A stretch of DNA of 64,000 nucleotides, from the NCBI RefSeq assembly GCF_009650765.1, contig NZ_CP045740.1:5060001-5124000 (forward strand), in the 5' to 3' direction. The stretch comes from Streptomyces sp. SUK 48 (GTDB lineage Bacteria; Actinomycetota; Actinomycetes; Streptomycetales; Streptomycetaceae). Of this stretch, positions 1 to 64,000 are shown in pieces. The notes under the pieces were generated by a model. It was given only the letters and a program-made list of their open reading frames with translations, had not been told where the DNA came from and did no database searches. How positions within the stretch are numbered: position 1 is the stretch's first letter; every line of letters begins with the position of its first letter. The translations under genes and the position numbers were made by a program.

Positions 1-1389
1 GTCCAGCCCCTTGGCGGCGGCCGGGTGTTCGATCTGGTCCAGGCCCATGCGCTTGAGCGGGGTGCCGTGATGGGTCTGGAGGTGGATCGCGTCGGGCCGC
101 TTGACCACCGCGTTCGGGAAGTTGACGTTGTTGACGAGGTACTTGGCGGTGGCCAGCACCTCCCAGTAGCGGCGGGTGCCGGGCACCACATGGTCGGTGC
201 CGGGCGGCAGCAGGGCCGTGTTGTCCTTGGCCACCACCCACACCGGGTGGATGTGCGGGGCCAGTTCGGCGAGCTTGGCGGCGATCGCGGCCGGGTTGCA
301 GGCCACCCCGCGCTCCCAGTAGGCCGCGAACACCGCGAGATCCGGGTCGACGGGACGGGTCAGGGCGCGCCGGTACTGCTGCTCGCGCAGCTTGGCGCCG
401 ACCTGGCGCTTACGGGCGCGTACGGTCTTGCGGGCGGCGCGGCGGGCGCGGTTGGCGGCCTGGAACGCGCGGTACTTCGTGTACGCGCCCTCCTCCAGCA
501 GCGCGTGCCGTACGCCCTCCACGCCCGCCGGGTGCTCGTGGCGCTCGGGGCGCCAGCGCACCGCGGCGAGGGAGGCGCGGCGGAAGAACTCGCGGGCCAC
601 CTCGTCGGGCAGGTTCTCGCCGGCGAAGGTGCGCACCAGGTCGCGCATCATCAGGTCGTAGAGCACCACGCGCGGGGCACGGCGGTCGCGGGCCAGCGGC
701 ATCAGCGCCTCGTAGCGCTCGACCAGCTCGAAGCGGTCCTCGGGGGTGAGCGGCGGCAGGCTCTCGGGGCGCAGCTCGCGGTTCTCGTACGCCACCTGGT
801 TGAGGCAGGCGACGCGGCCCGCGCACAGCAGGGCGGCGCGGGCGGCGCGCGGCTCGTCGTCGGTGGTCAGCCGCTCCTCGTGGGCCGCCCAGAACTCCCT
901 GCGCAGGGCGCGGTTGCCGAGCAGCGGGGTCATCCGCAGCAGGTCGACGGCCTCGTCCAGGGGGAGGGCGGCGCGGCCGACGGCGGCGAGGAAGCGGCCG
1001 TCGCGGGACGGCCGGGCGGCGGCCTGCCAGGTGGTGGTGAGGTGGTCGAGGAGGAGGACGTCCACGGAGTCGTCCAGCTCGGCGGCGCGCTCGGCGATCA
1101 GCCGGGGCGCGCCGGCCGGCAGACCGTCCTTGGCGTGCACGAAGTGCAGCCAGCGGCCCGTGGCGCGGGCGGCGCCCGCGGCCCGGGCGGCCGCGTCGGT
1201 GGTGCCGTCGGGCAGCGGGACCACGACGGTGTCCGGGGCATGGCCCTCGGCCGTCTCGCGGGCCCAGTCACCGACCGCGGCGACCACGATCTCGGCGTCG
1301 GACAGGGGGTGCGCTTCCAGGGAGTCGAGCAGTTCCGTCAGATGCCCCTGCGCGTTGGGTCCGTAGACGATGACGCTGAGTTGGGGCAT
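1..1389 (-). CDS. Glycosyltransferase / CDP-glycerol glycerophosphotransferase-like protein, partial (C-terminus off the window)
   Basis: The visible 463 codons start at an ATG (MPQLSVIVYGPN). An N-terminal GT2-like fold comes first (SVIVYG, then a degenerate DDRS-type stretch), and after about residue 340 the Glyphos_transf (TagF-type) part begins with AYWERGVACNPAAIAAK and the conserved THHGTPLKRMG. Related enzymes add glycerol/ribitol-phosphate or similar units to wall teichoic acids at the inner membrane face. The N-terminal half is diverged: the GT2 acidic DDRS and DSDD motifs of the paralogues further right are not evident, so it may be inactive there. It lies upstream of the TagGH-like exporter genes in genomic order, on the same strand. 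Polymer type is inferred. Confidence 0.82.
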   Translation of the reverse strand, partial: MPQLSVIVYGPNAQGHLTELLDSLEAHPLSDAEIVVAAVGDWARETAEGHAPDTVVVPLPDGTTDAAARAAGAARATGRWLHFVHAKDGLPAGAPRLIAERAAELDDSVDVLLLDHLTTTWQAAARPSRDGRFLAAVGRAALPLDEAVDLLRMTPLLGNRALRREFWAAHEERLTTDDEPRAARAALLCAGRVACLNQVAYENRELRPESLPPLTPEDRFELVERYEALMPLARDRRAPRVVLYDLMMRDLVRTFAGENLPDEVAREFFRRASLAAVRWRPERHEHPAGVEGVRHALLEEGAYTKYRAFQAANRARRAARKTVRARKRQVGAKLREQQYRRALTRPVDPDLAVFAAYWERGVACNPAAIAAKLAELAPHIHPVWVVAKDNTALLPPGTDHVVPGTRRYWEVLATAKYLVNNVNFPNAVVKRPDAIHLQTHHGTPLKRMGLDQIEHPAAAKGLD

Positions 1390-1487
1390 CGCGATGGACT
1401 CCTTCGGGTCGTAGGTGGAGGATCACCCTTCATAACATACTGTCACTAAGCGGATGAAAGGGATGAACACGTTCGGGGTAAGAGGAA

Positions 1488-1522
1488 GGGGACCCGGGTG
1501 TTAGACAGACGTCCCGGGTCCC
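1488..1522 (-). terminator. Hairpin terminator after the TagH-like gene
   Basis: A 10-bp perfect stem GGGACCCGGG / CCCGGGTCCC with a 15-nt loop lies between the exporter ATPase stop and the start of the next same-strand gene. It lacks a U-tract, as is usual in Streptomyces. Confidence 0.5.
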
Positions 1523-1570
1523 TGGTTGCCCTCTCGGACACCTTCATGTGGTGAGGGGTTTGTGAGCGTG

Positions 1571-2479
1571 TTACGCGGCCTTCTTCGGGGCCGGGTTCTT
1601 CGCGGTCTTGTTCGACTTGTCGCCGGTGAACGCCTCGTACTCCTTGAGGACGTCCTCGGTGGGGCCGTCCAGGCGCAGCTCGCCGCGCTCCAGCCACAGC
1701 GTCCGCTCGCAGGTGTCGCGGATCGAGGTGTTGTTGTGGCTGACCAGGAAGACGGTGCCCGCCGTCTCGCGCAGCTCGCGGATCCGCTCCTCCGAACGCA
1801 CCTGGAACCTGCGGTCGCCGGTGGCCAGGGCCTCGTCGATCAGCAGGACGTCGTGGTCCTTGGCGGCGGCGATGGAGAAGCGCAGCCGGGCGGCCATACC
1901 AGAGGAGTACGTGCGCATCGGCAGGGTGATGAAGTCGCCCTTCTCGTTGATCCCGGAGAAGTCGACGATGCCCTGATAGCGCTCCCTGACCTGCTCGCGG
2001 GTCATGCCCATGGCGAGGCCGCCGAGGTAGACGTTGCGCTCGCCGGTGAGGTCGTTCATCAGCGCCGCGTTGACGCCGAGGAGGGAGGGCTGGCCGTGGG
2101 TGTAGATGTGGCCGTTCTCCACCGGCAGCAGGCCGGCGACGGCCTTGAGCAGGGTGGACTTGCCGGAGCCGTTGGTGCCGATGAGACCGATCGCCTCGCC
2201 CTTGTAGGCGACGAACGACACCTTCTTCACCGCGTGCACCCGGCGCACGCCGGCGGCCTGCTCGGCCTGCTTGCGGCGCATGATGCGGTTGAGGGCGGCG
2301 GTGGCGGAACCGCGGCCCGAGCCGGTGCCGTTGATCCGGTAGACGATGTCGACGCTGTCGGCGACGACGGTGGGGATCCGCTCGCTCTGCATGGTCTGCC
2401 CGGTCTGCTCGGTCCGATGAGTGGTCTGCTCAGGCTGATCGGTGGTGGTCCGCTGGTTCTGCTCGCTCTGCTCAGCCAC
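1571..2479 (-). CDS. ABC transporter ATP-binding protein, polysaccharide/teichoic acid export (TagH-like)
   Basis: 302 aa from a GTG that overlaps the stop of the permease gene upstream by 8 bp. Walker A is GTNGSGKST, the signature region is SSGMAARLRF and Walker B is DVLLIDEA, followed by an H-loop (VSHN). The first 60 residues are a Gln/Thr-rich low-complexity tail (QTTHRTEQTGQ) unlike the core. The family (RfbE/TagH) drives export of undecaprenol-linked polymers across the membrane with its partner permease. The C-terminus ends in a short Lys/Ala/Pro-rich tail without the extra extracytoplasmic domain of Bacillus TagH. Confidence 0.9.
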   Translation of the reverse strand: MAEQSEQNQRTTTDQPEQTTHRTEQTGQTMQSERIPTVVADSVDIVYRINGTGSGRGSATAALNRIMRRKQAEQAAGVRRVHAVKKVSFVAYKGEAIGLIGTNGSGKSTLLKAVAGLLPVENGHIYTHGQPSLLGVNAALMNDLTGERNVYLGGLAMGMTREQVRERYQGIVDFSGINEKGDFITLPMRTYSSGMAARLRFSIAAAKDHDVLLIDEALATGDRRFQVRSEERIRELRETAGTVFLVSHNNTSIRDTCERTLWLERGELRLDGPTEDVLKEYEAFTGDKSNKTAKNPAPKKAA

Positions 2480-3383
2480 GGCCGTACGTCTCCTCAGCCT
2501 TCCAGAAGTAGATGAAGCCGCCGACGCCCGCGAGCAGGGCCCAGCCGATGGCGATCGGCCACACGTGCGGGGGCAGCTGCTTGGAGTGGAAGCTGTCGAT
2601 CAGCGCGAAGCGCATGAGGTCGATGTAGACCGCGGCCGGGTTGGTCTGGAGCAGGACCGTGACGGTGTGCGGCAGGTGGTCGTTCTTGGTGAGCTTCTCG
2701 ATGCTCCACATCACGCCGGACACGTACATCCAGGTGCGCAGGATGAACGGCATCAGCTGGGCGATGTCCGGGGTCTTGGCACCCCAGCGCGCCATGATCA
2801 TCGCCACGCCGGCGTTGAAGGTGAACTGGAGGACCAGGGCGGGGATCACCAGCAGCCAGGAGGCGCTGACCGGCACGCCGAAGCAGAGCAGGATGACGAC
2901 CAGGGCGGCCATCGAGAACAGCAGCTGCTGGAGCTGCTGGATGCAGAAGGAGATCGGCAGGGCGGCGCGCGGGAAGTGCAGGGCGCGCACCAGGCCGAGG
3001 TTGCCGGAGATCGCCCGGGTGCCGACCTGGATCGAGCTCTGCGTGAACGTCCACACGAACACGCCGGTGACCAGGAAGGGGATGTAGTCCGGGACGCCCT
3101 TCTTGGTGCCGAGCAGGACACCGAAGATGAAGTAGTAGACCGCCGCGTTCAGCAGCGGGGTCATGACCTGCCAGATCTGGCCCAGCTTCGCCTCGCTGTA
3201 CTGCGCGGTGAGCTTGGCGGTGGCGAAGGCGGTGATGAAGTGGCGCCGGTCCCACAGCTGGCGGACGTACTCCGGCAGGGAGGGACGGGCGCCGCTCACC
3301 GACAGGCCGTGCCGGGCGGCCAGCGCCTTGAGGTCGTCGGCCGGGGCCTGGATCGGGGGCGGTGTGTCGAGGACCTGGCTCAC
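2472..3383 (-). CDS. ABC-2 type permease, polysaccharide/teichoic acid export (TagG-like)
   Basis: About 303 aa from the GTG that reads MSQVLDTPPP; a GTG 36 bp further upstream (position 3419) is also possible but has a worse-spaced RBS. Family features are the cytoplasmic LPEYVRQLWDRRHFI segment, six hydrophobic segments (for example AVYYFIFGVLLGT and LVTGVFVWTFTQ) and a C-terminal membrane segment. It pairs with the overlapping TagH-like ATPase to translocate a lipid-linked polymer. Coupled translation of the two genes is expected from the 8-bp overlap. Confidence 0.9.
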   Translation of the reverse strand: MSQVLDTPPPIQAPADDLKALAARHGLSVSGARPSLPEYVRQLWDRRHFITAFATAKLTAQYSEAKLGQIWQVMTPLLNAAVYYFIFGVLLGTKKGVPDYIPFLVTGVFVWTFTQSSIQVGTRAISGNLGLVRALHFPRAALPISFCIQQLQQLLFSMAALVVILLCFGVPVSASWLLVIPALVLQFTFNAGVAMIMARWGAKTPDIAQLMPFILRTWMYVSGVMWSIEKLTKNDHLPHTVTVLLQTNPAAVYIDLMRFALIDSFHSKQLPPHVWPIAIGWALLAGVGGFIYFWKAEETYGRG

Positions 3384-3591
3384 ATCCGCTGCTTTCGCTC
3401 GGGGGGAGGGGGGTGCCACGGCTCCGACTGTGTCGGGAACCAGGGCGGGCCGGTCCCGTCGTCCGGCATTTCCTTACGTTTCTCTTCACGTTCTCTTACG
3501 ACGGGACGGGACCGTATCGTCGCAACGTGAGCGTAGAACCAATCGACGTCGCAACGCAACCGTTTCGTCGTCACGCCCTATGCTGGGTGCC

Positions 3592-4230
3592 ATGACCACG
3601 AACGCCGCCGGGACCGCCGCCGAACCGCCGCAGCGCGCGCGCCGCCGCACTCCTGCCGGGGCCGCGGTGCTGCGCCCGGATGTGACCGAGGCCATCCGGG
3701 CGGCCGTCTTCGAGGAACTGGCCGCGGTCGGTTACGCGCGGATGAGCATCGAGGGCATCGCGCGCCGGGCGGGGGTCGGCAAGACGGCGGTGTACCGGCG
3801 CTGGCGCTCCAAGCTGCACCTGGTGCTCGACGTCGTCTCCGCGATGGCGGTGCTGGGCCTGCCGGTGCCGGACACGGGCTCCCTGGAGGGCGACCTGCGG
3901 CTGCTCTACGAGGTGACCTCGCGCGCCCTGCGCCACCCCGTGGCCTCCCAGATCATCCCCGACCTCCAGGCCGAGGCGGCCCGCAACCCCGAGATCGCCG
4001 AGGCGTTCCAGAAGGCCCTGCGGGACGGTCAGGAGGGCGTGGCCAGCAAGGTCGTCGCGGCGGCGGCGGCGCGCGGCGAAGTCGCCCCCGACCTCGACCC
4101 CGACCTCGCCCTCGACCTCATCTCCGGCCCGCTGTACTGGCGCTCGGTGGTCATCCGCTCCCCGAAGCCGCCGAAGGGGTATCTGGAGAGGCTGGCACGG
4201 GCGACGGCGGGGGCGTTGAAGGCGTTGTGA
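3592..4230 (+). CDS. TetR family transcriptional regulator
   Basis: 212 aa from ATG (MTTNAAG); an in-frame ATG 12 bp upstream (MLGAMTT) is an alternative. The helix-turn-helix is at about residues 50-70 (MSIEGIARRAGVGKTAVYRRW), followed by a TetR_C-type ligand domain ending in a predicted helix with SGPLYWRSVV. It is divergent from the exporter operon, about 200 bp away, so that operon is the most likely target. The ligand cannot be predicted. Confidence 0.88.
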   Translation: MTTNAAGTAAEPPQRARRRTPAGAAVLRPDVTEAIRAAVFEELAAVGYARMSIEGIARRAGVGKTAVYRRWRSKLHLVLDVVSAMAVLGLPVPDTGSLEGDLRLLYEVTSRALRHPVASQIIPDLQAEAARNPEIAEAFQKALRDGQEGVASKVVAAAAARGEVAPDLDPDLALDLISGPLYWRSVVIRSPKPPKGYLERLARATAGALKAL

Positions 4231-4265
4231 GGGGGGCGCGGCCGGCGTACGGCGCGCCGCCCCCC
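4231..4265. terminator. Bidirectional hairpin between convergent TetR and epimerase genes
   Basis: A G-run of six then CG pairs with CG plus six C (8-bp outer stem). It sits immediately after the regulator stop and before the epimerase stop, as expected for a shared terminator. Confidence 0.45.
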
Positions 4266-4281
4266 TGCGGCGTGGCCCCGC

Positions 4282-5277
4282 TCAGTCCTTCAGCATCTTG
4301 TCGCGGACCGGGATCCACTCCAGGGCCGAGCGGATGCCCTCCTCCAGGGAGAGGGCCGGGGTCCAGCCCAGCAGGCGGGACGCGCGGTCGCTCGTGGTGT
4401 AGCCGCCGGCCACGTCGCCCGGGCGGGGGTCCGTGTCGATCGTGGCCAGGGGCGTGCTCACCACGTTGTCGAAGGCCGCGCAGAGCTCGCGGACCGTCGT
4501 ACCGGACCCGGTGCCCAGGTTGATCGCGATCGACGGCGACGACGCGGTGAGGATCGAGTCGAAACGCTCGATCGCCGCGATGTGCGCCGCCGCGAGGTCC
4601 CAGACGTGGACGTAGTCGCGGATGCCCGTGCCGTCGCGGGTCGGGTAGTTCACACCGGTGACCGGGAACGGCTTCCCCGCCTGGTGGGCCTGGATCAGCA
4701 TGCCCAGCGCGTGCGTGGGCCGCTTGAGCTGGAGGCCGGTGCGCAGCAGCGGATCGGCGCCGACCGGGTTGAAGTAGCGCAGCGACAGCACCCGCAGCTG
4801 CCCGGCCGCCGCGATGTCCGCGAACATCTCCTCGCACACGGCCTTGGTCCGCGCGTACGGGCTCTGCGGCGCCAGCGGCGAGTCCTCGGTGACGGGCGAG
4901 CCGTCCGCGGCCCGGTAGATGGACGCCGAGCTGCTGAAGACGAGGCGGTCGCACCCGTTGCGGCGCAGATGCCCGACGAAGGCCAGGCTCTTCGTGACGT
5001 TCGCCTCGTAGTAGCCGATCGGGTCCGCCACCGACTCCGGCACCACGATCAGCGCCGCGCAGTGCACCACCGCGGAGATGTCCGGGTGCTCGGCGAAGAT
5101 CCGGTCGACCAGGGCGCCGTCGGCGATGTCGCCCTCGTAGAAGATCCGCCCGTCGGTGAACTCGGCCCGGCCGCGGACCAGGCTGTCGAGGATCACCGGG
5201 GTGATCCCCGCGTCCAGACAGGCCGACGCGACGGTGCTTCCGATGTAACCCGCTCCACCGGCGATAAGGACAGACAC
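4282..5277 (-). CDS. galE: NAD-dependent epimerase, UDP-glucose 4-epimerase type
   Basis: 331 aa from a GTG preceded by GGGAAGAGA at good spacing; an upstream extension lacks a sensible RBS. The Rossmann motif GGAGYIGS is at residues 7-14, the Ser motif is VFSSSASIY, and the catalytic YxxxK is Tyr141/Lys145 (YARTK). Length and GalE-type motifs such as RYFNPVGAD and GTGSGTTVRE fit UDP-galactose/UDP-glucose interconversion, giving nucleotide sugars for the surrounding glycosyltransferases. It may accept other UDP-sugars. The gene name reflects family membership rather than proven substrate. Confidence 0.9.
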   Translation of the reverse strand: MSVLIAGGAGYIGSTVASACLDAGITPVILDSLVRGRAEFTDGRIFYEGDIADGALVDRIFAEHPDISAVVHCAALIVVPESVADPIGYYEANVTKSLAFVGHLRRNGCDRLVFSSSASIYRAADGSPVTEDSPLAPQSPYARTKAVCEEMFADIAAAGQLRVLSLRYFNPVGADPLLRTGLQLKRPTHALGMLIQAHQAGKPFPVTGVNYPTRDGTGIRDYVHVWDLAAAHIAAIERFDSILTASSPSIAINLGTGSGTTVRELCAAFDNVVSTPLATIDTDPRPGDVAGGYTTSDRASRLLGWTPALSLEEGIRSALEWIPVRDKMLKD

Positions 5278-5367
5278 GTTGATTCTCTTCCCGGTCTCGT
5301 TCCAGACCCAGTAGTTCCAGACGGCCAGCACTTGCGGACACAGTAAGGGCAGGCGGCCCGCCGCCCG

Positions 5368-7008
5368 TCAGCGCAGCAGCCGTCGCAGCCGACCGCGCAG
5401 TATCCGGGCGAGCCCGCGCACCCCCGTCGCCACGCGCAGCGCCAGCGCGCCGGAGTGCGTCGCGTACGGCTGTACGAGCAGCACGCCGTGCCGGAGGCCG
5501 GGCACGACCCGCCGGCGGAGCCGTCCCGCGCCCGCGCGGGCGCTCGCGGTGACCTCGCGCTGCGCGCCGTTCGCGCAGCGCACGGTCAGCCGCAGGTCCC
5601 AGACGCCCGCGCCCAGCGCGCCGACGTCCAGGGGCAGTTCGGCCGACCAGAGGTCCGGGCCCGCGGGGGCGAGGGCGGCCGTCGCGCGCCCCCGGACCCG
5701 CGCGTCGTCCCGGGACTCCCAGCGCACGTCCACCTCGCACGGCCCCGCCTGTGCCACCCTGCCGTACAGCTCGTGCAGCCGCAGCGTGAGGGTGCCGGTG
5801 CCCGCGCGCGGGCGCGCCTCCGCGTCCAGCGCGAGGGGGAGCGACTCGACGGGGCTGGTCAGGAAGGGGGCGAGGGACACCTGCGGGAGGTCCGCGGACC
5901 AGACCGGGGCGCCGTCGGGGGTGCGGGCGTACGGCGGGAGCAGCCGGCCCGGATGCGCGGCCAGGTCCCGCAGCCGGGGCAGATCGCGCGGCTCGGGCGA
6001 CTCCAGGAGCAGCCGGCCCAGCAGCCGGCCGGGCGCGGCCGGGTCCTGCTCCCAGTCGGCGGCGTCGTAGCGCCCGAGGTACGCGCGGGTGTGCGTCCAC
6101 CACGCGCGCCGGTACTCCGCGTCGCGCAGGCCCAGTTCGCGCGCGTACATCCGCACGTCGTGGTCGAGGAACTTGGCCCGCGCCGCCCGTGCCAGCTCCT
6201 TCTGGCCGGCGGCCAGCAGAATGTCGTACGCCAGCGCGCACGCCCGCGTGCGCGCCTCCCAGTTGTCGATGTGCCCCCGGTCGAGCGAGAGCGACAGCCG
6301 TTCGGCGGCGCGGCGCACGTGCCAGACGTAGACCCGGTCCGGCACCAGCGCGATCCGCGGGCCCGCGGCCAGCACCCGGGCGGTGAAGACGAAGTCCTCG
6401 TAGAGGAAGCGGCCTTCGGGGAAGCGGATGCCGTGCTCGCGCAGGAAGTCGGTGCGGTACAGCTTGTTGACGCACAGCGTGTCGTGGACCAGGCGCGGGC
6501 GCTGGGCGGGGCGCGCGAGGACGGAGTGCGCCGTGTAGAGGGTCTCCTGCCAGGGCTGTTCACGCCCCGAGGGCAGCTCCCGGCGCACGCACAGCCCGCT
6601 CGCCACCGCGGCGCCCGCCCCCTCGGCGGCGGTCAGCAGCGCGTCCACCGCGCCCGGCGGCAGCACGTCGTCGCTGTCCAGGAACATCACGTACGGCGCC
6701 GTCACCGCGTCGATCCCGGTGTTGCGCGGGCTGCCGCAGCCACCGCTGTTGACGTCCCGCCGGATCACCCGCACCCGGGCGTCGCCGGCGGCCATCCGGT
6801 CGAGCAGCTCGGGGCTGCCGTCCGTGGAGCGGTCGTCCACCGCGACGACCTCCGCGACCGAGGGTCCCTGCGCGAGCGCCGAGCGCACCGCGTCGGCCAC
6901 ATGGGCGCGGTCGTTGTAACCGATCACGACGACAGCGACGGCGCCGGTGCGTGGCGCGCTCTGTGGGGTCTGTGTGTTCTCTGACTGGGCGGGCGAGTCG
7001 GGAAGCAT
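5368..7008 (-). CDS. Family 2 glycosyltransferase
   Basis: About 546 aa from ATG (MLPDSPAQSEN); a longer start 93 bp upstream would overlap the preceding gene. GT-A motifs are visible: VVVIGYNDRAHV, DDRSTDGSPELLD (nucleotide binding), NSGGCGSPRN and the metal-binding DSDD. The C-terminal ~150 residues form a beta-rich region like that of other actinobacterial wall glycosyltransferases, with no Glyphos_transf domain. It follows the GT87-like gene on the same strand after 44 bp, so the two are probably co-transcribed. Confidence 0.85.
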   Translation of the reverse strand: MLPDSPAQSENTQTPQSAPRTGAVAVVVIGYNDRAHVADAVRSALAQGPSVAEVVAVDDRSTDGSPELLDRMAAGDARVRVIRRDVNSGGCGSPRNTGIDAVTAPYVMFLDSDDVLPPGAVDALLTAAEGAGAAVASGLCVRRELPSGREQPWQETLYTAHSVLARPAQRPRLVHDTLCVNKLYRTDFLREHGIRFPEGRFLYEDFVFTARVLAAGPRIALVPDRVYVWHVRRAAERLSLSLDRGHIDNWEARTRACALAYDILLAAGQKELARAARAKFLDHDVRMYARELGLRDAEYRRAWWTHTRAYLGRYDAADWEQDPAAPGRLLGRLLLESPEPRDLPRLRDLAAHPGRLLPPYARTPDGAPVWSADLPQVSLAPFLTSPVESLPLALDAEARPRAGTGTLTLRLHELYGRVAQAGPCEVDVRWESRDDARVRGRATAALAPAGPDLWSAELPLDVGALGAGVWDLRLTVRCANGAQREVTASARAGAGRLRRRVVPGLRHGVLLVQPYATHSGALALRVATGVRGLARILRGRLRRLLR

Positions 7009-7052
7009 GGGGTCCACAGGCCGGGAGCGTAGAAATGTTCGGTAATACGCTG

Positions 7053-8324
7053 TTAAGAGAGGCTTAGCGCTCGGTTTGGTAGACGGTCGGAATCGGGGCA
7101 AGGTTGTGTTCTTTGCTCACCCTTTACCACCGGCGCGGCCGTGGCCCGCCACAGCCTGACGAAGGACAGCACCGCCGCGGCCGTCAGCAGCCCGTTGCGC
7201 CCCAGCATCAGCAGACAGCCGGGCCAACTGCCCCCGATCACCAGCGCGTAGCACAGCGGGTACACCACCGTGCTCAGCGCGGACGCGGCCAGGACCAGCA
7301 CCGCCACCGGGCGCTGGCCGGTGTGCCGCGAGACCAGGCACACCGCGGCGAGCCCCAGCAGCCAGACCATGTACTGCGGGCTGATCACCCGGCTGGTCAC
7401 CGTGAACAGCAGTACCGCGCACAGCGCCGCGTCGGCCGCCGTCGCCTCGGTCCAGCGCCGCGCCCGCACCCGCCACAGCACCAGCAGCCCGAACGCGGCC
7501 GCCGTCAGCGCGAGGGACACGGCGGCGACGAGGGGCACGTACGGACCCACCAACTCGATCGCGCCGTACTGGTAACGGGGCCGGCCGGACCACCCCGCGT
7601 GCCGGGCGAGGTTGAGCGCGGTGCCGCCCAGCGACTCGATCTGCACCCCGCGCCCGCCCTGCTCCGCCAGGAAGGACAGCGGATGCCGGAACGCCAGGGA
7701 CAGCAGCCCGAGTACGACGGCTCCGGCGCCCGCCGCCCACGTCCACGCGCCGCGCGTCGCCGCGCCCCGGGGCGTGCCCAGCAGCACCAGCGCGGGCCAG
7801 CCCTTCACCAGCGCGCCGAGCGCCCCGAGCACACCGCCCGCGCGCGGGGAGCGCGCCAGCGTCAGCAGGGAGAGGACCGCGAGGGCGGTGACCTGGACGT
7901 CGTACCGCGCGAGCGGCAGATGCAGCAGCAGCGGGAGCCCGCCCGTCCACAGCGCCGCGCCGAGCAGACTGCGCCCCGGCCGCCGCCCCGCGCGCACCAG
8001 CGCCACCTCGATCAGCGCGTCCGCGGCCAGCGTGAGCGCCACGAACGCCTGCACGTACGACAGCCCCGGCACCAGCCCCGGCGCCAGCAGTACCGCGCCC
8101 GCGCCCGGCGGGTACTGCCACAGCGTGTCGTGCACCGGGTACGACCCCTGTTCGAGCACGCCGTACCAGTGGAAGTACAGCCGCCCCACCTCCCGCGCCA
8201 CCGAACCGCCGCTGAGCAGCGGCGAACTGTCGTGCGCGAGCAGCCACAGCATCGACGCCCGGGTGGCGAGCCAGCCGACGGCGAGCCTGAGGACGGGGTC
8301 GTGGGTGACACGGGGACCGTTCAT
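7053..8324 (-). CDS. Polytopic mannosyltransferase-like membrane protein (GT87/DUF2029 type)
   Basis: 423 aa from ATG (MNGPRVTHDP). About ten hydrophobic segments are seen, with polar motifs typical of polyprenyl-phosphate-mannose-using enzymes: a DTLWQYPPGAG loop near the N-terminus, ALVKGWPALVL and TSRVISPQYMVWLLGL. Such proteins transfer mannose or arabinose from polyprenyl phosphate on the outer membrane face. It is divergent from the GT39-like gene with a palindrome between them. Substrate unknown. Confidence 0.8.
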   Translation of the reverse strand: MNGPRVTHDPVLRLAVGWLATRASMLWLLAHDSSPLLSGGSVAREVGRLYFHWYGVLEQGSYPVHDTLWQYPPGAGAVLLAPGLVPGLSYVQAFVALTLAADALIEVALVRAGRRPGRSLLGAALWTGGLPLLLHLPLARYDVQVTALAVLSLLTLARSPRAGGVLGALGALVKGWPALVLLGTPRGAATRGAWTWAAGAGAVVLGLLSLAFRHPLSFLAEQGGRGVQIESLGGTALNLARHAGWSGRPRYQYGAIELVGPYVPLVAAVSLALTAAAFGLLVLWRVRARRWTEATAADAALCAVLLFTVTSRVISPQYMVWLLGLAAVCLVSRHTGQRPVAVLVLAASALSTVVYPLCYALVIGGSWPGCLLMLGRNGLLTAAAVLSFVRLWRATAAPVVKGEQRTQPCPDSDRLPNRALSLS

Positions 8325-8353
8325 CGCGTTGGAGCCTAAGCCGGGTGGATGGA

Positions 8354-8369
8354 GTATCGGCGGCGATAC
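8354..8369. promoter_or_regulatory. Perfect inverted repeat between divergent glycosyltransferase genes
   Basis: GTATCG-GCGG-CGATAC (6 bp arms, 4 bp spacer) lies 30 bp upstream of one start and about 46 bp upstream of the other. Its position suggests an operator. If so, it argues against the long upstream start (8349) for the plus-strand gene. Confidence 0.35.
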
Positions 8370-8414
8370 GCCGCAATCACCCACAAACATCGTCTCATCG
8401 CAAAAGATCGGGCC

Positions 8415-10103
8415 GTGGTGAACGTCGGGCTCCCCGTGGAAGCTGTCGAAGCCGTGCCGGCGCCGTCGCGGAAGCCGCCCGGGGCACGGGCGCCGCGCGC
8501 GGCCGTGGCGGGGGTGCCCGCGGCGGTGATGCTGGCGCTCGGGCTGTGGGGGCTGGACCGGGGCGGGATGTGGCGGGACGAGGCGGTCTCGTTCCAGGTC
8601 GCGGGGCGGACCGTGCCGCAGATCTGGCGGCTCGTGCACGGGGTCGACGCGGTGCACGGCCTCTACTACGTCGTCATGCACGCCGTGCTCGCCCTGCGCG
8701 CCGACGAGGTGGTGCTGCGCCTGCCGTCGGTCGCCGGGGCCGTGGCGACCGCGGCGCTGGTGGCCGAGGTGGGGGCGCGGCTGGCCCGGCCGCGGGTGGG
8801 GCTCTGGGCGGGGCTGCTCTACGCCGTGAACCCGATGGCCGGCCACTACGCGCAGGAGGGCCGCTCCTACGCGCTCGTCGCGGCCGGGGTCATGGGCGCG
8901 ACGCTGCTCCTGCTGCGCGGGGCGGAGCGCGGGACGTGGTGGGCGTACGGCCTCGTCCTCGCGGTCACCTGCTGGCTGCACGAGTTCGCGGTGCTGGTGG
9001 TGGCGGCCCACGGGGTGTCGCTGGCGCTGGCCCGGGTGCGGGGGCGGGTGTGGCTCGGGTGGGGATGCGCGGCCGGCGCGGTCCTGCTCTCGCTGCTGCC
9101 GATGGTGGTGGTGTCACGGGCGCAGGCGGCCCAGGTGGCGTGGCTGCGCAGGCCGACGCCGGAGACGGTGGCCGGGCTCGCGCGTCAGTTCTTCGGAGCG
9201 TCGGACGGCGTCTACTGGGTCTGCCTGGGGCTCGCGGTGGTGGGGCTGGCGGCGGGGGCGGCCGGGTGGCGGGGGCCGCGGCGGGGGGAGTTCGCGCTCG
9301 CGGGGGTGGCGGCGCCGTTGACGGTGGTGCCGCCCGCGGCGCTGATGCTGGTCTCGCAGTCCTCGCCGCCGCTGTACGTCGACCGGTACGTGCTGTACGC
9401 GCTGGCGGGGGCGCCGCTGCTGGTGGCGGCGGGGGGCGAGTGGGTGGCGGGGGCCGTGGGGCGCCTGGGGCGTCTGGAGTGTCTGCGGCGTCTGGGACGT
9501 CTGAGGTGTCTGGGACGTCTGGGGTATCTGGGACGTCTGCGGTGGCTGGGATGCCTTCGGCCCCGCCGGGCGCACTCCGGCACCCTCCTCGGTCTCCTCG
9601 CCGTCGCCCTCGTCCCCCTCCAGCAGTTCCCCCTCCTCCAGCAGGACCGCGACCCCGCCCGGCGCCCCGACGACCTCGCGGCGATCGCGCGGGCGGCGGC
9701 GCACGGGGTGCGGAAGGGGGACGCGGTGCTGTACCTGCCGGCGTACACGCGCAACACCGAGCTGGCGTACCCGGAGGCGTTTCGCGGGACGCGGGATCTC
9801 GTGCTCGCGCGGGCCGGGGGCGTGTCGGGGACCCTGTACGGGGTGGAGGTCCCGGCCCCGGAGGTGCGCAGCCGGGTGGCGGGGGTGCGGCGGGTGTGGG
9901 TCGTCGCCGACCGGTCCGTACTGGCGGGGCGGTGGACGCCGCGCGACCCCGGCGAACGGGCCGAACTGGACGTGCTCCGGCGGGAGTTCACCGTGCGCGG
10001 CGAGGCCGTGCGCGGGCGCACCGTCGTACGGCTCTACGCGCGGCCGCTCAGTCCCGCGGAGCTTCGGCCTCCGTCGCTGCCGCCGCGTCCAGTGCGCTGG
10101 TGA
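8415..10103 (+). CDS. Dolichyl-phosphate-mannose-type glycosyltransferase (GT39-like), membrane protein
   Basis: About 562 aa from GTG (VVNVGLPVEAV); an ATG at 8349 would add 22 residues and swallow the intergenic palindrome. The signature after the first membrane segment is GLDRGGMWRDEAVSF, the GT39/ArnT acidic loop. Next come YAVNPMAGHYAQEGRSYAL and about ten membrane segments. A microsatellite codes an 11x Leu-x-x stretch in a loop at residues 351-383. The C-terminal ~160 residues are soluble and probably extracytoplasmic. The 3' end overlaps the convergent ohrR gene by 56 bp. Confidence 0.8.
   Translation: MVNVGLPVEAVEAVPAPSRKPPGARAPRAAVAGVPAAVMLALGLWGLDRGGMWRDEAVSFQVAGRTVPQIWRLVHGVDAVHGLYYVVMHAVLALRADEVVLRLPSVAGAVATAALVAEVGARLARPRVGLWAGLLYAVNPMAGHYAQEGRSYALVAAGVMGATLLLLRGAERGTWWAYGLVLAVTCWLHEFAVLVVAAHGVSLALARVRGRVWLGWGCAAGAVLLSLLPMVVVSRAQAAQVAWLRRPTPETVAGLARQFFGASDGVYWVCLGLAVVGLAAGAAGWRGPRRGEFALAGVAAPLTVVPPAALMLVSQSSPPLYVDRYVLYALAGAPLLVAAGGEWVAGAVGRLGRLECLRRLGRLRCLGRLGYLGRLRWLGCLRPRRAHSGTLLGLLAVALVPLQQFPLLQQDRDPARRPDDLAAIARAAAHGVRKGDAVLYLPAYTRNTELAYPEAFRGTRDLVLARAGGVSGTLYGVEVPAPEVRSRVAGVRRVWVVADRSVLAGRWTPRDPGERAELDVLRREFTVRGEAVRGRTVVRLYARPLSPAELRPPSLPPRPVRW
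9465..9563 (+). repeat. 9-bp tandem repeat inside the GT39-like gene
   Basis: Eleven imperfect copies of CTGGGACGT keep the frame and encode LGR/LEC/LRR/LGR/LRC/LGR/LGY/LGR/LRW/LGC/LRP. Neighbouring coding sequence has no such periodicity, so this looks like a slippage-prone microsatellite between two membrane segments. Confidence 0.85.
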
Positions 10104-10533
10104 GCCGGTCGAGGCGGGCGCGCAGCTCGGCGATCTCGGCACGGTCGAAACCGGTGGAGCGGATGATGCGGCGCGGCACCTCCAGGGCCCGCTCGCGCAG
10201 GGCCGAGCCCTCCTCGGTGAGCAGGACCCGCACCGAGCGCTCGTCCTGGACGCTGCGCTCCCGGCGCACCAGGCCCGCCGTCTCCAGCCGTTTGACCAGC
10301 GGGGACAGCGTGCCGGAGTCGAGCCGCAGCTGTTCGCCGAGCTTCTTGACCGGCAGCTCGCCCTGTTCCCAGAGGACCAGCATCACCAGGTACTGCGGGT
10401 AGGTGAGGCCGAGGTCCTTGAGGACCACGCGGTAGACGCCGTTGAAGGCGCGGGACGCGGCGTGCAGCGAGAAGCAGATCTGGTTGTCCAGGTGGAGCCA
10501 GTCCGTCTCGGTCTCGGCGGGAGAAGCGGTCAT
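10048..10533 (-). CDS. ohrR: MarR family organic-peroxide sensor repressor OhrR
   Basis: 161 aa from ATG (MTASPAETETDW). The reactive cysteine of this subfamily is in NQICFSLHAASRAF (Cys20), followed by GVYR and TYPQYLVMLVLWE. The winged helix is SGTLSPLVKRLETAGLVRR with the DERSV wing. OhrR binds DNA when reduced and leaves it when Cys20 is oxidised by organic hydroperoxides. It is divergent from ohr, the classic target, 124 bp away. Confidence 0.93.
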   Translation of the reverse strand: MTASPAETETDWLHLDNQICFSLHAASRAFNGVYRVVLKDLGLTYPQYLVMLVLWEQGELPVKKLGEQLRLDSGTLSPLVKRLETAGLVRRERSVQDERSVRVLLTEEGSALRERALEVPRRIIRSTGFDRAEIAELRARLDRLTSALDAAAATEAEAPRD

Positions 10534-10657
10534 GGGTCCAGGGTAGCTCTTCGTCCGGCATTTGATTGTGCGCAACTAAATTGTGTGCTCTACTTGTGGC
10601 AGCAGGATCGCAACGAAGCGATACGACGCAGGACACATCGAGAGGGATGGTTTCGTC
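10534..10657. promoter_or_regulatory. ohrR-ohr divergent promoter/operator region
   Basis: AT-rich for this genome: ATTGTGCGCAACTAAATTGTG contains a near-palindrome TTGTGCGCAA and repeated ATTGTG, the sort of A/T-cored element bound by OhrR dimers. A ribosome-binding GAGAGGGATGG precedes the ohr ATG. The exact operator boundaries are inferred. Confidence 0.5.
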
Positions 10658-11071
<414 letters not shown>

Positions 11072-11120
11072 GTCGGAAAGCTCGACCAGCTCGACCAGGA
11101 CCGCGCAGGTCCCGTAGCCG

Positions 11121-11158
11121 CCGTACCGGCCGTGGTCCCCCGCCACCGGCCGGTACGG
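11121..11158. terminator. Bidirectional hairpin between convergent ohr and wall-polymer gene
   Basis: CCGTACCGGCCGTGG pairs with CCACCGGCCGGTACGG with a single bulge and a 7-nt loop, between two converging stop codons. Confidence 0.65.
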
Positions 11159-11183
11159 TTCTCGCGCTCCGGTCGTACGGCCC

Positions 11184-13388
11184 TCACGCCGAGGTCAGCG
11201 CGGACCGCCCCGTCGTCGCCTGTCCCGGCAGCCGTACCGCGCCCGGCATCGGCTCGTCCAGCAGCAGGGTGCGGACGACGCGTTCGGCGGCCCGGCCGTC
11301 CTCGAACTCGCAGTAGCGGGACCGGAACCGGGCGCGCAGCCGGGCCGACTCCTCGTCCCGCCAGCGCCCCGAGGCGAAGAGGCCCGTCAACTCCCGCTGG
11401 GAGAAAGTGACATGCCCCGGCGGCTCGGCCGTCAGGTCGACGTAGACGCCCCGCGTCTGCCGGAAGGTCTCCCAGTCGTCGGCGTGGATCACGATCGGCC
11501 GGTCGAGGTTGGCGTAGTCGAACATCACGGACGAGTAGTCGGTGATCAGGGCGTCCGCCGCGAGCAGCACGTCCGCCAGGTCGGGCTCGTCCGTCGCGTC
11601 GAGCACGGCACCGCGCCGGGCCAGCTCCGCGAGGCCAAGACCGCGCGCGGGACCGGCCGCCAGCGCGGGATGCAGCCGCACCACCAGCGTGTGGTCCGCG
11701 CCGAGACCGGCCGCGAGCCGGGCCACGTCGAGCCGGTCCACATGGCCGCCCCTGCGGTAGTCCCGGAGGGTCGGCGCGTACAGCACCACCGTGTGGTCGT
11801 CCGGGATGCCGTGCCGCGCCCGGAAGTCGCTCGGACCGCCCTTCACCAGCACGTCGTTGCGCGGGCTCCCGGTGCGCGCGGAGGCGAAGTGGCAGGGGTA
11901 GGCCCGCTCGTACACCAGCTCCGCGTGGCGGCTCGCGACCAGGCTGTGGTCCCAGCGGTCGGCGCGGCGCAGCAGCTGCGGCACGTCCACGCCGAGCCGG
12001 GCGCCCGGTTTGTCCAGCAGGTCGGCGCCCAGGTACTTCAGCGGGGTGCCCTGATGGGTGTGGATGTGCACACCGCCGGGCCGCTTGGCCGGGACGCCGG
12101 TCCAGGGCACGTCGTTCACCAGGAACGCGGCCCGCGCCATGACCTCGGCGCAGCGCCGGGTGCCCGCGATCACATGCTCGACGTCCGCCGGCAGCCCCGC
12201 CGCCGTCTCCGCGTCCCGCACCACCCACACCCCGCGCAGCCGCGGCGCGATCCGCAGCGCCGCGCGGTGGATGGCGGCCGGGTCGCCGAGGAGGCCCCGG
12301 TGCCCGGACGAGGAGTACACCACCAGCTCGGGGTCCAGCGGACGGCGGGCGTGCAGCGAGGCCCAGCCGGTGCGGGCCCGCCCGGCCGCCATCCGGCGTA
12401 CCGCGCCCGCCCGCCGGGCCGCACCCCGCCCGGCGCGGGCCGCCTGCCGCCGCAGCCGGTAGCCCGCCCAGCCGCCCTCCAGCAGGGCCACCTCGCCGTC
12501 GACGCGGGCGCCCTCGGGCTTCAGCCGGCGGAACAGGTCGGCCGTGCGGTGGAAGAACTCGGCCTTGTCGGCGGGCGGCAGCCGGTCCGGCTTGGCCAGG
12601 ATGTCCAGGCAGTGCTCGCCCATCTTCCGGTGCAGGTACGGCCGCCAGGAAGCGAGTTCGGGATGCCCGTCCAGGAAGGCGAAGACCCGCTCGTACTGGT
12701 CGTGGACGTCGAAGTGCTTGCGGCTGGTGGTGGACAGGATGTTGCCCTGCCGGCGCTGGCGGTAGTTCAGGCAGATCCGGTCCAGCGCGGCGATCCGCCC
12801 GGCGCTGAGCATCACCGGGAAGGTCCAGGGGGTGTCCTCGTAGTAGCCGGGCGGGAAGGCGAAGCCCTCGGCCGCGACGAACTCCCGCCGGTAGACCTTG
12901 TTCCACACCACCATCAGCAGATCCAGGATGCGCGGATACCCGGCCGCCGTGAACGTGTCCGGACCGGCTTCCGCGAGCACCTCCGCGAGCGCGTTGCGCC
13001 GGGTGCCGCCCCACCAGTACGTGCGCGCGTAGTCGAACACCAGCACGTCCGGGTCGCCGCTCTCCGCCAGCCGGTCGGCGATCGCCGCGAGCGCGCCCGG
13101 GGTGAGGGTGTCGTCGCTGTCCAGGAAGAAGAGATAGTCCCCGGTGGCGTGCGGCATCCCGGCGTTGCGGGCGCGCCCGAGGCCCACGTTCTCCGGCAGG
13201 TGCAGCACCTTCACCCGGGGGTCGCGCGCGGCGTACTCGTCGAGGATCGCGCCGCTGTCGTCCGGCGAGCGGTCGTCCACGGCGATCACCTCCAGGTCCC
13301 GGTACGACTGCGTCAGCACCGAGTCCAGGCATTCGCCCAGGTACGCCTGCACCCGGTAGCAGGGCACGATCACACTGAAGCGGGGCAC
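11184..13388 (-). CDS. Bifunctional GT2 glycosyltransferase / CDP-glycerol glycerophosphotransferase
   Basis: 734 aa from a GTG with GAGGAG 7 nt upstream. The N-terminal GT-A domain has VIVPCYRVQAYL, DDRSPDDSG and DSDD. The C-terminal Glyphos_transf domain (after about residue 350) has VYSSSGHRGLLGDPAAI, THQGTPLKYLG, SPRNDVL and ITDYSSVMFDYANLDRPIV. Such fusions are predicted to build poly(glycosyl-polyol phosphate) wall polymers in actinobacteria. The gene begins 2 bp after the stop of the homologous gene upstream, forming an operon of paralogues. Exact polyol and sugar are unknown. Confidence 0.88.
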   Translation of the reverse strand: MPRFSVIVPCYRVQAYLGECLDSVLTQSYRDLEVIAVDDRSPDDSGAILDEYAARDPRVKVLHLPENVGLGRARNAGMPHATGDYLFFLDSDDTLTPGALAAIADRLAESGDPDVLVFDYARTYWWGGTRRNALAEVLAEAGPDTFTAAGYPRILDLLMVVWNKVYRREFVAAEGFAFPPGYYEDTPWTFPVMLSAGRIAALDRICLNYRQRRQGNILSTTSRKHFDVHDQYERVFAFLDGHPELASWRPYLHRKMGEHCLDILAKPDRLPPADKAEFFHRTADLFRRLKPEGARVDGEVALLEGGWAGYRLRRQAARAGRGAARRAGAVRRMAAGRARTGWASLHARRPLDPELVVYSSSGHRGLLGDPAAIHRAALRIAPRLRGVWVVRDAETAAGLPADVEHVIAGTRRCAEVMARAAFLVNDVPWTGVPAKRPGGVHIHTHQGTPLKYLGADLLDKPGARLGVDVPQLLRRADRWDHSLVASRHAELVYERAYPCHFASARTGSPRNDVLVKGGPSDFRARHGIPDDHTVVLYAPTLRDYRRGGHVDRLDVARLAAGLGADHTLVVRLHPALAAGPARGLGLAELARRGAVLDATDEPDLADVLLAADALITDYSSVMFDYANLDRPIVIHADDWETFRQTRGVYVDLTAEPPGHVTFSQRELTGLFASGRWRDEESARLRARFRSRYCEFEDGRAAERVVRTLLLDEPMPGAVRLPGQATTGRSALTSA

Positions 13389-13390
13389 GG

Positions 13391-15592
13391 TCAGCTCCTC
13401 ACGAGGGTCACGGCGGCGGGGGCGGGCACGCGTTCGGCGAGCGGCAGCACCGGCGGGAGCGCCTGCGGCGGCTCGCCCAGCAGCACCCGCCGTACGACGC
13501 GTTCGGCGGCCCGTCCGTCGTCGAACGCGCAGAACCGCTCGCGGAACCGGGCCCGCAGCGCCGTCGACTCCGGGTCCGCGTAGGCGCCCTCGCGGAACAC
13601 GGCGGCCAGGTCCCCGGGGGTGCGGGCGACCGGCCCGGGCGGCTCGGCCATCAGGTCGAAGTAGACGCCCCGCGACCGCCGGTAGACGTCCCAGTCGTCG
13701 GCGTAGATCACGATCGGCCGGTCCAGGTTGGCGTAGTCGAACATGATGGAGGAGTAGTCGGTGATCAGCGCGTCCGCGGCCAGGCACACGTCCTCGGCGC
13801 TGCGGTGCGCGGTGACATCGATGATCCGCTCCGAGTGCCGGGCGCGGCCCTGGTCGTAGAAGTAGTGGGCGCGCAGCAGTACGACGACGTCCTCGCCGGC
13901 CGCCGCGCAGAACTCGTCCAGGTCCAGGCCGGGTTCGAAGCCCGCGTGGTGGTCGCGGTGGGTGGGGGCGTAGAGCACGGCGAGCCGGTTCTCCGGGACG
14001 CCCAGCTCCCGCCGGACGCGGGCCACGTCGGCGGCGGTCGCCGTGCAGTAGACGTCGTTGCGTGGATAGCCGTACTCCAGGGCCTCCCAGGAGCCGGGGA
14101 AGGCGCGCTCCCACATGCGGGTGGAGTGCCGGTTCGAGGAGAGGTTGAAGTCCCAGCGGTCGACCCGGCCCAGCAGCTTGGTGAAGCTGCCGGAGCGCGC
14201 GGCCACCACCGGGTACGTCGACTGGTCCACGCCCATCGTCTTCAGCGGGGTGCCGTGCTGCGTCTGGAGGTGGACGCTGCCGGGCCGTTTGACCACGCCC
14301 TCCGCGAAGTTGGCGTTGTTGACGAGGTAGGTGGCGCGGGCCAGCAGCTCCCAGGCGCGGTGGGAGCCGAGCACCGCGTACTCCACGTCCTGCGGCAGGG
14401 TGTGCTCCTGCCCCGCCTCCACCAGGAACACCGAGCGCAGATGCGGGGCGAGTTCGCGGGCCTTGGCGTGGATCGCGGCCGGGTTGCAGGTGTAGCCGCG
14501 GCCCCAGTAGGCGCAGTACACCACGAGGCCGGGATCGAGGGGGCGGCGCAGGGCGGCGCGGTAGCGCAGCCGGGTGCGGACCGCGTGCGGGCGGGGCACG
14601 GTCTCGGCGGCCCGCCCGGCGAGCCGGTTCGCGTCGCGCAGGGCGCGGAAGGCGTCGTACGCGCCGACCGCGAGCAGCCGGTGCTGCACCCCGAGGCTGC
14701 CGCGCGGCATCCGGTGCCCGGCCGGCCGGAACCGCCGGTACAGGCGGGCCGCGCGGCGGAAGAACGCCCGGTGTCCGCGGGCCAGCCGCTCCGGCCTGGC
14801 CGCGGTCCTCAGCACCAGCGCGAACAGCTGGTCGAAGAGGGGCCCGGTGCGCTCGGCGGGCAGCGCGCGCCCGGCGGCCCGCGTGAGGACCAGCTCCACC
14901 TGGTCGAGCAGGGCGTGCCGGCCCTCGCCCGGCAGGTTCAGCCGGCTGCCTTGGCGGCGCAGCCGGTGCCGGACGACCACCCGGCGCAGTACGGCGATCC
15001 GCCGGGCGGCGACCGTGACGAGGCCACCCCAGCCGAGGTCCGTGAAGTGCCCCTCGGGGAAGGTGAGTTCGTGCTCGGTGAGGAAGGTGCGGCGGTACAC
15101 CGCGCTCCACGCGGGCAGCGCGGCGCCGGTCAGCCCCGGCCGGTCGGCGGGCGCGAAGGCGCCCTTCGGGGCACCGGCGAACAGCGGCGCCACGGGGTTC
15201 ACCGGATCGCCCTCCCACCAGGGGGCCCGCTCGTGCTCCGCGTACAGCACCTCCACCCCGGCGGTCTCGGTCAGCCGGGCGTCCACGGCCGCCAGCGCGC
15301 CCGGCAGCAGCAGGTCGTCGCCGTCCAGGAAGAGCACGTACGCGCCCCGCGCCGCCCGCGTCCCGGCATTGCGCGCACCGCTCAGCCCGGCGGACGGCGG
15401 TGAGTGGACCGGCTTCACCCGGGGGTCCCGCCCGGCGTACCCGGCGGCCACCTCGGCGGCCGGGGCGTCGGGCGCGTCGCAGACCGGGATCAGCTCCAGG
15501 TCGCCGAAGGACTGGCCGAGGACCGAGTCCAGTGCCTGGGACAGCCGGCCGGCGACGCCATGGGAGGGGACGATAACGCTGAAGCGGGGCAT
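13391..15592 (-). CDS. Bifunctional GT2 glycosyltransferase / CDP-glycerol glycerophosphotransferase (paralogue)
   Basis: 733 aa from ATG (MPRFSVIVPSHGV). The GT2 domain keeps SVIVPSHG and LSGARNAGTRAA plus DGDD, but CDAPDAPAAE replaces the usual DDRSPDD, so sugar-nucleotide binding may be altered. The Glyphos_transf half has YWGRGYTCNPAAI, TQHGTPLKTMG, YPRNDVY and ITDYSSIMFDYANLDRPIV. About 35-40% like its neighbours by eye. It is the middle gene of three tandem paralogues, and its stop is followed by only CC before the next start. Confidence 0.87.
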   Translation of the reverse strand: MPRFSVIVPSHGVAGRLSQALDSVLGQSFGDLELIPVCDAPDAPAAEVAAGYAGRDPRVKPVHSPPSAGLSGARNAGTRAARGAYVLFLDGDDLLLPGALAAVDARLTETAGVEVLYAEHERAPWWEGDPVNPVAPLFAGAPKGAFAPADRPGLTGAALPAWSAVYRRTFLTEHELTFPEGHFTDLGWGGLVTVAARRIAVLRRVVVRHRLRRQGSRLNLPGEGRHALLDQVELVLTRAAGRALPAERTGPLFDQLFALVLRTAARPERLARGHRAFFRRAARLYRRFRPAGHRMPRGSLGVQHRLLAVGAYDAFRALRDANRLAGRAAETVPRPHAVRTRLRYRAALRRPLDPGLVVYCAYWGRGYTCNPAAIHAKARELAPHLRSVFLVEAGQEHTLPQDVEYAVLGSHRAWELLARATYLVNNANFAEGVVKRPGSVHLQTQHGTPLKTMGVDQSTYPVVAARSGSFTKLLGRVDRWDFNLSSNRHSTRMWERAFPGSWEALEYGYPRNDVYCTATAADVARVRRELGVPENRLAVLYAPTHRDHHAGFEPGLDLDEFCAAAGEDVVVLLRAHYFYDQGRARHSERIIDVTAHRSAEDVCLAADALITDYSSIMFDYANLDRPIVIYADDWDVYRRSRGVYFDLMAEPPGPVARTPGDLAAVFREGAYADPESTALRARFRERFCAFDDGRAAERVVRRVLLGEPPQALPPVLPLAERVPAPAAVTLVRS

Positions 15593-15832
15593 TCTGCTCT
15601 TTCTGTCGTTCTTCCTGTCGTCCTGCGGACGTGTCTCTACGGCGCCACGCGCACCCGGCGCCCGGCCCGGCCCGCCGCGCCCACCCGGCCCGCGCCGGGC
15701 CCGCGACGCGCACCCGGCTCCCTGCCCTGCCCGCCACGCACCCGGCCCCCGGCCGCCCCGCCGGGCGCCAGGTGGGCGGCCGGCTCGGGGTGGGCCGGGT
15801 CGAGCGGAGAAGCATGCGAACTCCCTTTGGGG
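15593..15832. other. GC-extreme spacer between two paralogous transferase genes
   Basis: 240 bp without a credible gene. It is very G/C rich with at least three copies of CGCACCCGGC in irregular spacing and CCCGGC/GCCGGG runs, which could fold strongly in the mRNA. Possible terminator or processing region. No promoter can be assigned. Confidence 0.4.
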
Positions 15833-18079
15833 TCAGAGGTGTTCGGCGGTCCTGCTGACGGGGCGGGGGCCCGCCGGATGCGGCACGGTGGCCAGCGGGG
15901 AGCGCGCCGGGTGCGGGGTGTTCGCCAGGGCGGAGCGCACCGGACGGCGCTCGCCGAGCGGCACCACCGGGGACGGCTCGGTGCGGCCCAGCACGATGTG
16001 CCGCACGACCCGTTCGGCGGCCCGCCCGTCGTCCCAGGGGCAGAACCGCTCCCGGAACGCGGCCCGCAGCAGCGCGGCGCGCGCGCCGTTCCAGTGGCCG
16101 TCGGTGAACACGTCGACGAGTTCGTCCTCGTCGCGCCCCACCGCGCCGGGCGGGGCGCCGGGCAGGTCCACATAGGCGCCGCGGACCGCCGTGTACGCCG
16201 CCCAGTCCCCGGTGTGCAGCACGATCGGCCGGTCGAGCCCCGCGTAGTCGAACAGGAGCGGCGACTGGTCGGTGAGCAGCGCGTCCGTGGCCAGGCACAG
16301 GCTCTCGGGACAGGGATGCGCGGAGACGTCGACGACCCGGGGGCCCTCGACCGGCACGTCCCCGTGGGCGCGGACGAGCAGCACGAAGCGCGGGCCGAGG
16401 CCGCGGGCGAGCCTCGGCAGGTCCAGCGGGAGGTGCTGGGTGCGGTGGTGCTCGCGGCGGGCGGGCGCGTAGAGGACCGCGACCGCGCCCGCGGGAATGC
16501 CCAGGGTGGCACGCAGCCGGGCCACGTCGTCCTGGGTGGCCCGCTGGAAGACGTCGGTGCGCGGGCTGCCGTACTCCAGGGCGGTCCAGCGGCCCGGGTG
16601 GACCCGCTGCCAGGTCAGGGTGGAGTGCCGGTTGCCGGAGACGACGTGGTCCCACTGGGCGACGTCCCGCAGCAGGCCCATGGGGTCGGCGCCGGGGACG
16701 GCCCCCGGACGCTCCACCAGATCGAGTCCCGTGTGCCCGAGGGGCGTTCCGCCGAGGGTCCGGACGAGGATCTGCCCGTCCCGCTTGCGCAGTCCCCGGG
16801 TGAGGTGGGCGTCGCCGAACAGGTAGGTGGAGCGGGCGAGCGCCGTCCAGTGCGCGGCCGTGCCCGGGGTGACGAGGCGGGGGCCGGCCGGGAGCGGGTG
16901 CGGGTGCGCCGGGTCGGCGATCCAGGAGGAGCGCACATGCGGGGCGTACCGGCGCATCGCCTCCTCCAGCGCGGCCGGGTCGCCGCCGTACCCGCCCTCG
17001 ACGGCGAACACCGCGCGCTCGGGCCGCAGCGGCAGCCGCAGCTGGACGCGGTAGTGCAGCCGCAGCGCGGCGGAGCGTACGGCGCGCGCCGGGCCCAGCA
17101 CGAGCCCCCGCAGACGGCGGCGGACGGCGGCGCCGTACCGCAGGGCCCGGAAGGTGCGGTGCAGCCCGAACCGGATCAGCAGATGGCGCCGCCGCAGCCG
17201 CGCCTTCGGCACCCGGTAGCGGCGGTGGTGGTCGCGGGCCCGGCGCAGGAACTCCCCGTGGCTGCCGCGCGGCAGCCGTCCGGGGCGGGTGAACACGACG
17301 CCGTAGTGGTCGATCATCCGCCGGTACAACTCGGGTTTCCATACGGCGAGTTCGGGGTGGTCGGCGACGTAGGCGAAGACCCGCTCGTACTGGTCGAACA
17401 GGTCGAAGTGCTTGCGGCTGGTGGTGGACAGGATGCTGCCCTGGCGCTGCCGGTAGTGCACGCACACCCGGTCCAGCGTCGCGATCGAACCGGCCGCCAT
17501 CAGCACCGGGAAGGTCCAGGGGGTGTCCTCGTAGTAGCCCGGCGGGAAGGTGAGGCCCTCCGCCGCGACGAACTCCCGCCGGTACGCCTTGTTCCAGGCC
17601 ACCATCAGCACCCGCAGCAGCCCCGGCCGGTCGGTGAGCCGGAAGGGCGCCCGCCCCCACTCGCTCAGCTCGGCCGCGAGATGGTTGCGCACCCGCCGGC
17701 CGTCCCCGTACGCGCGCTCGTAGTCGTACACCAGCACATCCGGCCCGCCGGTCGCCTCGATCCGCTCGGCGATCGCCGCGAGCGCCCCCGGGGTGAGGGT
17801 GTCGTCGCTGTCCAGGAAGATCAGATAATCGCCGGTGGCCTGCCCGATCCCGGCGTTGCGGGCCCGCCCGAGTCCCCGGTTCTCGGCCAGGTGTAACGGC
17901 TTCACCCGGGCGTCCCGGGCCGCGTACTCGTCGATGATCTCCCCGCACGCGTCCGGCGAACGGTCGTCCACGGCGATCACTTCGAGATCCGGGTACGACT
18001 GCGACAGCACGGAGTCCAGGCACGCGGGGAGGTACGCCTGGACCTGGTACGCGGGGACGATGACACTGAACCTGGGCAC
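15833..18079 (-). CDS. GT2 glycosyltransferase / CDP-glycerol glycerophosphotransferase-like protein (diverged paralogue)
   Basis: 748 aa from GTG; the out-of-frame ATGs just upstream cannot start this protein. The GT2 domain is canonical (VIVPAYQVQAYL, DDRSPDACG, DSDD, PGYYEDTPW). The C-terminal domain is diverged: the conserved Thr-His-Gly pocket reads TLGGTPLGHTG, and TDYSS has become TDQSPLLFDYA, losing the Tyr. It could therefore act mainly as a glycosyltransferase. It is the first of three tandem paralogues in the direction of transcription. Confidence 0.82.
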   Translation of the reverse strand: MPRFSVIVPAYQVQAYLPACLDSVLSQSYPDLEVIAVDDRSPDACGEIIDEYAARDARVKPLHLAENRGLGRARNAGIGQATGDYLIFLDSDDTLTPGALAAIAERIEATGGPDVLVYDYERAYGDGRRVRNHLAAELSEWGRAPFRLTDRPGLLRVLMVAWNKAYRREFVAAEGLTFPPGYYEDTPWTFPVLMAAGSIATLDRVCVHYRQRQGSILSTTSRKHFDLFDQYERVFAYVADHPELAVWKPELYRRMIDHYGVVFTRPGRLPRGSHGEFLRRARDHHRRYRVPKARLRRRHLLIRFGLHRTFRALRYGAAVRRRLRGLVLGPARAVRSAALRLHYRVQLRLPLRPERAVFAVEGGYGGDPAALEEAMRRYAPHVRSSWIADPAHPHPLPAGPRLVTPGTAAHWTALARSTYLFGDAHLTRGLRKRDGQILVRTLGGTPLGHTGLDLVERPGAVPGADPMGLLRDVAQWDHVVSGNRHSTLTWQRVHPGRWTALEYGSPRTDVFQRATQDDVARLRATLGIPAGAVAVLYAPARREHHRTQHLPLDLPRLARGLGPRFVLLVRAHGDVPVEGPRVVDVSAHPCPESLCLATDALLTDQSPLLFDYAGLDRPIVLHTGDWAAYTAVRGAYVDLPGAPPGAVGRDEDELVDVFTDGHWNGARAALLRAAFRERFCPWDDGRAAERVVRHIVLGRTEPSPVVPLGERRPVRSALANTPHPARSPLATVPHPAGPRPVSRTAEHL

Positions 18080-18424
18080 GGGACATCCATGGGTCTCTTC
18101 GGCGCGGGCGTTCTGCCCGGGAACGGCCGAAAGGGTGACGGGGTTACGGCCCGTACGGCATTCGGGGGATATCCGGTGAACGGGTGGGGGCGGCTGGGTC
18201 CTGGTCGGCGGAGAGCCAACGTGCCTTCTACGGCGCTGCGTTCACGTCCCGGTCACCACATGACAACGCTTCCCTCGTGCGATCGAAGTCGGCCCGGGGG
18301 ACGGTCGTACCGTGGAGTGCCGCTTCGACGCACTTGTCGTCGGCGGCGCTGTAACTGCTTGTGAACCAAACCGCGTTCGCGGGCCGCCCCGTGGCTGACG
18401 TCTCGTTGATCAGGGAGGCATGTG
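18080..18424. other. Divergent intergenic region at the boundary of the accessory insert
   Basis: 345 bp with no supportable gene. It must carry promoters for the transferase operon (minus) and the DUF6879 gene (plus). GGGAGG lies 6 nt before the DUF6879 ATG. No attachment-site-like repeat shared with the 26 kb boundary was recognised. Confidence 0.4.
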
Positions 18425-18940
18425 ATGCCGTCGAGCGTGCCCGGTTTCGCTGAGTTGCTCGGCCAGTGCGAGCGGTCCGCCGTCCACTTGGAGCTGCGTG
18501 ACTCCTACGCGTCGACGGACCGCTTCGAGGCGTGGAAGCGGGGCGAGCGGATCACCTGGGAGGACCTTGAGTCCTGGTGGCACCCCTACGATCAGTTGAT
18601 CACTGACACCGTGGCCCGGGGCGTGACGATTCGCCGGGCCCGGGTGATCTCCGAGCCGGTTTCGGACTACATCCGCTGGGAGCACTACGTCACCCGCGCC
18701 AACGTCATGGCCGGCGAAGAAGTGCGCTGGCTGCCGCGGAGACAGGCCACGAGTATCCCCTTGCCGGGAAATGACTTCTGGCTGTTCGATGGCGCGCTGC
18801 TTCGGGTGCACCACTTCTCGGGTGACGGCGTGGTGGTGGAGGACGAGATCACGGCGGACCCGGAAGCCGTGAAGCTGTGCTCCGCCGCCTTCGAAGCGGT
18901 CTGGGAGCGGGCGGTTCCGCACCACCTGTACAAGATCTGA
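18425..18940 (+). CDS. DUF6879 family protein
   Basis: 171 aa from ATG with GGGAGG 6 nt upstream (a GTG directly before is too close to it). Motifs typical of the family are RDSYASTDRFEAWKRGE, YIRWEHYVTRANVMAGEEVRWLPR and NDFWLFDGALLRVHHFSGDG. These proteins are found beside XRE/DUF5753 and DUF397 genes in Streptomyces. Their biochemical role is unknown. No signal peptide or membrane segment. It lies about 1.5 kb from the XRE/DUF397 group here. Confidence 0.8.
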   Translation: MPSSVPGFAELLGQCERSAVHLELRDSYASTDRFEAWKRGERITWEDLESWWHPYDQLITDTVARGVTIRRARVISEPVSDYIRWEHYVTRANVMAGEEVRWLPRRQATSIPLPGNDFWLFDGALLRVHHFSGDGVVVEDEITADPEAVKLCSAAFEAVWERAVPHHLYKI

Positions 18941-19009
18941 CGAGAGCCGCTCCGTGCCCACAGCCGGCCGGTCGTCATGTGCGGTTGGTCAGATGCTGAT
19001 ACGCAGTGG

Positions 19010-19453
19010 CTACTGCCACCCGTGCAGCGCCAGAGAGCCGGACCGGCCGAGACAGCCGTGCAGGCCCGCATAGGGATACTCGATGACGTCCTCGGGGAGG
19101 TCATGGGTGTCGAACCACTGGAGCGCGAGACACTTCTCGGGCTCCTTGTCGACGGGTGTTCCCGCCTACTCGGTGGCCGCGAAGAAGAACCCGATGCGCT
19201 CGGAACCGTCCTCCTGACGGTGGTGCACGACATGCCGGAGTTCCAGGTGGCCGGGGTCGGTCGTGACACCGGTTTCCTCGAAGAGCTCGCGGGCTGCGCC
19301 GGCGGTGAGGGTCTCGCCCTGGTCGAGCTTGCCGGCCGGCAGGTGCCACCGGCGGTAGCCGTAGGGACCGCCTCTCTGCGAGAGCAGGGTCTTCTCGCCG
19401 TCGAGGAGAAGAACGTGAGTGTCGATGACGGGCTGTGCCGGCTGTCCGCTCAT
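19010..19453 (-). pseudogene. NUDIX hydrolase interrupted by an in-frame amber codon
   Basis: Starts at ATG (MSGQPAQPVIDTHV). The complete NUDIX box is at residues 41-63: G41 x5 E47 x7 R55 E56 L57 x E59 E60 x G62 V63. A TAG at codon 96 (positions 19168-19166) stops it after GFFFAATE. The same frame then continues with AGTPVDKEPEKC, LALQWF, LPEDVIEYPYAGL to a natural TAG at 19010. That gives a normal 147-codon NUDIX length in which the stop replaces what is probably a Trp codon (TGG to TAG). As written it makes a 95-aa fragment lacking the last helix and strand. It is either inactivated or a base-call error. Confidence 0.8.
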
Positions 19454-19593
19454 GGTTCCTGGGGGGTCGGGGTGGTGGCTCAGGCCCCTGACGCCAGTGA
19501 GAGGGCGGGGATCGCGTCGGCGATTCGGCGCGTGAGCCGCGGACGAGCAGGTCATCCGGCTGGTACCTGGCCTCTTTGGTGAGAATTGACAAA

Positions 19594-19619
19594 CGCCTCC
19601 TGTGTGGCCACAGGAGGCG
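19594..19619 (-). terminator. Hairpin terminator after the distal DUF397 gene
   Basis: Perfect 11-bp stem CGCCTCCTGTG / CACAGGAGGCG with a 4-nt loop lies 30 bp downstream of the stop. Confidence 0.7.
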
Positions 19620-19647
19620 CGTTGCCCTTCGGATCGCTGCGGGCAAT

Positions 19648-19880
19648 CCCTATAGCTCGCCCTTGACCACGCTTCCGATGAATGCCTGCCACCCTTCGAA
19701 GGCGCTGGTCAGGACCGGGCCTGCCTGCTCTTTGCTGTCTCGCGTGGCGACTACGTCGTCAAGGTAGGCCACCTCGACGCAGGCGCCGTTTCCGTTGCTG
19801 TGGCTCGACTTGAACCACTGAGCGTTCTCAACCCTGTTCATAGTTCCCTGCTACCTCCCGTTCCTTGTCCAGGTATGGTC
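19648..19880. repeat. Direct duplication of the XRE-tail/DUF397 segment (other copy 20220-20530)
   Basis: About 190 bp of almost identical sequence (offset 572 bp) covers DUF397 and its leader. The XRE tail homology resumes on the far side of the ~85-bp deletion (ACCTCCCGTTCCTTGTCCAG in both copies) and ends shortly after. Confidence 0.85.
19650..19841 (-). CDS. DUF397 domain protein (distal copy)
   Basis: 63 aa covering the whole DUF397 domain: FKSSHSNGNGACVEVAYLDD, VATRDSKEQAGPVL, GWQAFIGSVVKGE. At nucleotide level it differs from the copy at 20222 at only a handful of positions, so it arose by recent duplication. DUF397 proteins accompany WhiJ-type XRE regulators and are thought to modulate them, though the mechanism is not established. 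Its ATG overlaps the relic of an XRE gene tail, preserving the original gene overlap. Confidence 0.85.
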   Translation of the reverse strand: MNRVENAQWFKSSHSNGNGACVEVAYLDDVVATRDSKEQAGPVLTSAFEGWQAFIGSVVKGEL

Positions 19881-19885
19881 CAGCG
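19828..19885 (-). pseudogene. Deleted 3' tail of an XRE/DUF5753 gene (duplication relic)
   Basis: The frame reads GPYLDKEREV then directly VAGNYEQG and a stop. The intact gene at 20400 reads GLYLDKEREV, about 27 residues, then VAGSYEES. The relic therefore lost roughly 85 bp between two CTGC tetranucleotides, and everything upstream. It still overlaps the DUF397 start exactly as in the intact pair. Confidence 0.75.
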
Positions 19886-19897
19886 GGGAGCATGAGA

Positions 19898-19930
19898 AAC
19901 GCCTCCCGAACGGCCTGTGCGGGAGGCGTT
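19898..19930 (-). terminator. Hairpin terminator after the middle DUF397 gene
   Basis: AACGCCTCCCG / CGGGAGGCGTT, an 11-bp perfect stem with an 11-nt loop, lies 19 bp downstream of the stop. Confidence 0.65.
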
Positions 19931-19949
19931 CTGTCGCTCGTATGACGCC

Positions 19950-20162
19950 TTACTCGAAACCGCCCATCCGGATACCGCTCACCAGCCTGGCAACGCTCGC
20001 CCGCGACAGAAGCAACGCGGGGCCGGTCGGCCTCTTGCTGTCCCGTACCGCGATCGTCTGCGTATCGACGATGCCGCACTCGACGCAGTCGGACTGCGTA
20101 CCACTCGCCGACGACTTCCACCACATCACGGGCAGGAGCGACGAGTCTTCAACGTGAGCCAT
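19950..20162 (-). CDS. DUF397 domain protein (diverged middle copy)
   Basis: 70 aa, ATG preceded by GGAAGGGAAG. It has the DUF397 features WWKSSASGTQSDCVECGIVD and IAVRDSKRPTGPALL. Sequence is clearly different from the flanking pair, so this is an older paralogue sandwiched by the recent duplication. No other domain. Confidence 0.82.
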   Translation of the reverse strand: MAHVEDSSLLPVMWWKSSASGTQSDCVECGIVDTQTIAVRDSKRPTGPALLLSRASVARLVSGIRMGGFE

Positions 20163-20196
20163 CAGTGATCTTCCCTTCCGGAACAGAGGGGAGACG

Positions 20197-20217
20197 TGCC
20201 CGGATCAGCGCCGGGCA
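20197..20217 (-). terminator. Hairpin after the XRE-DUF397 pair
   Basis: TGCCCGG-ATCAGCG-CCGGGCA, a 7-bp stem, starts 5 bp beyond the DUF397 stop. Confidence 0.5.
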
Positions 20218-20221
20218 GCAC

Positions 20222-20413
20222 CTAAAGCTCGCCCTTGACCAGGCTTCCGATGAATGCCTGCCACCCTTCGAAGGCGCTGGTCAGGACCGGGCCTGCCTGC
20301 TCTTTGCTGTCTCGCGTGGCGACTACGTCGTCAAGGTAGGCCACCTCGACGCAGTTGCCGTTTCCGTTGCTGTGGCTCGACTTGAACCACTCGGCGTTCT
20401 CAACTCTCTTCAT
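20222..20413 (-). CDS. DUF397 domain protein (proximal copy, coupled to XRE regulator)
   Basis: 63 aa from the ATG inside the last codons of the XRE gene (14-bp overlap). It is near-identical to the 19650 copy: FKSSHSNGNGNCVEVAYLDD, TRDSKEQAGPVLTSAFEGW. The overlapping arrangement with a DUF5753 XRE protein is the standard WhiJ-type module in Streptomyces, so the two are expected to act together. Confidence 0.88.
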   Translation of the reverse strand: MKRVENAEWFKSSHSNGNGNCVEVAYLDDVVATRDSKEQAGPVLTSAFEGWQAFIGSLVKGEL

Positions 20414-21287
20414 AGCTCCCTGCAACTTCAGCAATCAGACGCCTCGACGCCTGCTCGTTCAGTGATGCTTCCCAGACGTTGTTGAAGGCCGCGTCGTACT
20501 GCTGCACCTCCCGTTCCTTGTCCAGGTACAGACCCCCGGTGTACCCGTCCGCGTAGACCGTCGGCGGTTCCGTGTCCACCCCGTCACCGGTCAACGGGAA
20601 CCGGAGGATCATGAACGGGCCGGCAACCACTCCTGAGTGCATACCAGCAGCGAAGGGCACCACGCGAATCGAGACGTTGGGCAGCTCTGAGACATAGACA
20701 AGGTGCGCGAGTTGCTGCATCATCACCTCCCGCCCGCCGACGGGACGACGTAGCACGGCCTCGCCCAGAACCGCCCGAAACACCGGCGGGTCGGTGGCTC
20801 GGGTCAGGAGTGCCTGCCGTTCGAGGCGGAAGCGCACGCGGCCATCAAGGTCTGCGTCGTCAATTCCCCGGATATGTGTGCGGATGATCTCGCGCGCATA
20901 CCCATCGGTTTGAAGCAGACCATGTACGAGATCGCTCTCGTACGACGACAGGGACTGCGCAGCCTCTTCGAGGCCCACGTAGATGTCGAACCCCTCCGGG
21001 ATCACGTCGCCGTACGCATGCCACCAGCCGCGCGCTTTGGTCTCCTTCGCGAGTCCCATCAGGGCCTCGGTGATGTCCGGTGGAGCGCCATACACCAGAC
21101 ACATCGCCTGAACATCGAGGCTTCGCAGTGGAGTCTGGCCGGTCTCGATGCGCCACATCTTCGCCTCGGACCATTCCAGCTTCGTCGCCGCCGCACGCAC
21201 TGTCAGACGTGCCCGGTTGCGTAAATCCCTCAGGTTACGCCCCAGTTGACGACGAGGAACGGTTGATCCAGTTGGACCCTCAGCCAT
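20400..21287 (-). CDS. XRE family regulator with DUF5753 domain (WhiJ-like)
   Basis: 295 aa, ATG with GGAGGGG upstream. HTH is at about residues 12-70 (LGRNLRDLRNRARLTVRAAA, WSEAKMWRIETG). DUF5753 fills the rest (YESDLVHGLLQTDGYAREI, RQALLTRATDPPVFRAVLGEAVLRR, VSIRVVPFAAGMHSG). Such proteins are developmental or antibiotic-linked repressors in Streptomyces, working with a DUF397 partner and often a divergent anti-sigma-like ATPase, as found here. Leu22 is encoded by TTA (21224-21222), so translation should depend on the bldA tRNA. Confidence 0.9.
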   Translation of the reverse strand: MAEGPTGSTVPRRQLGRNLRDLRNRARLTVRAAATKLEWSEAKMWRIETGQTPLRSLDVQAMCLVYGAPPDITEALMGLAKETKARGWWHAYGDVIPEGFDIYVGLEEAAQSLSSYESDLVHGLLQTDGYAREIIRTHIRGIDDADLDGRVRFRLERQALLTRATDPPVFRAVLGEAVLRRPVGGREVMMQQLAHLVYVSELPNVSIRVVPFAAGMHSGVVAGPFMILRFPLTGDGVDTEPPTVYADGYTGGLYLDKEREVQQYDAAFNNVWEASLNEQASRRLIAEVAGSYEES

Positions 21288-21541
21288 CTACAGCCCCTCC
21301 GTGGAACTCGATATGAGCGACTTTCGCCCCTCACGATGAAAGCCCTTGGACACCCGCTCCGCAATGCAAGACGTTCGTTCGACACCTTCTCGGTGGTGTT
21401 ACGTCGTGAAGTCTTGCACGCAGGCGAGTCGGCCGTGCAGCCTGAAATTCCGATTCCCGTAAGCGAACTTTTCGCTACGTAGCCGTACTGACCAACGTAA
21501 GTCGGCTGCTGAGCACGGAACTTGCCCGTGAGGGGATATTC
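21288..21541. promoter_or_regulatory. Divergent control region of XRE regulator and anti-sigma-like gene
   Basis: 254 bp with the 8-bp palindrome CTACGTAG within TTTTCGCTACGTAGCCG about 65 bp before the plus-strand start. The region is notably less GC-rich than the flanks. A binding site for the XRE protein is plausible but not shown. Confidence 0.35.
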
Positions 21542-21979
21542 GTGATCAATCTGCCGCAGGCGCCCCCGCCCGCATGTTGCCCGCCTCCCGACGGTCCACC
21601 GCCCACGCTGCTGTTGGCGAGCGATCCCGAATCAGTCGGTCGGGCCCGCACCTACGTGCGCGAGGTACTGGCACATGGTGAACCCCCGGTTGCCGCCGAC
21701 TGTGTCGACACCGTCGTGCTCATCGTCTCCGAGCTGGTGACGAACGCCTACCGCTATGGCACCGAGCCGGGCGACTCGATCCTCGTCGTGGTCAGTACGA
21801 CACCCGACCGTGTGCGCGTCGAGGTGCACGATCCCAGGCGACGCCGCCCCCGGCCCCGCGAGGCGACGGGCGACAGCACCCGAGGGCGCGGTCTGCACAT
21901 CGTCGGTGCCCTCGCGGAGCGGTGGGGTGTGGACGACAGGCCGTTCGGCAAGAAGGTATGGGTCGAGGTGACCAGGTGA
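21542..21979 (+). CDS. ATP-binding protein, RsbW-like anti-sigma/serine kinase fold
   Basis: 145 aa from GTG with GAGGGG 6-7 nt upstream. HATPase_c_2 motifs are present: VSELVTNAYRYG (N box), [16 protein letters not shown] (G1) and GRGLHIVGALAERWGV (G2). Members sequester sigma factors or phosphorylate anti-anti-sigma proteins. In Streptomyces they are commonly divergent from WhiJ-like genes. A Cys/Pro-rich N-terminal tail precedes the fold. It shares a GTGA overlap with the next gene. Confidence 0.88.
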   Translation: MINLPQAPPPACCPPPDGPPPTLLLASDPESVGRARTYVREVLAHGEPPVAADCVDTVVLIVSELVTNAYRYGTEPGDSILVVVSTTPDRVRVEVHDPRRRRPRPREATGDSTRGRGLHIVGALAERWGVDDRPFGKKVWVEVTR

Positions 21980-22440
21980 CCGGCCCCGGCCTCACCATCC
22001 GGGCCGTACCCGGCGCCGACTTCGTCGCGGGGTGCACCGTGTCGACATGGCTCGACATGGTTGCCTTCCTGCTGATCGGACACCCTCCTCCGCAACGCCC
22101 CGGTGAGACGGCCGAATCGATCGAGGTCGGTTTGATGGGCATGGTCGACGCCATGGGACTGCGTCCCGCAGTCGAGACCGTGCCGGCTGTGGGGCTACGC
22201 ATCGTGATGCGAGGTCCTTACGCCGCCCTCGACTACGGGCACCCCACAGTCTTCATGCAGGTACCCACCGTCGGTGACGCGTGGCGGTCTCATCTCAACC
22301 GTGGCGGCCCCGCTCTGCTCGTCATCGCCCTCGACCTGATTCCCCCGGGCGCAGGCCCCGACGCTCTTGCGAACTACCTCGACCGCGTCGCCTCCACTCG
22401 ACGGGCCTATGCGGGCACGACGGCCCTTCGGAACCAGTGA
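21976..22440 (+). CDS. Hypothetical protein (possibly DUF5949-like)
   Basis: 154 aa from the GTG that overlaps the preceding stop (GTGA), so translation is likely coupled to the ATPase. It is soluble and contains TWLDMVAFLLIGHPPPQRPGE, MVDAMGLRPAVE and FMQVPTVGDAWRSHLNRGG. I do not recognise a catalytic motif. Length and style recall small Streptomyces DUF5949 proteins, but that is a weak guess. Confidence 0.7.
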   Translation: MTGPGLTIRAVPGADFVAGCTVSTWLDMVAFLLIGHPPPQRPGETAESIEVGLMGMVDAMGLRPAVETVPAVGLRIVMRGPYAALDYGHPTVFMQVPTVGDAWRSHLNRGGPALLVIALDLIPPGAGPDALANYLDRVASTRRAYAGTTALRNQ

Positions 22441-22653
22441 CAGCTCCTGGTCGAGGACCGGCGCCGCCAGTTCGCGGGACCGGCGACCACACCTGGCGCA
22501 CCCGACGCCCGCTGACCCCGTGAGCTGAACCACCGAGACTTCCCGCCGCAGGTACCCCGGGCGGGAGATGGCGCCCCCTTCTGGGCGTCGGACCCGGTCT
22601 GTTGAGGCAAGCCGGGCGGACACAACTCCGGTCACACAGAGAGGAATCACACG
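22441..22653 (+). promoter_or_regulatory. Leader/promoter region of the lasso-peptide cluster
   Basis: 213 bp with no gene. AGAGAGGAA stands 9 nt before the precursor ATG. No clear -35/-10 pair could be assigned. The preceding gene ends without an obvious strong hairpin, so read-through from it is possible. Confidence 0.4.
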
Positions 22654-22791
22654 ATGATCGAGCAGCAGATTCGCGCCACCGAGGCCGACGAGGACGAGCT
22701 GACGCTGGTCGAGCTCGGCGACGCTGCCGCCCTCACCGAGGGCCAGGGCGGCGGCCACAGCGAGGACAAGCGACGGGCCTACAACAGCTGA
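22654..22791 (+). CDS. Lasso peptide precursor (albusnodin-like)
   Basis: 45 aa. The acidic leader begins MIEQQIRATEADEDELTLVE and ends DAAALTE. The predicted core GQGGGHSEDKRRAYNS covers residues 30-45. It has Thr at leader position -2 and Gly at core position 1, both lasso hallmarks. Glu8 (or Asp9) can form the macrolactam with Gly1, leaving a Lys-Arg-Arg loop and tail. From memory, albusnodin of S. albus has the core GQGGGQSEDKRRAYNC with an acetylated Lys10; this core differs at position 6 (His) and at the last residue (Ser). RBS AGAGAGGAA. The gene is followed by all the maturation genes. Confidence 0.92.
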   Translation: MIEQQIRATEADEDELTLVELGDAAALTEGQGGGHSEDKRRAYNS

Positions 22792-22799
22792 TCCTCCAC

Positions 22800-22833
22800 C
22801 CGGTGGTGCGGCCCGGCCGGGCCGCACCACCGG
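22800..22833 (+). terminator. Perfect 17-bp palindrome between precursor and cyclase
   Basis: The arms CCGGTGGTGCGGCCCGG and CCGGGCCGCACCACCGG are fully complementary, starting 9 bp after the precursor stop and ending 26 bp before the cyclase start. It probably acts as a partial terminator or 3'-end stabiliser that raises precursor mRNA over the enzymes. Confidence 0.75.
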
Positions 22834-22858
22834 TCCAACCGCATCCAGGGAGGAATTC

Positions 22859-24688
22859 GTGATCTTCGGCGGTTTCAATACCACTCCTGACGTCTGCCTG
22901 CCGCGTCCCATCGGCTCCACCCCGCTCGCGGCCGCATCGAGTTCCTGGCGACTCGGCGACGGCCCTGCCCACGTGCTCGCCGACATCGTCGGCCGACGCC
23001 GCGTCCTGCTCCTTGGCTGGTGCGGGGCGAGCGCTGTCGAGTTCTCTCATCTGGCCGACGGCGCCCTGCCCGCAGACGCGGCCTGGCGTTGGCCCGGCAC
23101 CTACACGATCGTCGAGGAGGCCGACGACGGTGCGGTGGTCGTGTACACCGACCCTGCCGCTGCCTACCCCGTGTACGCCGCCCGGTGGGACGGCGGCTGG
23201 GCCTGGTCGACCTCCGCCCGACTGCTGGCAAGCCTGTCCGGCGCGGCCATCGACGCCGGGCGTTTGGCCTGCGCGGTTCTGCTGCCCTCGGTGCCCGCTC
23301 TCGCGGGAGACCGGACCTTCTTCAGCGGCGTGCATCAGCTGCCACCCGGCGCACGGGTCGAGTTGCCGGCGCACGCCACCGCCTGGCGGGCAACCACCGT
23401 CTGGCGCCCGGAGCCGGTGCTCGGCGGCCCGCCCCACGTCCGGCTGCGTACCGCGCTGAAAAGCGCGGTCGAGTTACGGGCAGACGCCCCTGACCTGTCC
23501 TCGGACCTGTCGGGCGGGCTGGACTCCACCAGTATCACGATGCTGGCCGCCACCGCCCTGCCTGCCGGGCAGCGTCTGGACGCGGTCACCGTCCACCCGG
23601 ACGGCAACCTCGGCGGGGCCGACCTGCGCCACGCCCGCCTGGCCGCCGACCGATATCCGTGCCGCATCGCCCACCATCTGCTGCCGCTCGCCGACCGGCA
23701 CCTGCCCTACACGCGGATCACCGATGTCCCGGCGTCCGACGAACCAGCGCCCTCGACGCTGACCAACGCCCGTCTGATCCACCAACTGAACTGGATGCGG
23801 GCTGAATTGGGCAGCCGTACTCACCTGACCGGCGACGGCGGCGACAGCATCCTGTTTCAGCCACCGGCCCACCTCGCCGACCTGATCCGCCACCGCAACC
23901 CGGGCCGCGCGGTGGCCGAGGCCCTCGGGTGGGCTCGCCTTCGACACGTTCCGGTCGGTCCGCTGTTGCGAGACGCAGTCCGCCTCGCGCGCACCACCCG
24001 GCACCGGGCTCTGGACCTGCTTGCCGCACAGGTCGGGACGGCGGCCGGACGCAACGACCACGGCCGCGTCACCTGGTTCCCGCTGCTGCCTCTCCCGTCC
24101 TGGGCCGAGCCGCAGGCCCGGCGTCTGCTGGCCGAGGCCGCCCAACGGGCCGCCGCCGAGCCCGACCCACTGCCGGGCCTTGACTTCGCGGTGCGGGTAC
24201 TCGTGGACGAGATCCGCGAGGTCGCCCGCACCGCTGTCGCCGACGCCCGGCTCGCCGCTGCCTGCGGCATAGACCTGCACAACCCCTTCCTCGACCCGGT
24301 CGTGGTGGACGCTGTGCTGACCTGTCCGATCGACAGCCGACCCGCGCTGCATGCCTACAAGCCGCACCTGGCCCGTGCGATGGCCGATCTGCTGCCGCCG
24401 CAGACCACCGCCCGCACGACCAAGGGCAGCTTCGACGCCGACCACTACACCGGGATGCGGGCCAACCTGGGTGACCTGTCCGCCCTCGCGGACGGCTACC
24501 TAGCCGCGCTCGGCCTGCTCCATCCCGGAAGCTTCCGTCGGCACCTGGCCCAGGCCGCGGCCGGGCTGCCGATGCCGCTTGCCACCCTCGAACAGGCACT
24601 TGCCGCCGAAGCATGGCTCACCGCCCATCACCGCGACCCCGCCCCCGGCTGGACCCGTACTCCGGTGAGGAGCAGACCTCGTGCCTGA
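22859..24688 (+). CDS. Lasso peptide macrolactam synthetase (asparagine-synthase-like, protein C)
   Basis: 609 aa from GTG with GGGAGGAA upstream. The N-terminal glutaminase-like domain lacks the nucleophilic Cys2 (starts MIFGGF), as in lasso cyclases. The ATP pyrophosphatase loop SGGLDSTS is at residues 218-225, followed by GDGGDSILF and DLHNPFLDPVVVDAVL. The enzyme adenylates the core Glu/Asp side chain and closes the ring on Gly1. Leu206 is a TTA codon (23474-23476), an unusual bldA-dependent control point. It overlaps the next gene by 8 bp. Confidence 0.92.
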   Translation: MIFGGFNTTPDVCLPRPIGSTPLAAASSSWRLGDGPAHVLADIVGRRRVLLLGWCGASAVEFSHLADGALPADAAWRWPGTYTIVEEADDGAVVVYTDPAAAYPVYAARWDGGWAWSTSARLLASLSGAAIDAGRLACAVLLPSVPALAGDRTFFSGVHQLPPGARVELPAHATAWRATTVWRPEPVLGGPPHVRLRTALKSAVELRADAPDLSSDLSGGLDSTSITMLAATALPAGQRLDAVTVHPDGNLGGADLRHARLAADRYPCRIAHHLLPLADRHLPYTRITDVPASDEPAPSTLTNARLIHQLNWMRAELGSRTHLTGDGGDSILFQPPAHLADLIRHRNPGRAVAEALGWARLRHVPVGPLLRDAVRLARTTRHRALDLLAAQVGTAAGRNDHGRVTWFPLLPLPSWAEPQARRLLAEAAQRAAAEPDPLPGLDFAVRVLVDEIREVARTAVADARLAAACGIDLHNPFLDPVVVDAVLTCPIDSRPALHAYKPHLARAMADLLPPQTTARTTKGSFDADHYTGMRANLGDLSALADGYLAALGLLHPGSFRRHLAQAAAGLPMPLATLEQALAAEAWLTAHHRDPAPGWTRTPVRSRPRA

Positions 24689-25412
24689 GCCGACCGGCTT
24701 CGCCGTCCCACCCGCACACGTCCGCGCCGTCGACTTCGGGCACGTCCTGGTCCTCATCGACTACCGCACCGGCCAAGTCCGTGGACTGTTGCCCGCCGCC
24801 GCTGAACGCTTCCGCACCGCCGCCCGCACGGGCCACGTCGGCTGTTTGCCGGGGCGGCTCGCCGACCAGCTGCTGACCGCAGGGCTCCTGGCCCCCACCC
24901 CGGCCGCTGGTCCGTGGCCGGTGACCCCGGCCGCCACCGCGGCCGCGAGCTGGGGCAGCACCGAGCACCCCGCCGGCATTGTCCGCCCCGGACCCGTCCT
25001 GACATCTGCCCTGCTGGGTGGATCCGGAGCGCTTGCCGTCGTCGCTGCCGTCAAGGCCGTCGGCGAGCGCGGCACCGCGATGAACCGCGTCGTCCGGGTC
25101 GTCGAGCGGGCCGTGTCAACCTGCCGCCGCCCGGCCACCCCTCGGCAGGCGGAAGCCGCCGTTCGAGCGGTCCGAGCCGCCGGGTGGTGCTCCCCGGCAC
25201 GCACCGCCTGTCTGGAGGAGTCCGCCGCCGCCGTGCTGCTGCTGGCCGCTCGACGGCTCGCCGTCACCTGGTGCCACGGCATCGCCGCCGATCCCGTGCG
25301 ACTGCACGCCTGGGTGCAGACTGAAGACGGCGCCCCGGTCGCCGAGCCCGAGTCCACCCTCGTCTACACGCCCGTCCTCACCATCGGAGGCCGCCATCAC
25401 CGCCAGCCCTGA
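24681..25412 (+). CDS. Fused RRE (PqqD-like) - leader peptidase, lasso B1-B2 protein
   Basis: 243 aa from GTG. Residues 1-75 form a PqqD-like RiPP recognition element (VLVLIDYRTGQVRGLLP, ADQLLTAGLLAP) that should grip the leader. Residues ~110-243 are the transglutaminase-like lasso protease with Cys177 (ACLEESAAAVLLL) and His209 (RLHAWVQ) plus an acidic residue shortly after. It cleaves after the LTE of the leader. In proteobacteria and many actinobacteria B1 and B2 are separate or arranged otherwise; here they are one chain with an Ala/Pro linker. Confidence 0.88.
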   Translation: MPEPTGFAVPPAHVRAVDFGHVLVLIDYRTGQVRGLLPAAAERFRTAARTGHVGCLPGRLADQLLTAGLLAPTPAAGPWPVTPAATAAASWGSTEHPAGIVRPGPVLTSALLGGSGALAVVAAVKAVGERGTAMNRVVRVVERAVSTCRRPATPRQAEAAVRAVRAAGWCSPARTACLEESAAAVLLLAARRLAVTWCHGIAADPVRLHAWVQTEDGAPVAEPESTLVYTPVLTIGGRHHRQP

Positions 25413-25971
25413 GCCGACCATCTGGGTCCGCGACAACGCCTGCGGACTCGGCCCGTACCGTGCCGACCTGGTGGAGACCTACTGGCGGTGGGAACAGGAT
25501 CCCGTCGTCCTCGTCGGTTACGGCCGCCAGCAGCCCGAGTCGCTGGAGGCCCGCACCGAGGGCATGGCCCACCAGATCCGGGGCGACAACATCCGCTTCA
25601 CCGTCTACGACCTCACCGGCGAGGTACCGGTCCCCGCCGGAATCGCCACCCTGCTGCCCGACTCCGCCGTCCGCACCGCCGAGTACGTCGTGATGCTCGC
25701 CCCCGAGGCACGCGGGAAGGGCTTGGGGGCGGCGACGACCCGGCTTGTCCTGGACTACGGGTTCCACATCACCAACCTGCGAATGATCTGGCTCAAGGTC
25801 CTCGCACCCAACACCGCCGCCGTTCACGCCTACGAGAAGGCCGGCTTCCGCATCGCCGGAAGGCTCCGCCAGGCGGGGTACTGGCTCGGTCAGGTCTGCG
25901 ACGAGCTGATCATGGACGCGCTCGCCGCCGAGTTCACCGGTCCCTCCGTGATCGTCCCGCTGGTGTCGTAG
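25396..25971 (+). CDS. GNAT N-acetyltransferase, probable lasso peptide lysine acetyltransferase
   Basis: GNAT fold with acetyl-CoA motif YVVMLAPEARGKGLGAATT and NTAAVHAYEKAGFRIAGR. Conserved-looking sequence extends upstream of the first canonical start (GTG 25471, no RBS): TIWVRDNACGLGPYRADLVE. No ATG/GTG/TTG precedes it in frame, but ATC at 25396 stands 5 nt after a perfect GGAGG, so a rare AUC start giving 191 aa is proposed; from 25471 it would be 166 aa. By analogy with albusnodin it should acetylate Lys10 of the core. It overlaps the B gene. Confidence 0.8.
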   Translation: MTASPEPTIWVRDNACGLGPYRADLVETYWRWEQDPVVLVGYGRQQPESLEARTEGMAHQIRGDNIRFTVYDLTGEVPVPAGIATLLPDSAVRTAEYVVMLAPEARGKGLGAATTRLVLDYGFHITNLRMIWLKVLAPNTAAVHAYEKAGFRIAGRLRQAGYWLGQVCDELIMDALAAEFTGPSVIVPLVS

Positions 25972-26009
25972 ACGGCCCCGGCCCCCCTGAACGGGGCACC
26001 AGGGCCGTC
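25971..26009. terminator. Bidirectional hairpin between lasso cluster and ABC permease
   Basis: GACGGCCC / GGGCCGTC arms flank an inner GGCCCC / GGGG pairing between converging stops. It marks the end of the accessory insert. Confidence 0.6.
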
Positions 26010-26026
26010 GGCCACATCCGTCAGGC

Positions 26027-26932
26027 TTACTTCACCGCCCCCGCCATCACCCCCGACACGAACTGCCGCTGGAACGCGAAGAACACGGCCAGGGGGATCA
26101 CCATGGAGATGAACGCGCCGGGTGCCAGGACGTCGATGTTGTTGCCGAACTGGCGGACCTGGGTCTGGAGGGCGACCGTGATCGGCTGGGTGCCGGACTT
26201 GGTGAAGACCAGGGCGACCAGCATGTCGTTCCACACCCACAGGAACTGGAAGATGCCGAGGCTCGCGATGGCCGGGCCGCCCAGTGGCATCACCACGCGG
26301 GCGAACAGGCGCAGTTCGCCGGCGCCGTCCAGGCGGGCCGCCTCCAGCAGCTCGCGGGGGATCTCCGCGAAGAAGTTCCGCAGCAGGAACACCGCGAACG
26401 GCAGTCCGAAGCCGGTGTGGAACAGGACCACGCCGAGGATCGTCCCGAACAGGCCGACCTTCCCGAAGAGTTCGGCGATCGGGATCAGCGCCACCTGCAC
26501 CGGCACCACCAGCAGGCTGACCACGCCGAGGAACCACCAGTCCCGGCCCGGGAACTCCATCCAGGCGAACGCGTATCCGGCGAGCGAGCCGATGACCACG
26601 ACCAGGACGGTCGCCGGGACCGTGATCAGGACCGTGTTCAGCAGGGAGTGCGTGATGTCGCCGTTCTCCAGCAGCTTCTGGTAGCTGCCGAAGGTCAGCT
26701 GGGAGGGCTTGGTGAACACCGTCCACCAGCCGCTCGCGCTCATGTCGTCCGGGGAGCGGAGAGAGGAGATCAGCAGGCCGATGGTCGGCACCAGCCAGAA
26801 CAGGCCGACCAAGACGAGGAGGACGCGGACCAGGGGGCCGCCCAGCCCGCGGGTGATCCGGGCGCCGAGCGAGGGCCGGGCCGGGGCGGCGGGTGGGGTC
26901 GTCCCGTGTGTATCGGTGGCGAGTGCCGTCAT
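26027..26932 (-). CDS. Carbohydrate ABC transporter permease (MalG type)
   Basis: 301 aa from ATG overlapping the upstream permease stop by 4 bp (ATGA). Six hydrophobic segments, and the cytoplasmic EAA loop ELLEAARLDGAGELRLFARVVMPLGGP that docks an ATPase. The family imports oligosaccharides. No ATPase gene is nearby, so a shared MsiK-like ATPase is likely. Confidence 0.92.
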   Translation of the reverse strand: MTALATDTHGTTPPAAPARPSLGARITRGLGGPLVRVLLVLVGLFWLVPTIGLLISSLRSPDDMSASGWWTVFTKPSQLTFGSYQKLLENGDITHSLLNTVLITVPATVLVVVIGSLAGYAFAWMEFPGRDWWFLGVVSLLVVPVQVALIPIAELFGKVGLFGTILGVVLFHTGFGLPFAVFLLRNFFAEIPRELLEAARLDGAGELRLFARVVMPLGGPAIASLGIFQFLWVWNDMLVALVFTKSGTQPITVALQTQVRQFGNNIDVLAPGAFISMVIPLAVFFAFQRQFVSGVMAGAVK

Positions 26933-28272
26933 CGCCGTACCTCCCGCCTGAGCCGTCGGATGTTGAACAGCATCACCGGGATCACCAGCAGCAGCAGGAA
27001 CACCGCGATCGCGCTCGCCACACCCGGCTGGCCCTCCGCGAAGCCCCTGCGGTACAGCTCCAGGGCGAGCACGTTCGCGTCGTCCTGGGAGGAGCCGGGG
27101 GCGATGATGTAGACGAGGTCGAACACCTTGAGCACATTGATCATCAGGGTGACGGCGACGACCGCGAGGACCGGTGCGAGCAGCGGCACGGTGACCTTGC
27201 GGAACACCTGCCACTCCGTGGCGCCGTCCACCCGCGCGGCCTCCAGCAGCTCCCGGGGCACGCCCGCGAGCCCGGCCGCGATCAGCACCATCGCGAAGCC
27301 CGCCCACATCCAGACGTACGCGCCGATGATCGCCGGGGTGACCAGGGAGGGGCCGAGCCATTCGACGCCGTTGTACGGCTCCCGGAAGTTGCTCGCGGGC
27401 AGCCGCAGCCGTGCCCCGTCGGCCGCCGCGGGCAGTGTGAAGGTGCCGTCCGCCGCCGCCTTCGCGGACGCCACGACCTTGCCGTCCCGCACCGCCTCGA
27501 TCCGCATCCCCGGATAGCCCAGCTCGGAGGGGTCGGGCGCGCCGAGCCGGCCGACGCCCTTGCCCCGGGTGAAGTCCTGCCAGGTGGTGCCGGTGACCTT
27601 GCCCGGCTCCGCGTGCGCGGCCGCCGCCCGGTGCGCGTCGCCGGGCATCTTGTCCGGGGCGACCCCGACGAGCGGCAGGGTGACCGGCCGCCCGGCGTGT
27701 ACGACCGCCTTGGTGACGAAGCCGCCGTTCTGCGGGACGAGCGGCGACTCGCGGCCCGGGTGCGCCATCGGGAACGCCGAGGACCGCGCGAAGGTGTCGT
27801 GCACCGACACCCACGCGGCGTTGGCGACGCCCTTGTCCGGGTCCTGGTCGTACACCAGCCGGAAGATGATCCCGGCCGCGAGCATCGAGATCGCCATCGG
27901 CATGAAGACGACGAGCTTGAACGCCGTTCCCCAGCGCACCCGTTCGGTCAGCACCGCGAAGACCAGCCCGAGCGCGGTGGAGACGGCGGGCGCGAACACC
28001 ACCCAGATGACGTTGTTCTTCAGGGCGGTGAGGATGCCGTCGTCCGTGAAGACCGTCTTGTAGTTGTCGAAACCGGCGAATCCGTGACCGGAGTCGGTCC
28101 CGAAGCTGCGGACGACCGAGTACCCGATCGGGTAGACCACGAGCGCGCCCAGCAGCACCAGGGCGGGCAGCAGGAACAGCGCTGCCACGGCCCTGCGGGT
28201 GCCGGTCACGCTCTTGCGCGCGCGGGGCGCGGCGGGACCCGGTGGGGCCCCGGCCGCCGCTGCCGACGCCAT
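26929..28272 (-). CDS. Carbohydrate ABC transporter permease (MalF type) with a large extracytoplasmic insertion
   Basis: 447 aa, about 130 longer than ordinary sugar permeases. Normal membrane segments and the EAA loop ELLEAARVDGATEWQVFRKV are present. Between LVYDQDPDKGVANAAW and GVEWLGPSLVTPAIIG lies about 160 residues of polar, beta-type sequence (for example GMRIEAVRDGKVVASAKAA, DGTFTLPAAADGARLRLP) predicted to face outside. It may help dock the binding protein. Starts at ATG, 8 bp after the binding-protein stop. Confidence 0.9.
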   Translation of the reverse strand: MASAAAAGAPPGPAAPRARKSVTGTRRAVAALFLLPALVLLGALVVYPIGYSVVRSFGTDSGHGFAGFDNYKTVFTDDGILTALKNNVIWVVFAPAVSTALGLVFAVLTERVRWGTAFKLVVFMPMAISMLAAGIIFRLVYDQDPDKGVANAAWVSVHDTFARSSAFPMAHPGRESPLVPQNGGFVTKAVVHAGRPVTLPLVGVAPDKMPGDAHRAAAAHAEPGKVTGTTWQDFTRGKGVGRLGAPDPSELGYPGMRIEAVRDGKVVASAKAAADGTFTLPAAADGARLRLPASNFREPYNGVEWLGPSLVTPAIIGAYVWMWAGFAMVLIAAGLAGVPRELLEAARVDGATEWQVFRKVTVPLLAPVLAVVAVTLMINVLKVFDLVYIIAPGSSQDDANVLALELYRRGFAEGQPGVASAIAVFLLLLVIPVMLFNIRRLRREVRR

Positions 28273-28279
28273 CGCCGGC

Positions 28280-29655
28280 TCAGCTCCCGCTTCCGTACGC
28301 GGCCGCCGCGTCCTTCTCCAGCGCGGCCTGGGCGCCCGCGACGTCGCCCGGGTTCTTCAGGAAATCCTGGAGGTCCTTCCACTCGCCCTTGCCGGGGGTG
28401 CCGCCGAACGCCTGCGGGGCCTGGTCGGACATGTCGAAGCGGAAGTCGTCGCCGGACGCGATCAGCGACTTGGCGATCTTCTGCTGGACGCTGTTCGGGT
28501 ACGCCGAGACGGGCACGTTCTTGTTCGGCGAGAGGTAGCCGCCCAGCTTGGCCTGGATGGTGGCCGCGTCCGGGGAGGCGAGGAAGGTCATCAGGGCCTG
28601 CGCCGCCTTGGAGTCCTTCAGTACGACCGCCGCGTCGCCGCCGGAGACCACGGGTGCGCTGGAGCCGACCGCCGGGAACGGGAACACCTTGGCGTCCGTG
28701 CCCACCTTCGCCTTGGTCTCACCGATGTTGACCTGCACGAAGTCGCCCTCGTAGACCATCGCGGCCTTCGGCTGGTCGCCGCCGGTGAAGGTCTGGGTGA
28801 CCGAGTTCGGGAACTCGGTCTGGAGCGCGCCGTCCTGCCCGCCCGCCAGGTAGTCCTTCTTGCCCCAGATCTGCGCCAGCGTCCGCAGCGCCTGCTTCAC
28901 CGAGGGATCGGTCCACTTGATCTTGTGCTGGGCGAGCTGGTCGTACTTCTCGGGCCCGGCCTGCGAGAGATAGACGTTCTCGAACCAGTCCGTCAGCGGC
29001 CAGCCGTCCGCGCCCGGCACCGAGAAGGGCGTGACCCCGGAGTCGTAGACGGCCTGCGCGGTCGTCAGCAGGTCCTTCCACGTCGTGGGTTCCTTGGCGC
29101 CCGCGTTCTCGAAGACCTTGGCGTTGTACCAGATGAGCGACTTGTTGGCGGCCTTGTAGTAGACGCCGTACTGCTTGCCGTTCACCTTGCCGATGTCCTG
29201 CCAGCCCTGCGAGTAGTTCTTCTGGACCTCCTTGAGCGCGTCCGGCCCGACCGGCTTGGCCCAGCCCTTGTCCACGGCCTGCTTGATGGCGCCGGGCTGC
29301 GGCAGCATCGCGATGTCCGGCGGCTGGCCGCCCGCGATCTTGGAGCCGAGGAAGTTGATGATCGGGTCCTGCGCGGGCACGAAGGTGACCTTCGCGCCGG
29401 TCCGCTTCTCGAACTCCGCCAGGACCTTCTTGAAGTTCGTCTGCTCCTGCCCGGTCCACACGGCCGCGATCTCCAGATGCGCGCCGTCCAGCTTGGGCAG
29501 GGACACGGAGCCGCCGGTGGACGGCGCGCTCCCCTTGCCGCCCTTGTCGTCGCCGCCCCCGCCGGAGCACGCGCCGAGTACAAGGCCCCCGCGAGCAACG
29601 CGGCGACCGCGCCGGCGGCCCGGCCGGTCCGGATGGTGCTGCTCCTGCTGTGCAT
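28280..29655 (-). pseudogene. Extracellular solute-binding lipoprotein, frameshifted in the signal peptide
   Basis: The ATG start reads MHSRSSTIRTGRAAG, AVAALLAGAL, then the frame is lost. The mature protein continues in another frame as LVLGACSGGGGDD with a proper lipobox (LGAC). One missing C in GGGGGCC (plus-strand 29584-29585; GGGGGCCC would restore GAL-VLGAC) explains the break. The rest is an intact family 1 sugar-binding protein of about 430 aa (IAAVWTGQEQTNFKKVLAEF, GYLSPNKNVPV). As written, no secreted protein can be made. It may be a sequencing error, since the body is under clear coding constraint. Confidence 0.82.
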
Positions 29656-29873
29656 CACTTCCCCGTTCGTCGTTCTCCGCCGCGCACCGCGCACGTCCGC
29701 GCACCCTCGCCGTCCGTGCATGGTGAACGCCGGAACACTGTCCGTGCGCTCCGGTGTACGCGGGCCGTGGAGGCGGGGCAAGAGCGCCTGCGTCCGGGAA
29801 GGGGTGATCGTGACCGGGTCGTGATCAGGAGCGTATGCGCCGTGATCCAGGGCGAGTTGGGGCTGACCGGCGC
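29656..29873. other. Intergenic region before the sugar transporter operon
   Basis: 218 bp holding the promoter for the binding-protein operon (minus) and the 3' end of the FHA/FtsK gene. I see no gene and no confident operator. Confidence 0.35.
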
Positions 29874-32800
29874 CTACAGCAGCGAGGGCGCGCGGGTGGC
29901 CGCGACCTGGCGGGCGGCGCGTTCCACGGCACTGGCCAGCAGGGCCAGGTCGGTGGGGCCGTTGCCGAGTTCGCGGACGGGGCGGCGGGTGGGGGGATCG
30001 CCCATGCGGTGCCAGTCCAGCGGGACGACCGTGGGGCGCTGGGTCGCGGTGCGCGGGATGCGGCCGGTGACCCGGCCCGCCTGGAACGCCACAGAAGGGG
30101 CGTCCAGGTGCACCAACTCGCCCCGGCCCGGGGCCGGTTCGTCGGGACCCTGCTGGGGCGCCGCGAGCCGGATGCGGAGGGTCGCCCGGCGGGCCGGTTC
30201 GCTGTCCGCCGTACGGCCGTCCGTGCCGGCCGCCGCCACCAGGTGCACGCCGAGCCGCTCGCCCTCCCGGGCCACCGCCTCCAGGGCCCGGGTCACCGAA
30301 CCGGCGGCGGGCCGGCCCGGGGCGCCGAGCGCGGGGGAGACCAGCGCGTCCAGATCGTCGACGACCACCACGAGCCGGGGCAACGGCGGTACCGCCTCGG
30401 CGCGTTGGCGTGCCGCCGCGCCCGGACGCAGCCGCAGCGTGGAGCTGGGCGGCGCCTCGATGTCGCCCGCGCCGGGCGGGGTGCGCTGGGCGATGATCCG
30501 GCCGGGCGCCGCCCGCCCCGCGTGCCACTGCGCGAAGTCGGTCCGGCCCAGCAGCTCCGCGCGCCGCTTCAGCTCGGCGGTGAGCGACTGCGCGAACTCC
30601 CGCATGCGCACCGGGTCGTTGGCGATCAGGTGGGTCGTCACATGGGGTATCTCCACGCAGACCCGCAGCCCCTCGTTGCGCCCGTTGCCGGTGCCCACGC
30701 CGTCCCGGCCGTCGATGAGCACCACGCCCAGCCGGTCCGGGCGTTCGGCCGCGGCCAGCGCGGCCACCAGGGCCCGCAGCAGCTCGGTACGGCCGCTGCC
30801 CGCCGGGCCCTCGATCAGCAGATGCGGTCCGTCGGTCACCAGGTCCGCGGTGACCGGGCCGTGCGGACCGGCGCCCAGCACGGCACGCGCCCGGCCGCCC
30901 AGTGCCGCCGGATCGTCGGCCGCGTCCGCCCAGCGGGCCATCAGCGAGGCCGGGGTGGCCCGGGCCAGGCCCAGCTCGTCGAGCAGCCGCGCCGACTGCG
31001 GCAGCGGCGCCGCCACCCGCGCGTGCCCGGCACCGGCCGGGCCGTCCGGCCGCAGCGGGGCCAGCGCCCGCGCGAACCGCTCCGCCCATGCCGGGGACAC
31101 CGCGTCCACGGTGGCGGGCACCCCGGGCGACACCGGCCCGCTCGGCGCGACGCGCATCAGCTGGAGGGTGCCGGCCACATCGCCGCTGAGCAGGGCCACG
31201 GCCCCGCAGTGCCGGAGCGTCGGGGTCACGGCGCACGCCGCGTCGTACGTACGGGCCACCGGGGAGGACGCCGAGGACGCGGACACCTCCGCCAGGCACA
31301 GCACGTGCACCCCGGCCCGGGGGCCCACCGCGGCGAGCCGGGCCAGGGCCTCCTGGAGCCCGGTCCCGCCGGGGTCGCCGTCCACCACGACCACCGTGTA
31401 GGGGCCGGGGAAGCCGGTGCCGCCGAGCTCGGCCTCGTCCTTGGCCCAGGAGGGGCGGCGGGGGACCCGGGGCGGCGTGCCGAAAGCGGGGGAGAGGGTG
31501 CCGGGGGCCGGACCGCCGAGGGGACCGGCGGGCGTGCCGGGCGTGCCGGGGGCCTGGCTCTGGTGGGGGATCGGCGGGGTGTCGTACGGCCCCGGGCGCG
31601 ACCGGGCTCCCGAACTCCCCGTGCTCTGCGCCGGGATCGGATGCGGCCGGGCGGTCCCCGCGCCGCGCGCCGTGAGGTCGTCCACCCGGCGCAGCAGCTC
31701 CTCCGCGCGGGCGGCGGCCTGTTCGCGGTCGTAGGCCAGCAGCAGGCGGCAGTCCTGGCCGTGGTTCGGCCGGACATGCGGCAGCCAGCCGAGCCAGGAC
31801 CACTCGGCCGCGCGCTCCGCCACCGGGCGGGAGCCGTCCGCGCTGATCAGCACGATCTCCAGCAGATCGGGGGAGTGCAGCGCGGCGAGCTGGGCCAGCA
31901 CCGCGCGGGCCAGCCCGGACAGCCGGGGCCGGGGTCCGGCCAGGCCCAGCGCGCCCGTCTCGCGCAGCGCGGCGGTCACCGGCACGGCGGGCAGCAGGCC
32001 CGAGCCGTCCGGCGCGCTCCGGTCGGCGGTGCCGAGCCGCACGGCCAGCGCCTCCGGGTGGCCGGGGCCGCGCTCCCACAGCCGGGGGCCGGGGCCGAGC
32101 GCGGTGAGCAGCAGCGCGGCGGGGTCCGGCCAGGTGTCGGGCCGTCGCGGAACCCCGGTGTCCGGGGCGCCGACGGCCGGGACCCCCTCGCCGTACGGCG
32201 CAGCGCCGTCCGCCGGCTCCGCGCGCCCCCCGGCCAGCCGCCGGGCCCAGGCGCCGAGCCCGCCCCGGCGCCGGGCGCTCTGCGTCTCGCCGCCGACCCC
32301 GAACCGGCCCGCGTGGGTGTCGCCGTCCCGTCCTGCGGTTCCCGCGTCCGCGACGCCCCAGGAGGCGGAGCCGTAGGCGTGCCCGGTGTCCGCCGCGGCG
32401 CCCGACGGCGGCTGCGGACCCAGTGGACCGGCCCCGGCCCCCGCGACCGGCGCGGACGGGAACCCGGCGTCCGGCGTGTCCGCGCCGGGAGCGACGCGCA
32501 GGCAGCCCTCGCCGTCCGCGACCACCGGCACCCGCACCCGCGGGCCCCCGGGCGCGACCCGCAGCGCCGACTCCCCGATCCGCAGCAGGCCCCCGGCGGG
32601 GACCCGCACCGCCCGGTCCCCGATGCGGGTGCCGTCCAGCGTCGTACCGTTCGTGGAATTCAGGTCCGCCACGGACACCCGGCCGTCCGCGCCCACCGTC
32701 ACCGCGCAGTGCAGCCGCGACACATCGGGATCGTCCAGCGGCACGTCCGCGTCCGCGGAGCGCCCGACCGTGATCCGGCCGCCGTGCAGCAGATGGACCC

Positions 32801-33146
32801 CGCCCGCGTCCGGCCCCGCCACCACATGCAGCTGGGTGGGCGCGTCGTCCAGCTCGGGATGCGGCTCGGCGGCCAGGGGCGCGCCCAGGGCCAGGACGGC
32901 GCCGTCCACCAGCGGCGGCTCCCCGAGCACGGCGCGGCGCGGATCCAGCCGCTCCCCGCCGGCGTACAGCACGACCGCCGCGCCCCCGGTGTCGCGGCCC
33001 GCGCCCTCCCCGGTGACCGCCCCGGCCAGCGCGGACGCGACCGCGGCGAGGTCGGTGCCCGCGGGCGCCGTGACCAGCACGTCGCGGCTCGTGCCCCGCT
33101 GCGGGGGCGGGCCCGGCGGGTCTACGACGGTCAGCCGGATCTGCAT
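29874..33146 (-). CDS. FHA domain / FtsK-SpoIIIE-like ATPase
   Basis: 1090 aa from ATG (MQIRLTVVDPPG). The first ~85 residues are ubiquitin-like, followed by an FHA domain (GRITVGRSADADVPLDDPDV, SRLHCAVTV, DLNSTNGTTLDG) that binds phosphothreonine. A Pro/Gly/Ala-rich linker and two FtsK/EccC-type domains follow. The distal one has Walker A GPAGSGRTELLRAL near residue 777 and Walker B LGVVLIDGRDG. It has no predicted membrane segment, unlike EccC. It is divergent from two Ser/Thr kinases, so phosphorylation-dependent recruitment is a reasonable inference. Function otherwise unknown. Confidence 0.85.
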   Translation of the reverse strand: MQIRLTVVDPPGPPPQRGTSRDVLVTAPAGTDLAAVASALAGAVTGEGAGRDTGGAAVVLYAGGERLDPRRAVLGEPPLVDGAVLALGAPLAAEPHPELDDAPTQLHVVAGPDAGGVHLLHGGRITVGRSADADVPLDDPDVSRLHCAVTVGADGRVSVADLNSTNGTTLDGTRIGDRAVRVPAGGLLRIGESALRVAPGGPRVRVPVVADGEGCLRVAPGADTPDAGFPSAPVAGAGAGPLGPQPPSGAAADTGHAYGSASWGVADAGTAGRDGDTHAGRFGVGGETQSARRRGGLGAWARRLAGGRAEPADGAAPYGEGVPAVGAPDTGVPRRPDTWPDPAALLLTALGPGPRLWERGPGHPEALAVRLGTADRSAPDGSGLLPAVPVTAALRETGALGLAGPRPRLSGLARAVLAQLAALHSPDLLEIVLISADGSRPVAERAAEWSWLGWLPHVRPNHGQDCRLLLAYDREQAAARAEELLRRVDDLTARGAGTARPHPIPAQSTGSSGARSRPGPYDTPPIPHQSQAPGTPGTPAGPLGGPAPGTLSPAFGTPPRVPRRPSWAKDEAELGGTGFPGPYTVVVVDGDPGGTGLQEALARLAAVGPRAGVHVLCLAEVSASSASSPVARTYDAACAVTPTLRHCGAVALLSGDVAGTLQLMRVAPSGPVSPGVPATVDAVSPAWAERFARALAPLRPDGPAGAGHARVAAPLPQSARLLDELGLARATPASLMARWADAADDPAALGGRARAVLGAGPHGPVTADLVTDGPHLLIEGPAGSGRTELLRALVAALAAAERPDRLGVVLIDGRDGVGTGNGRNEGLRVCVEIPHVTTHLIANDPVRMREFAQSLTAELKRRAELLGRTDFAQWHAGRAAPGRIIAQRTPPGAGDIEAPPSSTLRLRPGAAARQRAEAVPPLPRLVVVVDDLDALVSPALGAPGRPAAGSVTRALEAVAREGERLGVHLVAAAGTDGRTADSEPARRATLRIRLAAPQQGPDEPAPGRGELVHLDAPSVAFQAGRVTGRIPRTATQRPTVVPLDWHRMGDPPTRRPVRELGNGPTDLALLASAVERAARQVAATRAPSLL

Positions 33147-33570
33147 CGGCGTCAGCGGTCCCTTCTGCGCGGGTCTGCGCGGGCGCGGACTACCCCCCAC
33201 CCCACACGAGCACGTCGGCCAGTACTCGGAGCATCCTCGCACCTGCCGCCGACACCGCGCCCGCCACCCGGTGCGAAGTGATCTTGATTGGTCGGCTCTG
33301 ACCCCAAAAGTGCCTGACATGGACCACGAAGGCGATCAGTTGAGATCGGCCACGTCCCCTCTTCTGGCCGCTTCCGTTGGCTTCCGTCGGCTTGACGGCT
33401 GTTCGCGGCCGCTGCCACCGGCTTCGGGCAACCACGGACGAACGACACGCGTCTTTCCTTCGAGCCCGCCCGGGAACGCTTACGTGGCGTCCCGCCCGGC
33501 CCCACTACAGTGGTGCGGAACATCCGGAACGCAGGCAAGCAGCATCAGCAAGCAGCAGGGAGCGCGTGAC
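33147..33570. promoter_or_regulatory. Divergent region between FHA/FtsK gene and kinase gene
   Basis: 424 bp without a gene. It includes an AT-richer island (GATCTTGATTGGTCGG) and the kinase RBS AGGGAG 8 nt before its GTG. Promoters for both directions must lie here. None can be fixed with confidence. Confidence 0.35.
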
Positions 33571-35265
33571 GTGCGGCCAGTCGGCAGCAAGTACCTGCTT
33601 GAGGAGCCGCTCGGACGCGGCGCCACAGGCACCGTCTGGCGTGCCCGCCAGCGCGAGACCGCGGGCGCGGAGGCGGCCGTCGCCGGCCAGCCGGGCGAAA
33701 CGGTCGCGATCAAGGTCTTGAAGGAAGAGCTGGCGAGCGACCCGGACATCGTGATGCGCTTCCTGCGCGAGCGCTCCGTCCTGCTCCGGCTCACCCACCC
33801 GAACATCGTCCGGGTCCGCGACCTGGTCGTGGAGGGCGAGCTGCTGGCGCTGGTCATGGACCTGGTCGACGGCCCCGACCTGCACCGCTACCTGCGCGAG
33901 AACGGCCCCCTGACGCCGGTCGCCGCCGCCCTGCTGACCGCGCAGGTCGCCGACGCGCTCGCCGTGAGCCACCGCGACGGCGTCGTGCACCGCGACCTGA
34001 AGCCCGCCAACGTGCTGCTGCGGCAGCGGGACGGCGAGATGCACCCGATGCTGACCGACTTCGGCATCGCCCGCCTCGCCGACTCCCCGGGCCTGACCCG
34101 CACCCAGGAGTTCGTCGGCACGCCCGCCTACGTCGCCCCGGAGTCCGCCGAGGGCCGCCCGCAGACCTCCGCCGTCGACGTCTACGGCGCCGGCATCCTG
34201 CTGTACGAGCTGGTCACCGGCCGTCCACCGTTCTCCGGCGCCACCTCGCTGGAGGTGCTGCACCAGCACCTCAGCGCCGAGGCGCGCCGGCCCTCCACCG
34301 TGCCGGACCCGCTGTGGACGGTGATCGAGCGCTGCCTGCGCAAGAACCCCCTGGAGCGGCCCAGCGCCGAGAACCTCGCGCGCGCCCTGCGGGTCGTCGC
34401 CGAGGGCATCGGGGTGCACGCGAACTCCGCCCAGATCGCGGCGGCCGAGGGCGTCGGCGCGCTGCTGGCCCCCGACCCGGCCCCGACCTCGGTGCCGGGC
34501 GAGCCGGGCATCGCCGGCGCGGCGGACCCCACGCAGGTGCTGCCGACCGGGTCCCCGCAGGGCTCGTACGACCCGAACGGCGCCACCAGCGTCCTGCCGC
34601 ACACCGCGGGGCCCACCGGTGCCGCCGACCCCACCGCCGTCCTGCCGCACACCGGCGCGGCCGATCCGACGGCCGTGCTCCCGAACACCGGACCGCAGGG
34701 CGCCGGGCCCGACCAGCCGCACCCCTGGCAGAACCAGCTGCGGGCCGCCCGGGACCGCAATGAGCAGACGCAGATCCAGTACCTCTCCCCGGAGGACGAC
34801 CCGCTGCACCACCGGCCCCAACGGCAGGTGGCCCGCCCGCAGCAGCAGCCGCGGCAGGCGCCGCAGCCGCGCCCCCAGCAGCCGCAGCAGCGCGGCCGGC
34901 AGCAGGGGCAGGGCCAGGGCCAGCAGGGGTATCAGCAGGGGTACGGCTACGCGACCCAGCAGCCGCAGCAGCACCAGCCGCAGCGCCGGCCCCAGCAGTA
35001 CGACCCGCCGCCGCAGCCGCAGCGGCCCGCGCGGGAGCCCAGGGCGCCGCGGCAGCGCAGCGCCAACCCGATGAAGATCCCCGGGCTCGGCTGCCTGAAG
35101 GGCTGCCTGTTCACGATCGTCATCCTGGTGGTGGCGAGCTGGCTGATCTGGGAGCTGACCCCGCTGCACACCTGGGTCGGCCAGGGCCGCGGCTACTGGC
35201 ACGAGCTGTCCCACTGGGCGAACCAGGCGGGCCGCTGGATGAAGGACCTGGGCGGCGGCAACTGA
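33571..35265 (+). CDS. Transmembrane Ser/Thr protein kinase (PkaA-like)
   Basis: 564 aa from GTG (VRPVGSKYLLEEPLGRG) with AGGGAG upstream. The N-terminal kinase domain has the P-loop LGRGATGTVW, catalytic Lys in VAIKVLKEEL, HRDLKPANVLL, DFGIARL and the APE-like APESAEG. A ~180-residue linker is repetitive (AADPTAVLPHTG) then Gln/Pro-rich (QGQGQGQQGYQQGYGY). One membrane helix follows (LFTIVILVVASWLIWEL) with a short extracellular tail. No PASTA repeats. It forms a tandem with the next kinase. Confidence 0.9.
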   Translation: MRPVGSKYLLEEPLGRGATGTVWRARQRETAGAEAAVAGQPGETVAIKVLKEELASDPDIVMRFLRERSVLLRLTHPNIVRVRDLVVEGELLALVMDLVDGPDLHRYLRENGPLTPVAAALLTAQVADALAVSHRDGVVHRDLKPANVLLRQRDGEMHPMLTDFGIARLADSPGLTRTQEFVGTPAYVAPESAEGRPQTSAVDVYGAGILLYELVTGRPPFSGATSLEVLHQHLSAEARRPSTVPDPLWTVIERCLRKNPLERPSAENLARALRVVAEGIGVHANSAQIAAAEGVGALLAPDPAPTSVPGEPGIAGAADPTQVLPTGSPQGSYDPNGATSVLPHTAGPTGAADPTAVLPHTGAADPTAVLPNTGPQGAGPDQPHPWQNQLRAARDRNEQTQIQYLSPEDDPLHHRPQRQVARPQQQPRQAPQPRPQQPQQRGRQQGQGQGQQGYQQGYGYATQQPQQHQPQRRPQQYDPPPQPQRPAREPRAPRQRSANPMKIPGLGCLKGCLFTIVILVVASWLIWELTPLHTWVGQGRGYWHELSHWANQAGRWMKDLGGGN

Positions 35266-35377
35266 CCCGTCAGGTTGGAGATTTGTCGACATCTGGCGGG
35301 TGATTTCCGCCGCCGCGGTGAAGGTTGGCTCGCCGGACGCGTAGTTTTAACGACAACACGCGTCTGTAGGAGCAGTC

Positions 35378-36609
35378 TTGGCACGGAAGATCGGCAGCCG
35401 GTACACCGCGCACCAGATCCTGGGACGGGGCAGCGCCGGCACGGTGTGGCTGGGCGAGGGGCCCGAGGGTCCCGTCGCGATCAAGCTGCTGCGGGAGGAC
35501 CTCGCCTCGGACCAGGAGCTGGTCGGGCGCTTCGTCCAGGAGCGCACGGCGCTGCTCGGGCTGGAGCACCCGCACATCGTCACCGTGCGCGACCTCGTCG
35601 TCGACGGCAATGACCTGGCCCTGGTGATGGACCTGGTGCGCGGCACCGATCTGCGCACCCGCCTCGAACGGGAGCGCAGGCTCGCTCCCGAGGCCGCGGT
35701 GGCGATCGTCGCCGATGTCGCGGACGCGCTGGCCGCGGCGCACGCGGCGGGGGTCGTGCACCGGGACGTCAAGCCGGAGAACGTGCTGCTCGACATGCAG
35801 GGCCCGCTCGGCCCCGGCGGCGCGCACCCCGCGCTGCTGACCGACTTCGGGGTGGCCAAGCTGATCGACGCGCCGCGCCGGACGCGCGCCACGAAGATCA
35901 TCGGTACGCCGGACTACCTGGCCCCGAGATCGTCGAGGGGCTGCCCCCGCGGGCCTCCGTGGACATCTACGCGCTGGCCACGGTGCTGTACGAGCTGCTG
36001 GCGGGCTTCACCCCCTTCGGCGGCGGCCACCCGGGCGCGGTGCTGCGCCGCCATGTCACCGAGACGGTGGTCCCCCTCCCCGGCATCCCCGAGGAGCTGT
36101 GGCAGCTGATCGTGCAGTGCCTCGCCAAGGCACCCGCCTCCCGGCTGCGGGCGTCCGAACTGGCGGCGCGGCTGCGGGAGCAGTTGCCGACGCTGGCCGG
36201 GCTGCCGCCGCTGGACGTGGACGAGCCGGACCTCTCCGAGGAGGCGGCCGAGGAGGAACCGGCGGCGCCCGCGGCTCCGGCGGGGGGTGCGCCGGTACGA
36301 CGACGGGGCGCGGTCTCCCTCGTCCAGGGCGCCCGGCCCGACTCCAACCGCGACACCCACACGTCGATGCGGGTGCCCGCCCCCGACGAGCTGGCCGGCG
36401 GCGCGCACGGCACGGCCCGGGCACCGCGTCCGGCGGGAGCCCCCCGGCCGGGCTCGGCGAAACACCGCGCGGCGGTTCGGCGGCGCCGGATCACGCTGGG
36501 GGTGGCCGGGGTGGCGGTGGCGGCGCTGGTGTCGGTCGGCGCGTGGTGGGCGACGTCGGACTCCCCGGCGGACTCCCCGCGCCCGGCGTCCACGTCGTCC
36601 GCCCCCTGA
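35378..36609 (+). pseudogene. Second Ser/Thr protein kinase (PkaB-like), frameshifted
   Basis: TTG start with GGAG 6 nt upstream. The kinase core is complete up to the activation segment: LGRGSAGTVW, HRDVKPENVLL, DFGVAKL, GTPDYLAP. At 35922-35925 one C is missing from the run (GCCCCGAG; GCCCCCGAG would restore APEIVEGLPPRASVDIYALA). The remaining frame from VDIYALATVLYELLAG onward encodes a normal C-lobe, an acidic linker and one membrane helix (ITLGVAGVAVAALVSVGAWW). If real, the frameshift removes the C-lobe. If it is an error, the gene is an intact 410-aa membrane kinase. Confidence 0.85.
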
Positions 36610-36655
36610 CCCCGGCGCGGCGGAGGTCGCTTGCCACAGCCGTTACGCTTGAACC

Positions 36656-37762
36656 GTGGCAGTCGTCGATGTATCCGAAGAGCTGAAGTCCCTCTCCTCG
36701 ACCATGGAGTCGATCGAGGCCGTCCTGGACCTCGACAAGATGAGGGCAGATATCGCCGCGCTTGAGGAGCAGGCGGCGGTCCCGTCCCTGTGGGACAACC
36801 CGGACGAGGCGCAGAAGATCACCAGCAAGCTCTCCCACCTCCAGGCCGAGGTCAGGAAGGCGGAGGCGCTGCGCGGTCGCATCGACGACCTCTCGGTCCT
36901 CTTCGAGATGGCCGAGGAGGAGGACGACCCGGACACCCGCGCCGAGGCCGAGTCCGAGCTGGCCTCCGTACGCAAGGCGCTGGACGAGATGGAGGTCCGT
37001 ACCCTCCTGTCCGGCGAGTACGACTCCCGCGAGGCCCTGGTCAACATCCGCGCCGAGGCCGGGGGCGTCGACGCCGCCGACTTCGCCGAGAAGCTCCAGC
37101 GCATGTACCTGCGCTGGGCCGAGCAGCGCGGCTACAAGACGGAGCTCATCGAGACGTCGTACGCCGAAGAGGCCGGCATCAAGTCGACCACCTTCTCCGT
37201 GCAGGCGCCGTACGCCTACGGCACCCTCTCCGTCGAGCAGGGCACCCACCGCCTGGTGCGCATCTCGCCCTTCGACAACCAGGGCCGCCGCCAGACCTCC
37301 TTCGCCGGTGTCGAGGTGCTGCCCGTGGTCGAGCAGTCCGACCACGTCGAGATCGACGAGTCCGAGCTGCGGATCGACGTCTACCGTTCCTCCGGTCCCG
37401 GTGGCCAGGGCGTCAACACGACCGACTCCGCGGTCCGCATCACCCACCTGCCCACCGGCATCGTGGTCTCCTGCCAGAACGAGCGGTCGCAGATCCAGAA
37501 CCGCGCCACCGCGATGAACGTCCTCCAGGCCAAGCTGCTGGAGCGCCGCCGCCAGGAGGAGCAGGCCAGGATGGACGCCCTGAAGGGCGACGGCGGCAAC
37601 TCCTGGGGCAACCAGATGCGTTCGTACGTGCTCCACCCGTACCAGATGGTCAAGGACCTGCGCACCGAGCACGAGGTCGGCAACCCCGAGGCCGTGTTCA
37701 ACGGCGAGATCGACGGTTTCCTGGAAGCCGGAATTCGCTGGCGCAAGCAGCAGGAGAAGTAA
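36656..37762 (+). CDS. prfB: Peptide chain release factor 2
   Basis: 368 aa from GTG. The stop-codon recognition tripeptide Ser204-Pro205-Phe206 (RISPFDN) and peptidyl-hydrolysis motif Gly249-Gly250-Gln251 (SGPGGQGVN) are present. There is no in-frame UGA and no programmed frameshift as in E. coli. A TACGCT -10-like element lies 6 nt before the GTG, suggesting a leaderless mRNA. RF2 terminates at UGA/UAA, and UGA is the major stop here. Confidence 0.97.
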
Positions 37763-37775
37763 CTTTGTCGACATG

Positions 37776-37810
37776 ACAACTGCCGCCCGAGTGGCGGCAG
37801 TTGTTGTTTT
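37776..37810 (+). terminator. Rho-independent-type terminator of prfB
   Basis: Perfect 12-bp stem ACAACTGCCGCC / GGCGGCAGTTGT with a 5-nt loop followed by TGTTTT, 13 bp after the stop. Confidence 0.9.
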
Positions 37811-38068
37811 GTCTGGCTTTTACATCACAGTCACACGCGCCAAATCCCCCTGAAAGCCCTCCGGTTCGGGCAAAGCGGCCAGAACGCCCTTGACGTTGCT
37901 ATGAAAAATCGGAAGGGTGAGCGCGGCATGCGTGTAACTGGGGAGCATGTGAACCGGGGGCGCCGAATCGCTCGACCTTGATTCGGGCTTCGTCAGCTGC
38001 CTCCGTCGATCACGGCCAGCCCCATCGCGCGGCCTCCTTGACGAACAGCTACTGGGGGTAGCAGCCAT
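37811..38068 (+). promoter_or_regulatory. Leader of the LAETG surface protein gene
   Basis: 258 bp. It contains CCGAATC-N10-GATTCGG (37963-37986), a possible 5'-UTR stem, and ACTGGGGGTAG before the start. A TTGACG element at about 37889 could be a -35 box, but no matching -10 is clear. Confidence 0.4.
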
Positions 38069-38947
38069 ATGACGAAGAAGACGCGGATCCGGGTCGCGCG
38101 GATAGCCGCGGGCGCCGTGATCGCGGCCGGTGCGTCCCTGACGGCCGCCGGTGCGGCCTCCGCCCTGGACCTCGATGTCCACGCGGGCCCGATCAACCTC
38201 GGTGTGAAGGCCGACGACCCCTGCGACCCGGTGGGAGTCTGCGACTCCACCGGTGGGGACCCCTCCACCACGGGTGGCGACCCGTCCACGACCGGTGGGG
38301 ACCCGTCCACGACGGGCGGTGACCCCTCCACGACCGGCGGCGACCCGTCCACCACGGGCGGCGACCCCTCCACCACCGGCGGGGACCCGTCCACGACCGG
38401 TGGGGACCCGTCCACCACGGGCGGCGACCCCTCCACGACCGGCGGGGACCCGTCCACCACCGGTGGGGACCCCTCCACCACGGGCGGCGACCCCTCCACC
38501 ACGGGTGGCGACCCGTCCACGACGGGCGGTGACCCCTCCACGACCGGCGGCGACCCGTCCACCACGGGCGGCGACCCCTCCACGACCGGCGGCAGCGGAA
38601 GCTCCGGCGGCCAGGGCAACTCCGGCGGCACCGGCGGCGGCGGTCACCACGGCGGGGGCACCGGCGGCGGCGGTCACCACGGTGGCGGCACCGGCGGCGG
38701 CTCCGGCACCGGTGGCGACAGCCCGCAGGGCGGCGGCAACGACAACGCCACCCAGGAGGAGGGCTCCTCGGCGCTCACCAACACCGGGTCGGACAGCCCG
38801 CAGCCGCAGACCGGCGGCAAGCAGCTCGCCGAGACCGGTGCCGGGCAGACCACGTTCCTGGTCATCGGCGCCGCGACGATGATCGCCGGCGGCATCGGCT
38901 TCCGTATCCTGCCGCGCCTGGCGGGCCGGGGCGGCGCGGCCGCCTGA
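38069..38947 (+). CDS. Repeat-rich cell-surface protein with LAETG sortase signal
   Basis: 292 aa. It has a signal peptide (KKTRIRVARIAAGAVIAAGA to SALDLD), a short domain with two Cys (DDPCDPVGVCDS), 16 exact GGDPSTT heptads, a Gly/His-rich spacer (GGGGHHGGGTGGGG), then LAETG, a hydrophobic helix and an Arg-containing tail. The LAxTG form is used by Streptomyces class E sortases, so it should be covalently attached to peptidoglycan. The repeat arm looks like a stalk. Ligand or role unknown. Confidence 0.88.
   Translation: MTKKTRIRVARIAAGAVIAAGASLTAAGAASALDLDVHAGPINLGVKADDPCDPVGVCDSTGGDPSTTGGDPSTTGGDPSTTGGDPSTTGGDPSTTGGDPSTTGGDPSTTGGDPSTTGGDPSTTGGDPSTTGGDPSTTGGDPSTTGGDPSTTGGDPSTTGGDPSTTGGDPSTTGGSGSSGGQGNSGGTGGGGHHGGGTGGGGHHGGGTGGGSGTGGDSPQGGGNDNATQEEGSSALTNTGSDSPQPQTGGKQLAETGAGQTTFLVIGAATMIAGGIGFRILPRLAGRGGAAA
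38252..38587 (+). repeat. Sixteen 21-bp tandem repeats coding GGDPSTT
   Basis: Every unit is 21 bp and encodes the same heptad, while third codon positions vary (GGT/GGC/GGG, CCC/CCG, ACC/ACG). Subsets of variants recur in blocks, consistent with expansion by recombination and selection on the peptide. Confidence 0.97.
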
Positions 38948-38990
38948 CGGCAGCCGGGCGGTAGCCGCCCGCGCACCCGGCGCACGCGCA

Positions 38991-39018
38991 AGGGCCCGGA
39001 GCATCCGCTCCGGGCCCT
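38991..39018. terminator. Bidirectional terminator after the LAETG gene
   Basis: AGGGCCCGGAGC-ATCC-GCTCCGGGCCCT, a perfect 12-bp stem with a 4-nt loop, lies between converging genes. Confidence 0.88.
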
Positions 39019-39058
39019 GACGGGTTTCTGGGGCTTTTCTCGGCCGCTTCTTACCTGG

Positions 39059-39250
39059 TCAGGCCGTCTGGTGGGCCAGCAGCGCCACCGCGGCGATCAG
39101 CACCGCGAGCAGCGCGATCAGCGCCATCGGGTTGACCCCGCCCAGGAAGCCCTCCTGCTGAAGACGCGCGCGGTTGGCACGGCACACCGGGCACCGGCCC
39201 TCGCTCACGGGCGCCGCGCAGTTCGCGCACACCAACCGGTCGTACGTCAT
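39059..39250 (-). CDS. Small zinc-ribbon membrane protein
   Basis: 63 aa from ATG. Four cysteines in two CxxC pairs (LVCANCAAP and RCPVCRANR) form a probable zinc ribbon, and a C-terminal helix ([20 protein letters not shown]) anchors it in the membrane with the ribbon in the cytoplasm. Divergent from ftsE. No family function is known to me. Confidence 0.75.
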
Positions 39251-39456
39251 GCGCTCGCCCTCCTCGCACCGGCCGTATCACTTCGTACAACGCTCACCAG
39301 AACGCGAACGTTCCCCTCCCACTGTGCCAGTTTCCGTCGCGCCGTGCGCGGGGCAAAAGCGTACAAGTCTTGCCCAACCTCAGCCTGCGCCTGCGCTTGC
39401 GCACCCGGTTCGCGTATGGTCACGCTCATCTACCCCCGGCGACCCGTGGTGCATCC

Positions 39457-40146
39457 GTGATCCGATTCGACAATGTCTCCAAGGTCTACCCCAAGCAGAC
39501 CCGTCCCGCACTCAGGGATGTCTCCCTGGAAGTGGAAAAGGGCGAGTTCGTCTTCCTCGTGGGGTCCTCCGGCTCCGGAAAGTCCACTTTTCTGCGGCTG
39601 GTCCTCCGTGAGGAGCGGTGCAGTCACGGCCAGGTGCACGTGCTGGGCAAGGACCTCGCCCGCCTCTCCAACTGGAAGGTGCCGCAGATGCGCCGCCAGC
39701 TGGGGACCGTCTTCCAGGACTTCCGCCTGCTGCCCAACAAGACGGTCGCGGAGAACGTGGCCTTCGCGCAGGAGGTGATCGGCAAGTCCCGCGGCGAGAT
39801 CCGCAAGTCCGTGCCCCAGGTGCTCGACCTCGTCGGCCTCGGCGGCAAGGAGGACCGGATGCCCGGCGAGCTGTCCGGCGGTGAGCAGCAGCGGGTGGCC
39901 ATCGCGCGCGCGTTCGTCAACCGGCCCAAGCTGCTGATCGCCGACGAGCCCACCGGCAACCTCGACCCGCAGACCTCCGTCGGCATCATGAAGCTGCTCG
40001 ACCGGATCAACCGGACGGGCACCACCGTCATCATGGCGACGCACGACCAGAACATCGTGGACCAGATGCGCAAGCGCGTCATCGAGCTGGAGAAGGGCCG
40101 CCTCGTCCGCGACCAGACCCGCGGCGTCTACGGCTACCAGCACTGA
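39457..40146 (+). CDS. ftsE: Cell division ATP-binding protein FtsE
   Basis: 229 aa from GTG. Walker A GSSGSGKS at residues 37-44, the signature [14 protein letters not shown], Walker [14 protein letters not shown], and the H-loop MATHDQ. FtsE with FtsX forms an ABC-type complex that activates peptidoglycan hydrolases rather than transporting. It is followed by ftsX after 43 bp. Confidence 0.97.
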
Positions 40147-40189
40147 CCGCGCGCCCCAGTTCGTCCACGGAAAGGCACAACCCGACGCC

Positions 40190-41107
40190 ATGCGCCCCCA
40201 GTTCGTCCTGTCGGAGATCGGTGTCGGTCTCCGCCGCAATCTGACGATGACCTTCGCGGTCATCGTCTCCGTCGCCCTGTCCCTGGCCCTGTTCGGCGGC
40301 TCGCTGCTGATGAGCGACCAGGTGAGCACCATGAAGGGCTACTGGTACGACAAGGTCAACGTCTCGATCTTCCTGTGCAACAAGCACGACGCCGAGCAGG
40401 ACGTGCACTGCGCCAAGGGCGCGGTCACCGAGGACCAGAAGAAGCAGATCCTCTCCGACCTGCAGAAGATGCCGATCGTCGAGAAGGTGTCGTACGAGTC
40501 GCAGGACCAGGCGTACAAGCACTACAAGGAGCAGTTCGGCAACTCCCCGCTGGCCGGCTCGCTGACGCCGGACCAGATGCAGGAGTCGTACCGGATCAAG
40601 CTCAAGGACCCGCAGAAGTACCAGGTGGTCGCGACCGCGTTCAACGGGCGCGACGGCGTGCAGTCGGTGCAGGACCAGAAGGGCATCCTGGACAACCTCT
40701 TCCAGCTGCTCAACCTGATGAACCGGGGCGCGCTCGGCGTGATGGCGCTCATGCTGTTCGTGGCGCTGCTGCTGATCGTCAACACCGTGCGCGTGTCGGC
40801 GTTCAGCCGTCGGCGTGAGACCGGGATCATGCGCCTGGTCGGCGCCTCCGGCTTCTACATCCAGGCGCCGTTCATCGCCGAGGCCGCGGTCGCCGGGCTC
40901 ATCGGCGGTGGCCTCGCCTGCGTCTTCCTGGTGGTCGGCCGGTACTTCACCATCGACCACGGCATGGACCTGTCGCACAAGCTGACGCTGATCAACTTCG
41001 TCGGCTGGGACTCGGTGCTGACCAAGCTGCCGCTGATCCTCGCGACCAGTGTGCTGATGCCGGCCCTGGCCGCGTTCTTCGCGCTGCGCAAGTACCTGAA
41101 GGTGTGA
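40190..41107 (+). CDS. ftsX: Cell division protein FtsX, permease-like
   Basis: 305 aa. A first membrane helix (MTFAVIVSVALSLALFGGSLL), an extracytoplasmic domain of ~150 residues with two Cys (FLCNKHDAEQDVHC) that is expected to contact a wall hydrolase, then three C-terminal helices. The typical RRETGIMRLVGASGFYI loop couples to FtsE. The Cys pair could form a disulfide outside. Confidence 0.96.
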   Translation: MRPQFVLSEIGVGLRRNLTMTFAVIVSVALSLALFGGSLLMSDQVSTMKGYWYDKVNVSIFLCNKHDAEQDVHCAKGAVTEDQKKQILSDLQKMPIVEKVSYESQDQAYKHYKEQFGNSPLAGSLTPDQMQESYRIKLKDPQKYQVVATAFNGRDGVQSVQDQKGILDNLFQLLNLMNRGALGVMALMLFVALLLIVNTVRVSAFSRRRETGIMRLVGASGFYIQAPFIAEAAVAGLIGGGLACVFLVVGRYFTIDHGMDLSHKLTLINFVGWDSVLTKLPLILATSVLMPALAAFFALRKYLKV

Positions 41108-41174
41108 CGCAAACCAAGGCGGTGGGCGGGGCAACGGGCCGTGACGAGGGGCCCGTTGTCCTAGACTCACCGCC

Positions 41175-42341
41175 ATGTCCGGCCGAGACCCGCTCTGTCC
41201 GCCTCGGCGCGCCCGCCAAGGGGCCGCGCTGACCTTGGTCTTCGCCGGAGTCATCGTCGCCGGAGCGGTCACCGGGGCCTTCCCGGACCCGGACCACACC
41301 GCCCGCCGTACGACGACGGTGCCCGTGGGCGCCGTACGCGACGAGGGCGTACGGGAGGCCGCCGCGCGCGCGATGGCCGACGGCACGTCCCCCATGGAGG
41401 CCGCCGAGCGGGCCGTCAGCCGCAGCGGGGACCGCTGGGGCGCCGTCTACTCCGAGGGCGAGTACCAGGAGTTCCAGGACTCCCTCGACGGCCGCTACAC
41501 CGGCGTCGGCCTCTCCGCGGCGCGCGAGCAGGACGGCCGTATCGAGGTCACCGGGGTGCGGCCCGGCTCGCCCGCCGCCGCGGCCGGCATCCGCACCGGC
41601 GACCGGCTGCGCAGTGTCGACGGCGCCCGCGCCGACGGCCTCCCGGTCACCGAGGTGGTCGCCCGGCTGCGCGGCGACGCCGACGACGCGCCCGCCGGCA
41701 CGACCGTCACGCTCGGCCTCCAGCGCGGCACCCGCGCCTGGTCCGAGAACCTGCGCCGGACGACGCTGACCACCGACTCGGTGAGCGTGCGCCGGCTGTC
41801 CGTGCGGACCACCCTGATCAGGATCGCCGCCTTCACCAAGGGCACCGGCGCCCAGGTCCGCGAGGCCCTGCGGGCCGCCCCGGCCGGCGACGGGATCGTG
41901 CTGGACCTGCGCGGCAACTCCGGCGGCCTGGTCACCGAGGCCGTGGCCACCGCCTCCGCCTTCCTGGACGGCGGCCTGGTCGCCACCTACGACGTCGACG
42001 GCGCCCAGCGCGCCCTGCACGCCACGCCCGGCGGGGACACCGCCCGCCCCCTGGTCGCCCTGGTCGACGGCGGCACCATGAGCGCGGCCGAACTGCTCAC
42101 CGGCGCCCTCCAGGACCGGGGCCGCGCGGTGGTGATCGGCTCCCGCACCTTCGGCAAGGGCTCCATCCAGATGCCGACGAACCTCCCCGACGGCTCGGTG
42201 GCCGAGCTGACCGTGGGCCACTACCGCACCCCCTGCGGGCACGCGGTCGACGGCCGGGGCATCACGCCGGACCTGGAGGCCGGGGACGGCGTCCTGGAGC
42301 GCGCCGAGACCGTGCTCGCCGGCCTGGGCGACGCCGATTAA
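41175..42341 (+). CDS. S41 family carboxyl-terminal processing protease with PDZ domain
   Basis: 388 aa. An N-terminal signal anchor (AALTLVFAGVIVAGAVTGAF) is followed by a PDZ domain (VTGVRPGSPAAAAGIRTGDRL) and the protease core with catalytic Ser303 (GGTMSAAEL) and Lys328 (TFGKGSIQ), 25 residues apart as in CtpA-type enzymes. It acts outside the membrane. Immediately downstream of ftsX, so it may process a wall hydrolase or division protein (inference). Confidence 0.93.
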   Translation: MSGRDPLCPPRRARQGAALTLVFAGVIVAGAVTGAFPDPDHTARRTTTVPVGAVRDEGVREAAARAMADGTSPMEAAERAVSRSGDRWGAVYSEGEYQEFQDSLDGRYTGVGLSAAREQDGRIEVTGVRPGSPAAAAGIRTGDRLRSVDGARADGLPVTEVVARLRGDADDAPAGTTVTLGLQRGTRAWSENLRRTTLTTDSVSVRRLSVRTTLIRIAAFTKGTGAQVREALRAAPAGDGIVLDLRGNSGGLVTEAVATASAFLDGGLVATYDVDGAQRALHATPGGDTARPLVALVDGGTMSAAELLTGALQDRGRAVVIGSRTFGKGSIQMPTNLPDGSVAELTVGHYRTPCGHAVDGRGITPDLEAGDGVLERAETVLAGLGDAD

Positions 42342-42386
42342 GGGCTGGCCGCGAGCCCCCCTCGTAGTGCGAAAATGGACGGCACT

Positions 42387-42941
42387 ATGAGCAAGGGAAT
42401 GTACGTACCGAAGGAGTCCCAGCCCAAGCAGGGCGGCGGGGCGGGCAAGACCAGGGACGGCGAGAAGGGCGGCAAGCGCAAGATCGTCGCCCAGAACAAG
42501 AAGGCCCGGCACGACTACGCGATCATCGACACCTTCGAGGCCGGGCTCGTGCTCACCGGCACCGAGGTCAAGTCGCTGCGCGAGGGCCGGACCTCGCTGA
42601 CCGACGGATTCGTCCAGATCGACCGGGGCGAGGCATGGCTGCACAACGCCCATATCCCCGAGTATCACCAGGGCAGCTGGACCAACCACTCCGCGCGCCG
42701 CAAGCGCAAGCTGCTGCTGCACCGCGAGGAGATCGACAAGCTGGAGTCCAAGGCCCAGGAGACCGGTCACACCATCGTGCCGCTCGCCCTGTACTTCCGG
42801 GACGGCCGCGCGAAGGCCGAGATCGCGCTCGCCCGGGGCAAGAAGGAGTACGACAAGCGGCAGACCCTGCGCGAGCAGCAGGACCGGCGCGAGTCGGACC
42901 GCGCCATCGCGGCGGCGAAGCGCAGGCAGCGCGGCGTGTAG
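42387..42941 (+). CDS. smpB: SsrA-binding protein SmpB
   Basis: 184 aa from the second of three nearby in-frame ATGs (42375, 42387, 42399). The core begins [14 protein letters not shown] and includes [41 protein letters not shown] and [18 protein letters not shown]. The tail is basic. The ~25-residue N-terminal Gly/Lys-rich extension is longer than in E. coli. It delivers tmRNA (next gene) to stalled ribosomes. Confidence 0.96.
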
Positions 42942-42976
42942 GGGGAATACGGTGGCACGGGGCCGCGTTGTTCCCG

Positions 42977-42982
42977 TACGAT
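42977..42982 (+). promoter_or_regulatory. Possible -10 box of ssrA (TACGAT)
   Basis: TACGAT lies 51 bp before the mature tmRNA 5' end. A precursor starting near 42990 would need RNase P trimming. No clear -35 box. Confidence 0.35.
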
Positions 42983-43032
42983 GGCGGCAGCATCGGACGA
43001 CAGTCCGGTGCGCACCTTGAAAAAACAACATG

Positions 43033-43397
43033 GGGATGATCGGTTTCGACAGCGGCTGTCGAAGCAGGGGAAGCGTGTCGAGGAAGCGGCCATGATCTCG
43101 TAAACCACAGGCCGAAACCAATAATCGCCAACACCAAGCGCGATTCCTTCGCCCTCGCTGCCTAAGTAGCGACTTGCGAAGTGTCAGCCCGGGGCTGTTC
43201 CCGACCCGGATCCTGGCATCAGCTAGGGGACTAAACCTTGATCCCGGTCACGGGGTGAAGAGGGAAATCAAACAGTGACTGAGCCCGTCGGCGACTTGTT
43301 CGCGTGATCGCCGGGGCTGAGAAAATCACAGCGAACTGCACACGGAGAAGCCCTGATTCCGCACCGTTGGACGCGGGTTCGATTCCCGCCATCTCCA
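43033..43397 (+). ncRNA. ssrA: Transfer-messenger RNA
   Basis: The 5' end GGGGATGATCGGTTTCGACA and the 3' tRNA-like end GGGTTCGATTCCCGCCATCTCC plus discriminator A are diagnostic. The CCA is not encoded (genome reads CGA), so it is added after transcription. The tag reading frame is 43127-43165: ANTKRDSFALAA followed by TAA and a nearby TAG. Resume codon is GCC. It rescues stalled ribosomes and marks proteins for proteolysis through the C-terminal ALAA. Confidence 0.96.
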
Positions 43398-43428
43398 CGA
43401 GCCTCCTGCGGGAGGCAACCCCATGTGG

Positions 43429-43465
43429 GCAAAGGCCCCGTCGCTTCACGCGGCGGGGCCTTTGC
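43429..43465 (+). terminator. tmRNA terminator hairpin
   Basis: GCAAAGGCCCCGTCGC / GCGGCGGGGCCTTTGC forms a 16-bp stem with one G-U pair. A smaller GCCTCC/GGAGGC hairpin sits just before it at 43401-43416. Confidence 0.8.
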
Positions 43466-43527
43466 CATGCGCCGGGACGGCGGCCCCGTGCCCCGGGGCC
43501 GCCCGGACACCGAGAGCGCCGACCGCC

Positions 43528-44376
43528 TCACCGCGGCGGGAGCGAGGTGCGCCGGAGGGGCCGGGTGAGCCCGGCCGAGGCGAGATGCACGGTGAACCCG
43601 CAGGGCACGGTGCCCTCCGGCGTGATGAGATCGGCGACGTCGGCGAGGAAGTCCTCACGGAGCCGGACGACGGCCCGCTCCTCCATCGGCGCGAGATCGT
43701 AGAGCCCGGACACGGACTCCCACACCTGCTCCAGGGTCCCGCCGATGTCGATGGGCACAATCTCCCACTCGACATCCCCGAACCCCGCCGGCCGGAGAAC
43801 CTCCTGGAGCCCCTCCCGGCCGCGCACCCGCGGGTCCCCCAACGCGGGGATGCGCGCGGGGGAGTGCTCGCCCGCGCGCCGCAGCAGCCGGACGAAGCGC
43901 TCGTACGCCTCCCCGCCGACGGCCCCGCCGCCCACCGCGCACACGAGCACCCCGCCCGGGACCAGCACCCGCGCCACCTCGGCCGCCACCTGCTCGATGT
44001 CCCCCATGAGCATCAGCGCGAGATGGGAGACGCAGGCGTCGAAACTCCCCTCGGGGAACGGCAGTTCCTGCGCCCGCCCGGTGTGGAGCCGCGCCGCGCG
44101 GAGCGCCGGCCGCCGTCGCGCGAGCGCCAGCGACTGCGGCGACAGATCCACCCCGGCGAGCTCCCTGCCGCCGCCCCGCGCGAGCAGGTCGAGCAACAGG
44201 CCGTCCCCGCAGCCGAGATCGAGCACCCGCCGGTGCCCGGCGACCCGGTCGCGCACCAGCTCGTAACTGGACCGCCCGTCCGGCCCCCGCCCCCGCCCGA
44301 ACGCCTCGGCGGTCACGGCGGGCCGCACGGCGTGGAAGGACCGCAGGAATTCCTCTTGCACGGCGCTGTTCGTCAT
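43528..44376 (-). CDS. Class I SAM-dependent methyltransferase
   Basis: 282 aa from ATG (MTNSAVQEEFLRSFH). SAM-binding motif I VLDLGCGDGLLLDLLA, motif II GVDLSPQSLALA, post-I ELPFPEGSFDACVSH, and motif IV VLVPGGVLVCAV. It resembles the Methyltransf_11 type acting on small molecules. Convergent with ssrA. Substrate unknown. Confidence 0.88.
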   Translation of the reverse strand: MTNSAVQEEFLRSFHAVRPAVTAEAFGRGRGPDGRSSYELVRDRVAGHRRVLDLGCGDGLLLDLLARGGGRELAGVDLSPQSLALARRRPALRAARLHTGRAQELPFPEGSFDACVSHLALMLMGDIEQVAAEVARVLVPGGVLVCAVGGGAVGGEAYERFVRLLRRAGEHSPARIPALGDPRVRGREGLQEVLRPAGFGDVEWEIVPIDIGGTLEQVWESVSGLYDLAPMEERAVVRLREDFLADVADLITPEGTVPCGFTVHLASAGLTRPLRRTSLPPR

Positions 44377-44529
44377 CCCCCGAACCTACGGCTCCCCGCG
44401 CCGCCCCGGCCCCCGGAACGCGAGACCCGGGGGCGCGGAGGGCGAGCGGCCCCGGGGCGACGCCGGGCACACCGAGCCCCCGGCGTGCGGAGTCCCCTTG
44501 CGGGCGGACCGTACGCGCGGCGTGGGCAG

Positions 44530-44756
44530 GGGTTCCGTTGTGCGAACCGAGGTGTTCTGCTGGGCCTGGTGGACGGTGCGCTCACCCTCGATCTGACGCC
44601 CATGCGCCGGGTGCGTGTCGAGCCGGAGCCCCGGACCGCCGGGGTCGGGGGAGGGAGCCGGGCCTTTTGCGCAACTGCGACCGGCCGGCCGCGGTCAAAC
44701 GCGCCCGCGACCCGGACGACTTCTTCCGGGCCGACCAGAACATCCCGCCCGCCTGA
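44530..44756 (+). pseudogene. Relic of a BBE-type FAD-linked oxidase
   Basis: Two fragments of one family in different frames. The first, LVDGALTLDLTPMRRVRVEP then RTAGVGGG, matches the FAD-binding PCMH segment. The second, CDRPAAVKRARDPDDFFRAD then QNIPP and a stop, matches the C-terminal berberine-bridge motif (DPDNxFRxNQNIPP). About 350 residues between them are gone, so this is a deletion remnant with no function as an oxidase. Confidence 0.75.
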
Positions 44757-44863
44757 GCCCGACCGGCCCCGGTGCGGGGGGTTCCGGGGAGGCGTCCGGG
44801 CGGGCACTGTGGGAGGGAGGCGGTCCCTACGACTCCCCCGTATGCCTAGGCGGTGACAGGCGC

Positions 44864-45427
44864 ATGGCGCTGCGGTTCGATGCCGGACGGGTTTGTCTGG
44901 ATCTGCTGGCGACCGGCCATCCAGGTGAACGGCTGGACTCCGTCCGGGCGTTGTGCGGCTGGATCGAGGAGGCCGGGCTGGTGCCGGCCGGTACGGAGCT
45001 CGGGCACGCCGACGAGACCTGGGTCGTGGGCTTCAGACAGGTGCGCGCGGACATAGGGCAGTTGGTGCGGCGCGGCGGCGGCCCGGTGCCGTACGGGAGG
45101 GCGCTCGGCCGGGTCAACGAGGCGGCCCGGGGGACGCCGCCCGCGCCCTGTGCCGTACGGCGCGGGGACGGGACGCTCGTACGGGCGCTGGCCGCGCCGC
45201 CCGGACCCGCCGCCCTGCTCGCGCTCCTCGCCCGGGACGCCGTGGACCTGCTCACCGACCCCGTCGCGCGGGCCGCCCTTCGCGAGTGCGAGGGGGACAA
45301 CTGCCCGCTCCTCTACCTCGACACCTCCCGGGGCCGCCGCCGGCGCTGGTGCTCCAGCGAGGTCTGCGGCAACCGGGAGCGGGTGGCCCGCCACCGGCGC
45401 CGGGCGGCCGCCCTCACCCGCGCCTGA
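44864..45427 (+). CDS. CGNR zinc-finger protein, putative stress-response regulator
   Basis: 187 aa. The N-terminal ABATE-like domain starts DAGRVCLDLLAT (FDAGRVCLDL). The C-terminal CGNR finger is present: CEGDNCPLLYLDTSRGRRRR, WCSSEVCGNRERVARHRRR. The family is proposed to bind DNA or RNA with the finger, with the N-domain as sensor. The ATG follows a weak AGGCGGTGACAGG. Stands alone. Confidence 0.85.
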   Translation: MALRFDAGRVCLDLLATGHPGERLDSVRALCGWIEEAGLVPAGTELGHADETWVVGFRQVRADIGQLVRRGGGPVPYGRALGRVNEAARGTPPAPCAVRRGDGTLVRALAAPPGPAALLALLARDAVDLLTDPVARAALRECEGDNCPLLYLDTSRGRRRRWCSSEVCGNRERVARHRRRAAALTRA

Positions 45428-45555
45428 GCCCCCGGCCGCCCCCGGACGGCCGCCTTCAAGATCACGAGGTCCGTCGAAGCACCCGGGTCCCGTAGCCTCG
45501 CCCGCCCCCCTTCGCGTACGGTTGACGGCTGCCCAGCACGTCAGAAGGGGGCCCG

Positions 45556-47964
45556 GTGGCCGCTCAGGTTCAGCATTCCGCGGTCGGCTCGGAACAGGAC
45601 GCACAGGACTCCGTGCGCGACCGAGAGATCAGCGTCGAACAGGCACATCTGGACCGGGTGTACCGGCGGCTGGAGGAGAAGATCCACGAGGCCGAGTTCC
45701 TGATGAACGACGCGGCCCAGCGCGGCCAGGTCGGCACTCCCGGCGCGCTCGCCGAGCGCGACGCGCAGGTCTTCCGTGCCGGTGTCCACCTGAACCGGCT
45801 CAACAACGAGTTCGAGGACTTCCTCTTCGGGCGCATCGACCTGCTGCTCGGCAAGGACGGCAAGAAGGGCCCCGACGGGGCCTACACGGCCGTCGAGCCG
45901 GCCGAGGGGGCCGTGCGCGAGGACAACACCGCCGACATCGCCGAGACCCTGCACATCGGCCGTATCGGCGTCCTCGACGCGGAGTACGCCCCGCTCGTCA
46001 TCGACTGGCGCGCGCCCGCCGCCGCGCCCTTCTACCGGGCCACCCCGGTGGAGCCCGGACGGGTGGTGCGCCGGCGTGTCATCCGGTCCAAGGGACGCCG
46101 GGTGCTCGGCGTCGAGGACGACCTGATGCGGCCCGCGCTCACCGCCCGCCTCGACGGCCGGGAACTGCCCGTCATCGGCGACGGCGCCCTGATGGCCGCC
46201 CTCGGCCAGGCCCGCGGCCACACCATGCGGGACATCGTCTCCTCCATCCAGGCCGAGCAGGACCTGGTCATCCGGGCCCCCGCCGCCTCGATCACCTACG
46301 TGGAGGGCGGCCCGGGCACCGGCAAGACCGCCGTCGCCCTGCACCGCGCCGCCTACCTGCTCTACCAGGACCGCAGGCGGTACGCGGGCGGCATCCTCAT
46401 CGTCTCCCCGACCCCGCTGCTCGTCGCCTACACCGAGGGCGTGCTGCCTTCGCTCGGCGAGGAGGGCCAGGTCGCGATCCGGGCGATCGGCTCGCTGGTC
46501 GACGGCGTGGAGGCGACGCTGTACGACTCCCCGTCCGTGGCCCGCGCCAAGGGCTCGTACCGGATGCTGAAGGTGCTGCGGAAGGCCGCCAGGGGAGCGC
46601 TGGAGCTGGGCGCCGCCGTCCCGGTGGACCCCGAGGAGGACGACGACGACACGCCGCGGGGGGCCGTCGACCCCACCCGGCTGCGTGTCGTCGCCTTCGG
46701 CCGCCGGCTCGAACTGGAGGCCGCGGAGCTGGACCGTGTCCGCCGTACGGCCCTCGGCGGCACCGCCCCCGTCAACCTGCTGCGCCCGCGCGCCCGCAAG
46801 CTGCTGCTGGACGCCCTGTGGTCGAAGTCCGGCGCCGGGTCCCGGCACACCGATCCGGAGCTGGCCGCCGAGCTGCGCTCCTCCTTCGACGAGGACATCA
46901 CCGGCGAGGACGCCTTCATCGGGTTCCTGGACGCCTGGTGGCCGGAGCTGACCCCGGCGCGGGTGCTCGACGCCATGGCCGACGAGAAGCGGCTCGGCCG
47001 CTGGGCGCGCCGGATCCTCAACCCGGGCGAGGTGCGCAAGGTGGCCCGCTCGCTCAAGCGGGACGGCCGTACGGTGCACGACATCGCCCTGCTGGACGAG
47101 CTCCAGGCGATCCTGGGCGTGCCGGCCCGGCCCCGCAGGAAGCGGGAGCTCGACCCGCTGGACCAGCTCACCGGTCTGGACGAGCTGATGCCGGTGCGCG
47201 AGGAGACCCAGCGGGAGCGGGCCGAGCGGCTCGCGCAGGAGCGCACCGAGTACGCGCACGTCATCGTGGACGAGGCGCAGGACCTCACGCCGATGCAGTG
47301 GCGGATGGTGGGCCGCCGCGGCCGGCACGCCACCTGGACGGTCGTCGGGGACCCGGCCCAGTCCTCCTGGTCCGACCCGGACGAGGCGGCCGAGGCCCGT
47401 GACGAGGCCCTGGGCAGCCGCCCCCGGCGCCGCTTCCAGCTCACCGTGAACTACCGCAACCCCGCCGAGATCGCCGAGCTGGCCGCCCGGGTGCTCGCGC
47501 TCGCCATGCCCGGCGCCGAGTCGCCGCGGGCCGTACGGTCCACCGGCGTCGAGCCGCGCTTCACCCTGGTGGGGGAGTCCCTCCGGACCGCCGTGCGGGC
47601 CGAGGCGGAGCGGCTGCTGGGCCTGGTGGACGGCACGGTCGGCGTGGTCGTCGCGATGAACCGGCGCGAGGAGGCGAGACGCTGGCTGGCCGGGCTCGGC
47701 GACCGGGTGGTGGCCCTCGGCAGCCTGGAGGCCAAGGGACTGGAGTACGACGCGACGGTCGTCGTCTCGCCCGCGGAGATCGCCGACGAGTCCCCGGCCG
47801 GGCTGCGCGTGCTCTACGTGGCGCTCACCCGGGCGACCCAGCAGCTCACGGTGGTGTCGGGGAGCGGGACGAGCCGGACGCGGCCGGGGTGCCGGATCTG
47901 CTGCGCGACTGAGTTTTCGGCGAACTCCCCGCAGGGGGAATGGCATCCGGCATCCGTTTGTTAG
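45556..47964 (+). CDS. helD: HelD-like UvrD/Rep superfamily helicase, RNA polymerase recycling factor (3' frameshift)
   Basis: 802 aa as written, GTG start with AGAAGGGGG upstream. The N-terminal coiled coil DREISVEQAHLDRVYRRLEE can enter the RNA polymerase channel. Walker A is GGPGTGKTAVALH, helicase motif II VIVDEAQDLTPMQW, motif III TVVGDPAQSSW and VI LYVALTRATQQL. Actinobacterial HelD displaces nucleic acids from RNA polymerase. After LTVVSG the frame changes: a single extra G at 47859-47862 would give ERDEPDAAGVPDLLRD and a stop at 47912, the expected end. The present 32-residue tail is an artefact of that shift. Confidence 0.9.
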   Translation: MAAQVQHSAVGSEQDAQDSVRDREISVEQAHLDRVYRRLEEKIHEAEFLMNDAAQRGQVGTPGALAERDAQVFRAGVHLNRLNNEFEDFLFGRIDLLLGKDGKKGPDGAYTAVEPAEGAVREDNTADIAETLHIGRIGVLDAEYAPLVIDWRAPAAAPFYRATPVEPGRVVRRRVIRSKGRRVLGVEDDLMRPALTARLDGRELPVIGDGALMAALGQARGHTMRDIVSSIQAEQDLVIRAPAASITYVEGGPGTGKTAVALHRAAYLLYQDRRRYAGGILIVSPTPLLVAYTEGVLPSLGEEGQVAIRAIGSLVDGVEATLYDSPSVARAKGSYRMLKVLRKAARGALELGAAVPVDPEEDDDDTPRGAVDPTRLRVVAFGRRLELEAAELDRVRRTALGGTAPVNLLRPRARKLLLDALWSKSGAGSRHTDPELAAELRSSFDEDITGEDAFIGFLDAWWPELTPARVLDAMADEKRLGRWARRILNPGEVRKVARSLKRDGRTVHDIALLDELQAILGVPARPRRKRELDPLDQLTGLDELMPVREETQRERAERLAQERTEYAHVIVDEAQDLTPMQWRMVGRRGRHATWTVVGDPAQSSWSDPDEAAEARDEALGSRPRRRFQLTVNYRNPAEIAELAARVLALAMPGAESPRAVRSTGVEPRFTLVGESLRTAVRAEAERLLGLVDGTVGVVVAMNRREEARRWLAGLGDRVVALGSLEAKGLEYDATVVVSPAEIADESPAGLRVLYVALTRATQQLTVVSGSGTSRTRPGCRICCATEFSANSPQGEWHPASVC

Positions 47965-47973
47965 CCTGGGTAC

Positions 47974-48110
47974 GGCACCGGCTCGATCCAAGCCCCCGGG
48001 CCCAACCTTCGTCCCTTCGAGGGACCACTTGCCGCGAGGCGAGCATGGCGGGCCGGTGTCATCAACGTGGGAGGTCCACGTCACGACAGAGTGACGTGGG
48101 CCTCTTTCTT
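47974..48110 (+). ncRNA. Probable structured small RNA between helD and malic enzyme
   Basis: About 137 nt. A TAGCCT -10 box is at 47962-47967. Stable hairpins follow: GTCCCT-TCG-AGGGAC, GCC-GCGA-GGC with a GNRA loop, then a strong terminator with a U-rich end. No open reading frame with an RBS fits. I recall an sRNA reported at the equivalent place in S. coelicolor but cannot verify it. Confidence 0.6.
48071..48110 (+). terminator. Terminator of the small RNA / helD operon
   Basis: GAGG-t-CCACGTCAC / GTGACGTGG-g-CCTC with a 6-nt loop and TTTCTT tail. Confidence 0.85.
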
Positions 48111-48280
48111 ATGCCCGCACACTCTCGTATGGTGGAAGTCGTTTTCCGAAAAGGCACGCCAGCCGGTCATCAGCCGTGAACAAAACGTCCGCAACCGAGG
48201 GCGACTACCACGTACTGATCGGTAGGTGCGACGATCGGACGGCACAAATAGCGACACGGTGAAAGCAGAGGAAGTCGGCC

Positions 48281-49696
48281 ATGGCAACGGCGCCCAGCGT
48301 CTCCTACTCGATGACCATCCGGTTGGAGGTGCCCGCGAGCGGAACCGCCGTCTCGCAGCTCACCAACGCCGTGGAGTCCTCCGGAGGCTCGGTGACCGGC
48401 CTCGACGTCACCGCGTCCGGGCACGAGAAGCTCCGAATCGACGTCACCATCGCGGCCACCTCCACGGCGCATGCCGAGGAGATCGTCGAGAAGCTGCGCG
48501 GGATCGAGGGCGTCACCCTCGGCAAGGTCTCCGACCGTACGTTCCTGATGCACCTCGGCGGCAAGATCGAGATGCAGTCCAAGCACCCCATCCGCAACCG
48601 TGACGACCTCTCCATGGTCTACACGCCGGGTGTGGCCCGCGTCTGCATGGCGATCGCCGAGAACCCCGAGGACGCCCGCCGCCTGACCATCAAGCGCAAC
48701 TCGGTCGCGGTCGTGACGGACGGCTCCGCGGTGCTCGGCCTCGGCAACATCGGCCCCAAGGCCGCGCTGCCGGTGATGGAGGGCAAGGCGGCCCTCTTCA
48801 AGCGCTTCGCCGGCATCGACGCCTGGCCGCTGTGCCTGGACACCCAGGACACCGACGCGATCGTGGAGATCGTCAAGGCGATCGCCCCCGGCTTCGCGGG
48901 CATCAACCTGGAGGACATCTCCGCGCCCCGCTGCTTCGAGATCGAGGCCCGGCTGCGCGAGGCCCTGGACATCCCGGTCTTCCACGACGACCAGCACGGC
49001 ACCGCCATCGTCGTGCTGGCCGCGCTGACCAACGCGCTGCGCGTGACCGGCAAGGCGATCGAGAACATCCGGATCGTGATGTCCGGCGCCGGCGCGGCCG
49101 GTACGGCCATCCTCAAGCTGCTGCTCGCGGCGGGCGCCAAGAACGCCGTCGTGGCCGACATCCACGGCGTGGTGCACGCGGGCCGCGAGGACCTGGTGAA
49201 CGCCCCGGCCGACTCGCCGCTGCGCTGGATCGCCGACAACACCAACCCCGAGGGCCTCACCGGCACCCTGAAGGAGGCCGTGCGCGGCGCGGACGTCTTC
49301 ATCGGCGTCTCGGCCCCGAACGTCCTGGACGGCGACGACGTGGCCACCATGGCGGACGGCGCGATCGTGTTCGCGCTCGCGAACCCGGACCCCGAGGTGG
49401 ACCCGGCGGTCGCCCGCCAGACGGCCGCGGTGGTGGCCACCGGACGCTCGGACTTCCCCAATCAGATCAACAATGTGCTGGTCTTCCCGGGTGTCTTCCG
49501 TGGCCTGCTGGACGCGCAGTCCCGTACCGTCAACACCGAGATGATGCTCGCCGCCGCGAAGGCGCTCGCCGATGTGGTCAGCGAGGACGAGCTGAACCCC
49601 AACTACATCATTCCGAGCGTCTTCAACGACAAGGTCGCGGGCGCCGTCGCCGGCGCGGTCCGCGAGGCCGCCAAGGCGGTCGGCGCAACGGTCTGA
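48281..49696 (+). CDS. NAD(P)-dependent malic enzyme with N-terminal ACT domain
   Basis: 471 aa. ACT-like regulatory domain in the first ~85 residues (YSMTIRLEVPASGTAVSQLT, VTLGKVSDRTFLMHLGGK). The malic core has YTPGVARVCMAI, GLGNIGPKAALPVMEGKA, the metal site EDISAPRCFEIE, FHDDQHGTAIV and the Rossmann motif SGAGAAGTAILKLLL. It oxidatively decarboxylates malate to pyruvate, important for gluconeogenic growth and storage lipid formation in Streptomyces. Length is typical of the short bacterial malic enzymes. Confidence 0.94.
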   Translation: MATAPSVSYSMTIRLEVPASGTAVSQLTNAVESSGGSVTGLDVTASGHEKLRIDVTIAATSTAHAEEIVEKLRGIEGVTLGKVSDRTFLMHLGGKIEMQSKHPIRNRDDLSMVYTPGVARVCMAIAENPEDARRLTIKRNSVAVVTDGSAVLGLGNIGPKAALPVMEGKAALFKRFAGIDAWPLCLDTQDTDAIVEIVKAIAPGFAGINLEDISAPRCFEIEARLREALDIPVFHDDQHGTAIVVLAALTNALRVTGKAIENIRIVMSGAGAAGTAILKLLLAAGAKNAVVADIHGVVHAGREDLVNAPADSPLRWIADNTNPEGLTGTLKEAVRGADVFIGVSAPNVLDGDDVATMADGAIVFALANPDPEVDPAVARQTAAVVATGRSDFPNQINNVLVFPGVFRGLLDAQSRTVNTEMMLAAAKALADVVSEDELNPNYIIPSVFNDKVAGAVAGAVREAAKAVGATV

Positions 49697-50005
49697 CCAG
49701 GGCGGATCGCCCGACCACGGCGTGTCGCAGGGTGCCGGGGGCTGTGAGGATCACCACGGTGGCCCCCCGCACCGGCGCGTCGTGGAACCACCTGGTACCG
49801 GGCGCCCTCTAGGGTGACGCCGATCAGGCGCTTTTCGTGTGACTCCCCAGGGTGTTCTCACGACTCCTACGGGTGCCGGATTGGCTTTCCCGCCGCAGGT
49901 AGGGGCAGGATGCGTCCCTGGGCGCGAGCGCATCGGCATCGCAGTGCCGCGGGCATGACCGCCGCGTGGCACACCCCAACGGCAAGAAAACACGGGAGTA
50001 ACAAC
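49697..50005 (+). promoter_or_regulatory. Long upstream region of the HU gene
   Basis: 309 bp with no supportable gene. CACGGGAG serves as RBS. AT-richer patches such as GGATTGGCTTTCC occur mid-way and may be part of a promoter. Long leaders are common for this abundant protein. Confidence 0.4.
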
Positions 50006-50287
50006 ATGAACCGCAGTGAGCTGGTGGCCGCGCTGGCCGACCGTGCCGAGGTGACCCGCAAGGACGCCGACGCCGTGCTGGCCGCGTTCGCCGAGACCGT
50101 CGGCGAGATCGTCGCCAAGGGCGACGAGAAGGTCACCATCCCCGGCTTCCTGACCTTCGAGCGCACCCACCGTGCCGCTCGTACCGCGCGCAACCCGCAG
50201 ACCGGCGAGCCGATCAACATCCCCGCCGGCTTCAGCGTGAAGGTCACCGCGGGTTCCAAGCTCAAGGAAGCGGCCAAGGGCAAGTAA
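50006..50287 (+). CDS. hup: HU-family nucleoid-associated protein
   Basis: 93 aa. MNRSELVAALADRAEVTRKD, KVTIPGFLTFERTHRAARTA and the DNA-minor-groove arm RNPQTGEPINIPAGFSVKV. It is the short HU without the Lys/Ala-rich tail of HupS. It binds and bends DNA as a dimer. A shared terminator separates it from the convergent murA. Confidence 0.95.
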   Translation: MNRSELVAALADRAEVTRKDADAVLAAFAETVGEIVAKGDEKVTIPGFLTFERTHRAARTARNPQTGEPINIPAGFSVKVTAGSKLKEAAKGK

Positions 50288-50387
50288 GCGCTCCGCTGTG
50301 AGCGCCGGTCCACCGGAGCGCCGTTCGAGGTGAGCGCCGCGGGTGGCTGACGGCCCGGCGGGCCGCACCAAAGGCCCGACGACGTCG

Positions 50388-50430
50388 AACAGGGCGGTCC
50401 CCCTCCTCGGAGGGGGACCGCCCTGTTTGC
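50388..50430. terminator. Strong bidirectional terminator between hup and murA
   Basis: Arms AACAGGGCGGTCCCCCTC and GAGGGGGACCGCCCTGTT are perfectly complementary (18 bp, closing C-G also) around a CTCG loop, with T-rich sequence on the plus side. Confidence 0.95.
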
Positions 50431-50444
50431 TTGTTTGCTCGGGG

Positions 50445-51785
50445 TCAGCCGAGGGCCTTGCCCGGGAGTTCGACCTTGGCGCCCAGTTCCACGAGCTTCT
50501 CCATGAAGTTCTCGTAGCCGCGGTTGATCAGCTCGATGCCGTGGACCCGGGAGGTGCCCTCGGCGGCGAGGGCCGCGATCAGGTAGGAGAAGCCGCCGCG
50601 CAGGTCGGGGATGACCAGGTCGGCGCCCTGGAGCCGGGTCGGGCCCGAGACGACCGCGGAGTGCAGGAAGTTGCGCTGGCCGAAGCGGCAGTCGGAGCCG
50701 CCCAGGCACTCGCGGTAGAGCTGGATGTGCGCGCCCATCTGGTTGAGCGCGGAGGTGAAGCCGAGGCGGGACTCGTAGACCGTCTCGTGGATGATCGACA
50801 GGCCCGTGGCCTGGGTGAGCGCCACCACCAGCGGCTGCTGCCAGTCGGTCTGGAAACCGGGGTGCACGTCCGTTTCCAGGGCGATGGACTTCAGCTGGCC
50901 GCCCGGGTGCCAGAAGCGGATGCCCTCGTCGTCGATCTCGAAGGCGCCGCCGACCTTGCGGTAGGTGTTCAGGAACGTCATCATCGAGCGCTGCTGGGCG
51001 CCGCGGACGTAGATGTTGCCGTTGGTCGCCAGCGCCGCCGAGGCCCAGGAGGCGGCCTCCAGGCGGTCCGACAGGGCCCGGTGGGTGTAGCCGCCGAGCT
51101 TGTCCACACCGGTGATGCGGATGGTGCGGTCGGTGTCCATCGCGATGATCGCGCCCATCTTCTGCAGCACGCAGATGAGGTCCTCGATCTCCGGCTCGAC
51201 GGCCGCGTTGGACAGCTCCGTGACGCCCTCGGCCAGGACGGCCGTCAGCAGCACCTGCTCGGTCGCGCCCACCGACGGGTACGGCAGCGTGATCTTCGTA
51301 CCGCGCAGGCCCTTCGGCGCCTCCAGGTACTGCCCGTCCGCCCGCTTCTCGATGGTCGCGCCGAACTGGCGCAGCACGTCGAAGTGGAAGTCGATGGGCC
51401 GGCCGCCGATGTCGCAGCCGCCGAGGCCGGGGATGAACGCGTGCCCGAGCCGGTGCAGCAGCGGGCCGCAGAACAGGATCGGGATGCGGCTGGAGCCGGC
51501 GTGGGCGTCGATGTCGGCCACGTTGGCGCTCTCGACGCGCGTCGGGTCGAGCACCAGCTCGCCGGGCTCCTCACCCGGACGGACCGTCACCCCGTGCAGC
51601 TGGAGCAGCCCGCGCACGACACGCACGTCACGGATGTCCGGAACATTGCGCAGCCGGCTCGGCGCGCTGCCGAGCAGCGCGGCGACCATGGCCTTCGGTA
51701 CGAGGTTCTTCGCACCGCGGACACGGATCTCGCCCTCCAGCGGGTTTCCGCCGTGGACAAGCAGGACATCGTCGTTGACGGTCAT
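50445..51785 (-). CDS. murA: UDP-N-acetylglucosamine 1-carboxyvinyltransferase MurA
   Basis: 446 aa from ATG (MTVNDDVLLVHGG). It has GAKNLVPKAMVAALL, the catalytic loop GLGGCDIGGRPIDFHFDVL with Cys124 present (so fosfomycin-sensitive type), and the closing DLRGGFSYLIAALAAEGTS. First committed step of peptidoglycan synthesis, PEP plus UDP-GlcNAc. Length slightly above the usual 420 because of inserts (for example LGGSDCRFGQRNFLHSAVV). A secondary murA paralogue elsewhere in the genome is possible. Confidence 0.93.
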   Translation of the reverse strand: MTVNDDVLLVHGGNPLEGEIRVRGAKNLVPKAMVAALLGSAPSRLRNVPDIRDVRVVRGLLQLHGVTVRPGEEPGELVLDPTRVESANVADIDAHAGSSRIPILFCGPLLHRLGHAFIPGLGGCDIGGRPIDFHFDVLRQFGATIEKRADGQYLEAPKGLRGTKITLPYPSVGATEQVLLTAVLAEGVTELSNAAVEPEIEDLICVLQKMGAIIAMDTDRTIRITGVDKLGGYTHRALSDRLEAASWASAALATNGNIYVRGAQQRSMMTFLNTYRKVGGAFEIDDEGIRFWHPGGQLKSIALETDVHPGFQTDWQQPLVVALTQATGLSIIHETVYESRLGFTSALNQMGAHIQLYRECLGGSDCRFGQRNFLHSAVVSGPTRLQGADLVIPDLRGGFSYLIAALAAEGTSRVHGIELINRGYENFMEKLVELGAKVELPGKALG

Positions 51786-52057
51786 GAATCTCGCGTTCCG
51801 ATCAGATGGGCAGGGGGGGCCGCCGATCACGGGCGGGCCGTGGGACAGGGTAATCGCCGATCACCCCCCGTCCGTAAGTCCGCGTACCGCCCTGTCGCGT
51901 CTTAGGTGTGTCACAACACGAAACGTTTGCAATCGGACACACGCGGTCACCGGGCGTGAGCGTGCGCCGGGCCTGCTTCCACGCACCCTGAGCTGCGTTC
52001 ACCCGGGCACTCCGATTGGCTCCCCACTCCAGGGGAAGATGCGGGATCATGTCTGGC

Positions 52058-52630
52058 ATGACCGAGGTGTCCTCGCTCACAGGGCGGCTGCTCGTGGCCA
52101 CCCCCGCCCTGGCGGACCCGAACTTCGACCGCGCGGTGGTGCTGCTCCTCGACCACGACGAGGAGGGCTCCCTCGGCGTCGTCCTCAACCGCCCCACCCC
52201 GGTGGGCGTCGGCGACATCCTGGAGGGCTGGGCCGAGCTGACCGGCGAGCCCGGCGTCGTCTTCCAGGGCGGCCCCGTCTCGCTGGACTCCGCGCTCGGC
52301 GTGGCGGTCATACCGGGCGGGGCGAACGGAGAGCGCGCCCCGCTGGGCTGGCGGCGGGTGCACGGCGCGATCGGCCTGGTCGACCTGGAGGCGCCGCCCG
52401 AGCTGCTCGCCCCGGCCGTCGGCTCGCTGCGGATCTTCGCCGGGTACGCCGGCTGGGGGCCAGGCCAGCTGGAGGAGGAGCTGGCCGAGGGCGCCTGGTA
52501 CGTGGTGGAGTCCGAGCCCGGCGACGTGTCCTCGCCGGAGCCCGAGCGGCTGTGGCGCGAGGTGCTGCGCCGCCAGCGCAGTGAGCTGGCGATGGTGGCC
52601 ACGTATCCGGACGACCCTTCGCTCAACTGA
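52058..52630 (+). CDS. YqgE/AlgH family protein (DUF179)
   Basis: 190 aa from ATG (MTEVSSLTGRLL); an ATG 9 bp upstream is equally close to the RBS-like GGGGAAG. Family motifs: LLVATPALADPNFDRAVVLL, EGSLGVVLNRP, FQGGPVSLDSA and GYAGWGPGQLEEEL. Conserved soluble protein of unknown mechanism. Divergent from murA. Followed 29 bp later by the DUF3039 gene. Confidence 0.93.
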   Translation: MTEVSSLTGRLLVATPALADPNFDRAVVLLLDHDEEGSLGVVLNRPTPVGVGDILEGWAELTGEPGVVFQGGPVSLDSALGVAVIPGGANGERAPLGWRRVHGAIGLVDLEAPPELLAPAVGSLRIFAGYAGWGPGQLEEELAEGAWYVVESEPGDVSSPEPERLWREVLRRQRSELAMVATYPDDPSLN

Positions 52631-52659
52631 TACCCGGTCGCTTCAGTACCCTGGGCAAT

Positions 52660-52953
52660 ATGAGCACTCTTGAGCCCGAGCGCGGGACTGGTACGGGGAC
52701 CCTCGTAGAGCCGACGCCGCAGGTGTCCCACGGCGACGGCGACCACGAGCGCTACGCCCACTACGTCCAGAAGGACAAGATCATGGCGAGCGCCCTCGAC
52801 GGCACCCCCGTCGTGGCGCTGTGCGGCAAGGTCTGGGTGCCGGGCCGCGACCCGAAGAAGTACCCCGTGTGCCCCATGTGCAAGGAGATCTACGAGTCCA
52901 TGAGCGCCGGCGGCGACAAGGACAAGGGCGGCGACAAGGGCAAGGGCAAGTAA
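52660..52953 (+). CDS. DUF3039 family protein
   Basis: 97 aa. The core has HYVQKDKIMASALDGTPVVA, LCGKVWVPGRDP and YPVCPMCKEIYE with a Cys/CxxC set that could bind zinc. A Lys/Gly-rich tail (KGGDKGKGK) ends it. Actinobacteria-restricted, function unknown. TACCCT at 10 nt before the ATG suggests a leaderless or very short-leader mRNA. Confidence 0.9.
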   Translation: MSTLEPERGTGTGTLVEPTPQVSHGDGDHERYAHYVQKDKIMASALDGTPVVALCGKVWVPGRDPKKYPVCPMCKEIYESMSAGGDKDKGGDKGKGK

Positions 52954-52980
52954 GGCCCCGCCTCCCGCGGTGACCCGCGA

Positions 52981-53014
52981 GGGCCCCGGCGCGCTTCGGC
53001 GTGCGCCGGGGCCC
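52981..53014 (+). terminator. Terminator after the DUF3039 gene
   Basis: GGGCCCCGGCGC / GCGCCGGGGCCC, a perfect 12-bp stem with a 10-nt loop. Confidence 0.8.
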
Positions 53015-53175
53015 TCTGCCGTACCCGCGGGCGCCCCGGCCGGGAGGCCCGGACCGCCGATTGGTCGAGACCTCTTGTGGGCGGCTGCCGGGCGTCCTAG
53101 CCTCCCTGTCGACCGGCTGGTTGTACGGAGCGAAACGGCTGTTGCACAGGGTGCAACGCGGGGCGTGGAGGCCAC

Positions 53176-54873
53176 ATGGGTGACATCGGCGGCGAGCGGA
53201 CGACGGCGGCCGGGGAGGCGGCGCTGATCCCGGCGCCGGACCGGATCGCGGTGCCGGACGGCGCGGCGGCGGGGGCACGCTGCGTGGTCGACGCGGACAC
53301 CGGGATCGAGGCCGCCGAGGGCACCGGACGGGTGGCCCGCTGGCTGCGCTCGACGGTCGGCGCGGCGACCGGGCTGCCCTTCGAGCCGTACCGCGAGGGT
53401 GAAAGCCGTATCCGGGACGGCCGGGTGCGGCTGCGGATCGTGCCCGCGCTCGCGGACGAGCTCGGCGGCCCGGAGTCGTACCGGCTGACCGCCGAGAACA
53501 GGGTGGTCACCCTGGACGGGGCAAGCGAGGCCGGGCTGTTCTGGGCCGCGGGCACCTTCCGGCAGCTGCTCGGCCCCGAGGCTTTCCGGCGGGCCCCCGT
53601 CAGCGGTCGCGACACCTGGGAGTTCCCCGCGCTCAGCGTGCACGACAGCCCCCGGTTCGGCTGGCGCGGGCTGCTGCTCGACGTGGCCCGGCACTTCATG
53701 CCCAAGGACGGGGTGCTGCGCTATCTCGACCTGATGGCCGCGCACAAACTCAATGTGCTGCATCTGCATCTGACGGACGACCAGGGCTGGCGGATCGAGA
53801 TCAGGCGCTATCCGAAACTGACCGAGACCGGCTCCTGGCGGGCGCGGACGAAATTCGGTCACCGGGCCTCACCGCTGTGGGAGGAGAAGCCGCACGGGGG
53901 TATCTACACCCAGGACGACATCCGGGAGATCGTCGCCTACGCGGCCGAGCGGCACATCACCGTCGTGCCGGAAATCGATGTGCCGGGGCATTCGCAGGCG
54001 GCCGTCGCCGCGTATCCGGAACTCGGCAACACCGACGTCGTCGACACCTCCGCGCTCTCCGTCTGGGACACCTGGGGGATCAACTCCAACGTCCTGGCCC
54101 CCACCGACCACACCCTCCGGTTCTACGAAGGGGTGTTCGAGGAGGTCCTGGAGATGTTCCCCTCGCGGTTCGTCCACATCGGCGGCGACGAATGCCCGAA
54201 GGACCAGTGGCAGAAGTCGTCGGCCGCCCAGGAGCGCATCGCCGGACTCGGCCTCGCCGACGAGGACCAGCTCCAGTCGTGGTTCGTACGGCATTTCGAC
54301 ACCTGGCTCGGGGCGCGCGGGCGCCGGCTGATCGGCTGGGACGAGATCCTCCAGGGCGGGCTCGCCCCCGGCGCCGCGGTCTCCTCCTGGCGCGGCTACG
54401 AGGGCGGGGTCACCGCCGCGCGCGCCGGACACGACGTCGTCATGTGCCCCGAGCAGTACGTGTACCTGGACCACCGGCAGGCCCCCGGTGACGAGGAACC
54501 CGTACCGATCGGCTTCGTGCGCACCCTGGAGGACGTCTACCGGTTCGAACCCGTTCCCGCCGCGCTCACCGAGGCCGAGGCGCGCCATGTCCTCGGCACC
54601 CAGGCCAATGTGTGGACCGAGGCCCTGGAGGACGCCCGGCGCGTGGACTACCAGGCGTTTCCCCGGCTCGCCGCGTTCGCGGAGGTCGCCTGGAGCCGGC
54701 TGCCCGCGCCCCCGGAGCGGGACTTCGCGGACTTCGAGCGCCGGATGGCCGCGCACTACCGGCGACTTGACGCGCTCGGCGTCGCCTACCGGCCGCCGGC
54801 CGGACCCCGGCCGTGGCAGCGGCGGCCCGGGGTGCCGGGCCACCCGATCGACGGACCGCCGCCCAACAGGTGA
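53176..54873 (+). CDS. Beta-N-acetylhexosaminidase, GH20
   Basis: 565 aa from ATG. The N-terminal Glyco_hydro_20b domain is followed by the catalytic barrel: RGLLLDVARHFMPKDGVLRY, HLHLTDDQGWRIEI and the catalytic pair Asp338-Glu339 (HIGGDECPKDQW), with WDEILQGG further on. No signal peptide is visible (MGDIGGERTTAAG), so a cytoplasmic role on imported chitobiose-type sugars or muropeptides is likely. Ends with a Pro/Arg-rich tail. Confidence 0.93.
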   Translation: MGDIGGERTTAAGEAALIPAPDRIAVPDGAAAGARCVVDADTGIEAAEGTGRVARWLRSTVGAATGLPFEPYREGESRIRDGRVRLRIVPALADELGGPESYRLTAENRVVTLDGASEAGLFWAAGTFRQLLGPEAFRRAPVSGRDTWEFPALSVHDSPRFGWRGLLLDVARHFMPKDGVLRYLDLMAAHKLNVLHLHLTDDQGWRIEIRRYPKLTETGSWRARTKFGHRASPLWEEKPHGGIYTQDDIREIVAYAAERHITVVPEIDVPGHSQAAVAAYPELGNTDVVDTSALSVWDTWGINSNVLAPTDHTLRFYEGVFEEVLEMFPSRFVHIGGDECPKDQWQKSSAAQERIAGLGLADEDQLQSWFVRHFDTWLGARGRRLIGWDEILQGGLAPGAAVSSWRGYEGGVTAARAGHDVVMCPEQYVYLDHRQAPGDEEPVPIGFVRTLEDVYRFEPVPAALTEAEARHVLGTQANVWTEALEDARRVDYQAFPRLAAFAEVAWSRLPAPPERDFADFERRMAAHYRRLDALGVAYRPPAGPRPWQRRPGVPGHPIDGPPPNR

Positions 54874-55166
54874 TCCGGAACGGCCTCGTCCCGCCGGGCG
54901 CACCCCAACGGGCCTGCCGCGCACAGCGGATAGAACAAAGAGCGGAAAAACCCCGACAGCTTCACCGAAGAGTGGCAATTCGCGCGCACCGGTGAAGTGG
55001 TGCGAAACCGGACCATCTCCCTGATGAGGTGGGCGAATGCCTCCTAGCGGACCCCCGCGTTCGAGCCCTGCGAAGATGTGCCAGAGTTGCCACGTCCGCC
55101 CTGTCAGCACGTACCGTACGGCGCAACAGGCGGGACCAGGTGGGGCAGCGGGAAGGGGCAGCCGGG

Positions 55167-56060
55167 TTGACCACGCACGCACCGCAGGCGGGGCAGGCCG
55201 TCACGCTGCCCACGACGCTGGACGAGGCGGTGGCGGCACTCGCCGCGATGCCCGCCGCGGTCCCGGTCGCGGGCGGCACCGATCTGATGGCCGCCGTCAA
55301 CTCCGGGCAGCTACGGCCCGCCGCCCTGGTCGGGCTCGGCCGGATCAGCGAGATCCGCGGCTGGCAGTACCAGGACGGCCACGCGCTGCTCGGCGCCGGA
55401 CTCACCCTCGCGCGCATGGGCCGCCCCGACTTCGCGGCCCTGATCCCGGCGCTCGCCGCCGCCGCGCGCGCCGCGGGCCCGCCGCACATCCGCAACGCGG
55501 GCACCCTGGGCGGCAACATCGCCTCCGCCGCGCCCACCGGGGACGCGCTGCCGGTGCTCGCCGCGCTGGAGGCGACGCTGATCGTCGCCGGGCCGGGCGG
55601 GGCGCGCCGGGAGGTCCCGGTCTCGCACCTGCTGGCGGGCGTCGAGATGCTGGGCGCGGGCGAACTCATCGGCTTCGTACGGGTGCCGCTGCTGCACGCC
55701 CCGCAGGTCTTCCTGAAGGCGACCGGGCGCACCGGACCCGGCCGCGCGCTGGCCTCCGTGGCCCTCGTGCTCGACCCCGCCCGGCGCGGGGTGCGCTGCG
55801 CCGTCGGGGCCATCGCGCCGATGCCGCTGCGGCCGCTGGAGGCCGAGCAGTGGGTCGCGCAGCTCATCGACTGGGACAACGACCGCGCGCTCGTCCCCGA
55901 GGCGCTCAGCGCCTTCGGCGAGTACGTCGCCGCGGCCTGCATCCCCGACCCGGCGCCGGAGGCGGACGGCACGGTGCCGTCGCTGCCGCCCGCCGTACTG
56001 CACCTGCGGCGCACCGTCGCCGCGCTGGCCCGACGAGCACTGGGGAGGGCGCTGTCGTGA
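55167..56060 (+). CDS. FAD-binding subunit of a xanthine dehydrogenase-like molybdoenzyme
   Basis: 297 aa from TTG with GGGAAGGGG upstream. CoxM/XdhB motifs: VAGGTDLMAAVNSG and HIRNAGTLGGNIASAAPTGD (FAD site), followed by the CO_deh_flav_C domain. Its TGA overlaps the GTG of the next gene (GTGA). It passes electrons from the Mo/FeS subunits to the acceptor. Confidence 0.9.
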   Translation: MTTHAPQAGQAVTLPTTLDEAVAALAAMPAAVPVAGGTDLMAAVNSGQLRPAALVGLGRISEIRGWQYQDGHALLGAGLTLARMGRPDFAALIPALAAAARAAGPPHIRNAGTLGGNIASAAPTGDALPVLAALEATLIVAGPGGARREVPVSHLLAGVEMLGAGELIGFVRVPLLHAPQVFLKATGRTGPGRALASVALVLDPARRGVRCAVGAIAPMPLRPLEAEQWVAQLIDWDNDRALVPEALSAFGEYVAAACIPDPAPEADGTVPSLPPAVLHLRRTVAALARRALGRALS

Positions 56061-58906
56061 CCGACGACCGGCACGGAGAGGGCACGCCCGAGGGCGGCGG
56101 CCGCTGGAACCCGCTGCCCCAGGGCGACTACGACGACGGCGCCACCGCCTTCGTCAAGCTCCCGGAGGGCGGCATAGACGCCCTGCTGTCCGGCCACAGC
56201 CCGCTGGCCGCGCCGGGCCACGGCTATGTGCCGCCGCGCATCCCGGGGGCCCCGGCCGAGGGCGGCTGGCCCGCGCCGGAGGACGGCGCCGGGCAGTGGC
56301 CCGACCCGAACGGCGGCCAGGGCGGCGGCCAGTGGCCCGACCCGGACACCGGGCAGGGGGCGACGCAGGGCGGCGACCGCTTCACGTACGACCCCGCGGC
56401 CACGCAGCACTGGCACTTCGAGGAGCCCCCGGCGACCGCCGCGCCCGGCCATGACGTCACCGGCCAGTGGTCGATCCCGGTCGCCGACGGGGAACTGCCG
56501 GACGAATCAGGCGAGTTCACCACGTCGTCCCTGGTGGAGCAGTGGGGCGGCACCCCGCCGGCCACCCTCCCGGGCGGCGCGCCCGCCCCCTGGGCCACCA
56601 ACGCGGGCCGGCCGTGGGGCGACCAGGAGGCCGCGCAGGGGCCGGACACACACGGGTCCGGCGAGGCGTACGGGCACGAGACGTACGGCTCCGAGGGCGA
56701 GGCGTTCGCCCCCGAGGCGTACGACCCGGGGGCCGGCGGACACACGGAGGGCGCCGACTTCCGCGCCGGGCGCGCGCAGAGCACGGCGCAGGGGGTCGGC
56801 AGCGCCCGGGCACGCCGCCAGGCCCGCGCCCAGGCCGCGTACGAGCAGTCCGGGGCCGCACAGGGCGGTTACGAGCACGCGGGGCCCGAGCAGGGCGACT
56901 ACGGGCACGCGGGGCCCGAGCAGGGCGCACAGGGCGGTTACGAGCACGCCGGGCCCGAGCAGGACGCGCGGGGCCGGGCGGGCCACGGACAGGCCGACCG
57001 GGAGCAGCCAGGCGCCGGGTACGGGCCGGACGCGCATGGCCAGTCCGCTCACGCGCCGGGCGCGCACGAGCAGACCGGGCACGCGCCGGAGCGCGACGGC
57101 TCCGCGCCGGGCGCGTACGGCCAGGACACGCTGGGGCACGACGCGTACGAGCAGGGCGGTGCCGGGGAGCCCGTGGCACCGGGCGCGCACGATGCCTCCG
57201 GGCACGCGCCGGACGCGGAGGCGCTGGGCGGGTACGCGCAGGGCGGCTCCGGACAGACCGGGGCGGCGCCGGGCGCGTACGACCACGCCGGGCACGCGCC
57301 GAGCGCGGACGCGCCGGGCGGGTACGACCAGGGCGGGTACGAGCAGCCCGGGCAGGCGGACGGCGCGGCCGTACCGGGTCCGGACGGGACCGGGGCGCAG
57401 GAGCACGCCGCGCAGGAGTACGCCGCGCACGGCCAGGACGGACGGAACGGACCGGACGGGCAGGACGAGCGCAGGGAGCTGGGCGCGCACGGGCCGGGCA
57501 CGCCCGAGCACGATGCGCACGGACAGCCGGGTGACGAGCAGTCGCTCCACGAGCAGCCGGGCCATGAGCAGTCGCTCCACGGACAGCCGGGTCACGAGCA
57601 GGACGGCCGTGAACAGGTCGGCCACCCCGATGCGCGAGGCGGATCGGAGCCCGGCCCGGAGACGGACCCGGAGGCGGGCCGCACGCAGCCCGGCGATCAC
57701 CCCGCCGCCGCGCACATCCCCTCGCCCTCCACCGAGCCGTCGTACCCCGCCCCGGACGCGCACCCGGCGCACCCCGGGGGCGAGGCCGCGGCGGAGCACC
57801 GTACGCCGCCCGCGGACCCCCCCGTCGGCCCCGACGAACACGTGGGTCCCGACGAACACGTGGGTCCCGACGAACACGTGGACCAGGACGCCGCGCCCGA
57901 GGCCGCCGCGCCGCCGGAGACGGGGTCCGACCCGGCCGCCACGCCGGCGCACGGCACCCCGTCGCCCGCCGGCGACCCGGCCGTGCCCGTCGTACCCGAA
58001 CAGCGGTCCGGCGCGGCGGTGCCCGTCGTGCCCGAGCAGCGGTCCGACACGCCCGTGCCCGCGCCCGCCGTACCCGCGGAGCCCGCTCCGGTGCCCGACG
58101 GCGACACGCCGACCCCCGCGCAGCAGGCGTCCGAACACGCCGACGCCGGGCCCGAACCGGCCGAGGCACCCGAAGCCGACGGGACACCGCAGGAGCCGGA
58201 GGCCGCCCCCCTCCAGCCTCACGACGACCACCCGCTCGCCTCCTTCGTCCTGCGGGTCAACGGCGCCGACCGGCCCGTCACCGACGCCTGGATCGGGGAG
58301 TCGCTGCTCTACGTGCTGCGCGAGCGGCTCGGCCTCGCCGGGGCCAAGGACGGCTGCTCGCAGGGCGAGTGCGGGGCCTGCAACGTGCAGGTCGACGGGC
58401 GGCTCGTGGCCTCCTGCCTGGTGCCCGCGGTCACCGCCGCCGGCACCGAGGTGCGCACCGTGGAGGGGCTGGCCCAGGACGGGCACCCCTCGGACGTGCA
58501 GCGGGCGCTGGCCCGGTGCGGCGCGGTGCAGTGCGGCTTCTGCGTGCCCGGCATGGCGATGACCGTGCACGACCTGCTGGAGGGCAACCCCGCGCCGACC
58601 GAGCTGGAGACCCGGCAGGCCCTGTGCGGCAACCTGTGCCGCTGCTCCGGCTACCGGGGCGTCGTCCAGGCCGTCCAGGAGGTCGCCGCCGAACGCGAGG
58701 CCGCGCACGCCCCCGAGCCGGAGGCGGACGCGGACGCCGAGGACGCGCGCGTGCCGCACCAGGCGGCCCCCGGCTCCGGCGGCGCCCACCCGTCGGTGTT
58801 CGAGGCCCCGGGCGTCTTCGACACGCCGCCACCCACCCCGGACGGCTACGGCGACACGCCCGGCCCGTACGACCAGCACTACGGCCAGGACGGAGGCCAG
58901 GCGTGA
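56057..58906 (+). CDS. 2Fe-2S subunit of the molybdoenzyme with a ~700-residue disordered N-terminal extension
   Basis: 949 aa, versus about 160-200 for ordinary family members. Residues ~740-900 are the 2Fe-2S domain. The plant-type cluster has C767/C772/C775 (DGCSQGECGAC) plus LVASC, and the second cluster has CGFC and CGNLCRC. Residues 1-735 are low complexity, rich in Gly, His, Gln, Glu and Ala (EHAGPEQG, APGAHEQTGHAP, GQPGHEQ), with a short repeat at 57824. No signal peptide or membrane helix. The reading frame is continuous and overlaps both neighbours. Confidence 0.88.
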   Translation: MTDDRHGEGTPEGGGRWNPLPQGDYDDGATAFVKLPEGGIDALLSGHSPLAAPGHGYVPPRIPGAPAEGGWPAPEDGAGQWPDPNGGQGGGQWPDPDTGQGATQGGDRFTYDPAATQHWHFEEPPATAAPGHDVTGQWSIPVADGELPDESGEFTTSSLVEQWGGTPPATLPGGAPAPWATNAGRPWGDQEAAQGPDTHGSGEAYGHETYGSEGEAFAPEAYDPGAGGHTEGADFRAGRAQSTAQGVGSARARRQARAQAAYEQSGAAQGGYEHAGPEQGDYGHAGPEQGAQGGYEHAGPEQDARGRAGHGQADREQPGAGYGPDAHGQSAHAPGAHEQTGHAPERDGSAPGAYGQDTLGHDAYEQGGAGEPVAPGAHDASGHAPDAEALGGYAQGGSGQTGAAPGAYDHAGHAPSADAPGGYDQGGYEQPGQADGAAVPGPDGTGAQEHAAQEYAAHGQDGRNGPDGQDERRELGAHGPGTPEHDAHGQPGDEQSLHEQPGHEQSLHGQPGHEQDGREQVGHPDARGGSEPGPETDPEAGRTQPGDHPAAAHIPSPSTEPSYPAPDAHPAHPGGEAAAEHRTPPADPPVGPDEHVGPDEHVGPDEHVDQDAAPEAAAPPETGSDPAATPAHGTPSPAGDPAVPVVPEQRSGAAVPVVPEQRSDTPVPAPAVPAEPAPVPDGDTPTPAQQASEHADAGPEPAEAPEADGTPQEPEAAPLQPHDDHPLASFVLRVNGADRPVTDAWIGESLLYVLRERLGLAGAKDGCSQGECGACNVQVDGRLVASCLVPAVTAAGTEVRTVEGLAQDGHPSDVQRALARCGAVQCGFCVPGMAMTVHDLLEGNPAPTELETRQALCGNLCRCSGYRGVVQAVQEVAAEREAAHAPEPEADADAEDARVPHQAAPGSGGAHPSVFEAPGVFDTPPPTPDGYGDTPGPYDQHYGQDGGQA
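57824..57877 (+). repeat. Three 18-bp tandem repeats coding VGPDEH
   Basis: The second and third units are identical (GTGGGTCCCGACGAACAC); the first differs at three bases (GTC, GGC). They lie within the disordered extension of the 2Fe-2S protein. Confidence 0.95.
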
Positions 58907-61206
58907 GCGACGAAGCCGCCACCGCCACCGCGGAACCCGCCCCCGAGCCCGAGCAGGTACTGCACGGCCTCGGCGTCTCGCTGCCGCACACGGACGCCCG
59001 CGCCAAGACCGAGGGCACCTTCCCGTACGCCGCCGACCTGTGGGCCGAGGGACTGCTCTGGGCGGCCGTCCTGCGCTCCCCGCACGCGCACGCCCGGATC
59101 GTGTCCGTCGATACCGCGCACGCCCGCGAGATGCCCGGCGTGCGCGCCGTCATCACCCACGAGGACGTGCCGGGCACCGCCCGCCACGGCCGGGGCACCC
59201 CCGACCGGCCGGTGTTCGCCGCCGAGGTCGTACGGCACCACGGCGAGGCCATCGCCGCCGTCGCCGCCGACCACCCGGACACCGCGCGGATGGCCGCGGC
59301 CGCGATCATCGTCGAGTACGAGATCCTCGACCCGGTGACCGATCCCGAGCAGGCGTTCGAGGCCGAACCCCTGCACCCCGACGGCAACTTGATCCGGCAC
59401 ATCCCGCTGCGCCACGGCGACGCGGACGCGGCCGGCGAGGTCGTGGTCGAGGGCCTGTACCGGATCGGCCGCCAGGACCCGGCCCCGATCGGCGCCGAGG
59501 CCGGACTCGCGGTGCCGCGCCCCGACGGCGGGGTGGAGCTGTACCTGGCCTCCACCGACCCGCACCACGACCGCGACACCGCCGCGGCCTGCTTCGGGCT
59601 GTCCCCGGATCGGGTGAAGATCGTGGTCACCGGGGTGCCGGGGGCCACCGCCGACCGCGAGGACGGCAGCTTCCAGCTCCCGCTCGGCCTGCTGGCGCTG
59701 CGCACCGGCCTCCCGGTGAAGCTCACCGCGAGCCGCGAGGAGTCCTTCCTCGGCCACGCCCACCGCCACCCCACCCTGCTGCGCTACCGCCACCACGCCG
59801 ACGCCGAGGGGAACCTGGTGAAGGTGGAGGCGCAAATCCTGCTGGACGCGGGCGCGTACGCCGACACCTCCGCGGACGCGCTGGCCGCCGCCGTCTCCTT
59901 CGCGTGCGGGCCGTACGTCGTGCCGAACGCGTTCATCGAGGGCTGGGCCGTACGCACCAACAACCCGCCCTCCGGCCATGTGCGCGGCGAGGGCGCGATG
60001 CAGGTGTGCGCCGCGTACGAGGCCCAGATGGACAAGCTGGCCCGGAAGCTGGACGTGGACCCGGCCGAACTGCGGCTGCGCAACGCCCTCGCGACCGGCG
60101 ATGTGCTGCCCATCGGCCAGACCGTGACCTGCCCGGCGCCGGTCGCCGAACTCCTCCAGGCCGTACGGGACTTCCCGCTCCCGGAGCTGCCCAAGGACAC
60201 CCCCGAGGAGGACTGGCTGCTGCCCGGCGGACCCGAGGGCGCGGGGGAGCCGGGCGCGGTGCGCCGGGGCGTCGGCTACGGCCTCGGCATGGTGCACATG
60301 CTCGGCGCGGAGGGCGCCGACGAGGTGTCCACGGCGACGGTCAAGGTCCACGACGGCATCGCGACCGTGCTGTGCGCGGCCGTGGAGGCCGGCCAGGGAT
60401 TCACCACGCTGGCCCGGCAGATCGTCCAGGAGACCCTGGGCATCGAGGAGGTCCGGGTCGCCCCGGTCGACACCGACCAGCCGCCGTCCGGACCGGGCAG
60501 CCGGGGCCGGCACACCTGGGTGTCGGGCGGCGCGGTGGAGCGGGCGGCGAAGATGGTCCGCACCCAGCTGCTCCAGCCGCTCGCCCACACGTTCGGCATG
60601 TCGACCGAGCTGCTCCAGATCGAGGACGGCAAGATCACGTCGTACGACGGGGTGCTGTCGACCACCGTCACCGAGGCGCTGGACGGCAAGGAGCTGTGGG
60701 CCACCGCGCAGTGCCGCCCGCACCCCACCGAGCCGCTGGACGCGGCCGGGCAGGGCGACGCGTTCGTGGGCCTCGCGTTCTGCGCGATCCGCGCGGTGGT
60801 GGACGTGGACATCGAGCTGGGCTCGGTGCGGGTGGTGGAGCTGGCCGTCGCCCAGGATGTGGGCCGGGTGCTCAACCCCGCCCAGCTGGCGGCCCGGATC
60901 GAGGCGGGCGTCACCCAGGGCGTGGGCATCGCGCTCACCGAGAACCTGCGCACCCCGCGCGGCCTGATCCGGCACCCCGACCTGACCGGGTACGCCCTGC
61001 CGACCGCCCTGGACGCGCCGGACATCCGGATCGTCAAGCTGGTGGAGGAGCGGGACGTGGTGGCGCCGTTCGGCGCCAAGTCGGTCAGCGCGGTGCCGGT
61101 GGTGACGTCCCCGGCGGCCATCGCCTCCGCGGTCCGCGCGGCCACCGGGCGCCCGGTCAACCGGCTTCCGATCCGCCCCCAGGCGGCCGTGGTCACCGAC
61201 CGCTGA
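58903..61206 (+). CDS. Molybdopterin-binding subunit of a xanthine dehydrogenase-like enzyme, catalytic Glu absent
   Basis: 767 aa from GTG (4-bp overlap). Ald_Xan_dh_C domain (KTEGTFPYAADLWAEGLLWA, VLRSPHAHARIVSVD), then MoCoBD regions (GHVRGEGAMQVCAAYEAQMD, EAGQGFTTLARQI). In this family a catalytic Glu sits in a GVGE motif near the C-terminus; here the segment reads FGAKSVSAVPVVTSPAA, with Ala730 where Glu is expected. The enzyme may use a different mechanism or substrate, or be inactive as a hydroxylase. Confidence 0.87.
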   Translation: MSDEAATATAEPAPEPEQVLHGLGVSLPHTDARAKTEGTFPYAADLWAEGLLWAAVLRSPHAHARIVSVDTAHAREMPGVRAVITHEDVPGTARHGRGTPDRPVFAAEVVRHHGEAIAAVAADHPDTARMAAAAIIVEYEILDPVTDPEQAFEAEPLHPDGNLIRHIPLRHGDADAAGEVVVEGLYRIGRQDPAPIGAEAGLAVPRPDGGVELYLASTDPHHDRDTAAACFGLSPDRVKIVVTGVPGATADREDGSFQLPLGLLALRTGLPVKLTASREESFLGHAHRHPTLLRYRHHADAEGNLVKVEAQILLDAGAYADTSADALAAAVSFACGPYVVPNAFIEGWAVRTNNPPSGHVRGEGAMQVCAAYEAQMDKLARKLDVDPAELRLRNALATGDVLPIGQTVTCPAPVAELLQAVRDFPLPELPKDTPEEDWLLPGGPEGAGEPGAVRRGVGYGLGMVHMLGAEGADEVSTATVKVHDGIATVLCAAVEAGQGFTTLARQIVQETLGIEEVRVAPVDTDQPPSGPGSRGRHTWVSGGAVERAAKMVRTQLLQPLAHTFGMSTELLQIEDGKITSYDGVLSTTVTEALDGKELWATAQCRPHPTEPLDAAGQGDAFVGLAFCAIRAVVDVDIELGSVRVVELAVAQDVGRVLNPAQLAARIEAGVTQGVGIALTENLRTPRGLIRHPDLTGYALPTALDAPDIRIVKLVEERDVVAPFGAKSVSAVPVVTSPAAIASAVRAATGRPVNRLPIRPQAAVVTDR

Positions 61207-61362
61207 CCGCTGACCGCCGCCGCGCAACGCCTCGCGGCCGCCCGGCGTCTCTCCGCTTCGGGGGCGTTGTCAGTGGGGCCGCGTAGTGTGCTCGGCGGTG
61301 GGGGAGCTGCCTGGCGCGGGCGCCCGTACTTTGTCACGCACGGGCGAGGCCGCGGGGGAGCG

Positions 61363-62523
61363 ATGGGTACGACGACGGATGCCGGGACGGCGGCGATCAC
61401 GCTGACCGGGGCCGAGCTGGACCGCCATGTCACGCATGCCGCGACGCGCGGCCTGCTCGCGGGCCCCGGGCTGCCCGCCGTCACCGATGTGCTGACCTTC
61501 TCGCCGCTGCGCGCGCACGGCCTGCGCACCCTCGCGGACGCGGCGGACGGCCCCTTCCACCTGGCCGAGGAGCTGCGGGACCGCCTGGTGATAGGCGAGC
61601 TGCTCAACCCGGCCGGCATGGAGCGGGAGTCGATCCTGCTCGACGGCGACACGGGCGAGATCAGCACGGCGTACCTCCGCGACCCCTCCGGGTGGCGGCC
61701 CTTCGCCCCGTCGCTGGCCACGCTGCTGCGCTTCGCCGCGGTCACCGAGGAACTGGCGGGCCTGCGCGGCCGGTTCGCCTCGCTGGCCGGGCAGTACGGA
61801 CCGGGGACGGCCGCCGAGGCGTCCCGCCGGCTGCTGGCCCTCTTCGCGGAGGGCACGGACGGCCGGGTGCCGCCGTACTGGAAGGCGGCGGCCCTGATCC
61901 GCCCGCTCGCGCTCGCCGCGGGCCCCGGTGCGGCGTCCGGTCTCACCCTGGACATCCCCGCCCGCGTCCTCGACCAGGAGTTCGGGCACGGCCGGGTGGC
62001 CCGCTTCGAGGACGTCGACTTCCCGGCCACGCTCACGCACGAACCGACCCGCCGCTTCCTGCGCGAGAGCGGGCTGCCCGAGGAGGCGGTCCTCTTCTTC
62101 ACCGACCCGGACGCCCCGCTGCCGACGCTGCGCGAGTACGTCACCGAGGAGTGCCCCGACTACCCCCTCGCCGAACTCCCGGCCCACTGCGACCACTTGA
62201 TCCGCCTCGGCCGCCTGGTCGAGGACCACAGCCTGGTGGTCGACGGCCGCACCGGCGCGGTGCTGACCTTCTGTGCCCCCGAGGCCGCGCTCTGCCCCCT
62301 CAACACCGACGTCTCCACCCTCGCGTTCACCCTCTGGCTCCTCCACCACGAACGCACCATCGACCAGCACCTGTCCCACGAGCTGACGACGACCTCCTAC
62401 GACCACCTGGCCGCCGCCATGCTCCACACCCTGACCACCCTCGACCCGACCGCCACCCTCCCGGGCACGACCTGGCACTACTGGACGGAATCCTTCCGGG
62501 ACGAGACGGGCGGGGTGCTCTGA
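61363..62523 (+). CDS. SUKH-4-type protein (putative immunity-like fold)
   Basis: 386 aa from ATG after GGGGGAG. Two related halves: FHLAEELRDRLVIGELLN then ERESILLDGDTGEISTAYL, and LIRLGRLVEDHSLVVDGRTG with WLLHHERTIDQHLSHEL and TLPGTTWHYWTESF. The latter end matches SUKH-4 immunity proteins of Streptomyces, which are often solitary. No toxin gene is adjacent here. Function open. Confidence 0.72.
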   Translation: MGTTTDAGTAAITLTGAELDRHVTHAATRGLLAGPGLPAVTDVLTFSPLRAHGLRTLADAADGPFHLAEELRDRLVIGELLNPAGMERESILLDGDTGEISTAYLRDPSGWRPFAPSLATLLRFAAVTEELAGLRGRFASLAGQYGPGTAAEASRRLLALFAEGTDGRVPPYWKAAALIRPLALAAGPGAASGLTLDIPARVLDQEFGHGRVARFEDVDFPATLTHEPTRRFLRESGLPEEAVLFFTDPDAPLPTLREYVTEECPDYPLAELPAHCDHLIRLGRLVEDHSLVVDGRTGAVLTFCAPEAALCPLNTDVSTLAFTLWLLHHERTIDQHLSHELTTTSYDHLAAAMLHTLTTLDPTATLPGTTWHYWTESFRDETGGVL

Positions 62524-62539
62524 GAACACCCCGCCCGTC
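62505..62539 (+). terminator. Hairpin overlapping the SUKH-4 stop codon
   Basis: GACGGGCGGGGTG / CACCCCGCCCGTC, a perfect 13-bp stem. It also lies just beyond the 3' end of the convergent tRNA-Cys gene. Confidence 0.8.
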
Positions 62540-62544
62540 GAAAG

Positions 62545-62616
62545 AGGCCGTGGCGGGAATTGAACCCGCGTACCTCGCTTTGCAGGCGAGTCCCTGAGCC
62601 ACTCGGGCACACGGCC
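62545..62616 (-). tRNA. tRNA-Cys (anticodon GCA)
   Basis: On the minus strand the acceptor GGCCGTG pairs with CACGGCC, the anticodon loop is CTGCAAA (anticodon GCA, reads UGC/UGU), and the T-arm is CGGGTTCAATTCCCG. 72 nt without encoded CCA. Confidence 0.95.
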
Positions 62617-62790
62617 GTGTCGGTGGAACGACCGTATGGCGGGGTCGAGGCGGTGCTCAAGGGGGCCGGGCCGGCCGCAATGTGACTGCCATACGGCGTT
62701 CACGGGAGGCGGTCCTAGGCCCAAGGTCGCAGGGGAGAGGGGGACTTTCGACAGGAGTCATCCGGGGTTGTGGGCCTTACTCTGGCGGGC

Positions 62791-64000
62791 ATGAGTGTGC
62801 TGGGGTCCCGGGTCGACGACGTCGTGGTGGAAGAAGGCTTCGAGCAGGGCGGCGGGGTGCTCGGCCGGGCCCACCGGGCGCTGAGCGTCGGCATCGTGTC
62901 CGTCGTCTTCCTGATCGCCTTCGAGGCGACCGCCGTCGGCACCGCGATGCCCGTCGCCGCGCGCGAGCTGGACGGCGTCGCGAGGTACGCCTTCGCGTTC
63001 TCCGGCTTCTTCACCACCAGCCTCTTCGGCATGGTCCTGGCCGGACAGTGGGCCGACCGCCGCGGCCCCCTCGCCGCGCTGACCACCGGCATCGGCTCCT
63101 TCGCCGCCGGCCTGGTGATAGCCGGCACCGCCCGGACGATGTGGGTGTTCATCCTCGGGCGCGCCGTACAGGGACTCGGCGGCGGCCTCGTCATCGTCGC
63201 GCTGTACGTGGTCGTCGGCCGCGCCTACCCCGAGCGGCTGCGCCCCGCGATCATGGCGGCGTTCGCGGCCGGCTGGGTCGTCCCGTCCATCGTCGGCCCC
63301 CTCGCCTCCGGCGCCGTCACCGAACAGCTCGGCTGGCGCTGGGTCTTCCTCGGCATCCCGGTCCTCGTCGTGCCCCCGCTGGCCCTCGCGCTGCCCCAGA
63401 TACGCCGCCGGGCGTCGGGACCGGTCGACGCGGACGCCGCCGCGGCCCCCCTCGACCGCCGGCGCATCCGGCTCGCCCTCGGTATCGCCCTCGGCGCCGG
63501 GCTCGTCCAGTACGCCGCCCAGGATCTGCGCCCGTTCTCCCTGCTCCCCGGCGCGGCCGGTGCCGCCCTGCTGGTCCCCGCCGTCCTCGGCCTGCTGCCG
63601 CGCGGCACCTACCGCGCCGCCCGCGGCCTGCCCTCCGTCGTCCTGCTGCGCGGGGTGTGCGCCGGATCGTTCATCGCCGCCGAGTCCTTCGTGCCGCTGA
63701 TGCTGGTCACCCAGCGCGGCCTGTCGCCGACGCTCGCCGGACTCTCCCTGGCCGCGGGCGGCGGCACCTGGGCGCTGGGCTCCTGGCTCCAGTCCCGGCC
63801 GCGTCTCGCGCCGTACCGGGAGCGGCTGATGACGGCAGGGATGGTGCTGGTCACCGCCGCGCTGGCGACCGCGCCCAGCGTGCTGCTGCCCGCCGTGCCG
63901 GCCTGGATCGTCGCCGTCGTCTGGGCCTTCGGCTGCCTCGGCATGGGCCTGGTGATCTCCTCCACCAGCGTCCTGCTGCTGCGCCTGTCCGCCCCGGAGG
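62791..64000 (+). CDS. MFS transporter, partial (C-terminus off the window)
   Basis: 403 visible codons from ATG, open to the edge. Membrane segments include VVFLIAFEATAVGTAMPVAA and SFAAGLVIAG. Motif A is GQWADRRGPL, and the motif C-like segment is GWVVPSIVGPLASG. It resembles drug-efflux MFS proteins. TACTCT ending 7 nt before the ATG suggests a leaderless transcript. Substrate unknown. Confidence 0.88.
   Translation, partial: MSVLGSRVDDVVVEEGFEQGGGVLGRAHRALSVGIVSVVFLIAFEATAVGTAMPVAARELDGVARYAFAFSGFFTTSLFGMVLAGQWADRRGPLAALTTGIGSFAAGLVIAGTARTMWVFILGRAVQGLGGGLVIVALYVVVGRAYPERLRPAIMAAFAAGWVVPSIVGPLASGAVTEQLGWRWVFLGIPVLVVPPLALALPQIRRRASGPVDADAAAAPLDRRRIRLALGIALGAGLVQYAAQDLRPFSLLPGAAGAALLVPAVLGLLPRGTYRAARGLPSVVLLRGVCAGSFIAAESFVPLMLVTQRGLSPTLAGLSLAAGGGTWALGSWLQSRPRLAPYRERLMTAGMVLVTAALATAPSVLLPAVPAWIVAVVWAFGCLGMGLVISSTSVLLLRLSAPE

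Follow-up and report, generated by a model that had tools for sequence, protein, structure and literature searches.

A probable, conserved AUC start codon for the acetyltransferase gene of an albusnodin-type lasso peptide cluster in Streptomyces sp. SUK 48

The lasso peptide cluster of Streptomyces sp. SUK 48 ends in a GNAT acetyltransferase gene (T) whose reading frame has no ATG, GTG or TTG at the true N-terminus of the protein, and the locus raises the question of where the translation of this gene begins. The window analysed here is the whole 64,000-nucleotide stretch of DNA that contains the cluster, whose genes are all on the forward strand.

The albA-like precursor A (22654-22791) is 45 residues long, of which residues 1-29 form the leader with a Thr at position -2, and matches the profile NF033525 with 75.3 bits (cut-off 30, E-value 3.6e-21). 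The macrolactam cyclase C (22859-24688) starts at GTG, carries the SGGLDS motif at residue 218 and matches NF033561 with 743 bits (cut-off 300, 1.9e-223). The predicted fused RRE-protease B (24681-25412, stop codon TGA at 25410-25412) matches NF033537 with 83.2 bits (cut-off 33, 2e-23). The GNAT gene comes after B, as in albusnodin-type clusters, and its shorter listed frame matches PF00583 with an E-value of 5.8e-12. These matches are far beyond chance, and the gene set claimed by the first-pass annotation (a 45-residue ORF, a cyclase, B and a GNAT) is present. Its assignment to the albusnodin type was correct, since the precursor and the cyclase exceed the NCBIfam albusnodin cut-offs, and the cyclase, the N-terminus of which reads M-I-F, indeed lacks Cys2. 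Judged by its sequence, the cluster, with the order A-C-B-T, is a close relative of the albusnodin cluster. The latter, described from Streptomyces albus DSM 41398 (Zong et al. 2018), likewise has the order A-C-B-T, a GNAT and Lys10 (PMC9266682, PMC8498205), and its core is nearly identical. The SUK 48 cluster is a new member of an already named family, and its novelty lies in the start of T.

The core peptide GQGGGHSEDKRRAYNS (22741-22788) has Lys10 as well as the Gly1, the Glu8/Asp9 and, at leader position -2, the Thr that had been claimed for it, all of which can be read in the sequence. The core is unique among the 47 precursors found and differs from its relatives only at the variable positions 6 and 16. 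Its earlier description as a distinct congener on account of His6 and Ser16 holds for the core as a whole and not for the two residues as unique features, because each recurs in this comparison: His6 in L091 and L092, and Ser16 in L020, L088, L089, L092 and L097. Six of the fetched precursors have the core GQGGGQSEDKRRAYNC, which we take to be that of albusnodin; the SUK 48 core differs from albusnodin by His6 and Ser16. Two SEDKRR cores stop at Asn15. The last residue is absent from albusnodin as isolated (PMC9266682). The Lys of the pattern T-x-G...[ED]xK[RQ] is kept in 47/47 precursors, 15 of which are not independent with respect to this conservation because they were found by a precursor-profile search. 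Albusnodin bears an acetyl-Lys10 (PMC9266682), and from these two observations the acetylation of Lys10 in the SUK 48 peptide, presumably by T, can be soundly inferred. The calculated masses of the SUK 48 lasso peptide are 1741.788 Da with the acetyl group, 1699.778 Da without it and 1654.756 Da for an acetylated form lacking the Ser.

Cys177 and His209, previously named as the protease residues of B, are invariant in a 14-row alignment, in agreement with the NF033537 match above its cut-off. In the AlphaFold model of B, the protease domain is preceded by a distinct domain at the N-terminus (about residues 7-72). A Foldseek search with B gave no matches at E <= 0.001; lasso B1/RRE proteins were among the top matches, and the probability was 0.98 (E 0.1) for 5v1v and 0.82 (E 1.3) for 6jx3. 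In the proposed pathway, the putative RRE domain of B would grip the leader and the protease would cleave it, C would join Gly1 to Glu8 or Asp9, and T would then acetylate Lys10, as expected from its family.

No ABC ATPase close to the cluster was picked up by a motif scan, which placed the nearest one of the window at 39136. The scan rejects an ABC exporter nearby, as had been stated, but the absence is not special to SUK 48, since none was found in the scanned relatives save at the edge of L155. No isopeptidase was found among the seven window proteins that were profile-scanned. Upstream of the cluster, on the reverse strand, lies an HTH_31/DUF5753 regulator (20400-21287; PF19054, 1.4e-54; PF13560, 5.9e-16), and genes similar to it occur at varying places in 20 fetched loci. 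A 172-residue ORF (21922-22440) was assigned to no family by the profile scan and had no match in the fetched loci.

The first-pass annotation was right about the presence of the GNAT, but the gene does not begin at the first GTG listed for it, at 25471. The real start is upstream and most likely is the ATC at 25396-25398, from which T (25396-25971) has 191 residues and overlaps B by 17 bases. This AUC start had been overlooked. The Shine-Dalgarno sequence GGAG (25386-25389) is situated within B, six bases before the ATC. Among the 34 T loci with a placeable start, 19, representing three genus codes, have ATC, and 15 have ATG or GTG at the same place with a GGAG spacing of 6-7. The start site reads, for example, GGAGCCCGCCATG in L152, L153 and L131, as against GGAGCCCGCCATC in L088 and L087. 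GGAG precedes the ATC by six bases in 19/19 ATC loci, with GAAG as the variant in L128. The open T frame upstream contains no ATG, GTG or TTG in 11 of the 19, and in five of those 11 (L087, L093, L097, L126 and L154) the next canonical codon lies at codon 50 at least; in L088 the T frame opens just 15 bases ahead of the ATC. Three further T genes with ATC as the start or at the start place (L129, with a TAG; L020; L023) are broken downstream. The PGAP annotation of T in L125 and L126 also uses an ATC, that of codon 8, and the start of C is canonical in all 13 ATC loci having C and B. Observations that count against the AUC reading include the three broken genes and the GAAG of L128, as well as a TTG at codon 9 of T in L007 and a GTG at codon 26 in six ATC loci, the window included. 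A CTG at codon -25 was rejected as the start, since the open frame does not extend to it in L088, L089, L093, L097, L126 and L154; it is common to many loci because of the conserved T-x-D-G of B. With z values of 0.11 to 0.86, four stretches of 80 nt gave no sign of a folded mRNA signal near the T start. A further reservation is that most inner branches of the T tree are weak, with 16 of 28 open.

Were T to start at the GTG at 25471 (codon 26), the first canonical codon in its frame, the similarity upstream would be untranslated. This is hardly credible. The GTG is found at codon 26 in only 6/19 ATC loci, and the segment ahead of it evolves as coding in the T frame, codons 8-27 of the ATC loci having pN 0.143 and pS 0.404, near the body values of 0.142 and 0.504. 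All of the nearly invariant W10, G19, R22 and D24 and the invariant L25 are ahead of this GTG, and the segment is ordered in the model of T (pLDDT 88.9), in which codon 26 falls inside helix 23-33. The GTG start was rejected on these grounds. Of the solved structures 9iy3, 9iy4 and 9ubc ('Iterative acetyltransferase on lasso peptides from Actinomycetes'), 9iy3 has 56% identity to T with a TM-score of 0.91, and the alignment begins at its residue 5. The word 'iterative' in their title suggests several acetylations, whereas the SUK 48 core has one Lys. T also has matches of about 50% identity in G121, G231, G297 and G374. The AUC reading also corrects the N-terminus of such GNAT enzymes: a protein begun at the listed GTG would lack its first strand and some of its first helix, and clones made from that codon would therefore probably yield defective enzymes.

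Codons of the overlap were counted in the 13 ATC loci having C and B, with the B of L088 trimmed at its in-frame stop. The B-frame His that supplies the AT of the start is encoded by CAT in 13/13 loci, whereas CAT accounts for 18/57 codons in five further columns of conserved His and for 73/377 in C and B, and the B-frame Gly that supplies GGA is GGA in 13/13, as against 120/800 in C and B, although these counts are weakened by shared descent. The B codons of the overlap stay at less common forms, through which both GGAG and ATC are preserved. GGAG and CAT occur also in the ATG relatives and could therefore be partly inherited. The T frame is +1 relative to B and is open across the overlap, so that T might be made as a B-T fusion through a +1 ribosomal frameshift near the end of B (CCC-TGA in the window). 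CCC directly precedes the B stop in 12/19 ATC loci (11 TGA, 1 TAA) and is within the last two B codons in four more. Such a fusion is nevertheless quite improbable and was rejected, since the slip site is not conserved, being absent in L088 (CTC TGA), L125 (TCC CGC TGA) and L130. Furthermore, GGAG and ATC, which are upstream of the slip site, would be functionless, which does not fit with the fixation of their B-frame codons at the rarer variants, and the canonical-start relatives have separate T starts at the same place.

There is thus a high probability that, in this albusnodin-type cluster, ribosomes initiate T at an AUC that falls within the terminal part of B, with the GGAG six bases before it as their guide. 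T is probably supplied by the ribosomes that end B 17 bases downstream, and its output relative to B is probably low and IF3-dependent, because AUC is the start of Streptomyces infC and belongs to the codon class that IF3 represses (PMC5472188). The infC gene of SUK 48 also starts at ATC and has a GGAGG, and the stretch from the upstream stop to its conserved SAEPRINDRIR is free of canonical starts. Noncanonical start codons on record in bacteria are very few (PMC5472188). IF3 discriminates against those of infC, which are AUU in E. coli and AUC in Streptomyces, and against the GUC of Streptomyces sigR (PMC5472188). Like T, these genes keep a conserved noncanonical start and a Shine-Dalgarno sequence, and infC shares the AUC (PMC5472188); however, they are housekeeping or stress-regulatory genes, whereas T encodes a natural-product enzyme in an operon and overlaps the preceding gene. 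Among the matches listed from the open-access literature, no lasso peptide gene with an AUC or ATC start was found.

The ATC might be used as the start and yet have been inherited by chance, without regulatory meaning, in an ordinary member of the albusnodin family. The family assignment is plain, and a weak start may be tolerated because small amounts of the enzyme suffice, but we consider this reading doubtful. The ATC is retained across divergent species and genera at pS near 0.4-0.5, and ATG is present in both orphan lineages, that is, in the two T genes outside clusters, each of which has an in-cluster ATC gene as its partner in the tree. With two orphan cases only, this pattern suggests that selection favours a weak start within the cluster. 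That so rare a start is kept in many related bacteria suggests that the cells limit the amount of the enzyme.

The orphan T genes are under purifying selection, which suggests that T also protects on its own. In G147 (L155) no match to C was found at 1e-100 in the sample searched. The idea of the first-pass annotation that acetylation may serve as protection was preceded by the same proposal for albusnodin (PMC8498205). In the clusters of triculamin and lariocidin, a GNAT beside the lasso genes confers self-resistance by acetylation (PMC13352647, PMC11451635). These are other peptide families, and lariocidin has ABC transporters (PMC13352647, PMC11451635); the protective role of T is putative. 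We tentatively suggest that T is primarily an immunity gene, whose dose the producers would throttle by an IF3-discriminated AUC, linking acetylation to the condition of the translation machinery, while the orphans would survive alone outside clusters, would have regained AUG and might shield non-producers from the albusnodin-type peptides of their neighbours.

If the AUC reading is true, a conserved noncanonical start is present in an antibiotic-type operon and is kept across species, with natural ATC/ATG pairs. Among the fetched clusters with the GQGGGQSEDKRRAYNC core, T starts at GTG in L019 and L021 and at ATG in L005 and L018. The orphan T genes make the purpose of lasso peptide acetylation, whether folding or protection, testable, and T would give a direct way to test whether IF3 sets the dose of a tailoring enzyme.

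The lasso peptide cluster is a new member of a kind that is already known. The precursor and the cyclase match the NCBIfam albusnodin models specifically. The fused RRE-protease, B, is also matched by a curated NCBIfam lasso model, which is not specific to albusnodin, and the GNAT acetyltransferase, T, is matched by PF00583 in the profile scan. All four genes lie where the first-pass annotation had placed them, and its albusnodin-type assignment holds. The genome is a single contig of 8.34 Mb with one copy of the close cyclase. A further cyclase-like frame, only distantly related (35-39% identity; loci L002 and L003), is situated at G000:C1 4449444-4451360. The cluster is preceded on its 5' side by an HTH_31/DUF5753 regulator (window 20400-21287, minus strand), similar genes to which occur at varying distances in 20 fetched loci. 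Directly 5' of the cluster is a 172-aa ORF (window 21922-22440, plus strand), to which no family could be assigned and which has no match among the fetched loci.

Relatives were collected by three queries: the cyclase, a precursor profile and T. Among 392 sampled genomes of the genus, the cyclase found a match in nine (1e-100 or better) and T in 17 (1e-50 or better). A precursor (E < 0.01) is present in 47 of the 54 loci examined, and all 47 fit the pattern T-x-G...[ED]xK[RQ], which is no independent test for the 15 loci that were found with the precursor profile. T accompanies 45 of these precursors. The exceptions are L022, which runs into a contig end, and L075, where the cyclase is partial and B and T are absent. 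The core had been proposed to be new. Its exact sequence is indeed seen only once in the set of 47, but it is a small variation, because residue 6 (Q10, S4, H3, N2, R1) and residue 16 (C10, S6, none 2, Y1, H1) both vary among the 20 cores containing SEDKRR.

The T frame is open for 312 bases 5' of the ATC at 25396, without an ATG, GTG or TTG. Counting from this ATC, the first canonical start codon is the GTG at codon 26, which falls within a helix (residues 23-33) of the structure model. Residues 8-25, which precede the GTG, are those conserved across the family, and codons 8-27 are as constrained as the rest of T. In the aligned loci, the Shine-Dalgarno sequence GGAG within the end of B is followed by six bases and then ATC, with the B stop 17 bases further.

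Of the 36 T loci examined, 34 allowed the start to be located: 19 have ATC, 11 ATG and four GTG. The ATC loci come from the genera coded g1, g143 and g150, from S. diastatochromogenes (L007) and from two Streptomyces plasmids (L125 and L126); L008 and L156 encode identical T proteins on contigs that do not differ in length, and are probably one record. L020 and L023 were excluded from the 19 on account of their broken T frames. In each of them ATC occupies the start position, 6 and 7 bases after GGAG, and the frame breaks downstream in an otherwise cluster-like locus, owing to decay or sequencing error. No canonical codon precedes the start in 11 of the 19 ATC loci, and in five of the 11 the first 49 codons also lack one. 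On the two annotated plasmids (L125 6001-6585, L126 6001-6585) PGAP starts T at another ATC, codon 8, rather than at the ATC following GGAG, showing that it found no canonical start.

In the overlap, B keeps to those codons that preserve the signal. The B-frame His codon that supplies AT is CAT in 13 of 13 cases, whereas five further conserved His columns have CAT in 18 of 57; the Gly codon that supplies GGA is GGA in 13 of 13, compared to 19 of 108 for nine further conserved Gly columns. This bias may be partly inherited, since GGAG, and often CAT as well, is also present in relatives starting with ATG. Yet T has diverged widely at synonymous sites (pS 0.4-0.5), and an unused, merely inherited signal should have decayed; pS is low (0.127) in codons 2-6, as expected where B overlaps. 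On paper, T might instead be made by a +1 frameshift at CCC-TGA near the end of B, a motif found in 11 of the 19 ATC loci, with CCC-TAA in one more. However, in L088, L125 and L130 neither of the two codons that end B is CCC, and a frameshift would give GGAG and ATC no role. A CTG at codon -25 was rejected as the start, as it lies beyond the open frame in six loci. The AUC start of T is well supported by these comparisons and is new as far as our literature searches reach.

Streptomyces infC is reported to start with ATC and sigR with GTC; sigR is repressed by IF3, and replacing its GTC by ATG increased reporter output roughly fourfold (PMC5472188). The infC gene of the present genome agrees with this report. 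It starts with ATC (L157 1496-1498), preceded by GAGGAGG, and there is no canonical codon between the upstream stop and ATC-AGC-GCC-GAG-CCC. Given these starts, T is probably one of the few genes limited by IF3. Its translation is likely to be coupled to that of B, because the two genes overlap. Re-initiation in E. coli is described as sensitive to IF3, though less so given a Shine-Dalgarno sequence (PMC2268962).

For nine T loci (L126-L131, L152, L153 and L155), the sequence fetched around T contains no cyclase. L154 was not counted, as it is cut by a contig end and the cyclase gene is on another contig of its genome. A wider search covered eight of the nine (not L155; for L126, the plasmid alone). 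The profile search, which gave no match of any kind, found no albusnodin precursor for these eight loci; the same profile detected precursors in another search. Nor was a full-length close cyclase found for the eight loci, with the positive controls G900 and G981 matching; the best matches were 44% over 173 residues in G808 and 32-33% in G056 and G005. Two of the eight have a broken T, L129 (in-frame TAG) and L153; the six intact genes have dN/dS values of 0.08-0.25 to their nearest relatives, indicating purifying selection. The adjoining B has been lost or cut down to a remnant of some 40-80 residues. Orphan T genes with a remnant keep ATC; those without B (L131, L152 and L153) have ATG. In the T tree, which is weakly supported at 16 of its 28 inner branches, L131 pairs with L087 (94/87) and L152 with L088 (91/86), both partners being in-cluster ATC genes and both pairings below the tool's mark for strong support. 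The ATC label requires five changes on this tree, compared to a mean of 10.8 when shuffled, and none of 500 shuffles was as low. At L152 4413-7276, the orphan T has genes for a TetR regulator and for an MFS transporter as neighbours, surroundings that resemble those of a resistance gene.

Solved structures of the T family exist under the title "Iterative acetyltransferase on lasso peptides from Actinomycetes" (9iy3). According to reviews, deletion of albT abolished albusnodin, and acetylation probably occurs before folding (PMC9266682, PMC8498205). A 2026 perspective, however, lists acetylation among the modifications confirmed after lasso formation (PMC13352647). The same perspective describes acetylation as a means of self-resistance in the case of triculamin and lariocidin. 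The orphan T pattern in these genomes is how an immunity gene would be expected to look, but it is not proof, since T genes of this sort could also persist for some time after a cluster has decayed.
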